Shown here in pieces: positions 1 through 60,433 of a stretch of 60,433 nucleotides of DNA. A model generated the notes under the pieces. The model had not been told where the DNA came from and did no database searches. It saw only the letters and a program-made list of their open reading frames with translations. The DNA is from Pseudomonadales bacterium. Lineage in GTDB: Bacteria > Pseudomonadota > Gammaproteobacteria > Pseudomonadales > Azotimanducaceae. The stretch is from assembly GCA_019090385.1 (NCBI GenBank), contig JAHRWB010000153.1, forward strand, positions 1-60,433. The letters are read 5' to 3'. Within the stretch, counting starts at the first letter, position 1. Each line of letters begins with the position of its first letter. A program made the position numbers and the translations under genes.

Positions 1-2013
1 CGGCTTCCATCAGCTCGTTGCGCTGTTGGTAAATTACCTGACGCTGGTCATTTGCAACATCATCAAACTCTAGCAAATTCTTTCTTATATCAAAATTGTG
101 CCCTTCAACTTTTCTTTGGGCTTTTTCTATCGCATTGGAAACCATCTTGTGCTCCAGCGACTCTCCCTTCTCGAGACCCAGAGAAGCCATCATCCCGCGC
201 ATTCGCTCCGATGCAAAAATCCTCATCAGATTATCCTGCATAGACAGGTAAAAGCGCGAAGATCCTGGATCACCCTGGCGCCCTGAACGCCCTCTCAACT
301 GGTTATCTATCCGCCTCGATTCATGCCGCTCGGTACCAATAATGTGCAATCCACCTGCATTCAGCACGTCCTGGTGCAACTTCTTCCACTCTTCGGAGAG
401 TTTCTTTATTTCACCCTCACCCAGATTCTCAAATTTGGCAAGCTCTGCCTCCAGGTTGCCACCCAGAACGATATCTGTTCCCCTTCCTGCCATGTTGGTC
501 GCAATAGTAACCACGCCCGGTTTACCTGCCTGAGCAATAATATCTGCCTCACGCTCGTGCTGCCGTGCATTAAGCAAACTGTGAGTAATTTTTCGTTTAT
601 TTAGCTCCGCTGATAACAATTCTGACGACTCTATTGAGGCCGTCCCTACAAGTACCGGCTGTCCACTCTTTGTGCGTGATTCAATATCCTTGGCGATAGC
701 ATCATATTTTTCAGGAACCGTTGAATACAATAAATCATTGAAATCTTCGCGAACCATTTCCCTATTGGTTGGAATAACCACAACTTGCAAACCATAAATT
801 TGATTGAACTCAAAGGCTTCAGTATCAGCCGTACCCGTCATACCAGATAGATTGGAATAAAGTCTGAAATAGTTTTGAAAAGTCGTTGAAGCCAAGGTCT
901 GAGACTCATTCTGAATCTTTACACCTTCCTTTGCTTCCACCGCCTGATGAATGCCCTCGGACCAGCGCCTTCCAGGCATGGCCCTTCCGGTATGCTCGTC
1001 CACAATCATTATTTCATCATCCTGCACCATATAGTCCACATCACGTTTAAATATGATGTGTGCCTTTAGCGCCGCATGAACATGATGCAACAAACCCAAA
1101 TTGGTTGCCGAGTACAAACTGTCATTGATATCCAGCAAGCCCATTTGTTGCAGCTCAGCTTCAATCTTTTCGTGGCCGGACTCGGTTAATTCTACCTGAC
1201 GGCTTTTCTCATCGAGAATAAAGTCACCTGGCTCAAGGATTCCTTCATCATCTGTCTCTGTGCCGACCTGTGCCTTTAACTTAGGCACAAGGCGATTAAT
1301 GGTTTTGTATAACTCTGTATTTTCCTCGGTGGGCCCGGAAATAATAAGTGGTGTTCGCGCTTCGTCGATCAGGATGGAATCAACTTCATCAACAATGGCA
1401 AAATTGAGACCACCTTGAATACGGTCTTCAACCGTAAACGCCATATTGTCTCTGAGATAATCAAAACCGAATTCGTTATTCGTGCCATAGGTAATATCCG
1501 AGTTATATGCCACGTGCTTTTCAGCCGCTCCCTGCCCGATTGGATAACACCCACAGTCAATCCGGCTGCTCGATATATCGGTCCCATCCACTCGGAATCC
1601 CGTCTGGCCAGGTAATCATTGACGGTTACTATATGAACACTTTTTTCAGCAAGCGCATTTACATAGGCAGCCAGCGTTGCCACCAACGTTTTACCTTCGC
1701 CAGTGCGCATTTCCGCGATTTTTCCTTCGTGTAGAGTAATTCCGCCGATCAGCTGGGTATCAAAATGCCGTGTACCATTTACTCGCTTGGCAACTTCCCG
1801 GACCAGAGCAAAGGCCTCAGGGAGCAAACTATCGAGGCTTTCACCCGCTTTATGGCGATCCTTGAATTCCTGTGTTTTGTGTGGAAAATCCGTATCCTGC
1901 AATTCGCTCATTGCAGGTTCAAAAGTATTGATTTCGCGAACGACAACTCCCATGCGCTTCAATTCACGAGAGTTTTTACTTCCGATGACTTTTCTGAGCA
2001 AGCCCCCTAACAT
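1..2013 (-). CDS. secA: Protein translocase ATPase SecA, partial, with an apparent frameshift
   Basis: SecA is the ATP-driven motor that pushes unfolded preproteins through SecYEG at the inner membrane. The start at 2013 ([12 protein letters not shown]) follows a GGAG and matches the usual family N terminus. Walker A GEGKT lies at about residues 105-109, and the preprotein-binding and IVDEHTGR segments are readable downstream. The reading frame breaks near 1535-1537: codons above have top coordinates divisible by 3, and from 1534 down to the window edge they are shifted. One missing G in a GGG run would restore the canonical IQSGQ. I checked the second frame near 1000, 337 and 61 and it is consistent, so I see a single lesion. 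The 3' end lies off the window. SecA is essential, so an assembly or sequencing error is likelier than a true pseudogene. Confidence 0.93.
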
Positions 2014-2117
2014 GGACGGCTCCAACTGGTTAAAGGCGGCATCTTACCTCTTTTCACCTACGCGAGTTAAGCAAAGACTCAGAAATTTCAGGCTGGAACA
2101 TCCGTATCTAGATTAAG

Positions 2118-2137
2118 CTCGCTCGTTTAAGAGCGAG
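2118..2137 (-). terminator. Hairpin between the M23 peptidase gene and secA
   Basis: A perfect 7-bp stem (CTCGCTC/GAGCGAG) with a 6-nt loop spans the stop codon of the M23 peptidase gene. On the minus strand it is followed by TTAATC rather than a long U run. It is more likely an attenuator or RNA-processing hairpin ahead of secA than a strong intrinsic terminator. Confidence 0.4.
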
Positions 2138-3083
2138 AACGCTGACGGGCTACATATTGTTTGGGGTCAACTTTACGACCATTTTTCAAAACTTCGAAAT
2201 GCACGTGGGGACCAGTTGACCGCCCGGTACTACCAATGTGACCAATTACCTGGCCCCGCTTAACTACATCTCCAGCCGAAACCAGCAATTCACGGTGATG
2301 GCCATAACGTGTTCTGTATCCACCACCGTGGTTTAACTCCACCAATTTGCCATAACCATTTCGATCATCAGCAAACACCACCACACCAGATGCCACAGCA
2401 ATAACGTCTGCCCCTTCTATTCCGGCAAAATCTACACCGGCATGCCATGCCATACTACCGGTAATCGGATCCACGCGACGTCCGAACCGTGAAGACATCC
2501 AGCCCTTGGATATGGGACGACCGGCCAGCTCAATATCCTGCTGAAATTTCCGCTGCACAAGCAACGACTCAAGTAATTCAAGTTGGTCCTCACGGGCTTT
2601 CAGCTGCTTTGATAACTGATCTACCGTAGACAAATATTCGGGCGCACTAATAACTGTAGGAAAAGCACTGCGCTCAAGTCCATTTTTAGGCCCTATGCCC
2701 AGCTCAGGGCCACCCAGGGCCGGAGTTTCATTAAACCTGAATTCGCTTTGATCTATCTTGGCCACTTCCGTAACGCGTTCTCCCAGAGCTTCCATGCGCA
2801 GAAGCCGTGCCTGCATAATGGCCAATCGCCTACCTACAGCGGCCATTTCTACACTCGATTGCTCCTTTAAAACTTCAACCACACGACCATATTCGCCCAT
2901 TTCTGCTTTATATATCGCGATAGTCTGGGCATCCAGGAGATCTTCATTGGCCAATTTATAGAGTATGAAGGCATTTCCAGCAAAACCCGCCAGTACCACC
3001 AATAAACAACTCAATATGACATTTCTGGACAGACTGAATGATCTGGCTCGACCTTCGGTCTCTTTGAACAGTATTATTCGCAT
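2127..3083 (-). CDS. M23-family (LytM-type) peptidase with N-terminal membrane anchor
   Basis: The 318-residue protein has a cytoplasmic N terminus, one membrane segment at about residues 22-45, a probable coiled-coil region at about 50-195 and a C-terminal M23 metallopeptidase domain. The zinc-site motifs HAGVD and HVHFEV are both present, so unlike degenerate LytM activators such as EnvC it looks catalytically competent. The SRFGRRVDP signature precedes them. M23 enzymes cut peptidoglycan cross-bridges in the periplasm. A gene of this type lies between the DUF721 gene and secA in Pseudomonas. The substrate is not determined by the sequence. Confidence 0.88.
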   Translation of the reverse strand: MRIILFKETEGRARSFSLSRNVILSCLLVVLAGFAGNAFILYKLANEDLLDAQTIAIYKAEMGEYGRVVEVLKEQSSVEMAAVGRRLAIMQARLLRMEALGERVTEVAKIDQSEFRFNETPALGGPELGIGPKNGLERSAFPTVISAPEYLSTVDQLSKQLKAREDQLELLESLLVQRKFQQDIELAGRPISKGWMSSRFGRRVDPITGSMAWHAGVDFAGIEGADVIAVASGVVVFADDRNGYGKLVELNHGGGYRTRYGHHRELLVSAGDVVKRGQVIGHIGSTGRSTGPHVHFEVLKNGRKVDPKQYVARQRSRS

Positions 3084-3108
3084 TTAGTACCTATAATCAA
3101 TACAACAC

Positions 3109-3155
3109 ACTATAGTCGCAACTATAGTTCAAATTAAGCAAACATATCATATGTT
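3109..3155. promoter_or_regulatory. Palindromes in the divergent promoter of the M23 and dciA-like genes
   Basis: The 99-bp gap between the two divergent genes holds two copies of the self-complementary 8-mer ACTATAGT (3109-3116 and 3121-3128, centres 12 bp apart). A perfect 15-bp dyad, AACATATCATATGTT, follows at 3141-3155. These look like operator half-sites or overlapping promoters, but I do not recognise the regulator. Confidence 0.35.
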
Positions 3156-3182
3156 AAACTTACGTCGGCCAGTGATCTATTA

Positions 3183-3518
3183 ATGCCTAATAAAAAGATA
3201 ATCGATATCCTCGCATTAGGCCAGCAAAGCTACACTCCACTTGCCTATCTTCTCAAACAATCTAGACTTCAGGCGAGCTGGACTTCTCAACTTAGAAACC
3301 TTCTACCTCCCGAACTTGCTGTGCATTGCACAGTACGTGAACTACGCCACACCACAATGATCATACAGACCAGTGACGCCACCTGGGCCACCCGACTTCG
3401 ATTCCAGCAGCTCAGTCTTATTGAGAACCTGAATAAACTCGCTGACTTCACACATATCAGCGACATTCGCATACAAGTTGTTGCGGCAAATAAAAAAATG
3501 GGAAAAATCCGGGAATAA
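3183..3518 (+). CDS. dciA: DUF721 (DciA-like) protein
   Basis: This small 111-residue basic protein has the DUF721 pattern: an N-terminal helical part, then a beta-rich segment with WATRLRFQQLSLIENLN at about 62-78. DUF721 includes DciA, the ancestral loader of the replicative helicase DnaB in bacteria lacking DnaC. The position between lpxC and the M23/secA pair is that of the Pseudomonas DUF721 gene. It is shorter than typical DciA proteins and lacks a long C-terminal extension. It is convergent with lpxC, with 19 bp between stop codons. The family is fairly sure; the helicase-loading role is inferred. Confidence 0.75.
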   Translation: MPNKKIIDILALGQQSYTPLAYLLKQSRLQASWTSQLRNLLPPELAVHCTVRELRHTTMIIQTSDATWATRLRFQQLSLIENLNKLADFTHISDIRIQVVAANKKMGKIRE

Positions 3519-3537
3519 CTGCCTGGAAGCAAGAGAA

Positions 3538-4458
3538 TCAGGCAAATGCCGAGCTTAAACTCGATGCAGTCACGGTTTCGCCAAGAGTAACGAGTTCCCA
3601 GGTATCAGGTTCTTGCAGAAGCTTATTCAGCAGGAGATTGTTCATTCTATGGCCAGATTTGTAGCCTTTGAACTTGCCAACAATATTATGCCCCAGAAGA
3701 TATAAATCACCCAGAGCATCTAACATTTTGTGTTTTACGAATTCATCCGGATATCGCAAGCCACTTTCATTCAGAATTCGACTGTCATCCACAACCACAG
3801 TATTGTCTAAACAGGCACCCCGGGCCAAATCCATGGACCTCAGCTGCTCTATGTCAGCCAAAAACCCAAAAGTCCGAGCCTTTGCCAGCGTATTTTCAAA
3901 GGTCATACCGGAAAACTCTACTCGCGCAAATTTTGGGTGATTACGAAATACGGGATGATCATATTCCAGCTGATATTCCATGCAAAAACCGTCATAGGGC
4001 ATCAGGCAGGCACTTGCGCTTGCATCGGCCACCTGAACCTTCTGGAGTATGCGAATAACTTTTTTAGGCATTGATAACACCCGGGTTCCAGCAGACTGGA
4101 TGAGAGTGACAAACGGTGCTGCGCTGCCATCCATCACAGGTAGCTCTGGCGCGTCAGTTTCTACAACAACGTTATCAATGCCCAAGCCTGCGAACGCGGC
4201 CATCAAATGCTCGACAGTAGAAACTTTAACACCGCCCTGACATAAAGACGTTGCAAAGTTAGTATCTGTCACGTTTTCAACCGTTGCAGCAACACTCACA
4301 TCGCGCAATTTTGAGTCAGACAACCCCATGTCTGTCCGTCGAAACAATACACCGGTGCCCGCAGGAGCGGGATGCAGGCTGATACTAACTTTCGCGCCGG
4401 AATGAAGTCCCACGCCCGTGGCGCTAGCCATACGTTTCAACGTTCGTTGATATATCAT
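3538..4458 (-). CDS. lpxC: UDP-3-O-acyl-N-acetylglucosamine deacetylase
   Basis: LpxC catalyses the first committed step of lipid A synthesis, a zinc-dependent deacetylation of UDP-3-O-acyl-GlcNAc in the cytoplasm. The 306-residue length is normal. The zinc motif STVEHLMAAF places the first ligand at H84, and HKMLDALGDLYLLGH near residue 243 carries the second His and the Asp ligand. The N-terminal QRTLKRMASATGVGLHSG is diagnostic. It is the last gene of the dcw-lpxC run, 70 bp after ftsZ. That gap contains the 10-bp palindrome AGGTATACCT but no clear terminator. Confidence 0.98.
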   Translation of the reverse strand: MIYQRTLKRMASATGVGLHSGAKVSISLHPAPAGTGVLFRRTDMGLSDSKLRDVSVAATVENVTDTNFATSLCQGGVKVSTVEHLMAAFAGLGIDNVVVETDAPELPVMDGSAAPFVTLIQSAGTRVLSMPKKVIRILQKVQVADASASACLMPYDGFCMEYQLEYDHPVFRNHPKFARVEFSGMTFENTLAKARTFGFLADIEQLRSMDLARGACLDNTVVVDDSRILNESGLRYPDEFVKHKMLDALGDLYLLGHNIVGKFKGYKSGHRMNNLLLNKLLQEPDTWELVTLGETVTASSLSSAFA

Positions 4459-4528
4459 TAACCCAGACCACCCTCTAGCCCCACATCCAAGTGAAGCGTA
4501 CGTAAACAGGTATACCTACACTGACCTT

Positions 4529-5674
4529 CTAGTCAGCCTGACGCCTTAAAAAAGCAGGTATGTCCAAGTAATCCATGTCGGCCGCTTCAACCGTATCAAA
4601 GGACCGCTCAACTCGGGGCGCTTTCTGACGCATAACAGTTGGCCGATCGAGATCTGAATAATCTGTTGCACCACCCATGGCGGCTTCAAACTCAGTGTTC
4701 TCAACAACAATCTTGGGCCGAACTATACCACCCAGGCCTGTAGCAACTACCGTTACCTTAACGTTATCTCCAAGTGACTCGTCAATCACTGTGCCCACGA
4801 CCACTGTTGCTTCATCGGATGCAAATTGCTCAATCGTGTCGCCAATTTCAGCAAACTCGCCAATACCCAAATCCGGCCCAGCAGATACATTTACCAGAAT
4901 GCCCCTGGCACCATGCAAATCTATATCTTCCAACAGTGGACTACGAACAGCTGCTTCTGCAGCATCTTTGGCGCGATTCTCCCCGGAAGCCTGCCCTGTA
5001 CCCATCATAGCCATACCCATCTCTGACATCACCGTACGCACGTCAGCGAAATCCACGTTAATCATTCCCGGCTTCATGATCAAATCTGCAATGCCCTGTA
5101 CCGCGCCTAACAAAACATCATTGGCTGCAGCAAATGCTTCGAGCATACTGGTTCGCTCACCTAAAACAGCCAGAAGCTTTTCGTTTGGAATAGTAATCAG
5201 CGAATCCACATAATTCGACAACTCAGTAATGCCTGCATCGGCAACATCGTTGCGTTTCTCAAAGCCAAAAGGCTTGGTGACCACCGCGACTGTCAATATA
5301 CCCATATCGCGAGCAACCTCAGCAACTACCGGTGCCGCTCCTGTTCCAGTGCCTCCCCCCATGCCGGCGGTAATAAAAACCATATCAGCACCTTGTAACA
5401 CCTCTCCAATGCGCTCTCTATCTTCTAAAGCAGCCTCACGTCCCAATGCTGGATTAGCTCCAGCACCCAGACCCTTGGTAAGGGCCCCACCCAACTGCAA
5501 CAATGTTTTTGCATCCACACTCTGGAGAGCCTGTGAATCCGTATTGGCGGCAATAAAATCGACACCTTCAACACTTTTTGCAAGCATATGCTTTACAGCA
5601 TTACCACCGCCACCACCAACACCTATTACCTTGATGATCGCACTTTGGGGTCCGCTATCAACGAGTTCAAACAT
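4529..5674 (-). CDS. ftsZ: Cell division protein FtsZ
   Basis: FtsZ is the tubulin-like GTPase that polymerises into the Z ring. The 381-residue protein has the GTP-binding motif GGGTGTG at 106-112, the T7 synergy loop NVDFADVRT near 205 and the conserved C-terminal peptide DYLDIPAFLRRQ at 368-379, which binds FtsA and ZipA. The C-terminal linker is short. It follows ftsA by 86 bp, the usual place for ftsZ-proximal promoters, and precedes lpxC. Confidence 0.99.
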   Translation of the reverse strand: MFELVDSGPQSAIIKVIGVGGGGGNAVKHMLAKSVEGVDFIAANTDSQALQSVDAKTLLQLGGALTKGLGAGANPALGREAALEDRERIGEVLQGADMVFITAGMGGGTGTGAAPVVAEVARDMGILTVAVVTKPFGFEKRNDVADAGITELSNYVDSLITIPNEKLLAVLGERTSMLEAFAAANDVLLGAVQGIADLIMKPGMINVDFADVRTVMSEMGMAMMGTGQASGENRAKDAAEAAVRSPLLEDIDLHGARGILVNVSAGPDLGIGEFAEIGDTIEQFASDEATVVVGTVIDESLGDNVKVTVVATGLGGIVRPKIVVENTEFEAAMGGATDYSDLDRPTVMRQKAPRVERSFDTVEAADMDYLDIPAFLRRQAD

Positions 5675-5760
5675 TTTTCTATCTCCTGGCTATCGCCATC
5701 ACGCTACTGGGGATCAAACTACCAGCAATATTTCTCACAATATGTCGCATAGTCTGAATC

Positions 5761-6990
5761 TCAAAAATTATCTCCCAACCACTTTCTTAGGCGGCTTAAG
5801 AAACTAAACGAAAATGCACCAGTTCGAGCATAATTTTCTTCTTCCCTGGTACGGCCATACAGTAGCAGTCCTACACCCGTCGAATAGACCGGATTCCTTA
5901 CAATTTCTTTCAGGCCAGACACATGTTTCGGCCAGCCCAAGCTCACAGGCATATGAAATATTTCTTCAGCAAGATCCACAGCCCCTTCCATTTTTGAAGA
6001 TCCGCCCGTCAACACGATTCCGGCAGCTATCAAATCTTCATATCCGCTGCGACGCAGCTCTGCCTGAACCAATGTGAATAGTTCATCGTACCTCGGCTCA
6101 ACAACTTCGGCCAGTGCTTGACGAGATAAATTTCGTGGTGGTTTATCACCCACACCCATCACCTTGATTGTTTCGTCGGACTTAGCCAATTGAGTTAACG
6201 CACAGGCGTATCGAATTTTTATCTCTTCAGCATTTTTAGTCGGCGTTCTAAGCGCCATTGCTATATCGTTTGTAACCTGATCACCAGCAATAGGTATAAC
6301 TGCAGTATGACGAATCGCACCATCCGTAAAAATAGCTATATCAGTAGTCCCACCACCAATATCCACCATACATACGCCCAAATCTCTTTCATCATCAGTC
6401 AATACAGCGTAACTGGAGGCAAGTTGCTCCAAAATGACATCCTGGACCTTTAATCCACAGCGCTCGATACATTTCACGATATTTTGTGCTGCATTTACAG
6501 CGCAGGTAACCAGGTGAACCTTTGCCTCCAAACGAACGCCAGACATACCCAGCGGCTCTTTTACGCCTTCCTGATCATCAATCACATATTCCTGGGGTAA
6601 AATATGCAGCACCTTCTGATCGGCAGGAATAGCAACCGCCTGTGCCGCATCGATAACTCGCTCAATATCCTGATTATAAACCTCGCCATCTTTGATGGCG
6701 ACGATACCATGAGAATTAAGACTGCGAATGTGGCTCCCTGCAATACCGGCATACACAGTATCGATCTGGCAACCGGCCATAAGTTCAGCCTCTTCTACCG
6801 CGCGCTGAATAGATTGCACAGTTGATTCAATGTTTACCACCACGCCTTTTTTTAATCCGCGTGAGGGATACGAGCCAATACCCAGTATCTCTATCCCCCC
6901 GTCCACTGTAACCTCCCCAACAATAGCAGCAATCTTGTTGGTCCCAATGTCCAGCCCAACAAGTATCTTGGGTTTAGCTTCATGCGCCAT
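5761..6990 (-). CDS. ftsA: Cell division protein FtsA
   Basis: FtsA is the actin-like ATPase that tethers FtsZ filaments to the inner membrane and recruits later divisome proteins. The 409-residue sequence begins with the actin-fold phosphate-1 motif (VGLDIGTNKIAAIVGE), has the phosphate-2 motif DIGGGTTDIAIF near 210 and ends in an amphipathic membrane helix (FLSRLRKWLGDNF). Its ATG overlaps the ftsQ stop as TAATG, so translation is probably coupled. Confidence 0.99.
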   Translation of the reverse strand: MAHEAKPKILVGLDIGTNKIAAIVGEVTVDGGIEILGIGSYPSRGLKKGVVVNIESTVQSIQRAVEEAELMAGCQIDTVYAGIAGSHIRSLNSHGIVAIKDGEVYNQDIERVIDAAQAVAIPADQKVLHILPQEYVIDDQEGVKEPLGMSGVRLEAKVHLVTCAVNAAQNIVKCIERCGLKVQDVILEQLASSYAVLTDDERDLGVCMVDIGGGTTDIAIFTDGAIRHTAVIPIAGDQVTNDIAMALRTPTKNAEEIKIRYACALTQLAKSDETIKVMGVGDKPPRNLSRQALAEVVEPRYDELFTLVQAELRRSGYEDLIAAGIVLTGGSSKMEGAVDLAEEIFHMPVSLGWPKHVSGLKEIVRNPVYSTGVGLLLYGRTREEENYARTGAFSFSFLSRLRKWLGDNF

Positions 6991-7745
6991 TATCGTCTCT
7001 CGCCAATCACTAGGTCATTCACAGCCAGAGCCAAACCATCGCCACTTAGTGAAGCATCAGTCCATTTCACGGCAACACCATTCTGGTATCGAGCATCTAC
7101 CCGGGCAATCTGTTCAAGATTATATTGCAATGACTTATTATAAACCCGTACAAATCGTGCCAGGCGTCCATTTAACTCATCCGTGCCCAAAGCAACCTCC
7201 AGACCACCACCAAACTGGACCCGCCAACTTCCCTGAGCATCCTCATACAGCTCTACAATTTTTAGATGCGTATGTTGAATAACATCATTCAGCCCTTCAA
7301 AAACACGCATAGCGCTAATTGCACTGGCATGCTGAACAAAAAAACGGGGCAAATTCGCATTGGGTAAGTCAGGATCAAGCACAACCTGCCCAGATGCGGA
7401 CAAATACCCTGATCCATTCCAGCGAGCCACAAGGCTCTGCCTGGTAACGTGAAGCCTGAGCTTATCAGGCCAGACACGATGAACTTCCACCCCTCCTGGC
7501 CATGACAGCGCCATTACTGAAGCAACCACTTCGTCCAAGCGAACTAATACAAAACCTTCACGTATATGATCAGCAACAACCTCTCTTATTTGCTGTTTCT
7601 CTCCGCTGTTTAACAAGCCTTCCACAGACACTCGCGCTATGGGCCATTGATCGACCATCAAAGTTCCCACCAGCCACTTTGTCATCGCAAAGAAAGCCAT
7701 GAGAGGCAATAAGTAAATTCCAATTTTTTTGAGCGTAACATTCAT
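6990..7745 (-). CDS. ftsQ: Cell division protein FtsQ
   Basis: FtsQ is the bitopic divisome scaffold joining FtsB/FtsL to the early ring proteins. I chose the ATG at 7745 because it forms an ATGA overlap with the murC stop; an upstream in-frame ATG at 7763 would add six residues. The 251-residue protein has one N-terminal membrane segment, a POTRA-like domain (VSVEGLLNSGEKQQIREVV) and an FtsQ-type C-terminal domain. In most gammaproteobacteria ddl lies between murC and ftsQ; here it does not. Confidence 0.95.
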   Translation of the reverse strand: MNVTLKKIGIYLLPLMAFFAMTKWLVGTLMVDQWPIARVSVEGLLNSGEKQQIREVVADHIREGFVLVRLDEVVASVMALSWPGGVEVHRVWPDKLRLHVTRQSLVARWNGSGYLSASGQVVLDPDLPNANLPRFFVQHASAISAMRVFEGLNDVIQHTHLKIVELYEDAQGSWRVQFGGGLEVALGTDELNGRLARFVRVYNKSLQYNLEQIARVDARYQNGVAVKWTDASLSGDGLALAVNDLVIGERR

Positions 7746-9217
7746 GTTACTTCTTCCTGGCATGTTGAAGCGCCCTGCTGCATACTTTGCAACTTCAACA
7801 AGTGCATGGAAATTTGATTAACATTGCCTGCACCCTGAACGATGAGCACATCATCCGGCTGTAATAATTGAGGCAAAAGCTCCAAGGCTTCCTCAGTATT
7901 TTCGGCATACACGGGATTTAGTGAACCCCGATCACGTAACCCTTGTGCAAGCGCATGACTGTCCGCCCCGGGAATTTCTTTTTCTCCGGCCGAATAGACC
8001 TGTAACAGCAGCAAAGCATCTACACCACCCAGCTCTTTAACAAAATCGTCATAAAGTTCATGCGTCCTCGAATAGCGATGGGGCTGAAAGGCCATAACCA
8101 ATCTTCTATCCGGCCATACCTGACGGGCAGTCTGAATAACAACCTTCAATTCCGTGGGATGATGCCCGTAATCGTCTACTAAAGTGAATACAGCAGTGGA
8201 ATTCCTGTCATCCTCGACAAGAGAGCAGAAAGAAACCTGCTCTTCCACCTGAAAACGCCTATCAACGCCTTCAAAATTCGACAACCCCGCTATGATAGCT
8301 TCATCAGATACACCTTCTTCCGTTGCAACAGCAACAGATGCAAGTGCATTCAAGACATTGTGCATACCCGGATTATTAATCACCAAGTCTAAAGTCTTGG
8401 CGCCTTCCGGCCGTGCAACACGAAATGCCCAGCTTAGCCCATGACAACTAATATCTGTGGCCCTGAAATCTGCTTCTTCTGATAATCCATAAGTAATAAT
8501 AGGACGCGCCAGGCTATCCACCAGATCCATTATATTTTCATCATCAATGCATAACACCACTGCACCATAAAATGGCAGTCGCTGTACAAATTCAACAAAG
8601 GTAGACTTCAATACGTCAAAGTCTCCCCCATAGGTTGCCATGTGGTCTCGATCGATATTTGTAACCACTGCCAGCATGGGTTGCAGGTGCAAGAATGAAG
8701 CATCGCTCTCATCTGCTTCCGCAATAAAATACTGGCTTTTACCAAGACGGGCATTACTACCCATACTATTGAGCAAACCACCTATGACAACCGTTGGGTC
8801 TAAATCAGCCGCTTGAAAAATAGAGGTAATTAGACTGGTAGTGGTTGTTTTTCCATGGGTCCCCGCTACTGCAATACCATAACGGTAGCGCATCAGCTCT
8901 CCCAGCATTTCAGCCCGTGGAACTACCGGAATATGCTTTCTATGCGCTTCTTGTATTTCTTTGTTATCTTCATCAATGGCACTTGATATCACAACCACAT
9001 CGCAGGACTGAAGATTATCTTCAGTATGCCCAATAAATACCTTTGCTCCCAAACTTTTTAGCCGGCCGGTAATATCAGTAGATTTTATATCAGATCCGGA
9101 AACCTCATAACCCTGGTCAATCAAAATTTCCGCAATGCCGCACATTCCAGAACCACCGATACCGATCAGATGAATTTTTCTGACTCGCCTCATTTCATGG
9201 GTTAGATTGCGATTCAT
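7742..9217 (-). CDS. murC: UDP-N-acetylmuramate--L-alanine ligase
   Basis: MurC adds L-alanine to UDP-MurNAc, the first amino-acid step of the peptidoglycan stem peptide, using ATP in the cytoplasm. The 491-residue length is typical. The N-terminal Rossmann motif GIGGSGM lies at 19-25 and the ATP loop GTHGKTTTT at 119-127. The gene overlaps ftsW by ATGA upstream and ftsQ by ATGA downstream, so the expected neighbours murG (upstream) and ddl (downstream) are both missing. Confidence 0.99.
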   Translation of the reverse strand: MNRNLTHEMRRVRKIHLIGIGGSGMCGIAEILIDQGYEVSGSDIKSTDITGRLKSLGAKVFIGHTEDNLQSCDVVVISSAIDEDNKEIQEAHRKHIPVVPRAEMLGELMRYRYGIAVAGTHGKTTTTSLITSIFQAADLDPTVVIGGLLNSMGSNARLGKSQYFIAEADESDASFLHLQPMLAVVTNIDRDHMATYGGDFDVLKSTFVEFVQRLPFYGAVVLCIDDENIMDLVDSLARPIITYGLSEEADFRATDISCHGLSWAFRVARPEGAKTLDLVINNPGMHNVLNALASVAVATEEGVSDEAIIAGLSNFEGVDRRFQVEEQVSFCSLVEDDRNSTAVFTLVDDYGHHPTELKVVIQTARQVWPDRRLVMAFQPHRYSRTHELYDDFVKELGGVDALLLLQVYSAGEKEIPGADSHALAQGLRDRGSLNPVYAENTEEALELLPQLLQPDDVLIVQGAGNVNQISMHLLKLQSMQQGASTCQEEVT

Positions 9218-10320
9218 GTTGAATGCCGCTCCATACCGGTCCGCAACACAAACCCCAACAAAACACTGCAGACCAGCAAACTATTCCCACCATAACTTAT
9301 AAACGGCAGGGTCAAGCCCTTGGTGGGCAACACACCGGTATTTACACCGATATTAATAAAACTTTGCATGCCTATTATTATTCCAGCACCGTAACTGAGG
9401 TAGGCAGCAAAATACCTCTCCTCCTGCATAGCAAATCGGGCCGTTTTCAATATACGTAGTGTTAGCAACAAAAGCAGCGCTATCACAAAAAAACAACCCA
9501 CAAGGCCCAGTTCCTCAGCAATAACAGCAAAGATAAAATCATTATGTGCCTCGGGCAAATAAAACAGTTTTTGCACACCTTCGCCCAGTCCCAGTCCAAA
9601 CAAATCCCCCCGACCGAAGGCTATTAAAGCCTGGATTAACTGATACCCATGTGTCTGGGCAAGCGACCATGGATCCAGGAAAGAGATCATACGATCCTTT
9701 CTGTAGGGTTCCACCCAAATCAATAAAGCAAGCAACAGAACACCCACCAAACCCACCACAACAAAATGGCGCAATCGAGCTCCACATAAAAACAGCATAC
9801 CTGTCGTCACACAGGTGATAATCACCACCGTACCGAAATCAGGTTCCAGCAAAAGCAAGATGCAAATCAGTGCAGTAACAATAATCGGCCGTGACAGTAC
9901 CTTTATGTCGGTAATCGCAGAACCATGCTTGGCAAAATAACCCGCAAAGTATATAACCAACAATACCTTGGCTATTTCAGAAGCTTGAATCGAGCCCACC
10001 CCTAAATTGATCCAACGGCGACTCCCCCCACCTACCAGCCCAATTCCTGGAACCAATACCATCACGCAAAGTACAATTGCTATTAGCAATGCAGGTCTAT
10101 GTAGTTTCTCCAAAATACTGAGTGGTAACAACGCAAACACCACCACCAATATCATCCCCAGAAAAATATATGCGCTATGCCTTATTACGTAATGATAAGA
10201 ACTCCCGGCATCTGCATCTAATGGAATTGATGCCGAAGCGACCATTACAAAACCGATGCAAAGCAAAGCTGCCCACAAAGCAATCATGGTATGGTCAATG
10301 CTTTGCTCCATTAGTCTCAT
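9214..10320 (-). CDS. ftsW: Septal peptidoglycan polymerase FtsW (SEDS family)
   Basis: FtsW is the multi-span SEDS glycosyltransferase that polymerises lipid II at the septum with its partner PBP3 (FtsI). I start it at 10320, where ATG overlaps the murD stop as ATGA; longer in-frame starts up to 10347 lie inside murD. The 368-residue protein has about ten membrane segments and the SEDS signatures GGGSRRWINLG and PFISYGGNSLLV. murG normally follows but is absent: ftsW runs straight into murC. Confidence 0.97.
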   Translation of the reverse strand: MRLMEQSIDHTMIALWAALLCIGFVMVASASIPLDADAGSSYHYVIRHSAYIFLGMILVVVFALLPLSILEKLHRPALLIAIVLCVMVLVPGIGLVGGGSRRWINLGVGSIQASEIAKVLLVIYFAGYFAKHGSAITDIKVLSRPIIVTALICILLLLEPDFGTVVIITCVTTGMLFLCGARLRHFVVVGLVGVLLLALLIWVEPYRKDRMISFLDPWSLAQTHGYQLIQALIAFGRGDLFGLGLGEGVQKLFYLPEAHNDFIFAVIAEELGLVGCFFVIALLLLLTLRILKTARFAMQEERYFAAYLSYGAGIIIGMQSFINIGVNTGVLPTKGLTLPFISYGGNSLLVCSVLLGFVLRTGMERHST

Positions 10321-11687
10321 TCGCATCGAATCACCTGATTCGCACATTCAGCGAAGCATGTGCCCCGTGCTTCGAATCCAGAGTACATATCGAGACTTGC
10401 GCAGGCTGGCGACAAAAGTACTACATCTCCTGTCGAAGCTTCATGAAACGCGTGTTGCACAGCATCAACCATGTTCTCAGCAAAATAGACAGCATCCGGC
10501 TTGGGTGCCACAGCTGCCATAGCGCCTGCATCCTTTCCCATTACAATCAAGCTTTTTACAAAACGACCAATAGCATTTTTCAACTCAGACAAATCTGCTG
10601 CTTTGGCATCACCACCAGCGATCAACACAATATTCTTCTCACCAATATTCCCAAGACCTTCCAGCGCTGCCAGACAGGCGGCGACATTGGTTGCCTTAGA
10701 ATCATTGATAAAAGTGATGCCCTCAGAACTAGCAACGCGCTGACACCGATGATCAAGACCGGTATAGGACAACAGTGGTTCCTTAAAATCGTCAGAATTT
10801 TTATACTGCGTAGTCGCAAGTGCCAGCGCAGCAAGCACGTTTAACTCATTGTGCGCACCATGAAGACCGAGCGCAGCAACGTCCAGGAACGCCTCTCCGG
10901 ATCGACTCAAATAACGGGTCTCTTTATTCCCGTATTTTTGCGTGATTAATCCCCAGTCTCCCTGCCCGGGCAAACCTGCACCAAATGACAAACAGGGTTG
11001 CTCGCCGGGCTCAGGAAAAGTAGCAGAATCCTGGCGATTAAAAATCCAATTTTCGCTGAGCGCATAAATCCGCCTTTTTACCTCAACGTAGTGTTGAAAA
11101 CTCCCATGTCTGTCTAGATGATCACTGGCAATATTCAACAGGCAGCCCACCGACAAGGGTTTTGTGCGCTCGGTTTGGTAATTTTTTATTGCCAGTCGCT
11201 CCAACTGAAAACTGGAGAGCTCCAAGACATACACATCGATAGATTCATCAAGGAGGTCCAGCGCAGCTACCCCCAAGTTTCCACCAATGGCAACATTCAG
11301 CCCAACACCGGATAAAAGCCGGCCACAAAGATCTGTTACTGTACTTTTTCCATTCGTGCCGGTAATCCCCAAAACTGGCGCATCAGCATGCTCCAGAAAA
11401 ATATCAATATCGCTTACCAAGGGAAGGTCACTGGCCCCGGATAAAAAATCCGACTCAAGAGCCACCCCGGGACTGACGATAATTCGATCCACATCCACAT
11501 AGACATCGCCTGGAATATCACCACACACATAGTCCACATCGGGAAACTCTCTTTGTGCGGCGGCTAACATATCAGGTTTAACCCGTGTATCCAGCAAAGT
11601 TAGGCGATCCCGACCCTGAAGAAACCTCAAGCACGACAACCCAGTGATACCCAAGCCAACAATAAGTGTATGTCGTAAGGAGTTCAT
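10317..11687 (-). CDS. murD: UDP-N-acetylmuramoylalanine--D-glutamate ligase
   Basis: MurD adds D-glutamate to UDP-MurNAc-L-Ala. The 456-residue sequence has the N-terminal nucleotide fold (IVGLGITGLSCL), the ATP loop GTNGKST at 110-116 and the C-terminal Mur ligase domain with DHRCQRV and NDSKATN. It overlaps mraY by one base (TAATG) and ftsW by four. Length and motifs are typical, with no oddity seen. Confidence 0.99.
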   Translation of the reverse strand: MNSLRHTLIVGLGITGLSCLRFLQGRDRLTLLDTRVKPDMLAAAQREFPDVDYVCGDIPGDVYVDVDRIIVSPGVALESDFLSGASDLPLVSDIDIFLEHADAPVLGITGTNGKSTVTDLCGRLLSGVGLNVAIGGNLGVAALDLLDESIDVYVLELSSFQLERLAIKNYQTERTKPLSVGCLLNIASDHLDRHGSFQHYVEVKRRIYALSENWIFNRQDSATFPEPGEQPCLSFGAGLPGQGDWGLITQKYGNKETRYLSRSGEAFLDVAALGLHGAHNELNVLAALALATTQYKNSDDFKEPLLSYTGLDHRCQRVASSEGITFINDSKATNVAACLAALEGLGNIGEKNIVLIAGGDAKAADLSELKNAIGRFVKSLIVMGKDAGAMAAVAPKPDAVYFAENMVDAVQHAFHEASTGDVVLLSPACASLDMYSGFEARGTCFAECANQVIRCE

Positions 11688-12769
11688 TAGCGAAGCTTCA
11701 ACGTCGAAAGACCAATAAGCACCATTACCAAAGCAATAATCCAGAACCGCACGATTACTCGCGGCTCCGGCCAGCCCTTCAGCTCAAAGTGGTGATGTAT
11801 CGGCGCCATACGGAAGATGCGCTTACCGGTCAGCTTAAAGGACACAACCTGCAAAATAACTGAAACGGTTTCCAGTACGAACACTCCGCCCATGATAAAC
11901 AACACTATTTCATGACGAACAATAATCGCAACAATACCCAGCGCCGCACCCAATGACAGAGAGCCCACATCACCCATAAAGACCTGAGCCGGATAAGTGT
12001 TAAACCATAGGAAGCCCAGACCTGCGCCAATGATTGCACCACAAAAAATAGCCAGCTCACCTGCACCGGCAATATTTGGGATTTGAAGATAGCTGGAAAA
12101 CTCAGCATGACCAGAAAGATAGGCAATTAAACCTAACGCGGCAGCGACCATAACTGTTGGCAAAATAGCCAAACCATCTAGACCATCGGTAAGATTAACT
12201 CCATTACTACTGCCAACAATTACAAAATAACCCAATACAACATAGTAATATCCAAGCGGAATACTAACATCCTTAAAAAATGGAACGATCAATGCCGTTT
12301 CGAGAGGAGAGGTCGCTGTGTAATATAAAAAGTGCATAGCAAGCAACGCAATGACCGACTGAAAAACATACTTCCACCTTCCGGCCAAACCTTTGCTGTT
12401 CGCCTTTGTCAGCTTTAAGTAATCATCTACCCATCCCACAAACCCAAAAGCCAGGGTAACAACCAGCACTACCCACACATAACGGCTTTCCATATCGCCC
12501 CAAAGCAGGGTAGCAATGGCTATTGCCAGTACAATCAACGCACCGCCCATAGTCGGTGTTCCTGCTTTGCTGAAATGACTTTCAGGCCCATCACTACGAA
12601 CATTCTGCCCAATCTGATGAAAGCTCAATTTTCGAATCATCTTTGGACCAAGCAGCAGAGACATCAGCAATGCTGTCAGCAAACTTAATATCGTTCTAAA
12701 GGTAAGATATTGAAAAACGCCGAAACCAGAATGATACTGCTCTAGATAATCTGCCAACCAAACCAACAT
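11687..12769 (-). CDS. mraY: Phospho-N-acetylmuramoyl-pentapeptide transferase MraY
   Basis: MraY transfers phospho-MurNAc-pentapeptide to undecaprenyl phosphate to make lipid I at the inner membrane. The 360-residue protein has about ten membrane segments and the catalytic loops [20 protein letters not shown] and [13 protein letters not shown]. Its start overlaps the murE stop as TGATG. That makes murE its direct neighbour, whereas murF, which makes the MraY substrate, sits between them in almost all relatives. Confidence 0.99.
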
Positions 12770-14244
12770 CAGATTATCCCGCCTGCAAAACTTTGAATGA
12801 CATCCAGATCAGAAAACGGGATCTTCTCGCCCTGAATGTCCTGGAATTTTTCATGCCCTTTACCTGCAACCAGAATGATGTCGCCGGGTTCAGCATCATG
12901 CATCGCAGCCGCAATAGCGCACTTCCTATCCAGCTCGACAGCGACGTTTCCGGAATAATTAAAACCCGCCAGTATTTCAGCGACTATATCCTCAGGCGGT
13001 TCGGTTCTTGGATTATCATTAGTCACCCATATTTTATCTGCACCGGCTTCAGCGACCGCGGCCATCTCCCTGCGCTTTCCATGATCACGATCTCCACCAC
13101 AGCCGAAAATGCAAAGTAAGCGACCAGGATTATGGCGTTTAGCCGCCGCAATGGCCTTACTTAGTGCATCCGGTGTATGTGCAAAATCAACTACCACCGC
13201 ATAACCAGCACCAGTGCTTACCAACTGCATGCGCCCGGGAACGGCGCTTATGCGATCACACACCCCCATAACAGCATCGGCAGAATAACCAAGTGAAATC
13301 ATCACGCCTAATGCTGCACAAAAATTTTCTATACTAAAATCGCCATACAATGGTATTTTGAACGCGTATTTTTTGCCAAATACCAGCAAATCTCCGGCTA
13401 TAGAATCAGATAAATAATCCAGGTTTTTCCAATGCAGGTCAGCCTCGCTTCCCGGCCCAAAGCTGACTTTTTGTACACAGCTATCAACCGAGTTGTATAT
13501 TTCCCGACCAATAGGGTCATTCACATTAATCACAACCGAACGCACGCTATCCATAAAAAAGAGTGTGCGTTTGGCATCAGCATAACTCTCCATATTTTTA
13601 TGGTAATCGAGGTGATCCCGACTTAAATTTGTAAACACTGCAACATCAAATTCGACAGCGCTTACACGATTCTGGCTCAATGCGTGGGAACTGACTTCCA
13701 TACACACTGTATTCAACTGATTCTGTTTAAATAGCGCCAACCTACGCTGTAGCGTAACCGCGTCGGATGTGGTTAGTTCGGTACCATTCAAATCAGGCAA
13801 AACGCCCCACCCGAGTGTCCCCATATAACCTGCCACCTGACCCAATAATGACAACATATTTGCAACATAATACGCTACGGAGGTCTTTCCATTCGTCCCC
13901 GTTACCCCGACAACCTGCAAGCTCTGCGAGGGGTTATCGAATATTCTCGCCGCAATTTTTCCCACTTCTTCCTTCAAACCGACAATGGGTAACGCAGGTA
14001 TAGCCAAATCCTCTATAGCTCGCTCAGAAAGTATCGCAACAGCACCCCTTTGTTCCGCCTGAGAAGCAAAATCATGACCATCTACCGCTTCTCCACTACA
14101 AGCGATAAACAGACCACCCTTGCATACCTCCCTGCTATCCAAACTCACCTCAGAAACTTCAATATCACCGAGCGCTGACTCAAGTGCTATACCAGGAATA
14201 CATGCATTCAATGATATGCTTTTATTCTCCAACTGCAGGTTCAT
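12769..14244 (-). CDS. murE: UDP-MurNAc-tripeptide synthetase, meso-DAP type
   Basis: MurE adds meso-diaminopimelate to UDP-MurNAc-L-Ala-D-Glu. The ATP loop GTNGKTS lies at 116-122, and DNPRTE near residue 409 is the known meso-DAP selectivity motif, so the cell wall should be DAP type. The 491-residue length is that of MurE alone; there is no fused MurF domain. The N terminus overlaps the ftsI stop as ATGA and the C terminus touches mraY. Confidence 0.99.
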
Positions 14245-15893
14245 GCAGCTTCCACCGGGGGACTGACGCTCAGAATACGCAGTGCTCGAGCAACTACTCT
14301 GGAAAAAATTGGAGCAGCTACACTCCCACCACCAACAGTTTTACTGTGTGGGTCACTGACAATAACAACAACAACAATTTTGGGGTCAACGGCCGGCGCC
14401 ATGCCGGCAAAGAAAGTGACATGGCGGGTATCATCATAACCCCCACCCGATTTATTCAGCATCCGAGCCGTGCCAGTTTTTCCGGCAATATCATATCCTG
14501 CCACGCGCGCTTGAGGTGCAGTACCTTTCTCCGTTGCTACCTCCCTCAACATGCGTGTTACATTCAGAACAGCAGTTTCGTCAAAGACCCGCGTACCTTG
14601 AATCACCTGATCCGACTGCAGGATAGACACAGATTTGCGAATACCACCATTCGCCAAGGTAAGGTAAGCCTGGGCTAGTTGAAGTGGAGTAACTGTCAAC
14701 CCATAACCATAGGCCAGGGTTGCACGAACCAGAGGACTACGAATATTTCGATCAGTCAGGCTACCCGAGCGCTCCCCAGGCAGCTCAATACCCGTTTGTT
14801 GGCCAAAGCCAACTCTGGAATATACATCGTAAACAGCCCGATCATCCAACTTCAGCGCAATTTTGGATATGCCTACCTGGCTCGATTTTGCCAATACTTG
14901 CCCAACACTCAGCACACCATAGTTGCTTGGATCTGGAATGAGTTTTGTGCCAATACGCAAATGCCCAGGTGAGGTATCAATCTTGCTATTAACATCGAAT
15001 TTTCCAGACGTTAAGGCCGCAACCATAGCCAGGGGCTTTACCGTAGAACCCGGCTCGTAAACATCCGTAATGGTTCTGTTTCTAACATTCGAATACTCAA
15101 ATCTACTGCGATCATTGGGGTTGTACGAGGGCTGATTGACCAGTGCCAATACCCTGCCACTCTCCACGTCCAGCATAACCAGGGAACCGGATTCGGCACC
15201 GCTTTGATCTACCGCAGATTTCAACTCCCGATAAGCAAAGAACTGCAAACGTAAGTCCACGCTAAGCACAACATCATTACCAGAACGTGGCCTTTTTATA
15301 TGCTCCAGCACCTTAACGGTTTGACCCAGCCGATCCTTCAGAACCCGTTTACTGCCTTCTAGCCCTTTTAGCGTGTTTTCAAATTGCAGCTCTACGCCTT
15401 CCATACCGCTATTATTTCCCGTCATACCTATAACGTGTGCTACCGTTTCTCCAGCAGGATAATAGCGTTTATAGGCACGATCGAAAGACAAACCCCGAAT
15501 ATCCAGCGCCTTGATCTGCGCAACAACAAAGGGCGTCAGGTATTTTCGAATAAGGACATATTTTGATTTACTGTTTACCAGCTTATTCGTTAGTCCGCTG
15601 ACACTAACGTTGGGCAAAAGATTAGCAATATCCTTAATTTCCTCCTGGCTTAAATGTGTGCGGGTCGGGTCCAGCCAAAAAGAGTAGACGGGTGTGCTCA
15701 CCGCCAATGGTTCGTGATTCCGGTCATAAATGATGCCCCGGTGTACCGGGATACTTTCCACCGACATGGACCTAACGTCACCCTGTCGTTTGAGAAACTC
15801 CGTTTGGGTTATATGCAGGTATAGCACCCGTCCGGCAAGCAACAGCATGCCAATACTAAAGCATCCCACCAGAGTGAAGTGTCTCCAAAACAT
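14241..15893 (-). CDS. ftsI: Septal transpeptidase PBP3 (FtsI)
   Basis: FtsI is the monofunctional transpeptidase of the septum, working with FtsW. The 550-residue protein has a short cytoplasmic tail, one membrane helix at about 8-27, a pedestal domain and the transpeptidase domain. The catalytic STVK is at 283-286 and KTGT at 472-475. The middle SxN motif reads SSQ (337-339) instead of the textbook SSN seen in E. coli PBP3. It overlaps ftsL (TAATG) and murE (ATGA). Confidence 0.98.
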   Translation of the reverse strand: MFWRHFTLVGCFSIGMLLLAGRVLYLHITQTEFLKRQGDVRSMSVESIPVHRGIIYDRNHEPLAVSTPVYSFWLDPTRTHLSQEEIKDIANLLPNVSVSGLTNKLVNSKSKYVLIRKYLTPFVVAQIKALDIRGLSFDRAYKRYYPAGETVAHVIGMTGNNSGMEGVELQFENTLKGLEGSKRVLKDRLGQTVKVLEHIKRPRSGNDVVLSVDLRLQFFAYRELKSAVDQSGAESGSLVMLDVESGRVLALVNQPSYNPNDRSRFEYSNVRNRTITDVYEPGSTVKPLAMVAALTSGKFDVNSKIDTSPGHLRIGTKLIPDPSNYGVLSVGQVLAKSSQVGISKIALKLDDRAVYDVYSRVGFGQQTGIELPGERSGSLTDRNIRSPLVRATLAYGYGLTVTPLQLAQAYLTLANGGIRKSVSILQSDQVIQGTRVFDETAVLNVTRMLREVATEKGTAPQARVAGYDIAGKTGTARMLNKSGGGYDDTRHVTFFAGMAPAVDPKIVVVVIVSDPHSKTVGGGSVAAPIFSRVVARALRILSVSPPVEAA

Positions 15894-16261
15894 TAGTGGG
15901 AAACTCGCTGAATAGATTCAGGAAATTTCATATCCAATTGCACCTCTGCAATCTGATCGATATTTTGATAGGTTGAATGTGTACTCCGCTCCAGTAACAA
16001 ACGACTATGCTCAGCCAAAAGGTTATCCTGTTGTAATTGTATATCTGTCAATTGCTGAAATAGCCCTCGCATTTCCTGCGACCCAGCTGATACATATAGA
16101 CCTGTGACTGCAATCCCCAAATACAACGCACCTGTGAGCAGCAAAAAATTTCGGTCGCTGCGTACTTTGATATCCGCGTTCTGTTGATCAATTACAGAAC
16201 GCCCCACTTTGCCTCGAAACTTAGGCACATTGCCCTTGGCCTTTTTAGTCACCCTGCTCAC
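15893..16261 (-). CDS. ftsL: Cell division protein FtsL
   Basis: FtsL is the small bitopic partner of FtsB and FtsQ that activates FtsWI. The 122-residue protein has a basic cytoplasmic N terminus, one membrane segment at about 40-58 and a periplasmic helix with leucine-rich, coiled-coil character (LQQDNLLAEHSRLLLERS). Assignment rests on this architecture plus position between rsmH (ATGA overlap) and ftsI (TAATG overlap). Confidence 0.92.
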   Translation of the reverse strand: MSRVTKKAKGNVPKFRGKVGRSVIDQQNADIKVRSDRNFLLLTGALYLGIAVTGLYVSAGSQEMRGLFQQLTDIQLQQDNLLAEHSRLLLERSTHSTYQNIDQIAEVQLDMKFPESIQRVSH

Positions 16262-17169
16262 ACCAGCTTCTCAACAACTCGGAGAATAGCACTCCTTGAA
16301 CGAGGATTTTCTGCCAGCTCCTGATCACCCGCTTTTTTCATGCGCACGATATGTTTAGCCTTACCCAAGACCTCACCAGTCACTGGCAAACGCCTGGGCA
16401 TATTCCCTTTTACCCAGCTTTTAAACGTACGTTTCACAATACGGTCTTCCAGCGAATGAAAACTAATTACTGCCAAAACACCATGAGTTTCCAATACCTC
16501 AAAACACCCGGCAAGCCCGCGCTGCAATTCATCAATTTCATTATTTATGTGGATGCGGATAGCCTGAAAAACCCGCGTTCCCGGATGTTTATAGCGATCG
16601 CTACGCGGTTGCGCCGCCTTGATAATTTCTACCAGCTGGGCGGTTGTAACTAACGAATCACACCTACGAAATTCAACAATCGCATTGGCAATTCTCCTCG
16701 CAAATTTCTCTTCCCCATATTCTCGAAACACCCTGGCCATTTCATCACGCTCAGCAGTAGCCAACCATGTCTGAGCAGTAAGACTCGAGCGTTGATCCAT
16801 CCTCATATCTAGCGGTCCATCGGCCATAAAGCTAAAACCTCTGCCTGGATCGTCCAGCTGAGGAGAGGAGGTCCCCAGATCCAGAAGTACGCCATGCACT
16901 TTGCCCACCGCATTTTGTTTCAGCATCTCGGGTATTTCACTAAAATTTCCTCTAATCACCTTCACCCGTGCATCCTGTGCTGCCAATTCCCTGGCCGAAT
17001 CAATCGCGGCCTCATCCCTGTCTATAACCAACAAACGTCCATCGGGACCCATTTTTTCGAGCAATACTCGGCTATGACCGCCCCGGCCGTAAGTACCGTC
17101 AATAATTGTTCCGGGACAATTCGCCAAAACCTCTGCAATCGCATCTACTAATACAGGCGAATGTTGCAT
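16258..17169 (-). CDS. rsmH: 16S rRNA m4C1402 methyltransferase RsmH
   Basis: RsmH (MraW) methylates N4 of cytidine 1402 in 16S rRNA, acting with RsmI, whose gene is also in this window. The 303-residue protein begins with HSPVLVDAIAEVL and has the SAM-binding motif DGTYGRGGHS at about 23-32, then LLDLGTSSPQLDDPGRGFSF near 96-115, which is diagnostic. It is 15 bp downstream of mraZ in the dcw operon. Confidence 0.98.
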   Translation of the reverse strand: MQHSPVLVDAIAEVLANCPGTIIDGTYGRGGHSRVLLEKMGPDGRLLVIDRDEAAIDSARELAAQDARVKVIRGNFSEIPEMLKQNAVGKVHGVLLDLGTSSPQLDDPGRGFSFMADGPLDMRMDQRSSLTAQTWLATAERDEMARVFREYGEEKFARRIANAIVEFRRCDSLVTTAQLVEIIKAAQPRSDRYKHPGTRVFQAIRIHINNEIDELQRGLAGCFEVLETHGVLAVISFHSLEDRIVKRTFKSWVKGNMPRRLPVTGEVLGKAKHIVRMKKAGDQELAENPRSRSAILRVVEKLV

Positions 17170-17184
17170 TAAACTCTTATTACC

Positions 17185-17643
17185 TCATACAGATAACCCG
17201 GTAAATTCATGGCAATCGTCCAGTACATCGTTTGATATCTCATCAAGCCAACCGGAAAGCTGATTTTGCCAATGCTCTTCACTCCAGACCTCTATTTTGT
17301 TGCCCTGCCCAAGCAGAACGAGTTTTTTGGATAAATTCGCGAAATCCCTGAGCATAGGTGGTATCAGTACTCTCCCGCTCGCATCCATATCCATATCAGT
17401 AGCATGCCCAATCAATAATCTTTGCAATAGCCGGGCTGATTTATTCATATTAGAGAGTACCACCAGGCCTTGCTGTACACTCTCCCATTCACACAGTGGA
17501 TAGAGGAGTAAACATTTCTCACGGGTGTCGATTGTGATAATCAGCTGCCCCGAACCATTGGACATTACGGTTTCACGGTGCCTCACTGGCAACACCAAAC
17601 GCCCTTTGGCATCCATATTGACACTGTTGATTCCGCGAAACAT
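17185..17643 (-). CDS. mraZ: Transcriptional regulator MraZ
   Basis: MraZ is the ring-forming AbrB-fold repressor of the dcw operon, of which it is the first gene. The 152-residue protein shows the two tandem SpoVT/AbrB-like modules (MDAKGRLVLPVRHRE at about 11-25 and MDASGRVLIPPMLRDFA near 85-101). A set of TGGG direct repeats upstream is its expected autoregulatory operator. Confidence 0.98.
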   Translation of the reverse strand: MFRGINSVNMDAKGRLVLPVRHRETVMSNGSGQLIITIDTREKCLLLYPLCEWESVQQGLVVLSNMNKSARLLQRLLIGHATDMDMDASGRVLIPPMLRDFANLSKKLVLLGQGNKIEVWSEEHWQNQLSGWLDEISNDVLDDCHEFTGLSV

Positions 17644-17654
17644 ACGTTCATACT

Positions 17655-17670
17655 GCCCTGAGCAGCTTAT
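17655..17670 (+). repeat. Possible degenerate solitary copy of the CAGCCCTGAGC repeat
   Basis: GCCCTGAGCAGCTTAT, just upstream of the mraZ start, resembles the unit found in the 51.6-kb array (GCCCTGAGCAGATCTTAT) with a two-base gap. It lies in the mraZ 5' untranslated region. A single short match could be chance. Confidence 0.3.
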
Positions 17671-17708
17671 CCAGGCTCGGCCATAGGACAGCTGCCTGCA
17701 ACAAATAC

Positions 17709-17788
17709 ACCCACTGAGATAGATTCACCCATTATAACCCACAAATACCCATTAAATGACACTATATAGGGCTTCACGTCAGGGTCAA
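17709..17788 (-). promoter_or_regulatory. dcw (mra) promoter with MraZ boxes
   Basis: On the minus strand TGGGT occurs three times with exact 10-bp period (17747-17751, 17737-17741, 17727-17731) and once more at 17709-17713. This is the TGGG-N6 direct-repeat pattern bound by MraZ in other bacteria. Upstream a sigma70-like promoter can be read: TTGACC (17783-17788), 16 bp, TATAGT (17761-17766). A perfect TATAAT (17731-17736) also lies inside the box array, so MraZ binding would block a promoter there. Confidence 0.8.
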
Positions 17789-17984
17789 GCGGACATAAAA
17801 GAGGCAGCCTAAACAATAGAAGGCTGATGATAGGGGAGCGACACGGTTTTTGGGGCGAGCGGGCCAATTATGGCCACGTTAATATGAAGTAATATTATTC
17901 ATCTCGAAACAACTTGAGGTATAAGAACATTTGGCTATTAACAATAATTTTTAATGCTCAATATTCAGATGCAACTTAAAAAAT
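17789..17984. other. Gene-free stretch between the dcw promoter and rnpB
   Basis: Together with the dcw promoter this makes about 340 bp without a gene. I see no open reading frame with a ribosome site, no tRNA and no strong dyad. It becomes AT-rich toward rnpB. Confidence 0.5.
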
Positions 17985-18353
17985 GGAGTCAGCCGATAAG
18001 CCGGGTTCTGTCTTGAACAGCCATTCATCTGGGATATGTGTCACCACATACCTCAAGCGGCCTACCCGAGTCTGATACGGACCATACCATTAGACTCCTA
18101 TTTGGCCTTGCTCCGGGTGGGGTTTACCATGCCACGTGTGTTACCACTACGCGCGGTGCGCTCTTACCGCACCATTTCACCCTTACTCTACAGACCCCGT
18201 AAATCGCGTGGCGATTCCCGGGCGCTGCGTTAGCGGTTTATTTTCTGCTGCACTTTCCATGGGCTCACACCCCCCAGGTGTTACCTGGCACCCTGTCCTA
18301 TGGAGCCCGGACTTTCCTCTGTATTTTACTACAGCGACTGCCTGGCTGACTCC
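17985..18353 (-). ncRNA. rnpB: RNase P RNA, bacterial type A
   Basis: The catalytic RNA of RNase P, which matures tRNA 5' ends. On the minus strand it opens with GGAGTCAGCCAGGCAGTCGC, contains the conserved GAGGAAAGTCCGGGCTCC segment and ends with the AACCCGGCTTATCGGCTGAC region. The 5' GGAGTCAGCC and 3' GGCTGACTCC form the closing P1 helix. This helix is followed directly by ATTTTTT, so it may double as terminator. A TAATCT eight bases before the 5' end is a candidate -10 box. Ends are estimated to a few bases from P1. Confidence 0.97.
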
Positions 18354-18409
18354 GGGACGGAAGATTACACTAGTTTAAGGAACAAATGAAAATAGAAACT
18401 AAACCAATT

Positions 18410-19243
18410 TCAGTTCTTAACAAAATCGTATAAGCGAGACTTAGAAATCCCCGTGTATTTCGCGGCCAAACGCGCGGCTTGGGAGGGCTTTAATTCGCTA
18501 CTCAGTATTTTCATTAATGCCAGCGCCTCAGCGTCTTCTGCATCTTTTTCAGGAGCGGCCTCCAGTATGCACACGAATTCGCCCCTTGGCGCATCTTCCC
18601 CGATCACGAGGCGTATATGCTCCAACGAACCGCACAGAGCAGTTTCGTGTATTTTTGTTAACTCTCTCGCCACCAGGATACGACGCTCGGTTCCAACAAC
18701 CTCGATCAAATCCTCCAGAGTCGCCTGAATCCGCCGCGGTGATTCAAAAAATATAAGCGCAGCCCCCATGCTGGACAATTGCTGCAGACGCTTTACCCGT
18801 GCAGCAGATTTTGCGGGTAAAAAACCTTCAAAAAAGAAGCGGTCCACAGGCAGTGGACAAATTGAGACCGCTGCCATTACCGCACTGCAACCGGGAATAG
18901 GCACTACTTTAACCCCACTGTCCCATGCTGACCGGACAAACCTGAACCCGGGATCAGATATCAACGGTGTTCCGGCATCACTGACCACCGCGATATCATC
19001 ACCAGCCTTGAGTTTTTCGATCAAGCTGGCTACCCGCGCTTCTTCATTATGCTCATGAAGCGCGATCAGCGTAGCGCGTTCGGCACCAAGCTTTTTTAAC
19101 AGAATACCGCTCCGTCTGGTATCCTCTGCAGCAATTATCTGCACACTCTTCAGGACCTTCGCTGCTCGCGCACTGATGTCATCAAGGTGTCCAATAGGTG
19201 TTGCAACAATATATAGGCGGCCCATAACTTGCGAACTCTGCAT
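18410..19243 (-). CDS. rsmI: 16S rRNA 2'-O-methyltransferase RsmI (C1402)
   Basis: RsmI methylates the 2'-OH of C1402 in 16S rRNA, the partner modification to RsmH. The 277-residue protein has the tetrapyrrole-methylase fold: LYIVATPIGHLDDISARA at about 10-27, EDTRRS near 40, SDAGTPLISDPG near 88-99 and a C-terminal winged region ending in GISKSRLYDFVKN. I kept the ATG at 19243 because AGGA sits seven bases before it; an internal ATG at 19225 is possible. It diverges from lpoA, with the two starts overlapping. Confidence 0.97.
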   Translation of the reverse strand: MQSSQVMGRLYIVATPIGHLDDISARAAKVLKSVQIIAAEDTRRSGILLKKLGAERATLIALHEHNEEARVASLIEKLKAGDDIAVVSDAGTPLISDPGFRFVRSAWDSGVKVVPIPGCSAVMAAVSICPLPVDRFFFEGFLPAKSAARVKRLQQLSSMGAALIFFESPRRIQATLEDLIEVVGTERRILVARELTKIHETALCGSLEHIRLVIGEDAPRGEFVCILEAAPEKDAEDAEALALMKILSSELKPSQAARLAAKYTGISKSRLYDFVKN

Positions 19244-21169
19244 ATTAAATCCTGTTCATTCGGCACATTTTCTGCACTAGCGCATACAGTGCTCAGCGTG
19301 CTTGTTATTTTTATTTCTGGCTGCCAAAGCAACTTAAACAGCAATGAGTATAGCCGGACCGTAAATAAAGGTATCGTTACCAAGGAGCAACCTTATCTAG
19401 AGGTAAGTAGATTAAACCAGCGTGCCGCTGAAAGCTCGCCACAAGGTGCCGCTGAACTCTACTCACAAAGTATCAACATTTTACTTGAATTACAGGATTT
19501 GGAATATCTTGAATTGATGCTGAAGCGTATTGACTCAACACTTATCTCCGCTCAAATCCTGTCAGATATCCAATTGCTCCGGGTCCAGACATTACTCGAG
19601 ACGAGACATATCGAAAGAGCCAAAGAACTAATTACCGCAATACACCCATTTAATCAAAACCAGAGAAATCATCGATTAAACCTTATCTCTCAATTGCAGG
19701 TGCTAAATCAAAATTACTCCGCTGCTGCCAGCACACTCATGCAAATTCTACCAGAGCAAAGCTCACTACAGTCCATCAACAATCGCATATGGAAGAATTG
19801 CTCGCTCTCAAGCCAAGAAGAGATTGAGCAACAATTAGAGAATAATAAATCTCGTCGCGCACGTGCCTGGTGGACCCTTGCACTGAAAATGTCAAACAGC
19901 CTCAACCTTGTTGAGGAGCAACGGACACTCGAACAATGGCGCCGGCGCAATACCTCCCACTATGGCCAGGGGTACCTTCCTAAAGCATTGCGTGAGATCT
20001 CAGAGGCACAAGTGCAATCTCATACTATTGCCCTGTTTATCCCGCTAACAGGAAGGCTAAGTCAGGCTGGCAAGGCTATTCGCGAAGGTTTTATCGCGGC
20101 TCACTACCACACAGGAATGCAACACAACATACGCGTATATGACACAACAACGCAGAACATTAATTCTCTTTATGAGCAGGCATTGGCTGAGCAAGCTAAT
20201 ATAATCGTTGGACCACTACAAAAACACAAACTAGAGGAACTTGCACAGCTCCCAGAGCGCAGGCTACCGGTTCTCGGCCTGAATAACCTATCCAGTGATC
20301 CTCTCATCCATGATAAAAAACAGCTTGAGCAAAATACGCAGGGAGAGCAAGTAGAGGAAATTGATCAAATAGCGCACCGAGATGTCAATTTACCTGGTAT
20401 ACAGGACAACTCGGATACGCCGGCAATGATACTGTTTTCCCTGGCGGTTGAAGACGAAGCTAAAACCGTCGCACAGCGTACTCTCAAAAATAATATGCTG
20501 AACATTGCGTTGATTTCAAGCCCTGACAGTTGGTCTCAGCGAGCCGCAACAGAATTTCGGAAACATCTCTCTGCAGAACAGCACATAGTCGCGGAGCTGA
20601 TGCTCAATGACGTGAAAAGTACTACCGACAAATTAGGCAACGCGCTCATGGTTTCCAGCAGCATGGAGCGCAATAAAAAACTACAATCTGTCATAAAATC
20701 TACCACGGAAATTATGCCACGGAGCCGTCAGGATCTAGATGTTGTAGTGGCGATGATAGACGGATTGAAAGCAAGTGCTTTGAATGCTGCATTGAAATAC
20801 CACTTCGCAGGCTCCACACCGATACTGGCAATCTCCCAAGTAACCCGGCAGCTGACTAACGCAAACCTGGGACAACTTGGCAGCATAGAATTTACCGAAT
20901 TACCCTGGCGACTAAACAACAATTTGATTCAGGCTAGTTTGATTAACAATAATATCGGCAAAGCAAACAGAGCGCTTGATCCTCTATACGCCATTGGTGC
21001 AGATGCTTACCAGCTAATAGACCGCCTACCAATTATGCTTTTTTCCAGCGACCAACATATGCACGGGGGCACTGGCCTGCTCTCGATAAATACCCAAAAA
21101 CAGGTTGTTCGTCAACTCAAGTGGGCAACTGCACAGAGTGGTAAAATAGCCTACACAAATAGGTACTAA
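19229..21169 (+). CDS. lpoA: Penicillin-binding protein activator LpoA (lipoprotein)
   Basis: LpoA is an outer-membrane lipoprotein that reaches through the periplasm to activate PBP1A. The 646-residue product starts at TTG (19229), the only reasonable start that preserves the signal peptide. The lipobox ISGC places the lipidated Cys at 32. A helical TPR-like N-terminal half is followed by a periplasmic-binding-protein-like domain (TIALFIPLTGRLSQAGKAIREGF near 271). The order rsmI<>lpoA-yraN-dolP is conserved in gammaproteobacteria. Confidence 0.93.
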   Translation: MRTLHIKSCSFGTFSALAHTVLSVLVIFISGCQSNLNSNEYSRTVNKGIVTKEQPYLEVSRLNQRAAESSPQGAAELYSQSINILLELQDLEYLELMLKRIDSTLISAQILSDIQLLRVQTLLETRHIERAKELITAIHPFNQNQRNHRLNLISQLQVLNQNYSAAASTLMQILPEQSSLQSINNRIWKNCSLSSQEEIEQQLENNKSRRARAWWTLALKMSNSLNLVEEQRTLEQWRRRNTSHYGQGYLPKALREISEAQVQSHTIALFIPLTGRLSQAGKAIREGFIAAHYHTGMQHNIRVYDTTTQNINSLYEQALAEQANIIVGPLQKHKLEELAQLPERRLPVLGLNNLSSDPLIHDKKQLEQNTQGEQVEEIDQIAHRDVNLPGIQDNSDTPAMILFSLAVEDEAKTVAQRTLKNNMLNIALISSPDSWSQRAATEFRKHLSAEQHIVAELMLNDVKSTTDKLGNALMVSSSMERNKKLQSVIKSTTEIMPRSRQDLDVVVAMIDGLKASALNAALKYHFAGSTPILAISQVTRQLTNANLGQLGSIEFTELPWRLNNNLIQASLINNNIGKANRALDPLYAIGADAYQLIDRLPIMLFSSDQHMHGGTGLLSINTQKQVVRQLKWATAQSGKIAYTNRY

Positions 21170-21196
21170 GCAGATTAAATACCGCGATTAAAATCA

Positions 21197-21580
21197 ATGC
21201 AAAATAAATCCAAACAAACAATCTCAGCCACCCAGCGCGGTAAACTTGCCGAACAGACGGCTTTGTTTTTTTTACAAAAGCAAGGGCTAAGTCTACTTAA
21301 GCAAAATTTTACCTGTCGTTTAGGTGAGATTGATCTGATTATGCAACAGGCTGATGAACTCGCGTTTATTGAAGTACGGATGCGCACAAATACACTATAT
21401 GGAGATGGCTTTGCATCAGTTACACAACAAAAACAAAGAAAAATCATTCTTGCTGCCAGCCTTTATCTTGCAAAAAATTCGCGATATGCCAATGCGAACT
21501 GCCGGTTTGACGTAATATCCGTATCAGGATCTGGAAATATTTGCTCCGACGACTGGATTAAACATGCTTTTACCGCTTGA
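21197..21580 (+). CDS. yraN: YraN family (UPF0102) endonuclease-fold protein
   Basis: This 127-residue protein has the UPF0102 layout: RGKLAEQTALFFLQKQG, then the nuclease-like core NFTCRLGEIDLIMQ and LAFIEVRMR (E and VR positions of the PD-(D/E)xK-like fold). Biochemical function in proteobacteria is not established. It lies between lpoA and dolP as usual. In Pseudomonas and E. coli diaA separates yraN from dolP; here only 11 bp do. Confidence 0.92.
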   Translation: MQNKSKQTISATQRGKLAEQTALFFLQKQGLSLLKQNFTCRLGEIDLIMQQADELAFIEVRMRTNTLYGDGFASVTQQKQRKIILAASLYLAKNSRYANANCRFDVISVSGSGNICSDDWIKHAFTA

Positions 21581-21591
21581 ATAGAGGTTCC

Positions 21592-22149
21592 ATGCCAAAT
21601 TTAACATCCAACATCGCACGAACCCTTGCTTTGATTTTGCTGATATTTATCTCTGCCTGCTCTGCCTACAACGGTAATCAACCCGACAAGCGCACGCCGG
21701 GCGCCCTCGTGGATGATCAGTTCATCGAAACCATTGGCAAAAAAAAGATTCGTCAGGCGGATCTGCGATTTACTTCCGCTCATATAGGCATTATTAGTAT
21801 GAACGGAGTAGTATTGCTAGTAGGGCAAGTAGAAAGTGAAGACCTGCTGCCCATTGCGCAATCTGTTATGGAGGGCATTTCAAAAGTAAGATCAATCCAC
21901 AATGAACTGTCTGTCGCAGGCCCCTTGTCCATGCTGGCGAGATCTAACGACGCATTGCTCACTTCGAAAGTTAAAGCAAAACTGGTCGCGAACGATCGAA
22001 TTAATTCCAACCGGGTAAAAATAGCCACTGAAGACTCTATTGTTTATCTAATGGGTCGCATATCACGGGAAAAGGCCGATATCGTTGTAAATATTACGCG
22101 CAAAACTTCCGGAGTGAAAAAGGTCGTTAAAGTATTCGAGTATCTGTAG
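21592..22149 (+). CDS. dolP: BON-domain outer-membrane lipoprotein DolP (YraP)
   Basis: DolP is a dual-BON-domain lipoprotein that supports outer-membrane integrity and BAM function. I start it at the ATG at 21592, seven bases after GAGG, rather than the TTG overlapping the yraN stop. That gives 185 residues. The lipobox ISAC puts the lipidated Cys at 23. Two BON domains follow, with VVLLVGQVES and SIVYLMGRIS as the second-strand signatures. It is convergent with sspB. Confidence 0.93.
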   Translation: MPNLTSNIARTLALILLIFISACSAYNGNQPDKRTPGALVDDQFIETIGKKKIRQADLRFTSAHIGIISMNGVVLLVGQVESEDLLPIAQSVMEGISKVRSIHNELSVAGPLSMLARSNDALLTSKVKAKLVANDRINSNRVKIATEDSIVYLMGRISREKADIVVNITRKTSGVKKVVKVFEYL

Positions 22150-22207
22150 GGTCTTAGCGCCTGGGGTTCAAGTTTGGCGCCTCAGTATTTGGCAAGACTG
22201 ACTTACA

Positions 22208-22636
22208 CTATTTTATAATACGTAAATGCCGCGCAGTACCACTTCCATCTTCCTCTGCACTCTTTTGTTTAGAGTTCTCCGGTGTAGCGCTCTCTAGTGT
22301 AGCGCTCTCTAAAGTGTCACTTTCTTCCTGCTCAAAATCAAACACCATCCCCTCGCCTGTTTCTTTCGCATAAATCGCAATTACCGCACCCACAGGTGCT
22401 GAGATCGCATGCGCCTGGCCAGCAAAGCGACTTTCAAAACAAATAGTATGCTGAGAAATTCCAAAATGGCGGACAGCGTTCGGAGATATGTTCAGAACAA
22501 TTCGATTATTTTCATCATAACCAGAAGGAATCTGTATGTTTTTCGATTCGGTACTAACAACAATATAAGGTGTGCACTCATTATCAAGCACCCAGTCATA
22601 GAGTGCCTTTAGCAAATAAGAGCGATTGGATATCAT
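22208..22636 (-). CDS. sspB: ClpXP protease specificity-enhancing factor SspB
   Basis: SspB delivers ssrA-tagged proteins to ClpXP. The 142-residue protein has the folded N-terminal domain ([25 protein letters not shown]) and the usual acidic flexible tail ending in a short basic ClpX-binding peptide (RHLRIIK). The tail carries a [10 protein letters not shown] duplication. At DNA level this is a perfect 15-bp tandem repeat (22282-22296 and 22297-22311). The start overlaps the sspA stop as ATGA. Confidence 0.97.
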
Positions 22637-23265
22637 TCGCGCATATCCAGTTCTGTCTCACTCAAACTAGCAACAAATGAGTCTCGCTCAAATATTGTCT
22701 GCATATATTTATGCATGGCTTTGGTGGAACGCTCTGGCAACTTGATATCTAGCTCCGGTAACCTCCACAAGATCGGCGCAAAGCAGCAATCTACCAAAGA
22801 AAACTCAGAACTCATGAAGTAAGGCTTTTCTGCAAAAATTGGCGCTATGCTCAAAAGACTCTCACGCAATTCCTTTCTAGCCTTGGTCAGCGCCGCCTCA
22901 CGACCTTTTCCTGCCATCAGCAAGTCAACTTTGCCACTCCAGTCTTTTTCAATTCTATGAATGAGTAGGCGACTTTGAGCACGTGCTACAGGATAAACAG
23001 GCAACAATGGAGGATGCGGGAATCTCTCGTCCAGGTACTCCATGATGACTGTGGATTGATACAACACCAGCTCTCGGTCGAGCAGCGTAGGTACCGTGTT
23101 GTAGGGGTTTATCTCCGCAAGGCTTTCGGGCATATTACTCGGATCAACGTCAATAATATCTACCGTCACACCTTTCTCGGCCAAAACCATACGCACACGA
23201 TGACTGTATTGATCACGCGCATTGGAAAAAAAGATCATGGAAGTTTTTTTTGTTACTACGCTCAT
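22633..23265 (-). CDS. sspA: Stringent starvation protein A
   Basis: SspA is a glutathione-S-transferase-fold protein that binds RNA polymerase and alters transcription in stationary phase and stress. The 210-residue length is typical, with the thioredoxin-like N-terminal domain ([23 protein letters not shown]) and [20 protein letters not shown] near 52-71. It is co-transcribed with sspB and follows petC by 72 bp. Confidence 0.97.
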
Positions 23266-23337
23266 GTAGCGGTGACCTCTGTGTATTTATTCAGCTAGAA
23301 AGGTATCTGTCGATAGCATGTCAAAGGAATGCAAGAA

Positions 23338-24084
23338 TTAATGTATATCTTTCCAAAATTCTCGATTCAATAGATAAGTGAACACACCCAAAATAACCAG
23401 AAATAACAACACGTAGATGCCTATTCTCTCTCGATCCAGACGCGAGGGATCCCCGACATAATCCAGGAAATTTACAATATCATAAACAGCCTGGTCATAT
23501 TGTTCAGCATTGTAGGCTCCGGTTCCCTCTTCCAGTTTTAGCTCTAAGCACTCGGCACCGGCAACTGTCCCACAATTCTCTCTTTGAATCCCCTGTAGCT
23601 CGAGCAAAGCATGAGGCATACCTACATTAGGAAATACCTTGTTGTTAACACCAAATGGTCTCGACTCATCGACATAAAAAGTTTTCAAATAATTGTACAA
23701 CCACTCATTACCGCGCACACGAGCCACCATGGTTAAATCCGGTGGCGGACCGCCGAACCAATCTTTTGAGACTTCCGGCATCGCATTCTTGATTAGTCCA
23801 CCTATCTTTTGTCCGGTAAAAATCATGCTTTCCAGTGCAATATCCAGAGGGATTTCAAGATCTTCAGCCGTGCGTTCATAGCGTTGATACTGCAATTCAT
23901 GACAACCTAAACAATAACCAATATACAGCTTGGCTCCACGCTGCAACGACGGCTTATCGGCAATATTGCTTTCAATAGGCTGCATATGCCACCCAATTGC
24001 TGAACTTGCCGCCAGATTGCCGGCCACCATGACACACAGGAATGCAAGAATAGGAACAAAATAGTTTCGCGTTTTCATAGCCAT
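23338..24084 (-). CDS. petC: Ubiquinol-cytochrome c reductase cytochrome c1 subunit
   Basis: Cytochrome c1 accepts electrons from the Rieske protein and passes them to soluble cytochrome c. The 248-residue protein has an N-terminal signal segment, the haem attachment motif CLGCH at 58-62, axial-Met candidates in the acidic mid-region and a C-terminal membrane anchor (IGIYVLLFLVILGVFTYLL). Its ATG overlaps the petB stop as TAATG, making it last in the petABC operon. Confidence 0.97.
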   Translation of the reverse strand: MAMKTRNYFVPILAFLCVMVAGNLAASSAIGWHMQPIESNIADKPSLQRGAKLYIGYCLGCHELQYQRYERTAEDLEIPLDIALESMIFTGQKIGGLIKNAMPEVSKDWFGGPPPDLTMVARVRGNEWLYNYLKTFYVDESRPFGVNNKVFPNVGMPHALLELQGIQRENCGTVAGAECLELKLEEGTGAYNAEQYDQAVYDIVNFLDYVGDPSRLDRERIGIYVLLFLVILGVFTYLLNREFWKDIH

Positions 24085-25352
24085 TATCCCGTAATCCTGT
24101 CGGGCTCGGGTTTTGTCTTCTCTACACGCGTATACCAGGGCATCAGCACAAAGTAGGAAAAATATAGCATAGTAAAAAACTGTGCCGCTAATGTTGCAAA
24201 AGGCGATGGAGGCACCGTTCCCAAGTAACCTAACACCAGAAAGCTAATAGTAAATATACCCAGCATCCATTTTGAAATAATACCTTTGTAGCGTATTGAG
24301 GTCACAGGGCTCTTGTCGAGCCACGGCAATACGAAAGGAATGATAATCGCCCCCGCCATAACAACCAGACCCCAAAATTTAGCCGCAATTCCCAAAAGCG
24401 GATAGGTCACTGCCCGCAACATGGCATAGTAAGGTGTGTAGTACCACACCGGCGCAATATGCTCAGGTGTCTTCAGAGCATTCGCCACTTCAAAATTGGG
24501 TTTTTCAAGAAAATACCCACCACCTTCAGGGAAATAGAAGACCACCACACAAAATAGAAAAAGAAAAACAACCGTCGCGTGTATATCGTGAACAACGGTA
24601 TAAGGGTAAAAAGCGACGCCATCCAATGGCACACCATTTTCATCTTTGTGCTTCTTGATCTCTACACCATCCGGGTTGTTGGAGCCTACATGATGCAGAG
24701 CAACAAAATGGATAAAAACCAACATCACTAACACCAGAGGAACTGCTACGACATGCAGTGCGAAGAAGCGATTTAATGTAATACCAGAGAGCAGGAAGTC
24801 ACCTCGAATCCACTCCATGAGGTCAGGACCAACCACCGGTATCGCACCAAACAGGGAGACGATGACCTGTGCCCCCCAATAAGACATATTTCCCCAGGGC
24901 AGCAAATAACCTAAAAAACCTTCTGCCATGAGTGCTATGAAAATAACCATACCGATCAACCACAATAATTCCCGCGGCCCTCGGTAAGACCCGTACATCA
25001 GCGCTCGATACATGTGCAAATAAACAACAATAAAAAATGCTGATGCACCAGTGGAATGCAAATAGCGCAGTAACCAGCCGAATTCAACATCCCGCATAAT
25101 ATACTCAACCGAGGCAAAAGCTTTTTCGCCATCGGGAACATAGCTCATTGTCAGCCAAATACCGGTAAGTAACTGCATAACCAACACAATCGTGGCCAGC
25201 CAGCCCATTAAATACCAAAAATTATGGTTTCTCGGCGCGTAATATTTGCTCATGTGGTATTCAAAGGTTTCCGTTGCTGGAAATCTTAAATCTAACCACT
25301 CCATCGCTTTTTCGAATTTACCGGAAGCGACCGTTTTTTGTTCTTCCATCAA
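24084..25352 (-). CDS. petB: Ubiquinol-cytochrome c reductase cytochrome b
   Basis: Cytochrome b holds the two b haems and the Qo and Qi sites of the bc1 complex. The 422-residue protein has about eight membrane segments. Haem-ligand histidines are visible in LRYLHSTGAS and VVYLHMYRA on helix B and in FFALHVVAVP and FIHFVALHHVG on helix D. The Qo-site motif PEHIAPVWYY (the PEWY-like loop) is present. It overlaps petA by ATGA. Confidence 0.98.
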   Translation of the reverse strand: MMEEQKTVASGKFEKAMEWLDLRFPATETFEYHMSKYYAPRNHNFWYLMGWLATIVLVMQLLTGIWLTMSYVPDGEKAFASVEYIMRDVEFGWLLRYLHSTGASAFFIVVYLHMYRALMYGSYRGPRELLWLIGMVIFIALMAEGFLGYLLPWGNMSYWGAQVIVSLFGAIPVVGPDLMEWIRGDFLLSGITLNRFFALHVVAVPLVLVMLVFIHFVALHHVGSNNPDGVEIKKHKDENGVPLDGVAFYPYTVVHDIHATVVFLFLFCVVVFYFPEGGGYFLEKPNFEVANALKTPEHIAPVWYYTPYYAMLRAVTYPLLGIAAKFWGLVVMAGAIIIPFVLPWLDKSPVTSIRYKGIISKWMLGIFTISFLVLGYLGTVPPSPFATLAAQFFTMLYFSYFVLMPWYTRVEKTKPEPDRITG

Positions 25353-25951
25353 GCGCTCTCCTCATCTACACCAATAATTAAAACGGTATCAGAGATAAAT
25401 GAATAGGGTGGCACCTCCAGGTTATTCGGTGCAGGAACACCGGAATAAACACGTCCTGCCAGGTCAAACTTTGATCCATGGCACGGGCAGAAAAACCCAC
25501 CTTTCCAGTCAGCATCAAAAGGCTCGGGCTTAACATCCATATGAAGTTTTGGAGAGCAACCTAGATGCGTACACAAGCCCAGATAAATACCAAATTCAGG
25601 TTTGCGCGAACGCCAGGAGTTGTGAGCATAATCAGGTTGTTGGTCAAGGTCGTTAGACTCGGGGTCCGCCAGCTTACCTGTTTCTGCATCCAGCGACTCG
25701 AGCATTTCCGGTGTTCGGTATACGACAAACACTGGCTTACCTCGCCAGGCAGGAATCGGACCCAGCATTTCCCCAGGTTTTAATTTACTGACATCTACTT
25801 CGATGGGAGCACCTGCCGCACGTGCTCTTGCACTTGGTGCCCAGGATGCCAAAAAGGGTATAGCAGCCCCCACAATTCCTACACCTGCAACAGCAGCCGT
25901 AGCTCCAATGAGAAAGTAGCGACGCTGTGTATTTACCTGGTCACTACCCAC
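25349..25951 (-). CDS. petA: Ubiquinol-cytochrome c reductase Rieske iron-sulfur subunit
   Basis: The Rieske protein takes the first electron from ubiquinol. The 200-residue protein starts with a Tat-like signal anchor (QRRYFLIGATAAVAGVG). It has the two cluster-binding loops CTHLGC (C127, H129) and CPCHGS (C155, H158), with C132 and C157 available for the stabilising disulfide. It is first in petABC, downstream of a long inverted repeat. Confidence 0.98.
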   Translation of the reverse strand: MGSDQVNTQRRYFLIGATAAVAGVGIVGAAIPFLASWAPSARARAAGAPIEVDVSKLKPGEMLGPIPAWRGKPVFVVYRTPEMLESLDAETGKLADPESNDLDQQPDYAHNSWRSRKPEFGIYLGLCTHLGCSPKLHMDVKPEPFDADWKGGFFCPCHGSKFDLAGRVYSGVPAPNNLEVPPYSFISDTVLIIGVDEESA

Positions 25952-25993
25952 AATTCAGCTCCATTTTCTTGACCCTTATGAGACAAACACTAT

Positions 25994-26019
25994 TGATAGA
26001 CTGTATAGGCAGTCTATCA
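25994..26019. promoter_or_regulatory. Inverted repeat in the petABC upstream region
   Basis: TGATAGACTG and CAGTCTATCA form a perfect 10-bp inverted repeat with a 6-bp spacer (TATAGG on plus, CCTATA on minus). On the minus strand the spacer reads into TATACA, a plausible petA -10 box, so an operator over the promoter is the likeliest role. It could also be an RNA hairpin after rpsI, but no U run follows. Confidence 0.5.
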
Positions 26020-26084
26020 CAAAATAAGCATTTTACTCTGCTTTCGCGAGCCGGAAACCCGCATGCCAACATATCTGTTTTGTT

Positions 26085-26477
26085 TTAACGCTTAGAGTAC
26101 TGTGGACGTTTTCGCGCTTTGCGTAACCCGACCTTCTTTCTTTCAACTTCTCTGGCATCACGAGTTAGAAAACCTGCCTGCCGAAGGGGCGAGCGAAGAT
26201 TTTCATCATATTCAACCAAGGCGCGGGCGATACCATGCCGAATAGCTCCAGCCTGCCCTGACCCTCCACCACCCAGCACTGTGATGGTAATGTCAAATTT
26301 ACTGGTGGCATCCACAAGCTCTAGTGGCTGACGAACAACCATGCGAGCGGTTTCCCGACCAAAATATTCATCTAACGGGGCTTTATTGACTTGAATCGTG
26401 CCATTGCCCGGCCTGACAAATACTCGTGCAGTTGAGGTCTTGCGACGACCAGTACCATAATATTGCGCTTCTGCCAT
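26085..26477 (-). CDS. rpsI: 30S ribosomal protein S9
   Basis: S9 is a small-subunit protein whose C-terminal tail contacts P-site tRNA. The 130-residue length is standard; the N terminus [14 protein letters not shown] and the tail [12 protein letters not shown], ending in the conserved KR, are diagnostic. It follows rplM by five bases in the usual two-gene operon. Confidence 0.99.
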
Positions 26478-26482
26478 GATAT

Positions 26483-26911
26483 TTATATTTCCAGCGGTTG
26501 AGGCTGTTGAGCAGCATGTGGGTGCTCATCACCAGCGTATACTTTCAATTTTCTATACATTGCACGTCCCAGAGCATTACGTGGCAACATGCCTTTAACA
26601 GCCAGCTCAATAACCCGGGTAGGATGCGTCTCGATCATTCGCTCAAAGGTAGTACCTTTGATACCGCCAGGATACTCACTATGCCGGTAATAAATTTTAT
26701 CTGTTTTCTTCTTGCCCGTAACGCGAACCTTCTCGGCATTAACGACGACAATATAGTCACCCGTATCAACATGAGGCGTGTACTCTGCCTTATGCTTACC
26801 GCGCAAGCGGTGGGCTATTTCTGTGGCCATGCGGCCAAGAACCTTGTCGTTTGCGTCAATGATATGCCATTCGTGATTGACGTCCTGAGGGCGTGTACTT
26901 AAGGTTTTCAT
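26483..26911 (-). CDS. rplM: 50S ribosomal protein L13
   Basis: L13 is an early-assembly large-subunit protein. The 142-residue sequence is canonical ([15 protein letters not shown]-like [19 protein letters not shown], then [19 protein letters not shown] and [18 protein letters not shown]). It is first of the rplM-rpsI operon, with a good promoter and a leader hairpin upstream that could serve autoregulation, as known for E. coli L13. Confidence 0.99.
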
Positions 26912-26959
26912 CGTGTTTGCTGTTTACCAGTTTCTTCCAAACCTATCGATCTGGAAGGT

Positions 26960-26980
26960 CGGGCCAACATAAGGAGCCCG
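26960..26980 (-). promoter_or_regulatory. Hairpin in the rplM leader
   Basis: CGGGC and GCCCG form a 5-bp stem with an 11-nt loop in the transcribed leader between the promoter and the rplM start. It is a candidate site for ribosomal-protein feedback; short, so uncertain. Confidence 0.3.
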
Positions 26981-26997
26981 TAATTTAAGGATCGCGA

Positions 26998-27026
26998 ATT
27001 CTAAATGAGCATCCACACTATTTCAA
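26998..27026 (-). promoter_or_regulatory. rplM-rpsI promoter
   Basis: On the minus strand TTGAAA (27021-27026), a 17-bp spacer and TAGAAT (26998-27003) give a near-consensus sigma70 promoter. The leader to rplM would be about 80 nt. The rest of the 220-bp gap up to zapE shows no other clear signal. Confidence 0.65.
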
Positions 27027-27133
27027 CCTCTTCCTTGGACTGATCACTTATTGTTCTCTAATCCATGCACTGAGATAAATCATTCATAAGCCAAATTGTA
27101 GCACTATAAGCCCGGTCATTGCTGCTATTAGGC

Positions 27134-28267
27134 CTAATTAATCACGCTTTCAGAGCGATGACTACCCGCCAGATAGTCTTTAGATTGCATTTCCAGCAGT
27201 CTGCTTTGCGTCCGCTCAAACTCAAAATGTAGTCTCTCGCCACGGTATAGATCTTCAATCGCCACTTCAGCGGATATTATCAGCTTTACGCCCCGATCAT
27301 AAAACTCATCAATCAAACTGATAAACCTGCGTGCCTGATCTTCTATATCCGCTCGAAACATCGGCACATTACTGATCAGTACAGCATGAAAAACCCGGGC
27401 AATTTCAATGTAGTCATTTTGACTGCGCGGCCCATCACACAGCGCAAGAAAATCGAACCAAACCACATCATCCGCTTGAAATAAGGCATGGATTAAACGC
27501 CCTTCGATTTCCAGATCGACACCCACCTCCACCTTATCCGGTGCCAGTCCCAGCAAACTGGCTTTTAAGCTTCTGTCTGCCTCAAGATCAAGTGGATAGT
27601 GATAAATCTCCGCATTTTTGAGTATACGCAAGCGATAATCCACTTCTCCGTTAACACTGATGGTACGCGTATACTTTTCCAGCAATGCAATAGCGGGAAG
27701 GAATCTCGCCCGCTGCAAGCCATTCTTATACAATCCCTGGGGTGGAATATTTGAAGTAGCTACCAGCGTCACGCCCCGATCGAACAATAATCTCAAAAGC
27801 TCGCCCAAAACCATGGCGTCCCCAATATCCGAGACAAAAAACTCATCAAAGCACAGTACTCTGCATTCTTCAGCCAATCCGTCCGCTATCAACTCCAGTG
27901 GATTAGCGGAACCAGCATATTTTGTCAGATCTTTTTGCACGCGATACATAAAATGATGAAAATGCATGCGCAGTTTATTTGGAAACGGCAGGCAATCATA
28001 AAAAATATCCATCAAAAAAGTCTTGCCGCGGCCAACCCCACCCCAAAGATACAATCCCCTCTCTGGTGCTAATGGCTTTTGAAATAGCTTATCCTGCCAG
28101 CGTTCAAACAAGCTGCGCTGTTGCACGTTAGCACTACACAAACGCAGAAATAAATTATCAAGTTCCTCAACCACGCCGCGCTGAACAGGATCGTCTATAA
28201 ACCCGGGTTCGCTAATTTGCGCTTCATAGCGTGCCCCAGGTGTTCTCTGATATTGTTTAAAACTCAT
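27134..28267 (-). CDS. zapE: Cell division ATPase ZapE (AFG1-like)
   Basis: ZapE is an AFG1-family P-loop ATPase that associates with the Z ring under low oxygen or late division in E. coli. I start it at 28267 (MSFKQYQRTPGARY), not the 12-residue-longer ATG, by match to the family. The 377-residue protein has Walker A GGVGRGKT at 76-83, Walker B VLCFDEFFVSDI near 135 and TSNIPPQGLYKNGLQRARFLP, diagnostic of the family. It is divergent from algW. Confidence 0.95.
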   Translation of the reverse strand: MSFKQYQRTPGARYEAQISEPGFIDDPVQRGVVEELDNLFLRLCSANVQQRSLFERWQDKLFQKPLAPERGLYLWGGVGRGKTFLMDIFYDCLPFPNKLRMHFHHFMYRVQKDLTKYAGSANPLELIADGLAEECRVLCFDEFFVSDIGDAMVLGELLRLLFDRGVTLVATSNIPPQGLYKNGLQRARFLPAIALLEKYTRTISVNGEVDYRLRILKNAEIYHYPLDLEADRSLKASLLGLAPDKVEVGVDLEIEGRLIHALFQADDVVWFDFLALCDGPRSQNDYIEIARVFHAVLISNVPMFRADIEDQARRFISLIDEFYDRGVKLIISAEVAIEDLYRGERLHFEFERTQSRLLEMQSKDYLAGSHRSESVIN

Positions 28268-28418
28268 GCGCGCCACTTTACCCAGCGGTCCTGGCAGGTG
28301 CAACGCCCACCAAACTCTTCCGCTGCACAGCGCAGTGACAACTTTGAAGAACTCTACCGTCTTTTTTTATACACTGGACATCTCATATTCGGGAGATGTC
28401 GCCTTCGTGCAGCAAAAC

Positions 28419-29495
28419 ATGACTATTATCGGAAAGCTCAAGAATTTGCTGGTTCCAGCACTTATCGGTGCCTTAATAGGGCTGTCCGCGCTGCTCATCA
28501 AAGACTACAGCAGTACCCCAACACCCAATCTAAGCTTCGCCGATGCGGTTTCCAGCGCAGCACCAGCCGTGGTGAACATTTATTCCAGTATTGTCGTCCC
28601 GCGCCGGCTCCATCCACTATGTGAGTTACCCTCCTATCGCGATTTGTGCCAAAACGTACCACGCTCCAGTCAGCGCATGCAAAACTCTCTGGGTTCCGGT
28701 GTAGTTGTGAGTAAAAACGGCTACATACTTACCAATAATCACGTGATAAAAGGCGCATCCGAAATACAGGTAGACTTTCCCAATAGCACCACTAGTTATA
28801 CAGCCACTGTCATTGGTGCTGATATCGAAACTGACCTTGCCGTCATCAAAGTCCACTCAGATGCGCTGACCGCCATTAAAATAGGCTCTTCCGAGCAGGC
28901 ACGCGTGGGTGACCCGGTGCTGGCAATTGGCAACCCCTTTGGTATTGGACAAACAGTCTCCATGGGAATTATTTCTGCCAAAGGACGAACAGGCGTAACC
29001 AATAGCCTTTACACGGACTTTCTTCAAACAGATGCGGCTATCAACCCGGGCAACTCTGGCGGCGCTTTGATAGATGCACAAGGTAGATTACTGGGCATAA
29101 ACTCCCTTATCTACAGCAGAACCGGCATACAGGGGATCAGCTTTGCAATTCCTGTTGAGATTGCTCTGGAAATTGTGCGTCAAATTGTTAATGAAGGCGA
29201 AGTCATACGGGGTTGGTTAGGCATTGAGGCACAAACAGCACAGGAAAATAACACCGGACTAATCGTAACGAAAGTTATTCTCAACGGCCCAGCTCAGATA
29301 GCAGGGCTGATCCGGGGAGATAGAATAATTACCATAAATAACCAGCCAGTGGTTAATCCCAGAGTGGTCACCCAACAAATTGCGCTAACAGAGCCTGGCA
29401 CACCTGTTAGTTTGGTAATCATGCGTAATGGTGAAAAACTAGAGCTGCAAGCAACCTCCGGCACCCGCCCCGAAAACCTGCTTAAACAGCCCTGA
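28419..29495 (+). CDS. algW: Membrane-anchored serine protease AlgW/DegS
   Basis: AlgW/DegS is the site-1 periplasmic protease that senses misfolded outer-membrane proteins and cleaves the anti-sigma factor of sigma E/AlgU. From the ATG at 28419 the 358-residue protein has an N-terminal membrane anchor (about 8-27), a trypsin-like domain with H108, D139 and S213 (GNSGG) and one PDZ domain at about 255-350; the single PDZ separates it from DegP/DegQ. Its last three codons (AAA CAG CCC) and TGA stop lie inside a copy of the intergenic repeat described at 29483. Confidence 0.93.
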   Translation: MTIIGKLKNLLVPALIGALIGLSALLIKDYSSTPTPNLSFADAVSSAAPAVVNIYSSIVVPRRLHPLCELPSYRDLCQNVPRSSQRMQNSLGSGVVVSKNGYILTNNHVIKGASEIQVDFPNSTTSYTATVIGADIETDLAVIKVHSDALTAIKIGSSEQARVGDPVLAIGNPFGIGQTVSMGIISAKGRTGVTNSLYTDFLQTDAAINPGNSGGALIDAQGRLLGINSLIYSRTGIQGISFAIPVEIALEIVRQIVNEGEVIRGWLGIEAQTAQENNTGLIVTKVILNGPAQIAGLIRGDRIITINNQPVVNPRVVTQQIALTEPGTPVSLVIMRNGEKLELQATSGTRPENLLKQP

Positions 29496-29623
29496 GCGTT
29501 TGTTTATAGGAAGAGCATCAGGGCTTGTTTATAAGAGCAGCTCAGGGCTGTTTATAAGAGCAGCTCAGGGCTGTTTATAAGAGCAGCTCAGGGCTGTTTA
29601 TAAGAGCAGCTCAGGGCTGTTTA
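29483..29623. repeat. Repeat array A (core TAAACAGCCCTGAGC), between algW and hisD
   Basis: One plus-strand copy (29483-29497) is followed by one degenerate copy (about 29515-29531). Four perfect minus-strand copies (29540-29554, 29563-29577, 29586-29600, 29609-29623) then follow at exactly 23-bp period with spacer TAAGAGCA. The first copy contains the algW stop and the last contains the hisD stop, so the array fills the whole gap between two convergent genes. Because the outer copies are inverted, AAACAGCCCTGA and TCAGGGCTTGTTT can pair and may act as a two-way terminator. Confidence 0.92.
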
Positions 29624-30927
29624 CGGTATGCTGCGGAGGCAGCGTGGGCATGCAGGCCTTCCCCACTGGCCAGTGTTTGAGATATATCAGCAATGGCCGC
29701 AGCACCGACTTCGGAACACTGGATCACTGAACTACGTTTTTGAAAATCGTAAACACCCAAAGGAGAGGAAAACCTGGCTGCTCCAAAGGTTGGCAATACA
29801 TGGCTTGGACCAGCGGCATAATCACCTAATACCTCTGCAGAGTACGCACCGCAAAATATCGCCCCGGCATGTTTTATCTTATCCAATAACTGATCAGCAT
29901 TGTTCACCGCTAATTCCAAGTGTTCAGGTGCCAAGCTATTACTGATGGAAATTGCATCCTCAAGGTTTTTTGTATGTATCAATGCACCACGCCGACTAAG
30001 CGATTCGGAAATAATAGGCTGACGTGCCATGTCTGGCAGCATCTTATCAATCAGCGCCTCAATACGATCCAGATATTTCTTATCGGAACACAACATCAAA
30101 CTCTGGGCATTCGGAGCATGCTCCGCCTGGGAAAACATATCCATCACCAGCCATTCGGGCTCCACCGAGCCATCCGCTATAATCAATATTTCACTGGGAC
30201 CCGCAATCAAATCAATACCAACTGTACCAAATACCACACGCTTAGCTTCAGTAACAAAAGCATTACCCGGCCCAACAATCTTATCTACCTTTGGGATAGT
30301 TTCCGTGCCATAGGCTAAGCCAGCAACTGCCTGTGCCCCACCAATGGTAAATATCCTGTCTACACCAGCCAGGTAAGCGGCAGCAAACAGCAGCGCACTC
30401 GCTTCGCTTACTGGAGTAGGCACGACCATCACCAATTCTGGAACGCCGGCCACCTTGGCCGGTATTGCCGTCATCAGTACCGTAGAAGGATATACAGCCT
30501 GCCCGCCTGGCACGTAGATACCCACTCTTTCAATGGCACTGATTTTTTGTCCTAGACGATTACCCAGCTCATCGGTGTAATACCATGAGGACTGGTTTTG
30601 CTGTTGATGATAATGCTCTATCCGAGCCGCTGCTGCTTTTAAGGCGGCTCGCTCAGAAGTAGTAATTCCGTCATAGCAGGACTTGGTTTGGCTGCGGCTA
30701 ATCTCAAGTTGGCTTAATTCTGTACACTGAAGCTTATCGAACTTGGCCGTATATTCTTTGATAGCGGCGTCACCACGGACACGAACATTGCTCAGAATTT
30801 CTTTAACAACACGCTGTACGTCTTCGTGCTGTTCAGTATCGACTATGGACAGAGCCGCAAGTGACTCAGCAAAATCGTCAGAACTACTGGATAGGCGACG
30901 CACGAAGCTAAGCCTGCCCTTCAACAT
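29611..30927 (-). CDS. hisD: Histidinol dehydrogenase
   Basis: HisD oxidises L-histidinol to L-histidine in two NAD-dependent steps, the last of the pathway. The ATG at 30927 ([15 protein letters not shown]) aligns best with the family start. The 438-residue protein has the zinc/active-site motifs [18 protein letters not shown] and [11 protein letters not shown], and the [10 protein letters not shown] end motif. The final residues KQP and the TGA stop are encoded by a repeat copy. The gene overlaps hisG by 20 bp; hisC, which follows hisD in Pseudomonas, is absent. Confidence 0.96.
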
Positions 30928-31645
30928 TGACTTGATCAAGCGCGCACGCTTTGCCAAGTCGCTCCAATAGTCCTTGAATTTGGTGAAGTTTAAGTTTCAT
31001 CGATGCTCGATTAACAATCACCCGAGAGCTCACGTGGCAAATCGTATTGACGGGTTCAAGCCCATTTGCCGTTAGCGTATTACCGGTATCCACTATATCC
31101 ACAATTTCATCAGCCAAGTTCATCAGCGGAGCAATTTCCATGGCGCCGGACAACTTGATCAACTTCACCTGAATTCCTTGCTCTGCATAATATTTCTGCG
31201 CAATTCTCACAAATTTTGTAGCCACTCTAAGTGTGCCTTCCGAACCCCTATGCATGCTTGTTTGAGCATTTAAGGCGGCCTCCGACGAGCTGATAACTGA
31301 ACCATCTGCCTTGGCGCGCGCGATCCGGCCCACCGGAGCAGCGGTCATAATTCGACACTTCGCAATACCCAAATCAAGTTTTTCATAATACGCAGAACCA
31401 GGATATTCGAGTAGCGTATCTTTTCCAGTAATCCCCAGATCTGCAGCACCCTGTTCAACATAGACCGGCACATCACTGCCTCGCATAATAACAAGTCGTA
31501 CGTCACCATCCCGGGTCTCAAACAATAATTTCCGGCTGGTTTCAATATCTTCCAGCGGCACAATACCCACTTTATTAAACAAGGGTATCAATTGCTTAAG
31601 AATCCGCCCCTTATTAACTGCGATTGTCAGACCGTCACCCATCAC
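30908..31645 (-). CDS. hisG: ATP phosphoribosyltransferase catalytic subunit (short form)
   Basis: HisG condenses ATP and PRPP, the first step of histidine synthesis. The sequence matches short-form HisG ([43 protein letters not shown]), which lacks the C-terminal regulatory domain and normally needs HisZ; hisZ is not in this window. At 245 residues it is longer than the usual roughly 210. About 30 extra residues at about 107-138 separate TAAPVG from LRVATKFV, and the C-terminal tail is slightly long. Confidence 0.93.
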
Positions 31646-31692
31646 TTATTTACCACTTACCATTCTCACGGTACCATCTGGTGATACCTTTA

Positions 31693-31733
31693 GCTCAGCT
31701 AGCTGAGCACCTTGCTTATTCAGGTGCTTTGCT
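31693..31733 (-). repeat. Two adjacent palindromes between ibaG and hisG
   Basis: GCTCAGCTAGCTGAGC (31693-31708) is a perfect 16-bp palindrome. Immediately beside it GCACCT and AGGTGC form a 6-bp stem across the ibaG stop. They occupy the short gap where murA sits in Pseudomonas. No U run follows on the minus strand, so intrinsic termination is uncertain. Confidence 0.5.
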
Positions 31734-31976
31734 CACAATAGACACCGCATGCAAACTACCACCGGTAATAAGTTCATTAATACAAGCGTAGACACTCTGT
31801 TGTTTTTGCAGCCGGGACATATCAGCAAACTCCTTGCTAATTACTATTATCTGCATTCTAGATGCATCTCCGTCCAGCTCAATGAGCGCACCGGGAAAAC
31901 GTGCATGTATGCGCTCCCTGATATTATCAAACAAATTATCCAGGGAATTATTTTGCGGATCTTCCGGAGTATTCAC
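31716..31976 (-). CDS. ibaG: BolA family protein IbaG (YrbA)
   Basis: This 86-residue BolA-like protein has the family fold with RIHARFPGALIELDGDASRMQIIVIS and the C-terminal ITGGSLHAVSIVSKAPE, whose conserved His can bind a Fe-S cluster with monothiol glutaredoxin. IbaG rather than BolA is suggested by linkage to the mla operon. murA, its usual other neighbour, is missing. Confidence 0.92.
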   Translation of the reverse strand: MNTPEDPQNNSLDNLFDNIRERIHARFPGALIELDGDASRMQIIVISKEFADMSRLQKQQSVYACINELITGGSLHAVSIVSKAPE

Positions 31977-31999
31977 AATAAAATCTCTTATTCAAATCA

Positions 32000-32025
32000 A
32001 ATTTATATAGACTAATTTATATAGA
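32000..32025. repeat. Short direct repeat upstream of ibaG
   Basis: AATTTATATAGA occurs twice at 14-bp period (32000-32011 and 32014-32025) in the mlaB-ibaG gap. On the minus strand it gives TATAAATT-type sequences, so it may be part of an ibaG promoter or an operator. Confidence 0.3.
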
Positions 32026-32032
32026 TCAGGGT

Positions 32033-32326
32033 CTATAGGCTTTCTATCGGCAAGGTGCCATTGAGGCCACTAATCTCTATAATTTTCTGCAAGCCCAGGG
32101 GAAGGTTATGAAAAGTTATTTCCTTTTCTGCAAGCTCGGCCCTACGATACCAACTCATCATCATGGCCACCAGCAAACTGTTGTTCACCTCAATGTCTGT
32201 AAACCTAAGCTGGACCCTGCTTTCACACTGATCGATGAAAGCCTCCACCTTACCCATGAGCAAAGCGACACCCGCATAGTCTACTGACTCGCTAATCGTA
32301 AACACAATATCCTGCGCTGCATCCAT
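32033..32326 (-). CDS. mlaB: STAS-domain protein MlaB
   Basis: MlaB is the cytoplasmic STAS subunit that stabilises the MlaFEDB phospholipid transporter. The start at 32326 (MDAAQDIVFTISESV) lies just after the mlaC stop; an upstream ATG inside mlaC would add 15 residues. The 97-residue protein has the STAS pattern, with EVNNSLLVAMMMSWYRRAE at the conserved helix and FHNLPLGLQKIIEISGL at the end. Confidence 0.88.
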   Translation of the reverse strand: MDAAQDIVFTISESVDYAGVALLMGKVEAFIDQCESRVQLRFTDIEVNNSLLVAMMMSWYRRAELAEKEITFHNLPLGLQKIIEISGLNGTLPIESL

Positions 32327-32342
32327 ATTACCACCCAAGCTA

Positions 32343-33026
32343 TTACTCCTCGATGGACCTGGCACTTTCACTTTCGACCAATGCAGACCAACCTGCTATA
32401 ACCGCATCTAGATCATTTCTGTGTTGTTTCATCGAAGCAGAAAATTGACTGCGAAATGTCAGCCCTATATTCAGCCCATTGACTATGACATTGCGCATTT
32501 TCCAATTGCCGTCATCGCTCAAACCCATGGAGTAACTCACCGGATATATCTTTCCAGCATCAGAGCGGATTTCCATTTTCACTGTCGGGCGTTTTGGATT
32601 TCTAGGCGCTGTAGTGGGCGCAAGTACTTTTACTCCACCGCTGCCAAACTTCAACAATGCCTTTGAATAGGTACGAACCAGTCCAGTCTTGAACGAAGCG
32701 GTAAACGCAGCACGATGTTCGTCAGTCGCCCGCTTATAATGAACCGCCATTACACTTCGGGCAATGGCATTGAAATCGATGAAAGGATCCAAAACTTCCG
32801 TCACAGCCGAATAAAAAATTTCTTCATCCGTCGGTTCTTGCGCTATTGTCTGCTTGATCAAAGCCAATAACTGATCCGAAGCCAGCTCGACTGTCTCATA
32901 GGGCGTTTTTTGAATTTCCGCTACGGCCAGCGCATTAGCTGTGGTCGCCAATAACATTAAACCCAGTGCAACTGAATTGAGGCACAGACCCAGGCGAGAG
33001 CGTACATCAATGATCAATATGCTCAT
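32343..33026 (-). CDS. mlaC: Periplasmic phospholipid-binding protein MlaC
   Basis: MlaC ferries phospholipids across the periplasm between the outer membrane and the MlaFEDB complex. The 227-residue protein has a signal peptide with probable cleavage after ANALA (residue 34), then the Tol-tolerance/Ttg2-like domain with FDFNAIARSVM-like FIDFNAIARSVM, GLVRTYSKALLKF and WKMRNVIVNGLNIG. Its start overlaps the mlaD stop as ATGA. Confidence 0.96.
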   Translation of the reverse strand: MSILIIDVRSRLGLCLNSVALGLMLLATTANALAVAEIQKTPYETVELASDQLLALIKQTIAQEPTDEEIFYSAVTEVLDPFIDFNAIARSVMAVHYKRATDEHRAAFTASFKTGLVRTYSKALLKFGSGGVKVLAPTTAPRNPKRPTVKMEIRSDAGKIYPVSYSMGLSDDGNWKMRNVIVNGLNIGLTFRSQFSASMKQHRNDLDAVIAGWSALVESESARSIEE

Positions 33027-33484
33027 TTAGACCCCGCTCCCGTGACAAATTCTCCGATTAAATTCTCCAGCAAAATAGCACCCTGGGTATCCACAATAAC
33101 ATCACCTGATACAAGGTACTCTTCATCGGCACCGGGAATCAGGCCGACATATTTCCCTCCCAGCACGCCTTCAGTCAAAATTCTGGCCCCTGTATCCAAA
33201 GAAAGTTTTGATAAGCGACCATCTATTGCCATTGTAACGATTGCTTCGCCAAATTCGGTATCGATATCGATATCGATCACCCGGCCAATGGTTACTCCAG
33301 CCATACTGACTTTAGCTCTACTGGATAAACCACCCACTTCGTCAAATCTCGCAGACAGCATAATCGCGTCCCTGTTTCCTTCTAAATCAACCCCACTCAC
33401 TCTGACAGCGAGAAAAGCCAGTGCGAGTCCGCAGGCGAGCACAAAAGCACCCACGATAATCTCTGTAGTACGTATACTCATCAC
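33023..33484 (-). CDS. mlaD: MCE-domain protein MlaD
   Basis: MlaD forms the hexameric MCE ring of the MlaFEDB complex at the inner membrane. The 153-residue protein has an N-terminal membrane helix (about 8-26) and one MCE domain (SARFDEVGGLSSRAKVSMAGVTIGRV near 44-69, then GVLGGKYVGLIPG). It begins immediately after mlaE. Confidence 0.97.
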   Translation of the reverse strand: MMSIRTTEIIVGAFVLACGLALAFLAVRVSGVDLEGNRDAIMLSARFDEVGGLSSRAKVSMAGVTIGRVIDIDIDTEFGEAIVTMAIDGRLSKLSLDTGARILTEGVLGGKYVGLIPGADEEYLVSGDVIVDTQGAILLENLIGEFVTGAGSK

Positions 33485-34264
33485 TTAAAAATCTCCATAC
33501 ATAACCAGTGTGAGGAAAAAATCCAACGTCAACACTGCTACTGAACTAAATATGACAGTCCGTGTTGTTGCGGAACTAATACCCTCTGAAGTGGGTTCAG
33601 AGTCATAACCCTGGAATACTGCAATCCAGGTCACTATCAAGGCAAATACCAGGGTTTTAACAATGCCTTTACCAATATCTTCCCAAAGCTCAACGGTATC
33701 TAGCATGCCAGCCCAAAATCCCACCGATTCTATCCCGAGCCAATCAACCCCCACCAGCCCACTGCTCCATATTCCCACAGCGCTGAATATTATTGCCAAC
33801 ATGGGCAAACAGAAAAAACCCGCCCATAGTCTGGGTGCTACAATTCGCTTCAGCGGATCCACACCCATCATTTCCATACTGGACAATTGATCGGTTGCGT
33901 TCATCAGACCAATTTCAGCAGTAATCGCGGAACCAGCACGACCGGCAAATAAAAGTGCCGTAACAACCGGACCAAGCTCCCGTAACAATACCATAGCAAC
34001 ACCAACACCAACTGCTTCTTCAGCCCCAAACCGAACCAGTTGAGTGTAAAACTGCAAGGCCAGAACCGCACCAATGGAAAAAGCCGACATCACGATCAAT
34101 ATAAGAGATTTCACTCCGATCACATATATCTGATCGATAAACAGCCGCGCATCCGACGTTTTTGGCAAGCTGTTAAGCGCAGATCCCCACATAATGGAAG
34201 CTCTACCGATTTGCGCAAATCGTCCCAGCGCAATTTGCCCCAGTATTCTTAGCAGGCGGATCAT
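33485..34264 (-). CDS. mlaE: Phospholipid transporter permease MlaE
   Basis: MlaE is the integral membrane subunit of the MlaFEDB transporter. The 259-residue protein has five to six membrane segments and the MlaE/YrbE signature (FAGRAGSAITAEIGLMNATDQLSSMEMMGVDP). Its last base adjoins the mlaD start. It follows mlaF by 34 bp. Confidence 0.98.
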   Translation of the reverse strand: MIRLLRILGQIALGRFAQIGRASIMWGSALNSLPKTSDARLFIDQIYVIGVKSLILIVMSAFSIGAVLALQFYTQLVRFGAEEAVGVGVAMVLLRELGPVVTALLFAGRAGSAITAEIGLMNATDQLSSMEMMGVDPLKRIVAPRLWAGFFCLPMLAIIFSAVGIWSSGLVGVDWLGIESVGFWAGMLDTVELWEDIGKGIVKTLVFALIVTWIAVFQGYDSEPTSEGISSATTRTVIFSSVAVLTLDFFLTLVMYGDF

Positions 34265-34298
34265 GTATGCTCAGTCTCCACAACGCTACTCAGAATAA

Positions 34299-35117
34299 TC
34301 AATGTGTTGCTCCCAGAATATCATTTACAAATTCATCCGCGGGATAGTGAAACGGAACTGGGCCATCGGGCAAGCCATTTAGAAACTGGACAACCTTTTC
34401 CGTTTGGTTAGCTTGCAACTCCTCAGGTGAGCCAGAAGCAATAGCTACACCATCTGACAGAATATAAATCTTGTCAGAAATACTCATAGTTTCGTAAATA
34501 TCATGGGAAACCAATAGGCTGGTCATAGACAAAGCATCATTTAGCGCTCTGATCAAAGAAACTACAACACCCATTGCGATAGGGTCCTGGCCGGTAAACG
34601 GCTCGTCGTACATGATCAGTGCTGGATCCATGGCAATAGCCCGGGCCAGGGCTATTCGACGCGCCATCCCACCCGAAAGTTGGCTAGGCATCAAATCTCG
34701 GGCTCCACGCAAACCAACCGAATTAAGTTTCATCAAAACCAGATTATGAATAAGAGAATCTGACAAATCTGTATGCACTCGCAACGAAAACGCAACATTC
34801 TCATAAACAGTCAAGTCCGTAAACAACGCAGACGACTGAAATAAAAGACCCATTTTTTTACGCAACTCAAACAATCCCGCTCTGGACAACTTTGATACGT
34901 TTTCGCCCATCACTCGGACAGTTCCTGATGCAGGGACTAGCTGCCCACCTATCAACCGCAATAGTGTAGTTTTGCCCGTTCCACTTGGCCCAATGATTGA
35001 AGTGACGGCGTTTTCGGCGACGGACATACAAAGTCCGTTGAAAATTACACGCTCTCCACGGTAAAAAACCATGTCTTTAATTTCTATCAAATCGGAAATT
35101 ATAACGCCTGCCTCCAT
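34299..35117 (-). CDS. mlaF: Phospholipid transporter ATPase MlaF
   Basis: MlaF powers the Mla transporter. The 272-residue ABC protein has Walker A GPSGTGKTT at 43-51, the signature LSGGMARRIALARAI near 146, Walker B ALIMYDEPFTGQDP and the switch His in LVSHD. The LSGGM variant is typical of MlaF. It opens mlaFEDCB and diverges from the CaCA exchanger gene. A candidate promoter on minus (TTGGTA, 17 bp, GATAAT) lies in the gap. Confidence 0.97.
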   Translation of the reverse strand: MEAGVIISDLIEIKDMVFYRGERVIFNGLCMSVAENAVTSIIGPSGTGKTTLLRLIGGQLVPASGTVRVMGENVSKLSRAGLFELRKKMGLLFQSSALFTDLTVYENVAFSLRVHTDLSDSLIHNLVLMKLNSVGLRGARDLMPSQLSGGMARRIALARAIAMDPALIMYDEPFTGQDPIAMGVVVSLIRALNDALSMTSLLVSHDIYETMSISDKIYILSDGVAIASGSPEELQANQTEKVVQFLNGLPDGPVPFHYPADEFVNDILGATH

Positions 35118-35181
35118 GCCAAAAATTCACTCAAAGAACGATTATCTATGCTTTTATTAAATATACCAACACCTGAACTGG

Positions 35182-35210
35182 TTGATATCCTGTCCAATAC
35201 CTTCTTTAAT
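35182..35210 (+). promoter_or_regulatory. Candidate promoter of the CaCA exchanger gene
   Basis: TTGATA (35182-35187), 17 bp and TTTAAT (35205-35210) precede the start at 35257 by about 47 bp. Only moderately close to consensus; placed in the divergent mlaF/yrbG gap. Confidence 0.35.
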
Positions 35211-35256
35211 CCCGCATTCAACGATTTTACATTTCAAACTGTAGCAGTATTTTTAT

Positions 35257-36222
35257 ATGTGGTTACTTATCCTGGCACTTGTATTTGGGTTCACCAGCCT
35301 TGTCTGGAGTTCGGATCGTTTTGTTTCCGGAGCAGCATCAACTGCCAAAAATTTTGGGCTTTCTCCATTGCTTATTGGCCTCACTGTCGTCTCCATAGGC
35401 ACATCGGCACCGGAGATTCTGGTTTCCCTCACCGCCTCCCTTGAAGGCGCCCCCATTATGGCAATTGGAAATGCAATAGGTTCCAATATCGCCAATATTG
35501 GCCTGGTGCTGGGTATCACAGCCATTGTAACTCCGCTACCCTTTGCAGATTCTGTACTCAAGCAGGAACTACCGTGGTTAATTGGTGCGACAATTGTAGC
35601 GCTAATAGCCCTATCTAACCTGTATCTGGGCAGGATGGATGGATTAATGTTGCTTGCAGGCTTGAGTGTAATTATGTACCGGCTGGCTCAAGCACAAAGA
35701 CGGGTCGCGGATAGCTTGTCAGAATCAAGCCAGGACGAAATTCATGACCTGCCAGATATGAGTACAATGATGGGCTTGGTGCATATGTTAAGTGGGCTGG
35801 TAATCCTTTTAGCCAGTGCGCAGTTACTGGTCTGGGCTGCCACTGAAATCGCCTTACTGCTCGGCGTCAGCAATCTGGTAATAGGCTTGAGTATCGTTGC
35901 TATAGGCACCAGCCTGCCAGAACTTGCAGCAACCATTAGCGCCGCATTAAAAGGCCACTCAGATATCGCCATTGGTACGGTAGTCGGTTCGAATATTATA
36001 AATATTCTTGCTGTTCTTTCAGTTCCCGCGCTGGTACATCCCATTGCTCTCAGCGAGTCCGTGCTTTGGCGGGATGGCAGCATGCTACTGGCGTTAACCA
36101 TGCTGCTGGTGCTGTTCGCCTATGGCATTAATTCCAGGCGTGTGCTCACCCGGTTTGAAGGATCTATTTTGCTCCTGGCCTGGTGTGGGTACAATTTCCT
36201 CTTATACAGCCATGCCGGTTAG
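35257..36222 (+). CDS. yrbG: Sodium/calcium exchanger family protein YrbG
   Basis: This is a CaCA-family cation antiporter of the inner membrane. The 321-residue protein has about ten membrane segments and two alpha repeats with the ion-binding signatures GTSAPEILVSLTASLEG near 48-64 and GTSLPELAATISAALKG near 216-232, both followed by a GNxxGSN-type motif (GNAIGSNIANI, GTVVGSNIINI). E. coli yrbG likewise lies between mla and kdsDC. The transported ion is not established. Confidence 0.95.
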   Translation: MWLLILALVFGFTSLVWSSDRFVSGAASTAKNFGLSPLLIGLTVVSIGTSAPEILVSLTASLEGAPIMAIGNAIGSNIANIGLVLGITAIVTPLPFADSVLKQELPWLIGATIVALIALSNLYLGRMDGLMLLAGLSVIMYRLAQAQRRVADSLSESSQDEIHDLPDMSTMMGLVHMLSGLVILLASAQLLVWAATEIALLLGVSNLVIGLSIVAIGTSLPELAATISAALKGHSDIAIGTVVGSNIINILAVLSVPALVHPIALSESVLWRDGSMLLALTMLLVLFAYGINSRRVLTRFEGSILLLAWCGYNFLLYSHAG

Positions 36223-36229
36223 GGAACTC

Positions 36230-36304
36230 ATGTCATATAAAAAACTTATGTCATTACCGGTTATCGCTAGTATTTATAACAACCTAACCCACCTAGATGC
36301 GTAA
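36230..36304 (+). CDS. Possible 24-codon leader ORF before kdsC
   Basis: ATG at 36230 has AGGGA four bases upstream and opens a 24-codon frame (MSYKKLMSLPVIASIYNN...) ending 14 bases before the kdsC start. It fills most of the gap where kdsD sits in E. coli and Pseudomonas but does not resemble KdsD. It could be a coupling or leader peptide, or chance. Confidence 0.3.
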   Translation: MSYKKLMSLPVIASIYNNLTHLDA

Positions 36305-36318
36305 CCGCAGGTATCAGA

Positions 36319-36852
36319 TTGCAAATTTCGCCTAAAATATTAAGTCTTTTCAAACCCATAAAACTGGCTATTTTTGATGTAGATGGCGTATTTACCGATG
36401 GCAAAATTTATTACACAAGCATGGGGCAGGAATCCAAAGCATTCCACACCCAGGATGGAGCAGCCATCAAAATGCTGCTATCAACAGGCATCCAGGTCGC
36501 ACTTATCACCGGTCGGCATTCAGCCATGGTCGCCCGGCGTGGGGAAGAGTTGGAAATCCCCTATATTTATCAAGGCATAGCACAAAAAAGCCGGGCTCTG
36601 GAAGAGCTGGCAAGTCAATCAGGTGTCAGCCCTCAGTTCATGTCACACACTGGAGATGATATGGCAGATCTAACCTTGTTCAAACGGGTAGGATTGCGAC
36701 TCAGTGTCCCAGGCGCACATCCGGAGGTACTGGCCCGGGCCGACTATGTTACGCAAACCTCGCCCGGACTGGGTGCTGTGCGTGAGATCTGCCATTTAAT
36801 CATGCTTGCACAAGAAACCTGGGCGGGGGTTTCTGAGCACTATGAACAGTGA
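36319..36852 (+). CDS. kdsC: 3-deoxy-D-manno-octulosonate-8-phosphate phosphatase
   Basis: KdsC dephosphorylates Kdo-8-phosphate to Kdo for LPS inner core. The 177-residue HAD-family protein has motif I DVDGVFTDG at 20-28, motif II ITGRHS and motif III GDDMADL. The start is a TTG (36319); no later start keeps motif I with a plausible N terminus. It overlaps lptC by ATGA. Its pathway partner kdsD is not adjacent as it usually is. Confidence 0.95.
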   Translation: MQISPKILSLFKPIKLAIFDVDGVFTDGKIYYTSMGQESKAFHTQDGAAIKMLLSTGIQVALITGRHSAMVARRGEELEIPYIYQGIAQKSRALEELASQSGVSPQFMSHTGDDMADLTLFKRVGLRLSVPGAHPEVLARADYVTQTSPGLGAVREICHLIMLAQETWAGVSEHYEQ

Positions 36853-37640
36853 AATTTACCCTTACTCGAGGGTATCTTGCCGTACTGATAATCCTGTCAT
36901 TGGTGTTCCTGGTAAGAACCAACATCGATTCTACCGAGTCCGCAGGTCTTGGCCAGGTTGGCAACCCTTTACCTCCGGAGTTGAAAGATGAGCCAGACGT
37001 CTTCATGGAACATGCAACAATCACACAATACTCCCAGACAGGCCATCCAAAATACGAACTATATTCGAAGCTACTACGCCATTTTGAAGGCCAACACCTG
37101 ACGCGTCTGAGCAGTCCAAAAATGACTATATACCCGCAAGATAAAGACGAAAATACAACACAATCTACCCCAAATTCAGACCAAAGCTTAATCAGTCAGG
37201 CCCCTGGAGAAGCGAAAATTTTTCCATGGGTTATCGAATCAATACATGGTTATCTGCGCCTACGCCCTGATTTGCATAAAAAACTCAGTCGTAAAATACC
37301 AACAAATTTGAATGCCGGGGGTCTTTCAATACACCCAAGCGGAAATGCAGTTCCGAGTTCTCCCCAAGAAGTTATTTTTCTACGTAAAAACGTGAAATTG
37401 TATCGACGCTCTGCCCAAGGACAAGATTTGCAACTGCGAACCAGCAAATTATACGTGTATCCACAGCAACAATACGCTGAAACCGATCAACCTGTTATGA
37501 TCGATTCCAAAGTTGGTCGTACCAAAGCTGCAGGCTTCTCCAGCAATTTGAAGACAGGCCTGTTAAATTTACATTCCAGCAAAAAACAACGAGTACACAC
37601 TATTGTCTTACCCCGTAAAAACAAACCGCACCCAAAATAG
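36849..37640 (+). CDS. lptC: LPS export protein LptC
   Basis: LptC is the bitopic inner-membrane protein that passes LPS from LptB2FG to LptA. The N-terminal anchor lies at about residues 8-22. The periplasmic part begins with the typical PDVFMEHATITQYSQTGHPKYELYSKLLRHFEG. At 263 residues it is longer than the usual roughly 190: a polar, low-complexity insert (about 98-165) separates the first and second halves of the jellyroll. Assignment rests on the N-terminal segment and on lying between kdsC and lptA. Confidence 0.88.
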   Translation: MKFTLTRGYLAVLIILSLVFLVRTNIDSTESAGLGQVGNPLPPELKDEPDVFMEHATITQYSQTGHPKYELYSKLLRHFEGQHLTRLSSPKMTIYPQDKDENTTQSTPNSDQSLISQAPGEAKIFPWVIESIHGYLRLRPDLHKKLSRKIPTNLNAGGLSIHPSGNAVPSSPQEVIFLRKNVKLYRRSAQGQDLQLRTSKLYVYPQQQYAETDQPVMIDSKVGRTKAAGFSSNLKTGLLNLHSSKKQRVHTIVLPRKNKPHPK

Positions 37641-38190
37641 GCAAAAACATAGCGACGCAGTAAAATCCCGCCTATGGGCTTGCATTCACCAATTAGCAAT
37701 CTTCCTGTACTTGTCCATTGTTGGCATCAACTTGTGGGCGCTACCATCCGATGCCGAGCAGCCAATCCACATCAAGGCTGATAAAGCAGAAATGGCGCAA
37801 AAAGATGGCACAGCTACCTATTTGGGCAACGTAAGACTGGACAGAGGAACTATGCGCGTAAATGCTGAAAAAATGGTCATCGAGCTAAACGAAAACGACG
37901 AATTAACCCGGCTAACCGCACGCGGCAAAAATCAGAATATTCAAGCCCATTTCCAACAACAGGTGGAAGTAAACAAGCCGGACGTACAAGCCGACGCGGA
38001 TGTAATTATTTACTTTGCTGATAAAGACAAAATTGAATTGCGCGGCAATGCACACCTTACCCAGGACGAGAATGAGCTATCGGGTGAATTGATTATTTAT
38101 GATGTTCGCACAGGCAGGGTAGATGCCAGTGCCTCACCGGGGGAAAAGCTCGATATTATTTTTCAGCCAGCAGCCGTAAAACTACCATGA
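37603..38190 (+). CDS. lptA: LPS transport periplasmic protein LptA
   Basis: LptA forms the periplasmic bridge for LPS between LptC and LptD. The 195-residue product starts at TTG (37603), 38 bp inside lptC, because no later start keeps the signal peptide (about 25-45, ending near LWAL). The OstA/LptA beta-jellyroll follows: [25 protein letters not shown] and [15 protein letters not shown]. It overlaps lptB by ATGA. Confidence 0.92.
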
Positions 38191-38948
38191 CTGATCACAA
38201 CGCCGATTCAAAAACCAAAAAAGAGCAGAAACTCCGAGCAATTAAGCTGCAAAAAAAATATGGCAGCCATCTTGCGGTAGCAGATATCAGCCTGGAAATT
38301 AAAACCGGCGAAATAATTGGACTGTTAGGCGCGAATGGGGCGGGGAAAACCACCAGTTTTTACATGATTGTAGGAATTTTAAAACCTGACTCCGGAACAA
38401 TCCTGCTGGACGACACAAATATAACTGGCAAAGCCATGCACGAAAGAGCCAAACTCGGGCTGGGTTATTTACCCCAGGAGGCCAGTGTATTCAGACGCTT
38501 GTCAGTGGAGGATAACCTGAAGGCTATCCTTGAATTGCGCTCAGACATGAATAAACAACAGCGCCAGGACTTACTCGAACAATTATTGGAGGAATTCCAC
38601 CTCACCCAGGTACGACACCAGCTCGGCGAGCGCTTATCCGGTGGAGAGCGCCGTCGGGTAGAAATTGCACGCTGCCTGACCAGCACACCCTCGTTTATCA
38701 TGCTTGACGAACCCTTTGCCGGAGTCGACCCTATATCGGTGAATGATATAAAGCGTATGATAAAGGATCTTGCTGCACGCAATATTGGAATACTCATTAC
38801 CGATCACAATGTGCGAGAAACTCTGGATATTTGTGACAGAGCTTATATCGTAAACGAGGGGTGCATCATTGCAGAAGGAGACACTGAGTCCATACTAGCA
38901 AACACAAGAGTAAGGGATGTATATCTTGGTGAAAATTTTAGGCTATAG
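38187..38948 (+). CDS. lptB: LPS export ABC transporter ATPase LptB
   Basis: LptB is the ATPase that extracts LPS from the inner membrane with LptFG. The 253-residue protein has Walker [10 protein letters not shown] at 48-56, the Q-loop [13 protein letters not shown], signature [13 protein letters not shown] near 150, Walker [14 protein letters not shown] and switch His in [10 protein letters not shown]; the GVDPISV sequence is typical of LptB. It has a slightly long N-terminal extension. rpoN follows by 41 bp. Confidence 0.98.
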
Positions 38949-38989
38949 CGCAAAAAGCATTTTTAGGACGTTTGCAGATATTATATGAC

Positions 38990-40468
38990 ATGAAGCAATC
39001 ACTCAGCCTAAAACTCGGACAATCGCTTGTTATGACGCCACAGCTGCAGCAGGCGATTAAGCTACTGCAGTTATCTACTTTGGATTTACAACTGGAAATC
39101 CAGGAAGCCATTGAAAGCAATCCATTACTCGAGCTTGTCGAAGACGAAACGTACGAAAATCAGCAAGAAGCTGACCCGGAAGATTTTCAAGCGGCTGCTG
39201 AACCCACCGTACAGATTGACAATTCAGCAGAAACTTCCCTTGGTGAACAGCTACAAACTGAAACCATTCCTGAAGACCTGCCGGTAGATACAAACTGGGA
39301 CGATATATATCCAAGCCTGCCTGCCAGTGGGTCAGCCAATAATTCAGAGGAATATTCCCAGGACTTTCGCCCTGCGGCCTCAGAAACATTACAAGAACAT
39401 TTGATGTGGCAACTCAATCTAACCCCCATGTCCGACACCGATCACTTAATTGCACTGTCTCTGATAGACGGTATAGACACCGATGGCATGCTCACGGTAT
39501 CGCTGGAAGATATTCTCACCAGCTTTGACCCGGAAATGGAAATCGAGCTCGATGAAATTCAGGCGGTTCTCACACGCATTCAGCATTTTGACCCGGTGGG
39601 TGTGGCCGCGCGGGATTTAAGAGAATGCCTGTTGTTACAACTCAAGCAACTATCCGCGGACACCCCCTACGTTTCAGAGTCAATCATAATAGTAGAGGAA
39701 CACCTGGGCCTACTGGCAAGCCGGGATTTCAATTCACTAAAACGCAAAACCCGGTGGGACCAACCAACATTACAATACGCGATAAGCGTCATACAATCTT
39801 TAAATCCTCGCCCTGGCTCGGCTATATCGGCAGACGAAACCGAGTACATAGTACCGGATGTTAGCGTAACCAAAATAAAGGGCCGCTGGGTAGTGGAACT
39901 CAATGCCGAAGCCACTCCCAAATTGGGTATAAATGCGACCTATGCGAATATGATAAAACGGGCCGACAAGAGTTCGGATAATACCTTTCTGAAAAATAAT
40001 CTTCAGGAAGCACGCTGGTTTTTAAAAAGCCTGCAGTCTCGCAATGAAACCTTGTTAAAAGTCGCAACACGAATTGTTGAACACCAAAAAGGTTTTTTTG
40101 AATATGGTGAGGAAGCCATGCAGCCTCTGGTCCTGCACGATATCGCCGAGGCAGTAGAAATGCATGAATCCACCATCTCTCGGGTTACAAATCGAAAATA
40201 CATGCATACACCTCGCGGTATATTCGAGTTAAAATATTTTTTCTCCAGCCATGTCGGTACCAAAAATGGCGGTGAAGTTTCAAGTACAGCAATTCGTGCT
40301 CTGATAAAAAAATTAACCGCTGATGAAAACCCCAAAAAACCCCTGAGTGACAGTAAAATAGCTATAATTCTCGGAGAACAGAGTATTAACGTTGCAAGGA
40401 GAACTGTGGCAAAATACAGAGAATCAATGTCTATTCCGCCATCAAATGAGCGCAAGAGGCTTGTATAA
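38990..40468 (+). CDS. rpoN: RNA polymerase sigma-54 factor
   Basis: RpoN directs RNA polymerase to -24/-12 promoters and needs AAA+ activators. The 492-residue protein begins [29 protein letters not shown] (activator-interacting region I), has an acidic region II, the core-binding domain and the C-terminal RpoN box [11 protein letters not shown] chose the ATG at 38990 by family match. A TTG at 38972 has a better-placed AGGA and would add six residues, so it cannot be excluded. Confidence 0.97.
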
Positions 40469-40539
40469 ATGCCATTCAGCACCCATAAGAAGAGAAGTAA
40501 GTCGTTTTATACCAGTAATCGATAATTTAAGGATAAAAA

Positions 40540-40854
40540 ATGCAATTAAGTATTAGTGGTCACCACATTGATGTCACAGATTCGTTGCATGCGCACGTTA
40601 CCAATAAAATTTCAAAACTTGAGCGACATTATGATCACATTACCAATGTACATGTGATTTTATCAGTCGAGAAGCTGGTTCAAAAAGCCGAAGCGACTCT
40701 CCATATCAGTGGAGCCGAGTTATTTGCTAATGCAGAATCAGAGGATCTGTATACCGCGATAGACTTGCTTTCCGGAAAACTTGACCGACAAATAATCAAA
40801 CACAAGGAAAAACTCATCAATCGGCACAAACCGAAAATCGCACAGGAAACATAA
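40540..40854 (+). CDS. hpf: Ribosome hibernation promoting factor (short form)
   Basis: HPF binds the 30S subunit and helps form inactive 100S ribosomes in stationary phase. The 104-residue short form has the sigma-54 modulation/YfiA fold (MQLSISGHHIDVTDSLHAHVTNKISKLERHYDHI). It lies 71 bp after rpoN, as in other gammaproteobacteria. Confidence 0.97.
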   Translation: MQLSISGHHIDVTDSLHAHVTNKISKLERHYDHITNVHVILSVEKLVQKAEATLHISGAELFANAESEDLYTAIDLLSGKLDRQIIKHKEKLINRHKPKIAQET

Positions 40855-40928
40855 CAGGCCCTGCTACTGGCACAAGCAAGGCGCATAATTTACAATCTGG
40901 CGCCGCGAATATATGGGCTGCCAGCATC

Positions 40929-41411
40929 ATGCTCGACATCAATAATGTGCTAGATTCCTCTTGTACCTTAACGGTCAACAGGACAATCAGTAAAAAAGGC
41001 GCTTTACAGCGGGCTGCGGAGACGCTGGCCGATAGATTCCCGGTAATCGACCCACGAGAGCTGTTCGATCAGTTGATGGAGAGAGAGAATCTTGGCAGCA
41101 CGGGCTTGGGAGAGGGGGTCGCGATCCCACACTGCAGAATCAGCCAAATTGACCAGGTCGCAGGGGCGTTTATTCGACTTCAGTCCCCGATAGAATTTGA
41201 AGCCCCTGATGACATGCCCATTGATTTGATGTTTGTGCTGATCGTCCCGGAAACAGCCGAAGCCAGTCACCTGGAAATGCTATCGATCATTGCCACCGTT
41301 TTCAGTAATTCGGAGCATCGAACCCTGTTAAGGGACACGTCTGATGACAACAACTTACATCGGGAGTTGCTCGATTTGTTGATATCTTCGCACCAGAAAA
41401 AACTACAGTAA
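40929..41411 (+). CDS. ptsN: Nitrogen PTS enzyme IIA (PtsN)
   Basis: PtsN is the terminal phosphoacceptor of the nitrogen PTS and regulates potassium and carbon/nitrogen balance. The 160-residue protein has the PTS EIIA-2 fold with the phosphorylated His at 68 in GVAIPHC. It belongs to the rpoN-hpf-ptsN-rapZ-ptsO series, where its partner NPr is also encoded. Confidence 0.97.
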   Translation: MLDINNVLDSSCTLTVNRTISKKGALQRAAETLADRFPVIDPRELFDQLMERENLGSTGLGEGVAIPHCRISQIDQVAGAFIRLQSPIEFEAPDDMPIDLMFVLIVPETAEASHLEMLSIIATVFSNSEHRTLLRDTSDDNNLHRELLDLLISSHQKKLQ

Positions 41412-41441
41412 GTTCTGACGTCAGACTTTGTTAATTATTAA

Positions 41442-42308
41442 ATGATGAAACTAACAATCATAAGTGGCCGCTCCGGATCCGGTAAAAGTACCGCACTGAA
41501 TGTCCTGGAGGATGCAGGAATCAATTGCGTGGACAATATCCCTGTAGGCTTGTTACCCGCCCTGGTACATAATGCATTACGTGAGAACCAGAGCAAATCT
41601 CGTCGTATGGCAGTCAGTATTGACGCACGAAACTCACCCCATGATCTGAAGTTGTTCCCTGAAATACTCATTTCAATAGATCGTATGCAACTTGATTCTG
41701 AAGTGATTTATCTGGATGCGCTCAGCCCAACACTGGTAAAAAGATTCAGTGAAACCCGCAGGCGCCACCCACTAACAACAAAAGACATGGACCTACGTGA
41801 GGCAATTGATGCTGAAGGACAGCTACTTGAAAATATTTCTGATATTGCTGACCTAACCGTCGACACGACCAGTATGAAACCCCAGGAACTGGCCGATTTG
41901 ATTAGAAGTCGGGTCATTGAACGCGTGGATAGCAGCATGTCATTATTGTTTCGCTCCTTCGGTTTCAAATATGGTGTGCCCGTAGATGCCGACCAGGTAT
42001 TCGATATACGTTGTCTGCCAAACCCTTACTGGGAACATAAATTGAGACAGAAAACTGGACAGGACAAAGAAGTCATCGCTTTTTTGTCCAAACAATCGCT
42101 GGTGAATGAAATGTACAACGATATGCAAAAGTACCTCCGGGATTGGTTACCCAGATTTGAAGAAAATAACCGTAATTATATGACCATCGCTATCGGATGC
42201 ACTGGCGGTCAGCACCGCTCAGTATATCTTGCTAATCGCCTGGCACAGCATTTTTCAAAAACATCACAAAATGTACTGATCAGGCACCGTGAATTGAACA
42301 AACCCTGA
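41442..42308 (+). CDS. rapZ: RNase adapter protein RapZ
   Basis: RapZ binds GlmY/GlmZ small RNAs in enterobacteria and thereby controls glucosamine-6-phosphate synthase, so it links this operon to cell-wall precursor supply. The 288-residue protein has Walker A GRSGSGKST at 9-17 and the C-terminal RNA/metabolite-binding motif IGCTGGQHRSVYLANRLA. Whether GlmZ-type RNAs exist here is unknown. Confidence 0.97.
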   Translation: MMKLTIISGRSGSGKSTALNVLEDAGINCVDNIPVGLLPALVHNALRENQSKSRRMAVSIDARNSPHDLKLFPEILISIDRMQLDSEVIYLDALSPTLVKRFSETRRRHPLTTKDMDLREAIDAEGQLLENISDIADLTVDTTSMKPQELADLIRSRVIERVDSSMSLLFRSFGFKYGVPVDADQVFDIRCLPNPYWEHKLRQKTGQDKEVIAFLSKQSLVNEMYNDMQKYLRDWLPRFEENNRNYMTIAIGCTGGQHRSVYLANRLAQHFSKTSQNVLIRHRELNKP

Positions 42309-42359
42309 CTGCCTCATCACGCTTTCCAAGCCCAATGTAATTTATACTGACAACGACAC

Positions 42360-42629
42360 ATGAAAAAAGAACAAGTAACCATCGTCAACCGCCTGGGATT
42401 ACATGCGCGAGCAGCTTCCAAGTTTGTAAGCCTGTCGCAAAGTTTTTCCAGCGAAATTTCTCTGACGAAAAATGCTGAACAAGTTGATGGAAAGAGCATT
42501 ATGAGCATCATGTTACTGGCGGCTGCGCAAGGTACTATACTGACTTTATCTGCAGAGGGTGAAGACGAGGAATCTGCTTTCTCTGCCCTGTCTGCACTCA
42601 TCGCCAACCGATTTGACGAGCCAGAGTAA
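42360..42629 (+). CDS. ptsO: HPr-like phosphocarrier NPr (PtsO)
   Basis: NPr carries phosphate from PtsP to PtsN. The 89-residue protein has the HPr fold with the active His15 in NRLGLHARAASKFV and the regulatory-site region DGKSIMSIMLLAA. It comes after rapZ by 51 bp and is followed by mgtE 14 bp later. Confidence 0.96.
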   Translation: MKKEQVTIVNRLGLHARAASKFVSLSQSFSSEISLTKNAEQVDGKSIMSIMLLAAAQGTILTLSAEGEDEESAFSALSALIANRFDEPE

Positions 42630-42643
42630 GCGAGCACAGGCCA

Positions 42644-43981
42644 ATGGTTTTCAAACAGCAGCTCAATGAAATTATCCGCTCTTTCGGAAAGGGTAACTGG
42701 AATGAGATGCAATATTCGCTGAAATCTCTGAAACATCATGAAATTGCTACATTACTTGAATCATCCCCCCCCAAAGCACGTCATTTTATTTGGCAGCTTT
42801 TGGACAATGAAACCGAAAACCGCGTATTACACCACCTAAACGAAGAAGTAAGAGCAGAGTTCCTTGAATCCATGGACACCGCTGAGTTAGTCGCCGCCGC
42901 CGGTGACCTGGATACAGATGACTTTGCGGATATTCTACAGCAGCTCCCCAATACCATAACCCAGCAAGTCCTTAGGTCTATGGATGCAGCTGACAGAGCC
43001 CGTGTGGAAGCCGTACTGTCATATCCGGAGGATAGTGCGGGTGGTCTGATGAATACTGACGCCATCACTGTAAGACCTCGACACCTGCTGGAATTGGTGC
43101 TGCGGTATTTACGACGACAAACAGATCTACCTGAAATGACAGACGGGCTGATAGTCGTCAATAAAAATGACGAATATGTTGGCGTACTGGCACTGTCAAA
43201 GCTATTGACTACCGACCCTGCGGTTACTGTCCGCGAAGTTATGAACACTGAAATCGAAGCAATACCCGTAGACATGCTCGATTCCGACGTCGCACATATT
43301 TTTACCGAGCAGGATTTAGTCTCTGCGCCGGTGGTGGATAAAAAGGGAAAATTGGTCGGTCGAATAACCATTGATGACGTTGTCGACGTAATCATAGAAG
43401 ATGCAGATGAAAGTATCCTTGCCCGTGCTGGTCTCGACCTGGATGAGGACACTTTCGCACCTATTGGAAAATCTACTGGCCGCAGGGCTATATGGCTGGG
43501 CGTTAATCTGGTCACAGCTATATTGGCCGCAGCAGTTATTAATATCTTTCAAGACACCATCGTCAAGGTTGTGGCACTGGCCGTGCTTATGCCTATCGTG
43601 GCAAGTATGGGAGGAATAGCCGGCACCCAGACCCTGACCCTGGTTATTCGGGGCCTGGCAATGGGACATATCGGCAGGGCCAACATATTGTGGTTTCTAA
43701 ATCGTGAATTCATCGTGGCGCTACTCAATGGGCTGCTGTGGGCCAGCTTAGTTGCCATTGGCGTTGCCTGGATATTTGATGATGCGGTTCTCGGTTACCT
43801 CATCGCCATAGCAATGGTTATGAACATCGTTATTGCAACGCTTTCAGGAAGTTTACTCCCTTCAATATTAACCCGTCTGGGCATAGACCCGGCCCTGGCA
43901 GGCGGTGTGATATTGACCACCATTACCGACATAGCCGGGTTTTTTATATTTCTCGGTCTGGCATCCTGGACATATGCCTAA
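42644..43981 (+). CDS. mgtE: Magnesium transporter MgtE
   Basis: MgtE is a Mg2+ channel gated by its cytoplasmic N and CBS domains. The 445-residue protein has the N domain (DTDDFADILQQLP near 87-99), two CBS domains at about 130-255 (LVGRITIDDVVDVI) and five C-terminal membrane helices with PIVASMGGIAGTQTLTLVIRGLA, the pore signature. It is convergent with pmbA, with 41 bp between stops. Confidence 0.96.
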   Translation: MVFKQQLNEIIRSFGKGNWNEMQYSLKSLKHHEIATLLESSPPKARHFIWQLLDNETENRVLHHLNEEVRAEFLESMDTAELVAAAGDLDTDDFADILQQLPNTITQQVLRSMDAADRARVEAVLSYPEDSAGGLMNTDAITVRPRHLLELVLRYLRRQTDLPEMTDGLIVVNKNDEYVGVLALSKLLTTDPAVTVREVMNTEIEAIPVDMLDSDVAHIFTEQDLVSAPVVDKKGKLVGRITIDDVVDVIIEDADESILARAGLDLDEDTFAPIGKSTGRRAIWLGVNLVTAILAAAVINIFQDTIVKVVALAVLMPIVASMGGIAGTQTLTLVIRGLAMGHIGRANILWFLNREFIVALLNGLLWASLVAIGVAWIFDDAVLGYLIAIAMVMNIVIATLSGSLLPSILTRLGIDPALAGGVILTTITDIAGFFIFLGLASWTYA

Positions 43982-44022
43982 ACAAACTCAAAAAACCTTT
44001 AAACAAATAAATCCGCCCAGAC

Positions 44023-45387
44023 CTAACCCGTCGCTACTGTCATTTCGTCAACCAGGATAGAGCCACTGCGAATATTCCCCCTAAGATCCACGTCTGTTCC
44101 CAGACCCGCAACACCCAAAAACATATCTTTCAGGTTTGATGCAATAGTGAAATTTTCTATCGGGTAAGCTATTTCTCCATTCTCAATCCAAAACCCCGAT
44201 GCACCGCGTGAATAATCACCTGTAACAGCATTAACACCCTGTCCCATCAACTGAGTCACCATCACACCGGTCCCCATCTGTTTCAGGAGTTTCGACAAAG
44301 AACTCAATGCCCCCTCAATAGAAACGTTATGAACTCCTCCAGCGTTACCTGTGCTCTCCAGGCTAAGGCGCCGGGCGGAATACGTACTCAATATGTAACT
44401 ATTGACTATGCCATTTTTAATGAATGCTTTAGAACTCGTCGCAACACCATCTCCATCAAATCCGGCGCTGCCCATGGCCCGCTGAAGAAGGGGATATTCC
44501 ACGATGGATAGATCCTGCTGTGCTACTTTGGTACCCATAGACTCTGTTAAGAAGGACATGTTCCGATACAAGGCACCACCAGCCAGGGCAGATAACAAAG
44601 AGCCAATCAATCCCGTTGACATCTGAGGCGAGAAAAGTACCGGCATACGGCCCGGCGCAAAACTCCGACTACCCAATCGTGCCACAGCCCGGCGAGCCGC
44701 CTCCTGCCCAACATCCTGCGCATTTTCAAGGTCTTCGGCACGCCGACTTACGGTATACCAATAATCTTTTTGCATGCCGGCAGCGTCGGTCGCAATAACC
44801 GCAATAGCCAAACTATGCCGGCTGGAAAGATAACTCCCTAAAAAGCCATTGCTATTCCCGTATGCTCGACAACTCTGATGAGAAGCCAATGTCGCCCCGT
44901 CGGAGTTGTTAATTCGTTTATCCATGCCCATGGCCTGGGACTCACAATCAAGGGCCAATTTTGTAGCATCTTTGGCATTTATTTCCCAGGGATGAAAAAC
45001 ATCCAGTTCAGGGATATCTGTCGCCAGCTTATCTGCATCGGCTAAACCCGAACAGGGATCACCCTGAGTATATTTTGCGATATTCAGAGCCGCTTTTACC
45101 GTGTCTGTCACGGCCTCGCTAGATATATCAGAAGTACTGGAAACGCCTTTTCGGTCATCAACATAAACCGTCACGCCAAAACCACGATCCTGGTTAAATT
45201 CCACCGTTTCCAACTCGCCCATCCTGGCTGTAACACTCAAACCTACATCCTGGCTAACCGAGACTTCAGCCGCGCTGGCACCAAGGCGTTTAGCGGTCTC
45301 CAGAATAAACTCTACCTGGTCTCTTACCAGGCTTTGACTGGCACTAATATCTGCCAATGGAGAATCATTTTTAGCAGGTATATTCAT
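44023..45387 (-). CDS. pmbA: Metalloprotease-related protein PmbA (TldE)
   Basis: TldE/PmbA pairs with TldD in a heterodimeric protease that processes microcin B17 precursor and CcdA in E. coli. The 454-residue protein lacks the HExxH zinc motif, as expected for TldE, and has the family C-terminal GVNAVTGDYSRGASGFWIENGEI. It diverges from darP, with tldD just beyond. Confidence 0.96.
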   Translation of the reverse strand: MNIPAKNDSPLADISASQSLVRDQVEFILETAKRLGASAAEVSVSQDVGLSVTARMGELETVEFNQDRGFGVTVYVDDRKGVSSTSDISSEAVTDTVKAALNIAKYTQGDPCSGLADADKLATDIPELDVFHPWEINAKDATKLALDCESQAMGMDKRINNSDGATLASHQSCRAYGNSNGFLGSYLSSRHSLAIAVIATDAAGMQKDYWYTVSRRAEDLENAQDVGQEAARRAVARLGSRSFAPGRMPVLFSPQMSTGLIGSLLSALAGGALYRNMSFLTESMGTKVAQQDLSIVEYPLLQRAMGSAGFDGDGVATSSKAFIKNGIVNSYILSTYSARRLSLESTGNAGGVHNVSIEGALSSLSKLLKQMGTGVMVTQLMGQGVNAVTGDYSRGASGFWIENGEIAYPIENFTIASNLKDMFLGVAGLGTDVDLRGNIRSGSILVDEMTVATG

Positions 45388-45465
45388 TTTGCATTACCAT
45401 GTGGCATTACCATTTCCTCTAAAGCAGCTGAGCGCATTGGCCACCTGCAATTAATTTTTTACAGT

Positions 45466-46008
45466 ATGACTGAAGATAATCCAGAAATAGAGCAAAAACC
45501 CAGCCGATCCTCCCGCAAGAGAGACGCACTGGCGTTGCAAACACTCGGTACCGACTTACTTAAATTGCCGGCGGACCAGTTTAAGTTGATATCCGTTAGC
45601 GAAACATTGAAAACTGCCATCAATGACTACCATCGCATACGTACCCGGGAAGCAAAACGGCGCCAATCACAGTTCATCGGCCGATTAATGCGTGACGAAG
45701 ATATTGATTCAATCCACATGGCACTAAGCGACCTTCAACAAACCAGCGCCGCTGCCCAATATCAACATCATCAATTGGAAGGCTGGCGTGACAAGCTGCT
45801 GACTCAACCCAATGCACTTACAGAATATCTAAACGAATACCCTCACACAGACAGGCAACAACTGCGCACCCTGATACGTCAGGCCCTAAGCTCCCAGTCA
45901 AAAAGCTCACGACAAAAAGACTCGCAACAAAATCAGCAAGCAAAGCCGGATAAAAAACATCTCCGAGCACTATTTCGTTTTTTGCGCGACAGCCAAAACC
46001 CGGACTGA
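45466..46008 (+). CDS. darP: Ribosome-associated protein DarP (YjgA)
   Basis: DarP (YjgA) associates with late 50S precursors and aids assembly near the peptidyl transferase centre. I place the start at 45466 (MTEDNPEIEQKPSRSSRKRD); the longer frame upstream overlaps pmbA and has no family similarity. The 180-residue protein has KLPADQFKLISVSETLKTAI and ends in HLRALFRFLRD. It is in the usual pmbA-darP-tldD group, here with darP divergent from pmbA. Confidence 0.94.
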   Translation: MTEDNPEIEQKPSRSSRKRDALALQTLGTDLLKLPADQFKLISVSETLKTAINDYHRIRTREAKRRQSQFIGRLMRDEDIDSIHMALSDLQQTSAAAQYQHHQLEGWRDKLLTQPNALTEYLNEYPHTDRQQLRTLIRQALSSQSKSSRQKDSQQNQQAKPDKKHLRALFRFLRDSQNPD

Positions 46009-46035
46009 CGGCAATATCTAGCTGGGCATCCAGCC

Positions 46036-47499
46036 TTACGCAGCTGTTCCACCCACTACAACTTCATCAATCTTCAGTGTTGGCTGACCAACACCCACTG
46101 GCACCGACTGCCCATCTTTACCGCAAACACCAACACCCTGATCCAGTTTTAAATCATTGCCCACCATGGAAATACGCGTCATCACTTCAGGGCCATTACC
46201 AATAATGGTCGCCCCCTTTACCGGAGCGGTGACCTTGCCATTTTCAATCAAATAAGCTTCTGTTGCCGAAAAAACAAACTGACCCGAAGTGATATCAACC
46301 TGACCACCACCAAAATTAACCGCGTACAAACCTTTGTCGACACTGGCGATAATTTCTTCCTGATCACTTTCACCCGCCAGCATATAGGTATTCGTCATCC
46401 GGGGCATGGGCAGGTGAGCATACGATTCTCTGCGACCATTACCTGTGGAGGCTACATTCATCAAACGCGCATTTAGCTTGTCGAACAAATAACCGGTCAA
46501 TATGCCGTTTTCAATCAACGTAGTGCATTGGGTCGGCTCACCTTCATCGTCCACCGAAAGGGAACCACGCCTATTTTCCATGGTTCCATTATCGACAACG
46601 GTACACAAGGACGAGGCCACTTGTTCGCCCATTTTCCCCGAAAATGCTGAGCTGCCTTTCCGATTAAAATCACCTTCCAGTCCATGACCGACCGCCTCGT
46701 GCAATAATACACCAGGCCATCCCGCACCAAGTACCACAGGCATATTACCCGCTGGCGCATCAACCGCCTCCAGGTTTACCAAAGCAATGCGGACAGCTTC
46801 ACGGGCAAACTCCATACATCGTTGCTCTTGCTCAAACCAATCTAGAGAAAAACGCCCTCCACCGCCGCTGCTACCACGCTCCTTTCTGCCTTTCTGGGCA
46901 ACAATAACGGATACATCAAGCCTCACCAGGGGACGCACATCCCCTGCCAGAGTGCCATCAGTGGCAACGATCAAACAGGTATCATGGGACGCGCTTAAGC
47001 GCACTGTGACTTCTTCTACCCGGGGATCCTGGCGACGCGCCTCCTGCTCTACTCGCATGAGCAAATCCACCTTCTGCGCCTCATCCAATGAGCGAATAGG
47101 ATCTTCAGCGCTATAGCGCGCTATTTGACCCCTGGCCCGCAGAACACAAACGGATTTATCCTGTCCCTGACGGGTAATACTTTTGGCCGCCTGTGTTGCC
47201 TGGGTCAGTGCCGGCAGCATAATATCATCTGCATAAGCAAAGCCGGTTTTCTCCCCGCTTACAGCACGTACGCCTACACCTCTGTCTGTACTGAAACCAG
47301 CATCCCGCACGATGCCATCCTCCAGCGACCAGAATTCATTGCGCGAAGCCTGAAAATAAAGCTCCCCCAAATCTATGTTGCTGGAAAGCAAACCACCCAA
47401 CAATTTCTCTATATCGCTTTGCCGAAGCTCTGCGGGCACCCACAATTGCTCCTGTGCGGCTAGAACCAAATCAGACAGGGATTCTCCCGTTGTACTCAT
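46036..47499 (-). CDS. tldD: Metalloprotease TldD
   Basis: TldD carries the zinc-protease active site of the TldD/TldE pair. The 487-residue protein has the HExxH-type motif [18 protein letters not shown] near residue 265 and the family end with [17 protein letters not shown] and [15 protein letters not shown]. It overlaps the yhdP stop as ATGA. A nitrilase-family gene, which separates tldD from yhdP in Pseudomonas, is absent. Confidence 0.97.
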
Positions 47500-50400
47500 G
47501 CTGCCTCCGGCATTAAATTATCAGTCGATTGACTGTCATCTGCTTTTTTTTCCACAGTATCATCGCTCATGGTTTTCTCCTCAACAGAGTCCTGGACCTC
47601 ATTGAGATCACTTTGCATATTATTGGTAAACAGTCCGTCAAATTCGACTTTCGGATTGTCCAATGTCCCGGTGATTTGATATCGCGCACTACTAAACATG
47701 TCCAGTGGTTTTTCAATGATTTTTCCACCAACAAGAATACCCAGCCCTACCACTGGATTAGCCACCGCTGCCCAGGCTGCATACCATGGCAACCCCTTGG
47801 TAACGGGTAGTGTTACAATCATTGTATTGTTCAGAGTATTATTTTTTAGATCCACATCGCCCATGATTTCAAATTTACCGCTACTGCCGCTCACCTTCAT
47901 TGACTCAATAAACGTCATTTTGCCACTATCAAATTCAGTAACAGCTGAAACTTTATCAAATTCAATACCCTTGCCAAACACATCGGTAAAATTACCGCTC
48001 AAGCGTTTGGCGGCCTTGTTAAAATTCATTAAGGTCAAAATTCTGAGGGGCCCAGTTGCACCTTCCAAATCAACAAACTCCCCGTCAGTCAGTTTATAAC
48101 TTAATATTCCATCAAGCTCTTCCAATGTAAAATTCAAAGGCGAACCCGGCCAGGAAAGGTCTGCATTAAGACGCAATTTTTTACTGCGCATACTAGGCGC
48201 ATAATCCCAGCGGGGAAGAATATCAGCTAAATCACCTCCATCAACTACTCCATCAAACACTGTACGATTGAGCAAAGTTTGCCATACAAGCCCCGTCTCA
48301 GAGCGAATATTTAGCCCCTTCATTTCTGCTTCCACGTTTAAAAAGGCTATAAAGTCATCAGACCTTCGAATGTCAAATGCCCAAGCACCATAGTTTTCCT
48401 CGCCTACAAAAATCTGATCTATCACTACGTCTATATCTACCAGACGATCGATATTGAAATCGATAAGCGGATCTTCGCTTACGCCGCTCAATGTGCTTTC
48501 TGCATCTACAATCGCTAACTCGTCTTGGGGCAGTTCGGTCTCTTCTGGTAGAAATAGCCTGGCTATATGAAGTTTGGGAGGCAGGTCTGGTAGTTTTGTG
48601 TAACTACCCGTCAGATTTCTGGATACACCGGTCAACTCCGTGGACCCTGCGCCACCACGTCCTTGCAACATGACGTTATCAAAAACTAACTCATCGTCTC
48701 CGACCTCGGCCAATAACAAGTTGTGGACCGACCAGGGGAAAGTGATTTCTTCACCGAAAGTAGAGTCATTTTGTCCACCTGATTGTCCACTGGGCGAGTT
48801 TTCATCAGGAGCAGACAAATCGAGTGAGGACAATTTTCCTGTTATAACAAATTCGTCTCCGATGTCCTGCAAGGCCAAGGGCGGCTCCCCAATACCCAGA
48901 GAGCCTTTAACAAATATATTCTCCTCAAACAGCCACCAGGCATCAGCAACACCGAAAATATCCATATCCAGCATTATGCTTGAATCAGAAAAGCCAGCAT
49001 TGACTCGCATCTCCCAAACATCTTCAGAGGTTTTATATAACTCAGCAGGAAGGTCCAACGAAACCCCCTCTAAAGTACTGAAAACACTTAGCGTAGTGCT
49101 GCGCTCACTGGCCGGATATATGAGTAACTCAGTTTCAAGGCCCATCTCTCCTTTGGCAAGACCTGCGTGATTAACTTCTAACCACTCGCTTAAGTTATCA
49201 ATACTTGCTCGCCCCTTCGTATTTAGATGAATTACATCGTCACGGGTTTCAAAATGCAAAGTACTGGCATTGTCAAACATGCTACCGGTTAGATCCGAAC
49301 TCTTTATATTGTGGGGATAGGCATATTCCACAGACCCATGTAGAGCGCTAACCTGTAAGCCTATATCAGGCATATCCAGAAAAGCATCTTCCAGGGTCAT
49401 ATTCACTGCTGCACTGAGTGCTCGCTGCGGTTCCGTTACCGGAATACTACCGGCAATGCGAAAAGCCATATTTCCCCCGGCGGCCCAGCTTTGGTCTATA
49501 AATGACAACGAATCAGACAGCGGGCTTTGACGTATAAAAGCTAAAGCGGACTTTAAATCACCCTGCGCCAGAGCCGAGAACTCTACATAAGCAGCACTAC
49601 GCGGCAACAGCACCTCGACCTGACTAAGCGCAATACTCAAAGATTTCGCCGAAACCAATTTAGCTTCTATATGGGTAGGCGTTAGATAAATATCCCCACT
49701 CATTTCATCAATCGAGGGCCAAGACGGCTCATAGGCAATTTCCGCGTTTGAGACATTTAGATGCATAACTACCTGACGGGGTGACAAACGCGATGGAGGT
49801 GCTCGCACAGCACCATGATAGATAAACAGACCAGAGTTTATTTCACCATCCTGTGCTGCATCCTCAAGCCAGGTTTTCACATTCTGCTGCAAGTTAAAGG
49901 GCAGAAACTGCTTCCCGGAGAGTACGCTCAAACGCTCGACCTGGGCTTGTACCAGCAAATGCTGATCCTCTATTTTTTCAGTTCGCGTAATTGCAAAACC
50001 ACCTTCAACATTAGCGTCACCAAGCTTTATAAATAAATCGTGCCCCACAATTCCAACATACCCGGGCTGATAATAAATCAGCACACTGCCTTCCACACTA
50101 TCCAGGGCAAACGCTTCAGAAAACAACTTCTTAAATCCTAAATGCATATTTTCAGCATCCAGATTCAAATCCACAGCCGAACGAGAAGCGATAAAATTAC
50201 CCGTCGCGTTACTGATCAATGGCACCCCTTTGAAGGGATTGAGATAGATGCCTTGAAAATTTCCAGAATAACCAAGTCCTCCAGTTCCTAAGCCAAACTG
50301 AAGTTCAAACCGGCTCAACTGCCCTTTTATTTGCAAACCATTCAGCCAAAGCGGGACAGCCTCAGTAGCGGAAAATAGTTCACGCCCCACCTTGCCTATT

Positions 50401-51479
50401 TCGCTTAAATCAATGAATGGTATGCTCAACGAAACATAAGGGCCGCCCTCATCCCGCGCAGCGCCACGAGACAGGGAAATTTGCATATCTTCGACAAGAG
50501 AACCTCCAGGCCGGGAAGTGAGTTGTTTGACAACAGCCTGTAAGCGATCCCTGGCTTCGGGAATAAATAATTGTGCGTTTAGCTCTACGCTATCCAACTG
50601 TCCAAAAGGGAGATCTAAATTTTCCAAGGCAAGACTTAAATGCCCATCTCCACCCGCTGTTTCTAAGTCCAATCGCCCAGCCATTGCCTGAATTTCACCT
50701 GAAACCTGCCACAATGCACCCAAGGCCTCGCTGACGATAAAATTCTCAGCAAAAATCTCCACTATGCCGGTCATTGCTCGCTTAGTGATACCTACATTAT
50801 CAGCATCAAAACCAGGAAAAAATGCCCCTGGTGCAATATCATATTGAAGTCTGAATTCACATTGGTCGCAATCTTGCCCGGCCAGAGGCATGGGTTGCGA
50901 ATGCACCGGACTCGCCGGTTGCGTGGAAATATAGATCTGGCCTCGATAACCGTCGATTGATTGAAGAAGCGCACTGATCGTCACAGCCTCGGAACGAAAA
51001 GCAGTTTCCTCACTCACGTCTTGCACAACCGGATAAATCCGACCCTGGCGCAAATAAACTTCAGCGGAGTATTCCAGGAAACTCTTAAAATCAAAGTTGG
51101 TTTTCCCAACACTCCGACCCAACAATGTCAGCCCACCCTGAACATCACGCGTAATAGCAATATTGAGCTCATCAACACGCAATTGAGCCGCCACAACACG
51201 ATTTCGGAGCAAGCTGTGAAGCACATCGAGCTCAAAATATATGCCCCCGGCATTACCCCCGGTAAAACGCACTCGCTCAAGCTTTAAAACAGGATTGAAG
51301 CCTTGCCAGCTGCCGGACAAACCTTCCAAAACCGTGCCTGACTCCTCGAGCGCTCGATTTATTCTGGGCTCCATGTTCTCCAACAGGAACATAGACAAGC
51401 GTCCCCCACCTTGCAGCATGGCAATCAACAAAGCTATAACAACCACGGAGCGCAGGAAAATGCGTAATAAAAACGACAA
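47496..51479 (-). CDS. yhdP: AsmA-like phospholipid-transport protein YhdP
   Basis: YhdP is a giant AsmA-family protein thought to form a periplasmic lipid bridge to the outer membrane, partly redundant with TamB and YdbH. The 1327-residue protein has an N-terminal membrane anchor (about 7-25), a long beta-rich repeat body and the C-terminal DUF3971/AsmA-like segment with [27 protein letters not shown]. It works in the same process as the Mla and Lpt systems in this window. Confidence 0.95.
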
Positions 51480-51576
51480 TGAATAGTTTCCAGATTAGGG
51501 GATATTTTTAGACACTCATTGTAAGCCTAAATTCAGGGCCAAAGCACACTATCACTTGGCAAAACATGGCTTTTAA

Positions 51577-51770
51577 TAAACAGCCCTGAGCAGATCTTAT
51601 AAACAGCCCTGAGCAGATCTTATAAACAGCCCTGAGCGGATCTTATAAACAGCCCTGAGCAGATCTTGTAAACAGCCCTGAGCGGAATCTTGTAAATAGC
51701 CCTGAGCGGATCTTGTAAACAGCCCTGAGCGGAATCTTGTAAACAGCCCTGAGCGGATCTTGTAAACAGC
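51577..51770 (+). repeat. Repeat array B (core TAAACAGCCCTGAGC), between yhdP and rng
   Basis: Eight copies start at 51577, 51600, 51623, 51646, 51669, 51693, 51716 and 51740, with a truncated ninth (TAAACAGC) at 51763-51770. Period is 23 bp or, where the spacer gains an A, 24 bp. Spacers are AGATCTTA, GGATCTTA, AGATCTTG, GGAATCTTG and GGATCTTG. Copy six reads TAAATAG. The truncated copy runs into the rng stop, whose last base it supplies. The 97 bp between yhdP and the array show nothing else. This and array A and C share the core but differ in spacer. Confidence 0.95.
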
Positions 51771-53275
51771 TATATCCTGATCAGATTAAAACGCTCACGT
51801 GAATATTCCGCTTGAGCCTGGAGCTCTACCTCAATGTAAAGTAGTTCACATTGTCTTGCGAACTGCCTAGATTCATGTTCATTCAAGGCATCAATTATCT
51901 CTTGATGCGCATGTAGTCTATACAGCCGCCGGGGAAATGCAGGAGCCGGTAGTTCATTACCGGCAGCGGTTTTTACAACAATTTGCCCTCGCCCGGCACT
52001 TTGTTCCAACACTCTAAATATTTCATAACATACACTGCGAGCGGATTTAACATAGGCTTGGCCTGCACAGGACACGCAAGCCTCACCCATTTGTCTAGCC
52101 AGGCTGTCCCGGTCCCGCTTTCTGCTCATCTCGACCAGCCCCAGACCAGAAAATCCAAACACCCGGGTTCGCGCAGGGTCCCTTTGCAGGCCTTTTTCTA
52201 ATACCTCCAGTATCTCTGAGCGATGCGCCTCCACTACCATATCTATAAAATCTATGACTATGATACCACCCAAATTTCTCAGCCTGAGTTGCCGGGGTAT
52301 TTCCTCTGCCGCTTCCAGATTCACTTTATAAATAGTTTCTTCCAGGGTCTTATTACCCATATAAGCGCCAGTATTCACATCGATAGTTACCATGGCTTCG
52401 GTCTGCTCAATAATGATAGTGCTCCCGGATTTAAGAGACACCTTGCTATTCATCACACTGAGAATATCCTGTTCAATGTTAGCAACGTCAAAAATGGCAG
52501 ACTCATCACGCCACAATTCCAGCAAATCGCTGTGCTCAGCAAGATAATGTCCTAAAAACTGATGCGCCCTATAATAGGTATCCGCATCATCTATTTTAAT
52601 CGCCGCCAGCTCATCAAAAGCCAAATCTCTGATCACCCGGATATGCTTAGGCAAATCTTCATATATCAGTCTCGGTGCACCAACACTGCCACCATCCAGA
52701 CTCTGCCACAGCTTCTTCAAATATCGTACGTCTTCCAGCAATTGCCCTTGATCAGCTGATTCAGCAAGCGTTCTCACTATAAAACCATGTGAATCGGATA
52801 TATCCAGCTCATCCCGAGCCGATTCCACCATGGCCTGCAAACGAGCTCTCTCATCAGGATCAATAATTTTTTGAGAGATGCCAATATGGGAGGAATTCAA
52901 CATCAACACCAAATACCTTGCCGCAATGGACAGATACATGGTCAACCGGGCTCCTTTATTGGCGATTTGGTCTTTGCTTACCTGAACGAATACGGATTGC
53001 CCCTCGTGCAACAAGCTGCGGATATCGTCACCACCCGGAATATCACTCACATGTAGAAATCCCGGGCGATCAATACCGGAATCATCTGAACCACCAATTT
53101 TGATAAATGCGGCCTGAATGCCCGGCATAATCCGCACAACACTGCCCAGATAGATATTGCCGACCAGGCTACTACTCGCACCACGCTCCAGATATAAAGC
53201 TTCAAGACGATCGTTGTTAAGCAGCGCTACACGAGTTTCATACTCACTGACATTGATAAGCAATTGTTCAGACAC
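51770..53275 (-). CDS. rng: Ribonuclease G
   Basis: RNase G matures the 16S rRNA 5' end and degrades some mRNAs. The start is GTG at 53275 (VSEQLLINVSEYETRVA), matching the family and overlapping the maf stop by 8 bp. The 501-residue protein has the S1 domain (about 37-120), the catalytic core with MVTIDVNTGAY and IVIDFIDM acidic residues and the zinc-link CVSC near 390. Its stop codon sits at the edge of repeat array B. Confidence 0.97.
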   Translation of the reverse strand: MSEQLLINVSEYETRVALLNNDRLEALYLERGASSSLVGNIYLGSVVRIMPGIQAAFIKIGGSDDSGIDRPGFLHVSDIPGGDDIRSLLHEGQSVFVQVSKDQIANKGARLTMYLSIAARYLVLMLNSSHIGISQKIIDPDERARLQAMVESARDELDISDSHGFIVRTLAESADQGQLLEDVRYLKKLWQSLDGGSVGAPRLIYEDLPKHIRVIRDLAFDELAAIKIDDADTYYRAHQFLGHYLAEHSDLLELWRDESAIFDVANIEQDILSVMNSKVSLKSGSTIIIEQTEAMVTIDVNTGAYMGNKTLEETIYKVNLEAAEEIPRQLRLRNLGGIIVIDFIDMVVEAHRSEILEVLEKGLQRDPARTRVFGFSGLGLVEMSRKRDRDSLARQMGEACVSCAGQAYVKSARSVCYEIFRVLEQSAGRGQIVVKTAAGNELPAPAFPRRLYRLHAHQEIIDALNEHESRQFARQCELLYIEVELQAQAEYSRERFNLIRI

Positions 53276-53846
53276 GATGCTGCCACGTATTAATGCCGAC
53301 TTTGCGTAACAGCGCTTCGGTCTCACACAGTGGCAGACCCATTATGCCACTGTGGCTACCCTCGATACGTTCGACAAAAATGGCGCCGATACCTTGAATA
53401 GCATAAGCCCCGGCTTTGTCCGCTGGCTCTCCGGTATGCCAGTAATTTTCCAGCTCAAATTTGCTCAAGATCCGAAATTTTACTTGCGAAACACTAAGTA
53501 TTGAATGACAAGTCTCGCCATTCACCAGGTACAAAGCGGTTAATACCTGATGAGTATTGCCCGACAAACCAGCAAGCATTTCCATGGCATGACGTTTATC
53601 CCTGGGTTTGCCAAAGATACACTCGTTACAAACAACAGTGGTGTCTGCTGCCAGCACAGGAGCGTCCTGGGCACCCAGGCTCTCTGCTTTCTCTCGCGCC
53701 ATTCGACGCACATAATCTACCACCGGCTCATCCACTTGTACTGATTCATCAATATCCGCCGGCTGAATTCGAAAGCGAACATTAATACTATCCAACAAGC
53801 TGGCTCTGCGTGGACTTTGTGAGGCCAGTATCAATTGTACTGCCAT
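53268..53846 (-). CDS. maf: Maf family nucleotide pyrophosphatase
   Basis: Maf proteins hydrolyse dTTP, UTP or modified nucleoside triphosphates, probably for house-cleaning. The 192-residue protein has SQSPRRASLL at 9-18 and the AADTTVV motif near 66. The neighbourhood (rng-maf-mreDCB) is that of E. coli yhdE, the dTTP/UTP type. It is 11 bp after mreD. Confidence 0.96.
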   Translation of the reverse strand: MAVQLILASQSPRRASLLDSINVRFRIQPADIDESVQVDEPVVDYVRRMAREKAESLGAQDAPVLAADTTVVCNECIFGKPRDKRHAMEMLAGLSGNTHQVLTALYLVNGETCHSILSVSQVKFRILSKFELENYWHTGEPADKAGAYAIQGIGAIFVERIEGSHSGIMGLPLCETEALLRKVGINTWQHRV

Positions 53847-53857
53847 GCGTAAAAACC

Positions 53858-54349
53858 CTAAAACCCTGTAGATTTGCTGCTACGGCGCAACACCAGATAA
53901 ACCAATGGCCAAACCAGAGCACTGGCCATGGCAACCCACAGGAATGTCATATGAAAATCCGCATTCAGGAACTGCATCCAAAGTAACATTTTCAACAGCT
54001 CGATGCACAATACTGCTCCAAATACAAAAACTGCCTGCTGAACTACCGCGTACATCCGAAGTCGTTCGTATATAGACCAGGTAACAAAAGTAAGTGCTGC
54101 CAGACAAAATGCATTAACACCCATGGGCTCACCCAACAATACATCCAAGCACAGACCCAACAACCACGCCCTGACCATGCCAACTCGATGGGGTAATTCC
54201 ATCACCCAATAGAGCATGACCAATACAACCCAGGATGGACGGAACCAGGCAAGCCAGTCGGGCGACCACTCGGGTAAGTGAAAGACCGCCAGTATCATAG
54301 CCACAAACAGACTCAACATAATGGTAATGGTGCCTGTTTCTGAACTCAC
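53858..54349 (-). CDS. mreD: Rod shape-determining protein MreD
   Basis: MreD is a membrane subunit of the elongasome. The 163-residue protein is almost entirely hydrophobic, with five to six membrane segments and the LGLCLDVLLGEPMGVNAFCL motif near 64-83 that marks the family. Its start overlaps the mreC stop as ATGA. Confidence 0.94.
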   Translation of the reverse strand: MSSETGTITIMLSLFVAMILAVFHLPEWSPDWLAWFRPSWVVLVMLYWVMELPHRVGMVRAWLLGLCLDVLLGEPMGVNAFCLAALTFVTWSIYERLRMYAVVQQAVFVFGAVLCIELLKMLLWMQFLNADFHMTFLWVAMASALVWPLVYLVLRRSSKSTGF

Positions 54350-55182
54350 TGTGTTAGACCGGGCAGTTCAGAAAAAACCAACAAAACGTGACGGCTACGA
54401 TCCAGTGCAGCGGAAGGTTTAGCCTCGATGTAGGCAAAACTCTGGGTTTCATCAACGACAACAGAGGTAACCAACCCAACCGGGTAACCGCGTGGGAATC
54501 TACCTCCCAAACCAGAACTTACCAGCAAATCCCCCGGCAGTATGTCCGCTGTAATGGGCACATACTCAAGCTCAATAACATCCTTGCGACCCGTACCAGC
54601 CGCTACCATTCGCAAATCAGTTCTGTTGACCTGCACAGGCACCGCATGGGATGGATCGGATATTTGCAATACTCGGCTTGTCGAAGCACTGATTTCAACA
54701 ACCTGCCCAAACAGTCCATGGGCATCAACCACTGCCTGACCGACGTAGACCCCATGCTGCTCGCCCTTATCCAGCACAACTTCATGACGCGAGGGCGATG
54801 GCAGAACACCGATTATTTCAGCGATCAAAACCTCAGTATTTACCTGCTCCTGGCTACCCAGCAAGCTTCTCAAGCGGGCATTTTCTTCCCGCAAACTAAT
54901 AAACTGCTGGGTTATTTGTGACAATTCCAACAAGCGGCGGCGCATGCGCATATTTTCTTCATTCAGGGTATTGCGTGACGCAATGGACTCAGACGCTTTT
55001 CCAGAAAAATAATAGGGTAACTCTGCAACAGTGTAGACTGGCACCACGATCGTCGCCAGCAACTTGCGCAAGGGCTCCAACGAAGCCGTATAAGATTCTA
55101 TGGCGAATACCAGGGAAGAAATAACCAGCAACGCAATCAACAGATAACCGGCACCAGATTCTCTGACAAAAAGCGTCTTAAT
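54346..55182 (-). CDS. mreC: Rod shape-determining protein MreC, apparent ATT start
   Basis: MreC is the periplasmic scaffold of the elongasome that activates PBP2-RodA. The frame opens after an in-frame TGA. The first codons, ATT AAG ACG CTT TTT GTC, encode (I/M)KTLFVRESG, which matches the family N terminus (MKPLF.RG), and AGAAGGAG lies nine bases before the ATT. No ATG, GTG or TTG occurs until a TTG 14 codons later, which would cut into the membrane helix. I therefore annotate ATT at 55182 (278 residues). A membrane segment (about 13-30), a coiled coil and the beta-barrel MreC domain follow. Confidence 0.85.
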   Translation of the reverse strand: MKTLFVRESGAGYLLIALLVISSLVFAIESYTASLEPLRKLLATIVVPVYTVAELPYYFSGKASESIASRNTLNEENMRMRRRLLELSQITQQFISLREENARLRSLLGSQEQVNTEVLIAEIIGVLPSPSRHEVVLDKGEQHGVYVGQAVVDAHGLFGQVVEISASTSRVLQISDPSHAVPVQVNRTDLRMVAAGTGRKDVIELEYVPITADILPGDLLVSSGLGGRFPRGYPVGLVTSVVVDETQSFAYIEAKPSAALDRSRHVLLVFSELPGLTQ

Positions 55183-55223
55183 TTTTCAGTACTCCTTCTA
55201 GGTGTACCAATTATACCGTCAAA

Positions 55224-55326
55224 TAAACAGCCCTGAGCGGGTCTTGGTAAACAGCCCTGAGCAACCCTTGGTAAACCAGCCCTGAGCGGCTCTTTATAAA
55301 CAGCCCTGAGCAACCCTTGGTAAACA
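55224..55326 (+). repeat. Repeat array C (core TAAACAGCCCTGAGC), between mreC and mreB
   Basis: Copies start at 55224, 55248, 55272 (with one extra C) and 55297, plus a truncated TAAACA at 55321-55326 that ends one base before the mreB stop triplet. Period is 24-25 bp; spacers GGGTCTTGG, AACCCTTGG and GGCTCTTTA differ from arrays A and B. The array would be transcribed within the mreBCD message, ahead of the mreC ribosome site. Confidence 0.93.
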
Positions 55327-55327
55327 A

Positions 55328-56374
<1,047 letters not shown>

Positions 56375-56515
56375 TTAGTCAAAGACCTATTCCAATGCAG
56401 CAATTAGCAATATCCTTTCGCTGGGAAATTGCATGAGAAATCGCGCGTAACTCTAGCAACGGCAAGCATTCTGAGCAAGGTTCAATTATCATAGTAGGAC
56501 GAAATTACAGCACAT

Positions 56516-56812
56516 ATGCCTAAAATGATCATAGAGTTAGAAGATCTTAAGAATCTTGCCCGTCTTGCGAAAATACATCTGGAGCCAGATGCAGAAGAAA
56601 ACTCAAAAACAGACTTAAATCGCATCATGCAAATGATCGCAGAAATGCAGTCCGTGGATACCAGCGATATCCAGCCCATGGCCAATCCCCTTGATGCAGT
56701 TCAGCGACTGCGTCTGGATAAAGTCACCGAATCGGACCATCGCGAAGAATTTCTGTCATTAACCGATCACGCACAACACGGTTTTTACACTGTGCCGCGC
56801 GTTATAGAGTAA
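56516..56812 (+). CDS. gatC: Asp/Glu-tRNA amidotransferase subunit GatC
   Basis: GatC stabilises the GatCAB complex that converts misacylated Glu-tRNA(Gln) or Asp-tRNA(Asn). The 98-residue protein has the family pattern LKNLARLAKIHLEPD and IQPMANPLDAVQRLRLDKV. gatA starts five bases after its stop. Confidence 0.95.
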   Translation: MPKMIIELEDLKNLARLAKIHLEPDAEENSKTDLNRIMQMIAEMQSVDTSDIQPMANPLDAVQRLRLDKVTESDHREEFLSLTDHAQHGFYTVPRVIE

Positions 56813-56816
56813 ATAA

Positions 56817-58298
56817 ATGAACCCCTATGCTTCTCTGCAGATGCTGCGCAACGAATTGGATAGCCGTGCGCTTAGCAGTGTGGAACTAACACAAATGTAT
56901 CTCACACGAATCAATAAGCTGGACGCTGAATTCAATTGTTTCATTACGCTGGCCGAAGAGAAGGCCATGTTCCAAGCTGAGCAGGCAGATGCACAGATCG
57001 CCGCTGGGCAAGGCGGTGCGCTGACCGGAATCCCCATGGCTCACAAGGATATATTCCTGACCCAGGGAATCCGTACCTCCTGCGCCAGTCGCATGCTGGA
57101 CAAATTCATTGCACCGTACGACTCGACTGTCGCAAAAAAATTGAATCACGCCGGAATGGTTTGTCTGGGCAAAACCAACATGGACGAATTTGCCATGGGT
57201 TCCAGTAACGAAAACAGTTATTACGGCAGCACCAAAAACCCCTGGAATACCGAGCATGTACCGGGTGGCTCATCAGGTGGCTCGGCAGCGGCGGTAGCTG
57301 CGGCACTTGTCCCGGTAACAACTGGCACCGATACCGGCGGGTCTATCAGGCAACCTGCTGCATTTTGTGGCGTATCCGGCATAAAACCCACCTACGGACG
57401 TGTCTCACGCTATGGCATGATCGCTTTTGCATCCAGCCTGGATCAGGGCGGGGTACTCGCTCACAGCACAGCGGATATGGCCCTGATGTTGTCCGCAATG
57501 GGTGGTTTTGATGCCCAGGATTCCACCAGTGCCGACCAAAGCATGGAAGATATTCTAGCGCTGACCCGAGATTCCGAGGGTTTTGCTCTATCTGGCAAAA
57601 AAATCACCATAGGTCTGCCCAAAGAGTATCTACAAAACCTGACCAACGCGGAGCTGGAAGCGGTATACCAAAACGTTCAATCAGTTTTTTCCGGTCAGGG
57701 CATTGAGTTTCGCGACGTTTCACTTCCCCATACGCATGTAGCAGTACCGACATACTATGTATTAGCCAGCGCAGAGGCTTCCACTAACCTGTCCAGATAT
57801 GACGGCGTACGTTACGGGCATCGTTGCGAGTCACCAAAAAACCTTGAAGACTTATACGTACGCTCCAGATCCGAGGGTTTTGGAGAGGAAGTAAAACGCA
57901 GAATTCTGACCGGCACCTACACACTGTCTGTTGGTTACTATGATGCGTATTATGTACAAGCACAAAAAGTACGCCGCCTGATAGCAAACGATTTTACCAA
58001 GGTATTTAGTGAGGTCGACCTGCTGATGACACCCACTACGCCGTCACCCGCATTTAAAATTGGTCAGCTTTCCAAAGACCCTGTAGAAATGTATCACCAG
58101 GATGTTTTTACTATTCCTGCCAGCCTGGCCGGCCTGCCATCTATGTCTATACCCTGTGGCATGCAGGAAGGTTTACCTTTGGGATTGCAGTTGATAGCCC
58201 CGCATTTTAAAGAAGCGCTATTGCTTAAAATCGGCAATCTATTCCAGCAACATACCGACTGGCACACGCAGTATCCAGAAACAGGACAAAACTTATGA
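56817..58298 (+). CDS. gatA: Asp/Glu-tRNA amidotransferase subunit GatA
   Basis: GatA is the amidase that releases ammonia from glutamine. The 493-residue amidase-signature protein has the Ser-cisSer-Lys triad: Lys77 in MAHKDIF, the GSSGGS stretch at 151-156 and the nucleophile Ser176 in [13 protein letters not shown]. It overlaps gatB by ATGA. Confidence 0.98.
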
Positions 58299-59743
58299 CC
58301 TGGGAAACCGTCATCGGACTTGAAATACATGTTCAATTGGCAACTAACAGCAAAATATTCTCTGGCGCCAGCACGCGCTTCGGTGCTCAGCCAAATACCC
58401 AGGCCTGCGCAGTTGATCTGGCCATGCCTGGCGTATTACCCGTACTTAATAAGCAAGCCATTTCCCATGCCCTGACTTTTGGGCTGGCTATAAATGCAGA
58501 GATCGGATTACATTCCACCTTCGACAGAAAAAACTACTTTTACCCCGATCTACCCAAAGGGTATCAAATTACACAGTTTCAACATCCCATCGTGGGTAGA
58601 GGCTCGGTGGAAGTTATTCTTGAAGATGGAAGCCATATCAATGTGGGTATCACCCGGGCACATTTAGAAGAAGATGCCGGGAAATCTGTGCACGAAAATA
58701 TGCCAGGCTTAACCGGCATCGACCTCAATAGAGCCGGCACGCCCCTGCTTGAAATAGTTTCCGAACCAGATATGCACAGCGCCCAGCAGGCGGTTGCCTA
58801 TTTCAAAAAAATGCATGCGCTGGTTAAATACCTGCGTATTTGTGATGGCAATCTTAACGAAGGCAGCATGCGCTGCGATGCCAACGTATCCATTCGCAAA
58901 TCTGGCGATACTACGCTGGGGGTACGTACCGAAATCAAAAACCTTAATTCTTTTCGTTTTCTTGAAAAAGCTATCAACTACGAAATTGAAAGACAAATAG
59001 AATTGCTGGAAAGCGGACAAAAAATTCAGCAAGCAACCTTGCTTTACGACGCCGACCGAAACGAAACCCGTCCAATGCGCAGCAAGGAAACATCAGAGGA
59101 CTATCGATACTTCCCCGATCCGGATTTACTGCCCATTCTGATCACACAGGCTGATATTGATGTACTCAAAAAACTCACGCCGGAACTACCCGACCAGCGC
59201 AGACTGCGCTTTCAGGAAACACTGGCATTGTCGGAATATGATGCTAACTGGTTGACCGCAGATCCGGACATTGCGGACTACTACGAAGCCACGGTAGAGC
59301 AATGTAATAATACCAAGCTCAGTGCCAACTGGGTTATGGGTGAACTTAGTGCTGTATTAAACCGCCAGGAACTGCCCATTACATCGGCACCCATTACTGC
59401 CAAACAACTAGGACAAATTATTAGCAAAATTGCCGACGACACCATATCGGGCAAAATCGCTAAACAAATATTCGATGACATTACCCGACAAGCAGACCCA
59501 TCCGTTGATGTAAACGAATTCATAAAGCAAAATGGCCTCACTCAAATGAATGACGAGAGCCAGATCAATGATATTGTTGACCAAACCATTCTTGCCAACC
59601 CGGATCAAGTCCAACAATTCCGTGATGGCAAGCACAAAGTTATGGGTTATCTGGTCGGCCAGGTCATGAAACAATCCCAGGGCAAAGCCAACCCCAAACA
59701 AGTAAGTGAAATGTTGACTGCCAAACTCAAAACTCAGCCATAA
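58295..59743 (+). CDS. gatB: Asp/Glu-tRNA amidotransferase subunit GatB
   Basis: GatB activates the misacylated tRNA and transfers the amide. The 482-residue protein has the signature [15 protein letters not shown] at 8-22, EEDAGK near 130, [15 protein letters not shown] and [12 protein letters not shown], and the C-terminal helical YqeY-like tail with [12 protein letters not shown]. Its 3' end overlaps the convergent DUF1499 gene by 17 bp. Confidence 0.98.
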
Positions 59744-60433
59744 ACTGAAGAATGCGCTTGGCGTTTACACCCAGGTCGCTCTGACCTACCCGAGAAACCG
59801 AATGTAAATCAATCACCGAACCCTCGCTAGTGGCGCGAATACGCACCACCAGGTCATCCTTAAAACCAAACAGCAAACTGGTGGCTGTGGCTTCGACACG
59901 CATCTCATCGTAATCCGAATTGATAATTTCAAGACCCATGTTTGCTAATACTTCTTCTGTGCGCTCCATGCTGGCCACGGTATCCAGAGAAGTTTCCAGG
60001 GGTATCACTCCAGGGTAGGCACTCGATTGCAACTCACCCAGCACATCGACATCGTATTCCACCGGATTGTCACCTATACGTAATGCAAGCACCTTGTCAA
60101 AAACAGGTGCATTGATCTGATCCGTGGAAATATTGTGAATAGCAGGAACAGATGTGGCTTTTTGATACTGCAAAAACATACCTGCGATCACCAGTAAACC
60201 CACCATGCTGCAGACCACCATAGCTTTCACCTCCTGGGTATAACCTTTTCTCACACTCACAACACAGCCGGCAAGGCCACCTACAAAGCCTATAAATGCC
60301 AGCATAATTCCACCAGCCAAAAATAAAAATCCCAGTTCAAAGGACCAGAGCCCCAGCCTGGTACCCGCTACAGACAGTATCATCAGCAACACCGCTATCC
60401 AGGTACCCAATTTTATCGCCCTTGACCACCACA
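59727..60433 (-). CDS. DUF1499 membrane protein, 5' end off the window
   Basis: The readable frame continues upstream to the window edge (WWSRAIK before the first possible in-window start), so the true start is probably outside. Two or three N-terminal membrane segments lead into the DUF1499 domain, marked by [24 protein letters not shown] and [25 protein letters not shown]. The function is unknown. Confidence 0.8.

Follow-up and report, generated by a model that had tools for sequence, protein, structure and literature searches.

Where does translation of mreC begin in the window (the whole 60,433-nt stretch of DNA that was analysed), and what would a weak start mean for the amount of its product? 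The gene occupies 54346–55182 on the minus strand and reads from an ATT codon to a TGA stop over 278 codons. Its product was identified as MreC by its translation and by the TIGR00219 profile (202 bits against a curated cut-off of 92.75). The gene sits between mreB (55328–56371, ATG start), which lies upstream in the same operon, and mreD (53858–54349), whose GTG start overlaps the mreC stop as GTGA. Both neighbours, on the same strand, were named from translation and gene order, and the mreB aligns with that of E. coli at 68.6% DNA identity. The mreC frame runs TGA AAA ATT AAG ACG CTT TTT, with a single AAA codon between the in-frame TGA (55186–55188) and the ATT (55180–55182). A Shine-Dalgarno sequence, AGAAGGAG (55192–55199), is spaced 9 nt from the ATT and pairs with the anti-Shine-Dalgarno at a duplex energy of -8.3 kcal/mol. 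A preliminary description of this DNA had already placed the TGA two codons and AGAAGGAG nine bases before the ATT, and both positions are confirmed on the minus strand. No ATG, GTG or TTG occurs in the window's mreC from the in-frame TGA down to codon 15 counted from the ATT, which is a TTG (55138–55140) and the first canonical codon downstream. The RNA around the window's mreC start shows no unusual folding (z -0.99; 29 of 200 shuffled sequences fold equally well). In the gap between mreB and mreC, a 49-nt repeat containing AAACAGCCCTGAGC-like units occurs twice in tandem at 55225–55322, its copies being 92% alike; no tie between this repeat and the mreC start could be made.

The homologous codon was compared across related genomes. 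A single-protein scan of genome contigs gave no relative, whereas an alignment scan did; only its best 80 of 568 matches were kept as named loci, which hence lean toward the near relatives of the window. To a first 30 family loci were added 80 further family loci, order loci, class loci and these 80 named loci, with family loci fetched from 110 of the 144 genomes that had a match. Among the 367 loci of the main count, 14 were dropped because no profile match reached the N-terminal part and 29 because no [LIVMQ]F motif lay near the expected place. The remaining 324 were reduced to 285 by removing short flanks and duplicates, named records frequently being the same contigs as other records, and to 280 distinct gammaproteobacterial contexts by removing five from outside the class. 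The profile that served to place position 1 was built mostly from rows with Ile at this position, and the motif that fixes position 1 does not use position 1 itself. No K-x-L-F motif was seen in those mreC loci that were read from outside the class, so the start codon is not comparable there.

The codon is ATC in 106, ATT in 93 and ATA in 18 of the 280 contexts, giving 217 in this class, against 30 with ATG, 7 with GTG and 26 unresolved. A genome of the same genus (G001) has ATC, with a TAG two codons upstream. The class accounts for 27 of the first 30 family loci (GTG 2, ATG 1), for 71 of the named loci taken as the best 80 of 568 (GTG 4, ATG 1, other 4) and for 76 of the 102 contexts from the window's own family. 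Within the order, 35 of the 42 families scored contain at least one mreC with ATT, ATC or ATA; elsewhere in the class 32 of the 51 families scored do, the remaining 19 comprising 8 with ATG, 1 with GTG and 10 unresolved. ATT or ATC is present in Pseudomonas, Halopseudomonas, Stutzerimonas, Haliea, Halioglobus, Pseudohalioglobus, Seongchinamella, Porticoccus, Zhongshania, Gilvimarinus, Endozoicomonas and Zooshikella; the codon of Pokkaliibacter is GTG. A quick FastTree phylogeny of 155 MreC proteins, 150 of them labelled, requires at least nine changes between the ATT/ATC/ATA class and ATG or GTG. This comparison had been proposed as a check in the preliminary description, whose reading of ATT as the mreC start it strongly supports; the codon was also taken there for a peculiarity of one gene, and that part does not stand. 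As judged from the aligned genomes, mreC keeps an ATT, ATC or ATA start across the majority of the gammaproteobacterial families sampled, Pseudomonas included.

Several features suggest that the conserved codon is read as a start. Across the 254 resolved contexts, the only alternatives to ATT, ATC and ATA are ATG and GTG, and none has GTA, GTC, GTT or CTN at position 1; the internal position 4 differs, with mostly Leu and Ile from many codons. In 193 of the 217 contexts of the class no ATG, GTG or TTG lies between the upstream stop and the codon. The stop lies at -2 in 19 contexts and in another 9 at -3; none of these 28 has a start codon in the gap. A Shine-Dalgarno stands at a distance typical of starts, and its energy averages -7.28 kcal/mol before ATT, ATC or ATA (86% at or below -4.5), compared with -3.21 kcal/mol (30%) in a control window 60–82 nt upstream, -4.93 kcal/mol (53%) before ATG and -3.74 kcal/mol (43%) before GTG. 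The rank test of the class against ATG and GTG together gives p 1.5e-7, a value that ignores relatedness and is thus overstated. The mreB of the same group starts with ATG in all 129 readable loci, 88 further loci not being readable. Like infC and sigR, the window's mreC combines a noncanonical start without a nearby canonical in-frame alternative with a weak codon kept in relatives. We therefore regard it as highly probable, with strong support from the cross-genome comparison, that mreC in the window starts at a genuine ATT.

How such a start may act is suggested by genes of the same type. The initiator tRNA would read the AUU as fMet to give M-K-T-L-F, the strong Shine-Dalgarno would recruit the 30S subunit, and the mismatched codon would let IF3 reject part of the initiation complexes. 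The synthesis of MreC would thereby be restrained relative to MreB from the same operon and, where mreD overlaps the mreC stop, that of MreD too. The mreC stop overlaps an NTG, as in the window, in 64 of 137 loci, from which it would follow that a restrained mreC start holds MreC, and often MreD, below MreB. The distance from the end of mreB to the start of mreC has a median of 76 nt over 145 loci and is below 20 nt in 7, where translational coupling between the two genes is possible. Excess MreC is reported (PMC7793260) to make E. coli shorter and wider, an effect that MreD partly suppresses. By analogy with infC and sigR and in view of this deformation, IF3 sensitivity and a role in the MreC:MreB ratio, both put forward in the preliminary description, are plausible; we infer fMet decoding, IF3 discrimination and the effect on protein ratios, and put an IF3-linked dosage role for the mreC start at slightly better than even. 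The account as a whole, in which a genuine, conserved AUU/AUC/AUA start would be discriminated against by IF3 and restrain MreC, and often MreD, relative to MreB, appears to us moderately likely.

The infC and sigR genes both have noncanonical starts repressed by IF3, as described in PMC5472188, with infC starting at ATT in E. coli and at ATC in Streptomyces. The infC of the window's genome (locus L374) likewise starts with ATT, two codons after a TAG, and ATT or ATC stands at the likely start in 10 of 11 infC loci judged by eye (12 genomes searched, one locus per matching genome). The likeness to mreC lies in the noncanonical start, the repression by IF3 being demonstrated for infC. Unlike mreC, infC is autoregulated; since MreC does not act as an initiation factor, its gene would form no closed feedback loop, and any IF3 effect through mreC would act on cell-wall growth. 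In the sigR of Streptomyces, as in mreC, a strong ribosome binding site precedes a weak start codon; a further likeness is that the annotated start of sigR was wrong. In the sigR-rsrA operon, IF3 repression of this weak start sets the ratio to the operon partner, according to PMC5472188; the corresponding role of mreC is proposed by analogy. Of 34 Streptomyces, 32 begin sigR with GTC and 2 with GTT, and the start is experimentally proven there, whereas the mreC start extends as ATT, ATC or ATA over much of a class and is predicted from sequence. The pcnB of E. coli has an AUU start in common with mreC, and in pcnB this start limits the amount of protein.

A different reading accepts the weak start as real and holds that it merely sets a low, constant level of MreC, with no regulatory part for the IF3 level and with the codon kept by history or by compensation from the strong Shine-Dalgarno. 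The stronger Shine-Dalgarno of the ATT/ATC/ATA group compared with the ATG group fits this reading, and so does the mreC of E. coli: the one record used has ATG and, at -3.0 kcal/mol, a weak Shine-Dalgarno, as though overall strength stayed within a range. Against it, the class is kept over many families, with only at least nine changes on the tree, although one base change would give ATG, and all noncanonical codons are expected to be sensitive to IF3, which is established knowledge (PMC5472188). We consider a constant level without regulation possible, though somewhat improbable. The E. coli gene has the same operon place and the N-terminal motif M-K-P-I-F, and differs in its ATG and weak Shine-Dalgarno. 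ATG is also found in four class genomes (L291–L294), one of which (L292) has a Shine-Dalgarno of -5.9 kcal/mol, so that a weak Shine-Dalgarno is not general among ATG lineages. Together with E. coli and these four, the 8 of 51 class families with ATG only indicate that the weak mreC start is dispensable. In a bolder extension, IF3 activity would set, through the conserved AUU/AUC/AUA start, the level of MreC in most Gammaproteobacteria, and that of MreD where its start overlaps the mreC stop. Cell elongation would then depend directly on how translation initiation stands (growth rate, cold shock), and E. coli and its relatives would have exchanged this link for an ATG start, which in E. coli is paired with a weak Shine-Dalgarno; this broader idea is speculative and rather unlikely.

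Translation could otherwise begin at an internal TTG, GTG or ATG, such as the TTG at codon 15 in the window or a GTG at codon 17 in P. aeruginosa, with the stretch before it conserved but untranslated. Ordinary ORF calling, restricted to ATG, GTG and TTG, does begin at this TTG, and the published P. aeruginosa numbering fits a start 16 residues downstream. However, the first downstream canonical codon falls anywhere from codon 3 to codon 68, and its commonest place, codon 15, is found in only 50 of the 217 contexts; the internal TTG was rejected as the mreC start on this lack of conserved position. The best 19-residue hydrophobic stretch of the window's MreC spans residues 10–28, so a start at codon 15 would cut the membrane segment, and the K-x-L-F tail ahead of the internal codon is conserved as protein and lies behind the Shine-Dalgarno. 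An internal start is thus very improbable. Equally improbable is that the codon is an internal Ile, translation having begun before it at an unusual start or by readthrough of a stop codon: a canonical in-frame codon does lie upstream in 24 of 217 loci (within 10 codons in 12), but the stop two codons upstream in the window, the stops at -2 or -3 in relatives and the replacement by ATG and GTG instead of Val or Leu codons in general led us to reject it. A sequencing error at the ATT is ruled out by the same codon class in independent assemblies.

The start at ATT, ATC or ATA also bears on published MreC numbering in Pseudomonas. All 25 genomes of the genus were matched and 12 loci were read, giving ATC in 11 and ATA in 1, with a canonical codon further upstream in 2 of the 12. 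Over the solved domain (PDB chain 6zlv, 175 residues), the MreC of one genome of the genus (G386, locus L356) shows 100% identity; by the account that PMC8137920 gives of its structures, this chain comes from P. aeruginosa. The mreC of G386 starts with ATC, directly preceded by a second ATC; a TAG lies four codons before the start, and the stretch between them holds no canonical codon. The residues P114, F115, R175, E188 and R190 named in PMC8137920 fit G386 only at offset 16 among offsets from -30 to 59, so residue 1 of that paper would correspond to codon 17 of the gene, a GTG. The paper assigns both the cytoplasmic part and the membrane segment to the first 14 residues, which is short for a membrane helix. 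The annotated P. aeruginosa MreC thus appears to lack 16 residues through truncation by annotation, and the printed numbering would omit them, the short cytoplasmic tail included. One misfit is that the construct in PMC8137920 runs to residue 330 and G386 gives 328 from codon 17, which may be explained by strain variation in the tail.

The weak start probably limits the amount of the dose-sensitive MreC and causes the misannotation of its beginning, and it explains the loss of the MreC N terminus in gene calling. To our knowledge, noncanonical starts have been demonstrated in only a small number of bacterial genes, and their retention over long times is rarer still. A literature search of open-access papers found no report joining mreC with such a start. 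With a weak start in the majority of the sampled families of a class, a core elongasome gene would rank beside infC in reach, and through the mreC start a connection of cell shape with the fidelity of initiation can be tested directly.

The 26 unresolved contexts are heterogeneous. In six, an ATG or GTG directly precedes the homologous codon (L155, L279, L282, L303, L324, L332), four show an ATC or ATT shifted upstream by one or two codons (L239, L264, L271, L283), and nine fit nothing simple. The other seven, from genera g33 and g7, carry GGG (L039, L040, L043, L046, L081) or TCC (L041, L044) at the homologous codon and have no convincing alternative start; a TTG lies three codons upstream in 4 of them. 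One genome of the family also contains a second, weak mreC-like match (G063:C49:598-1290).
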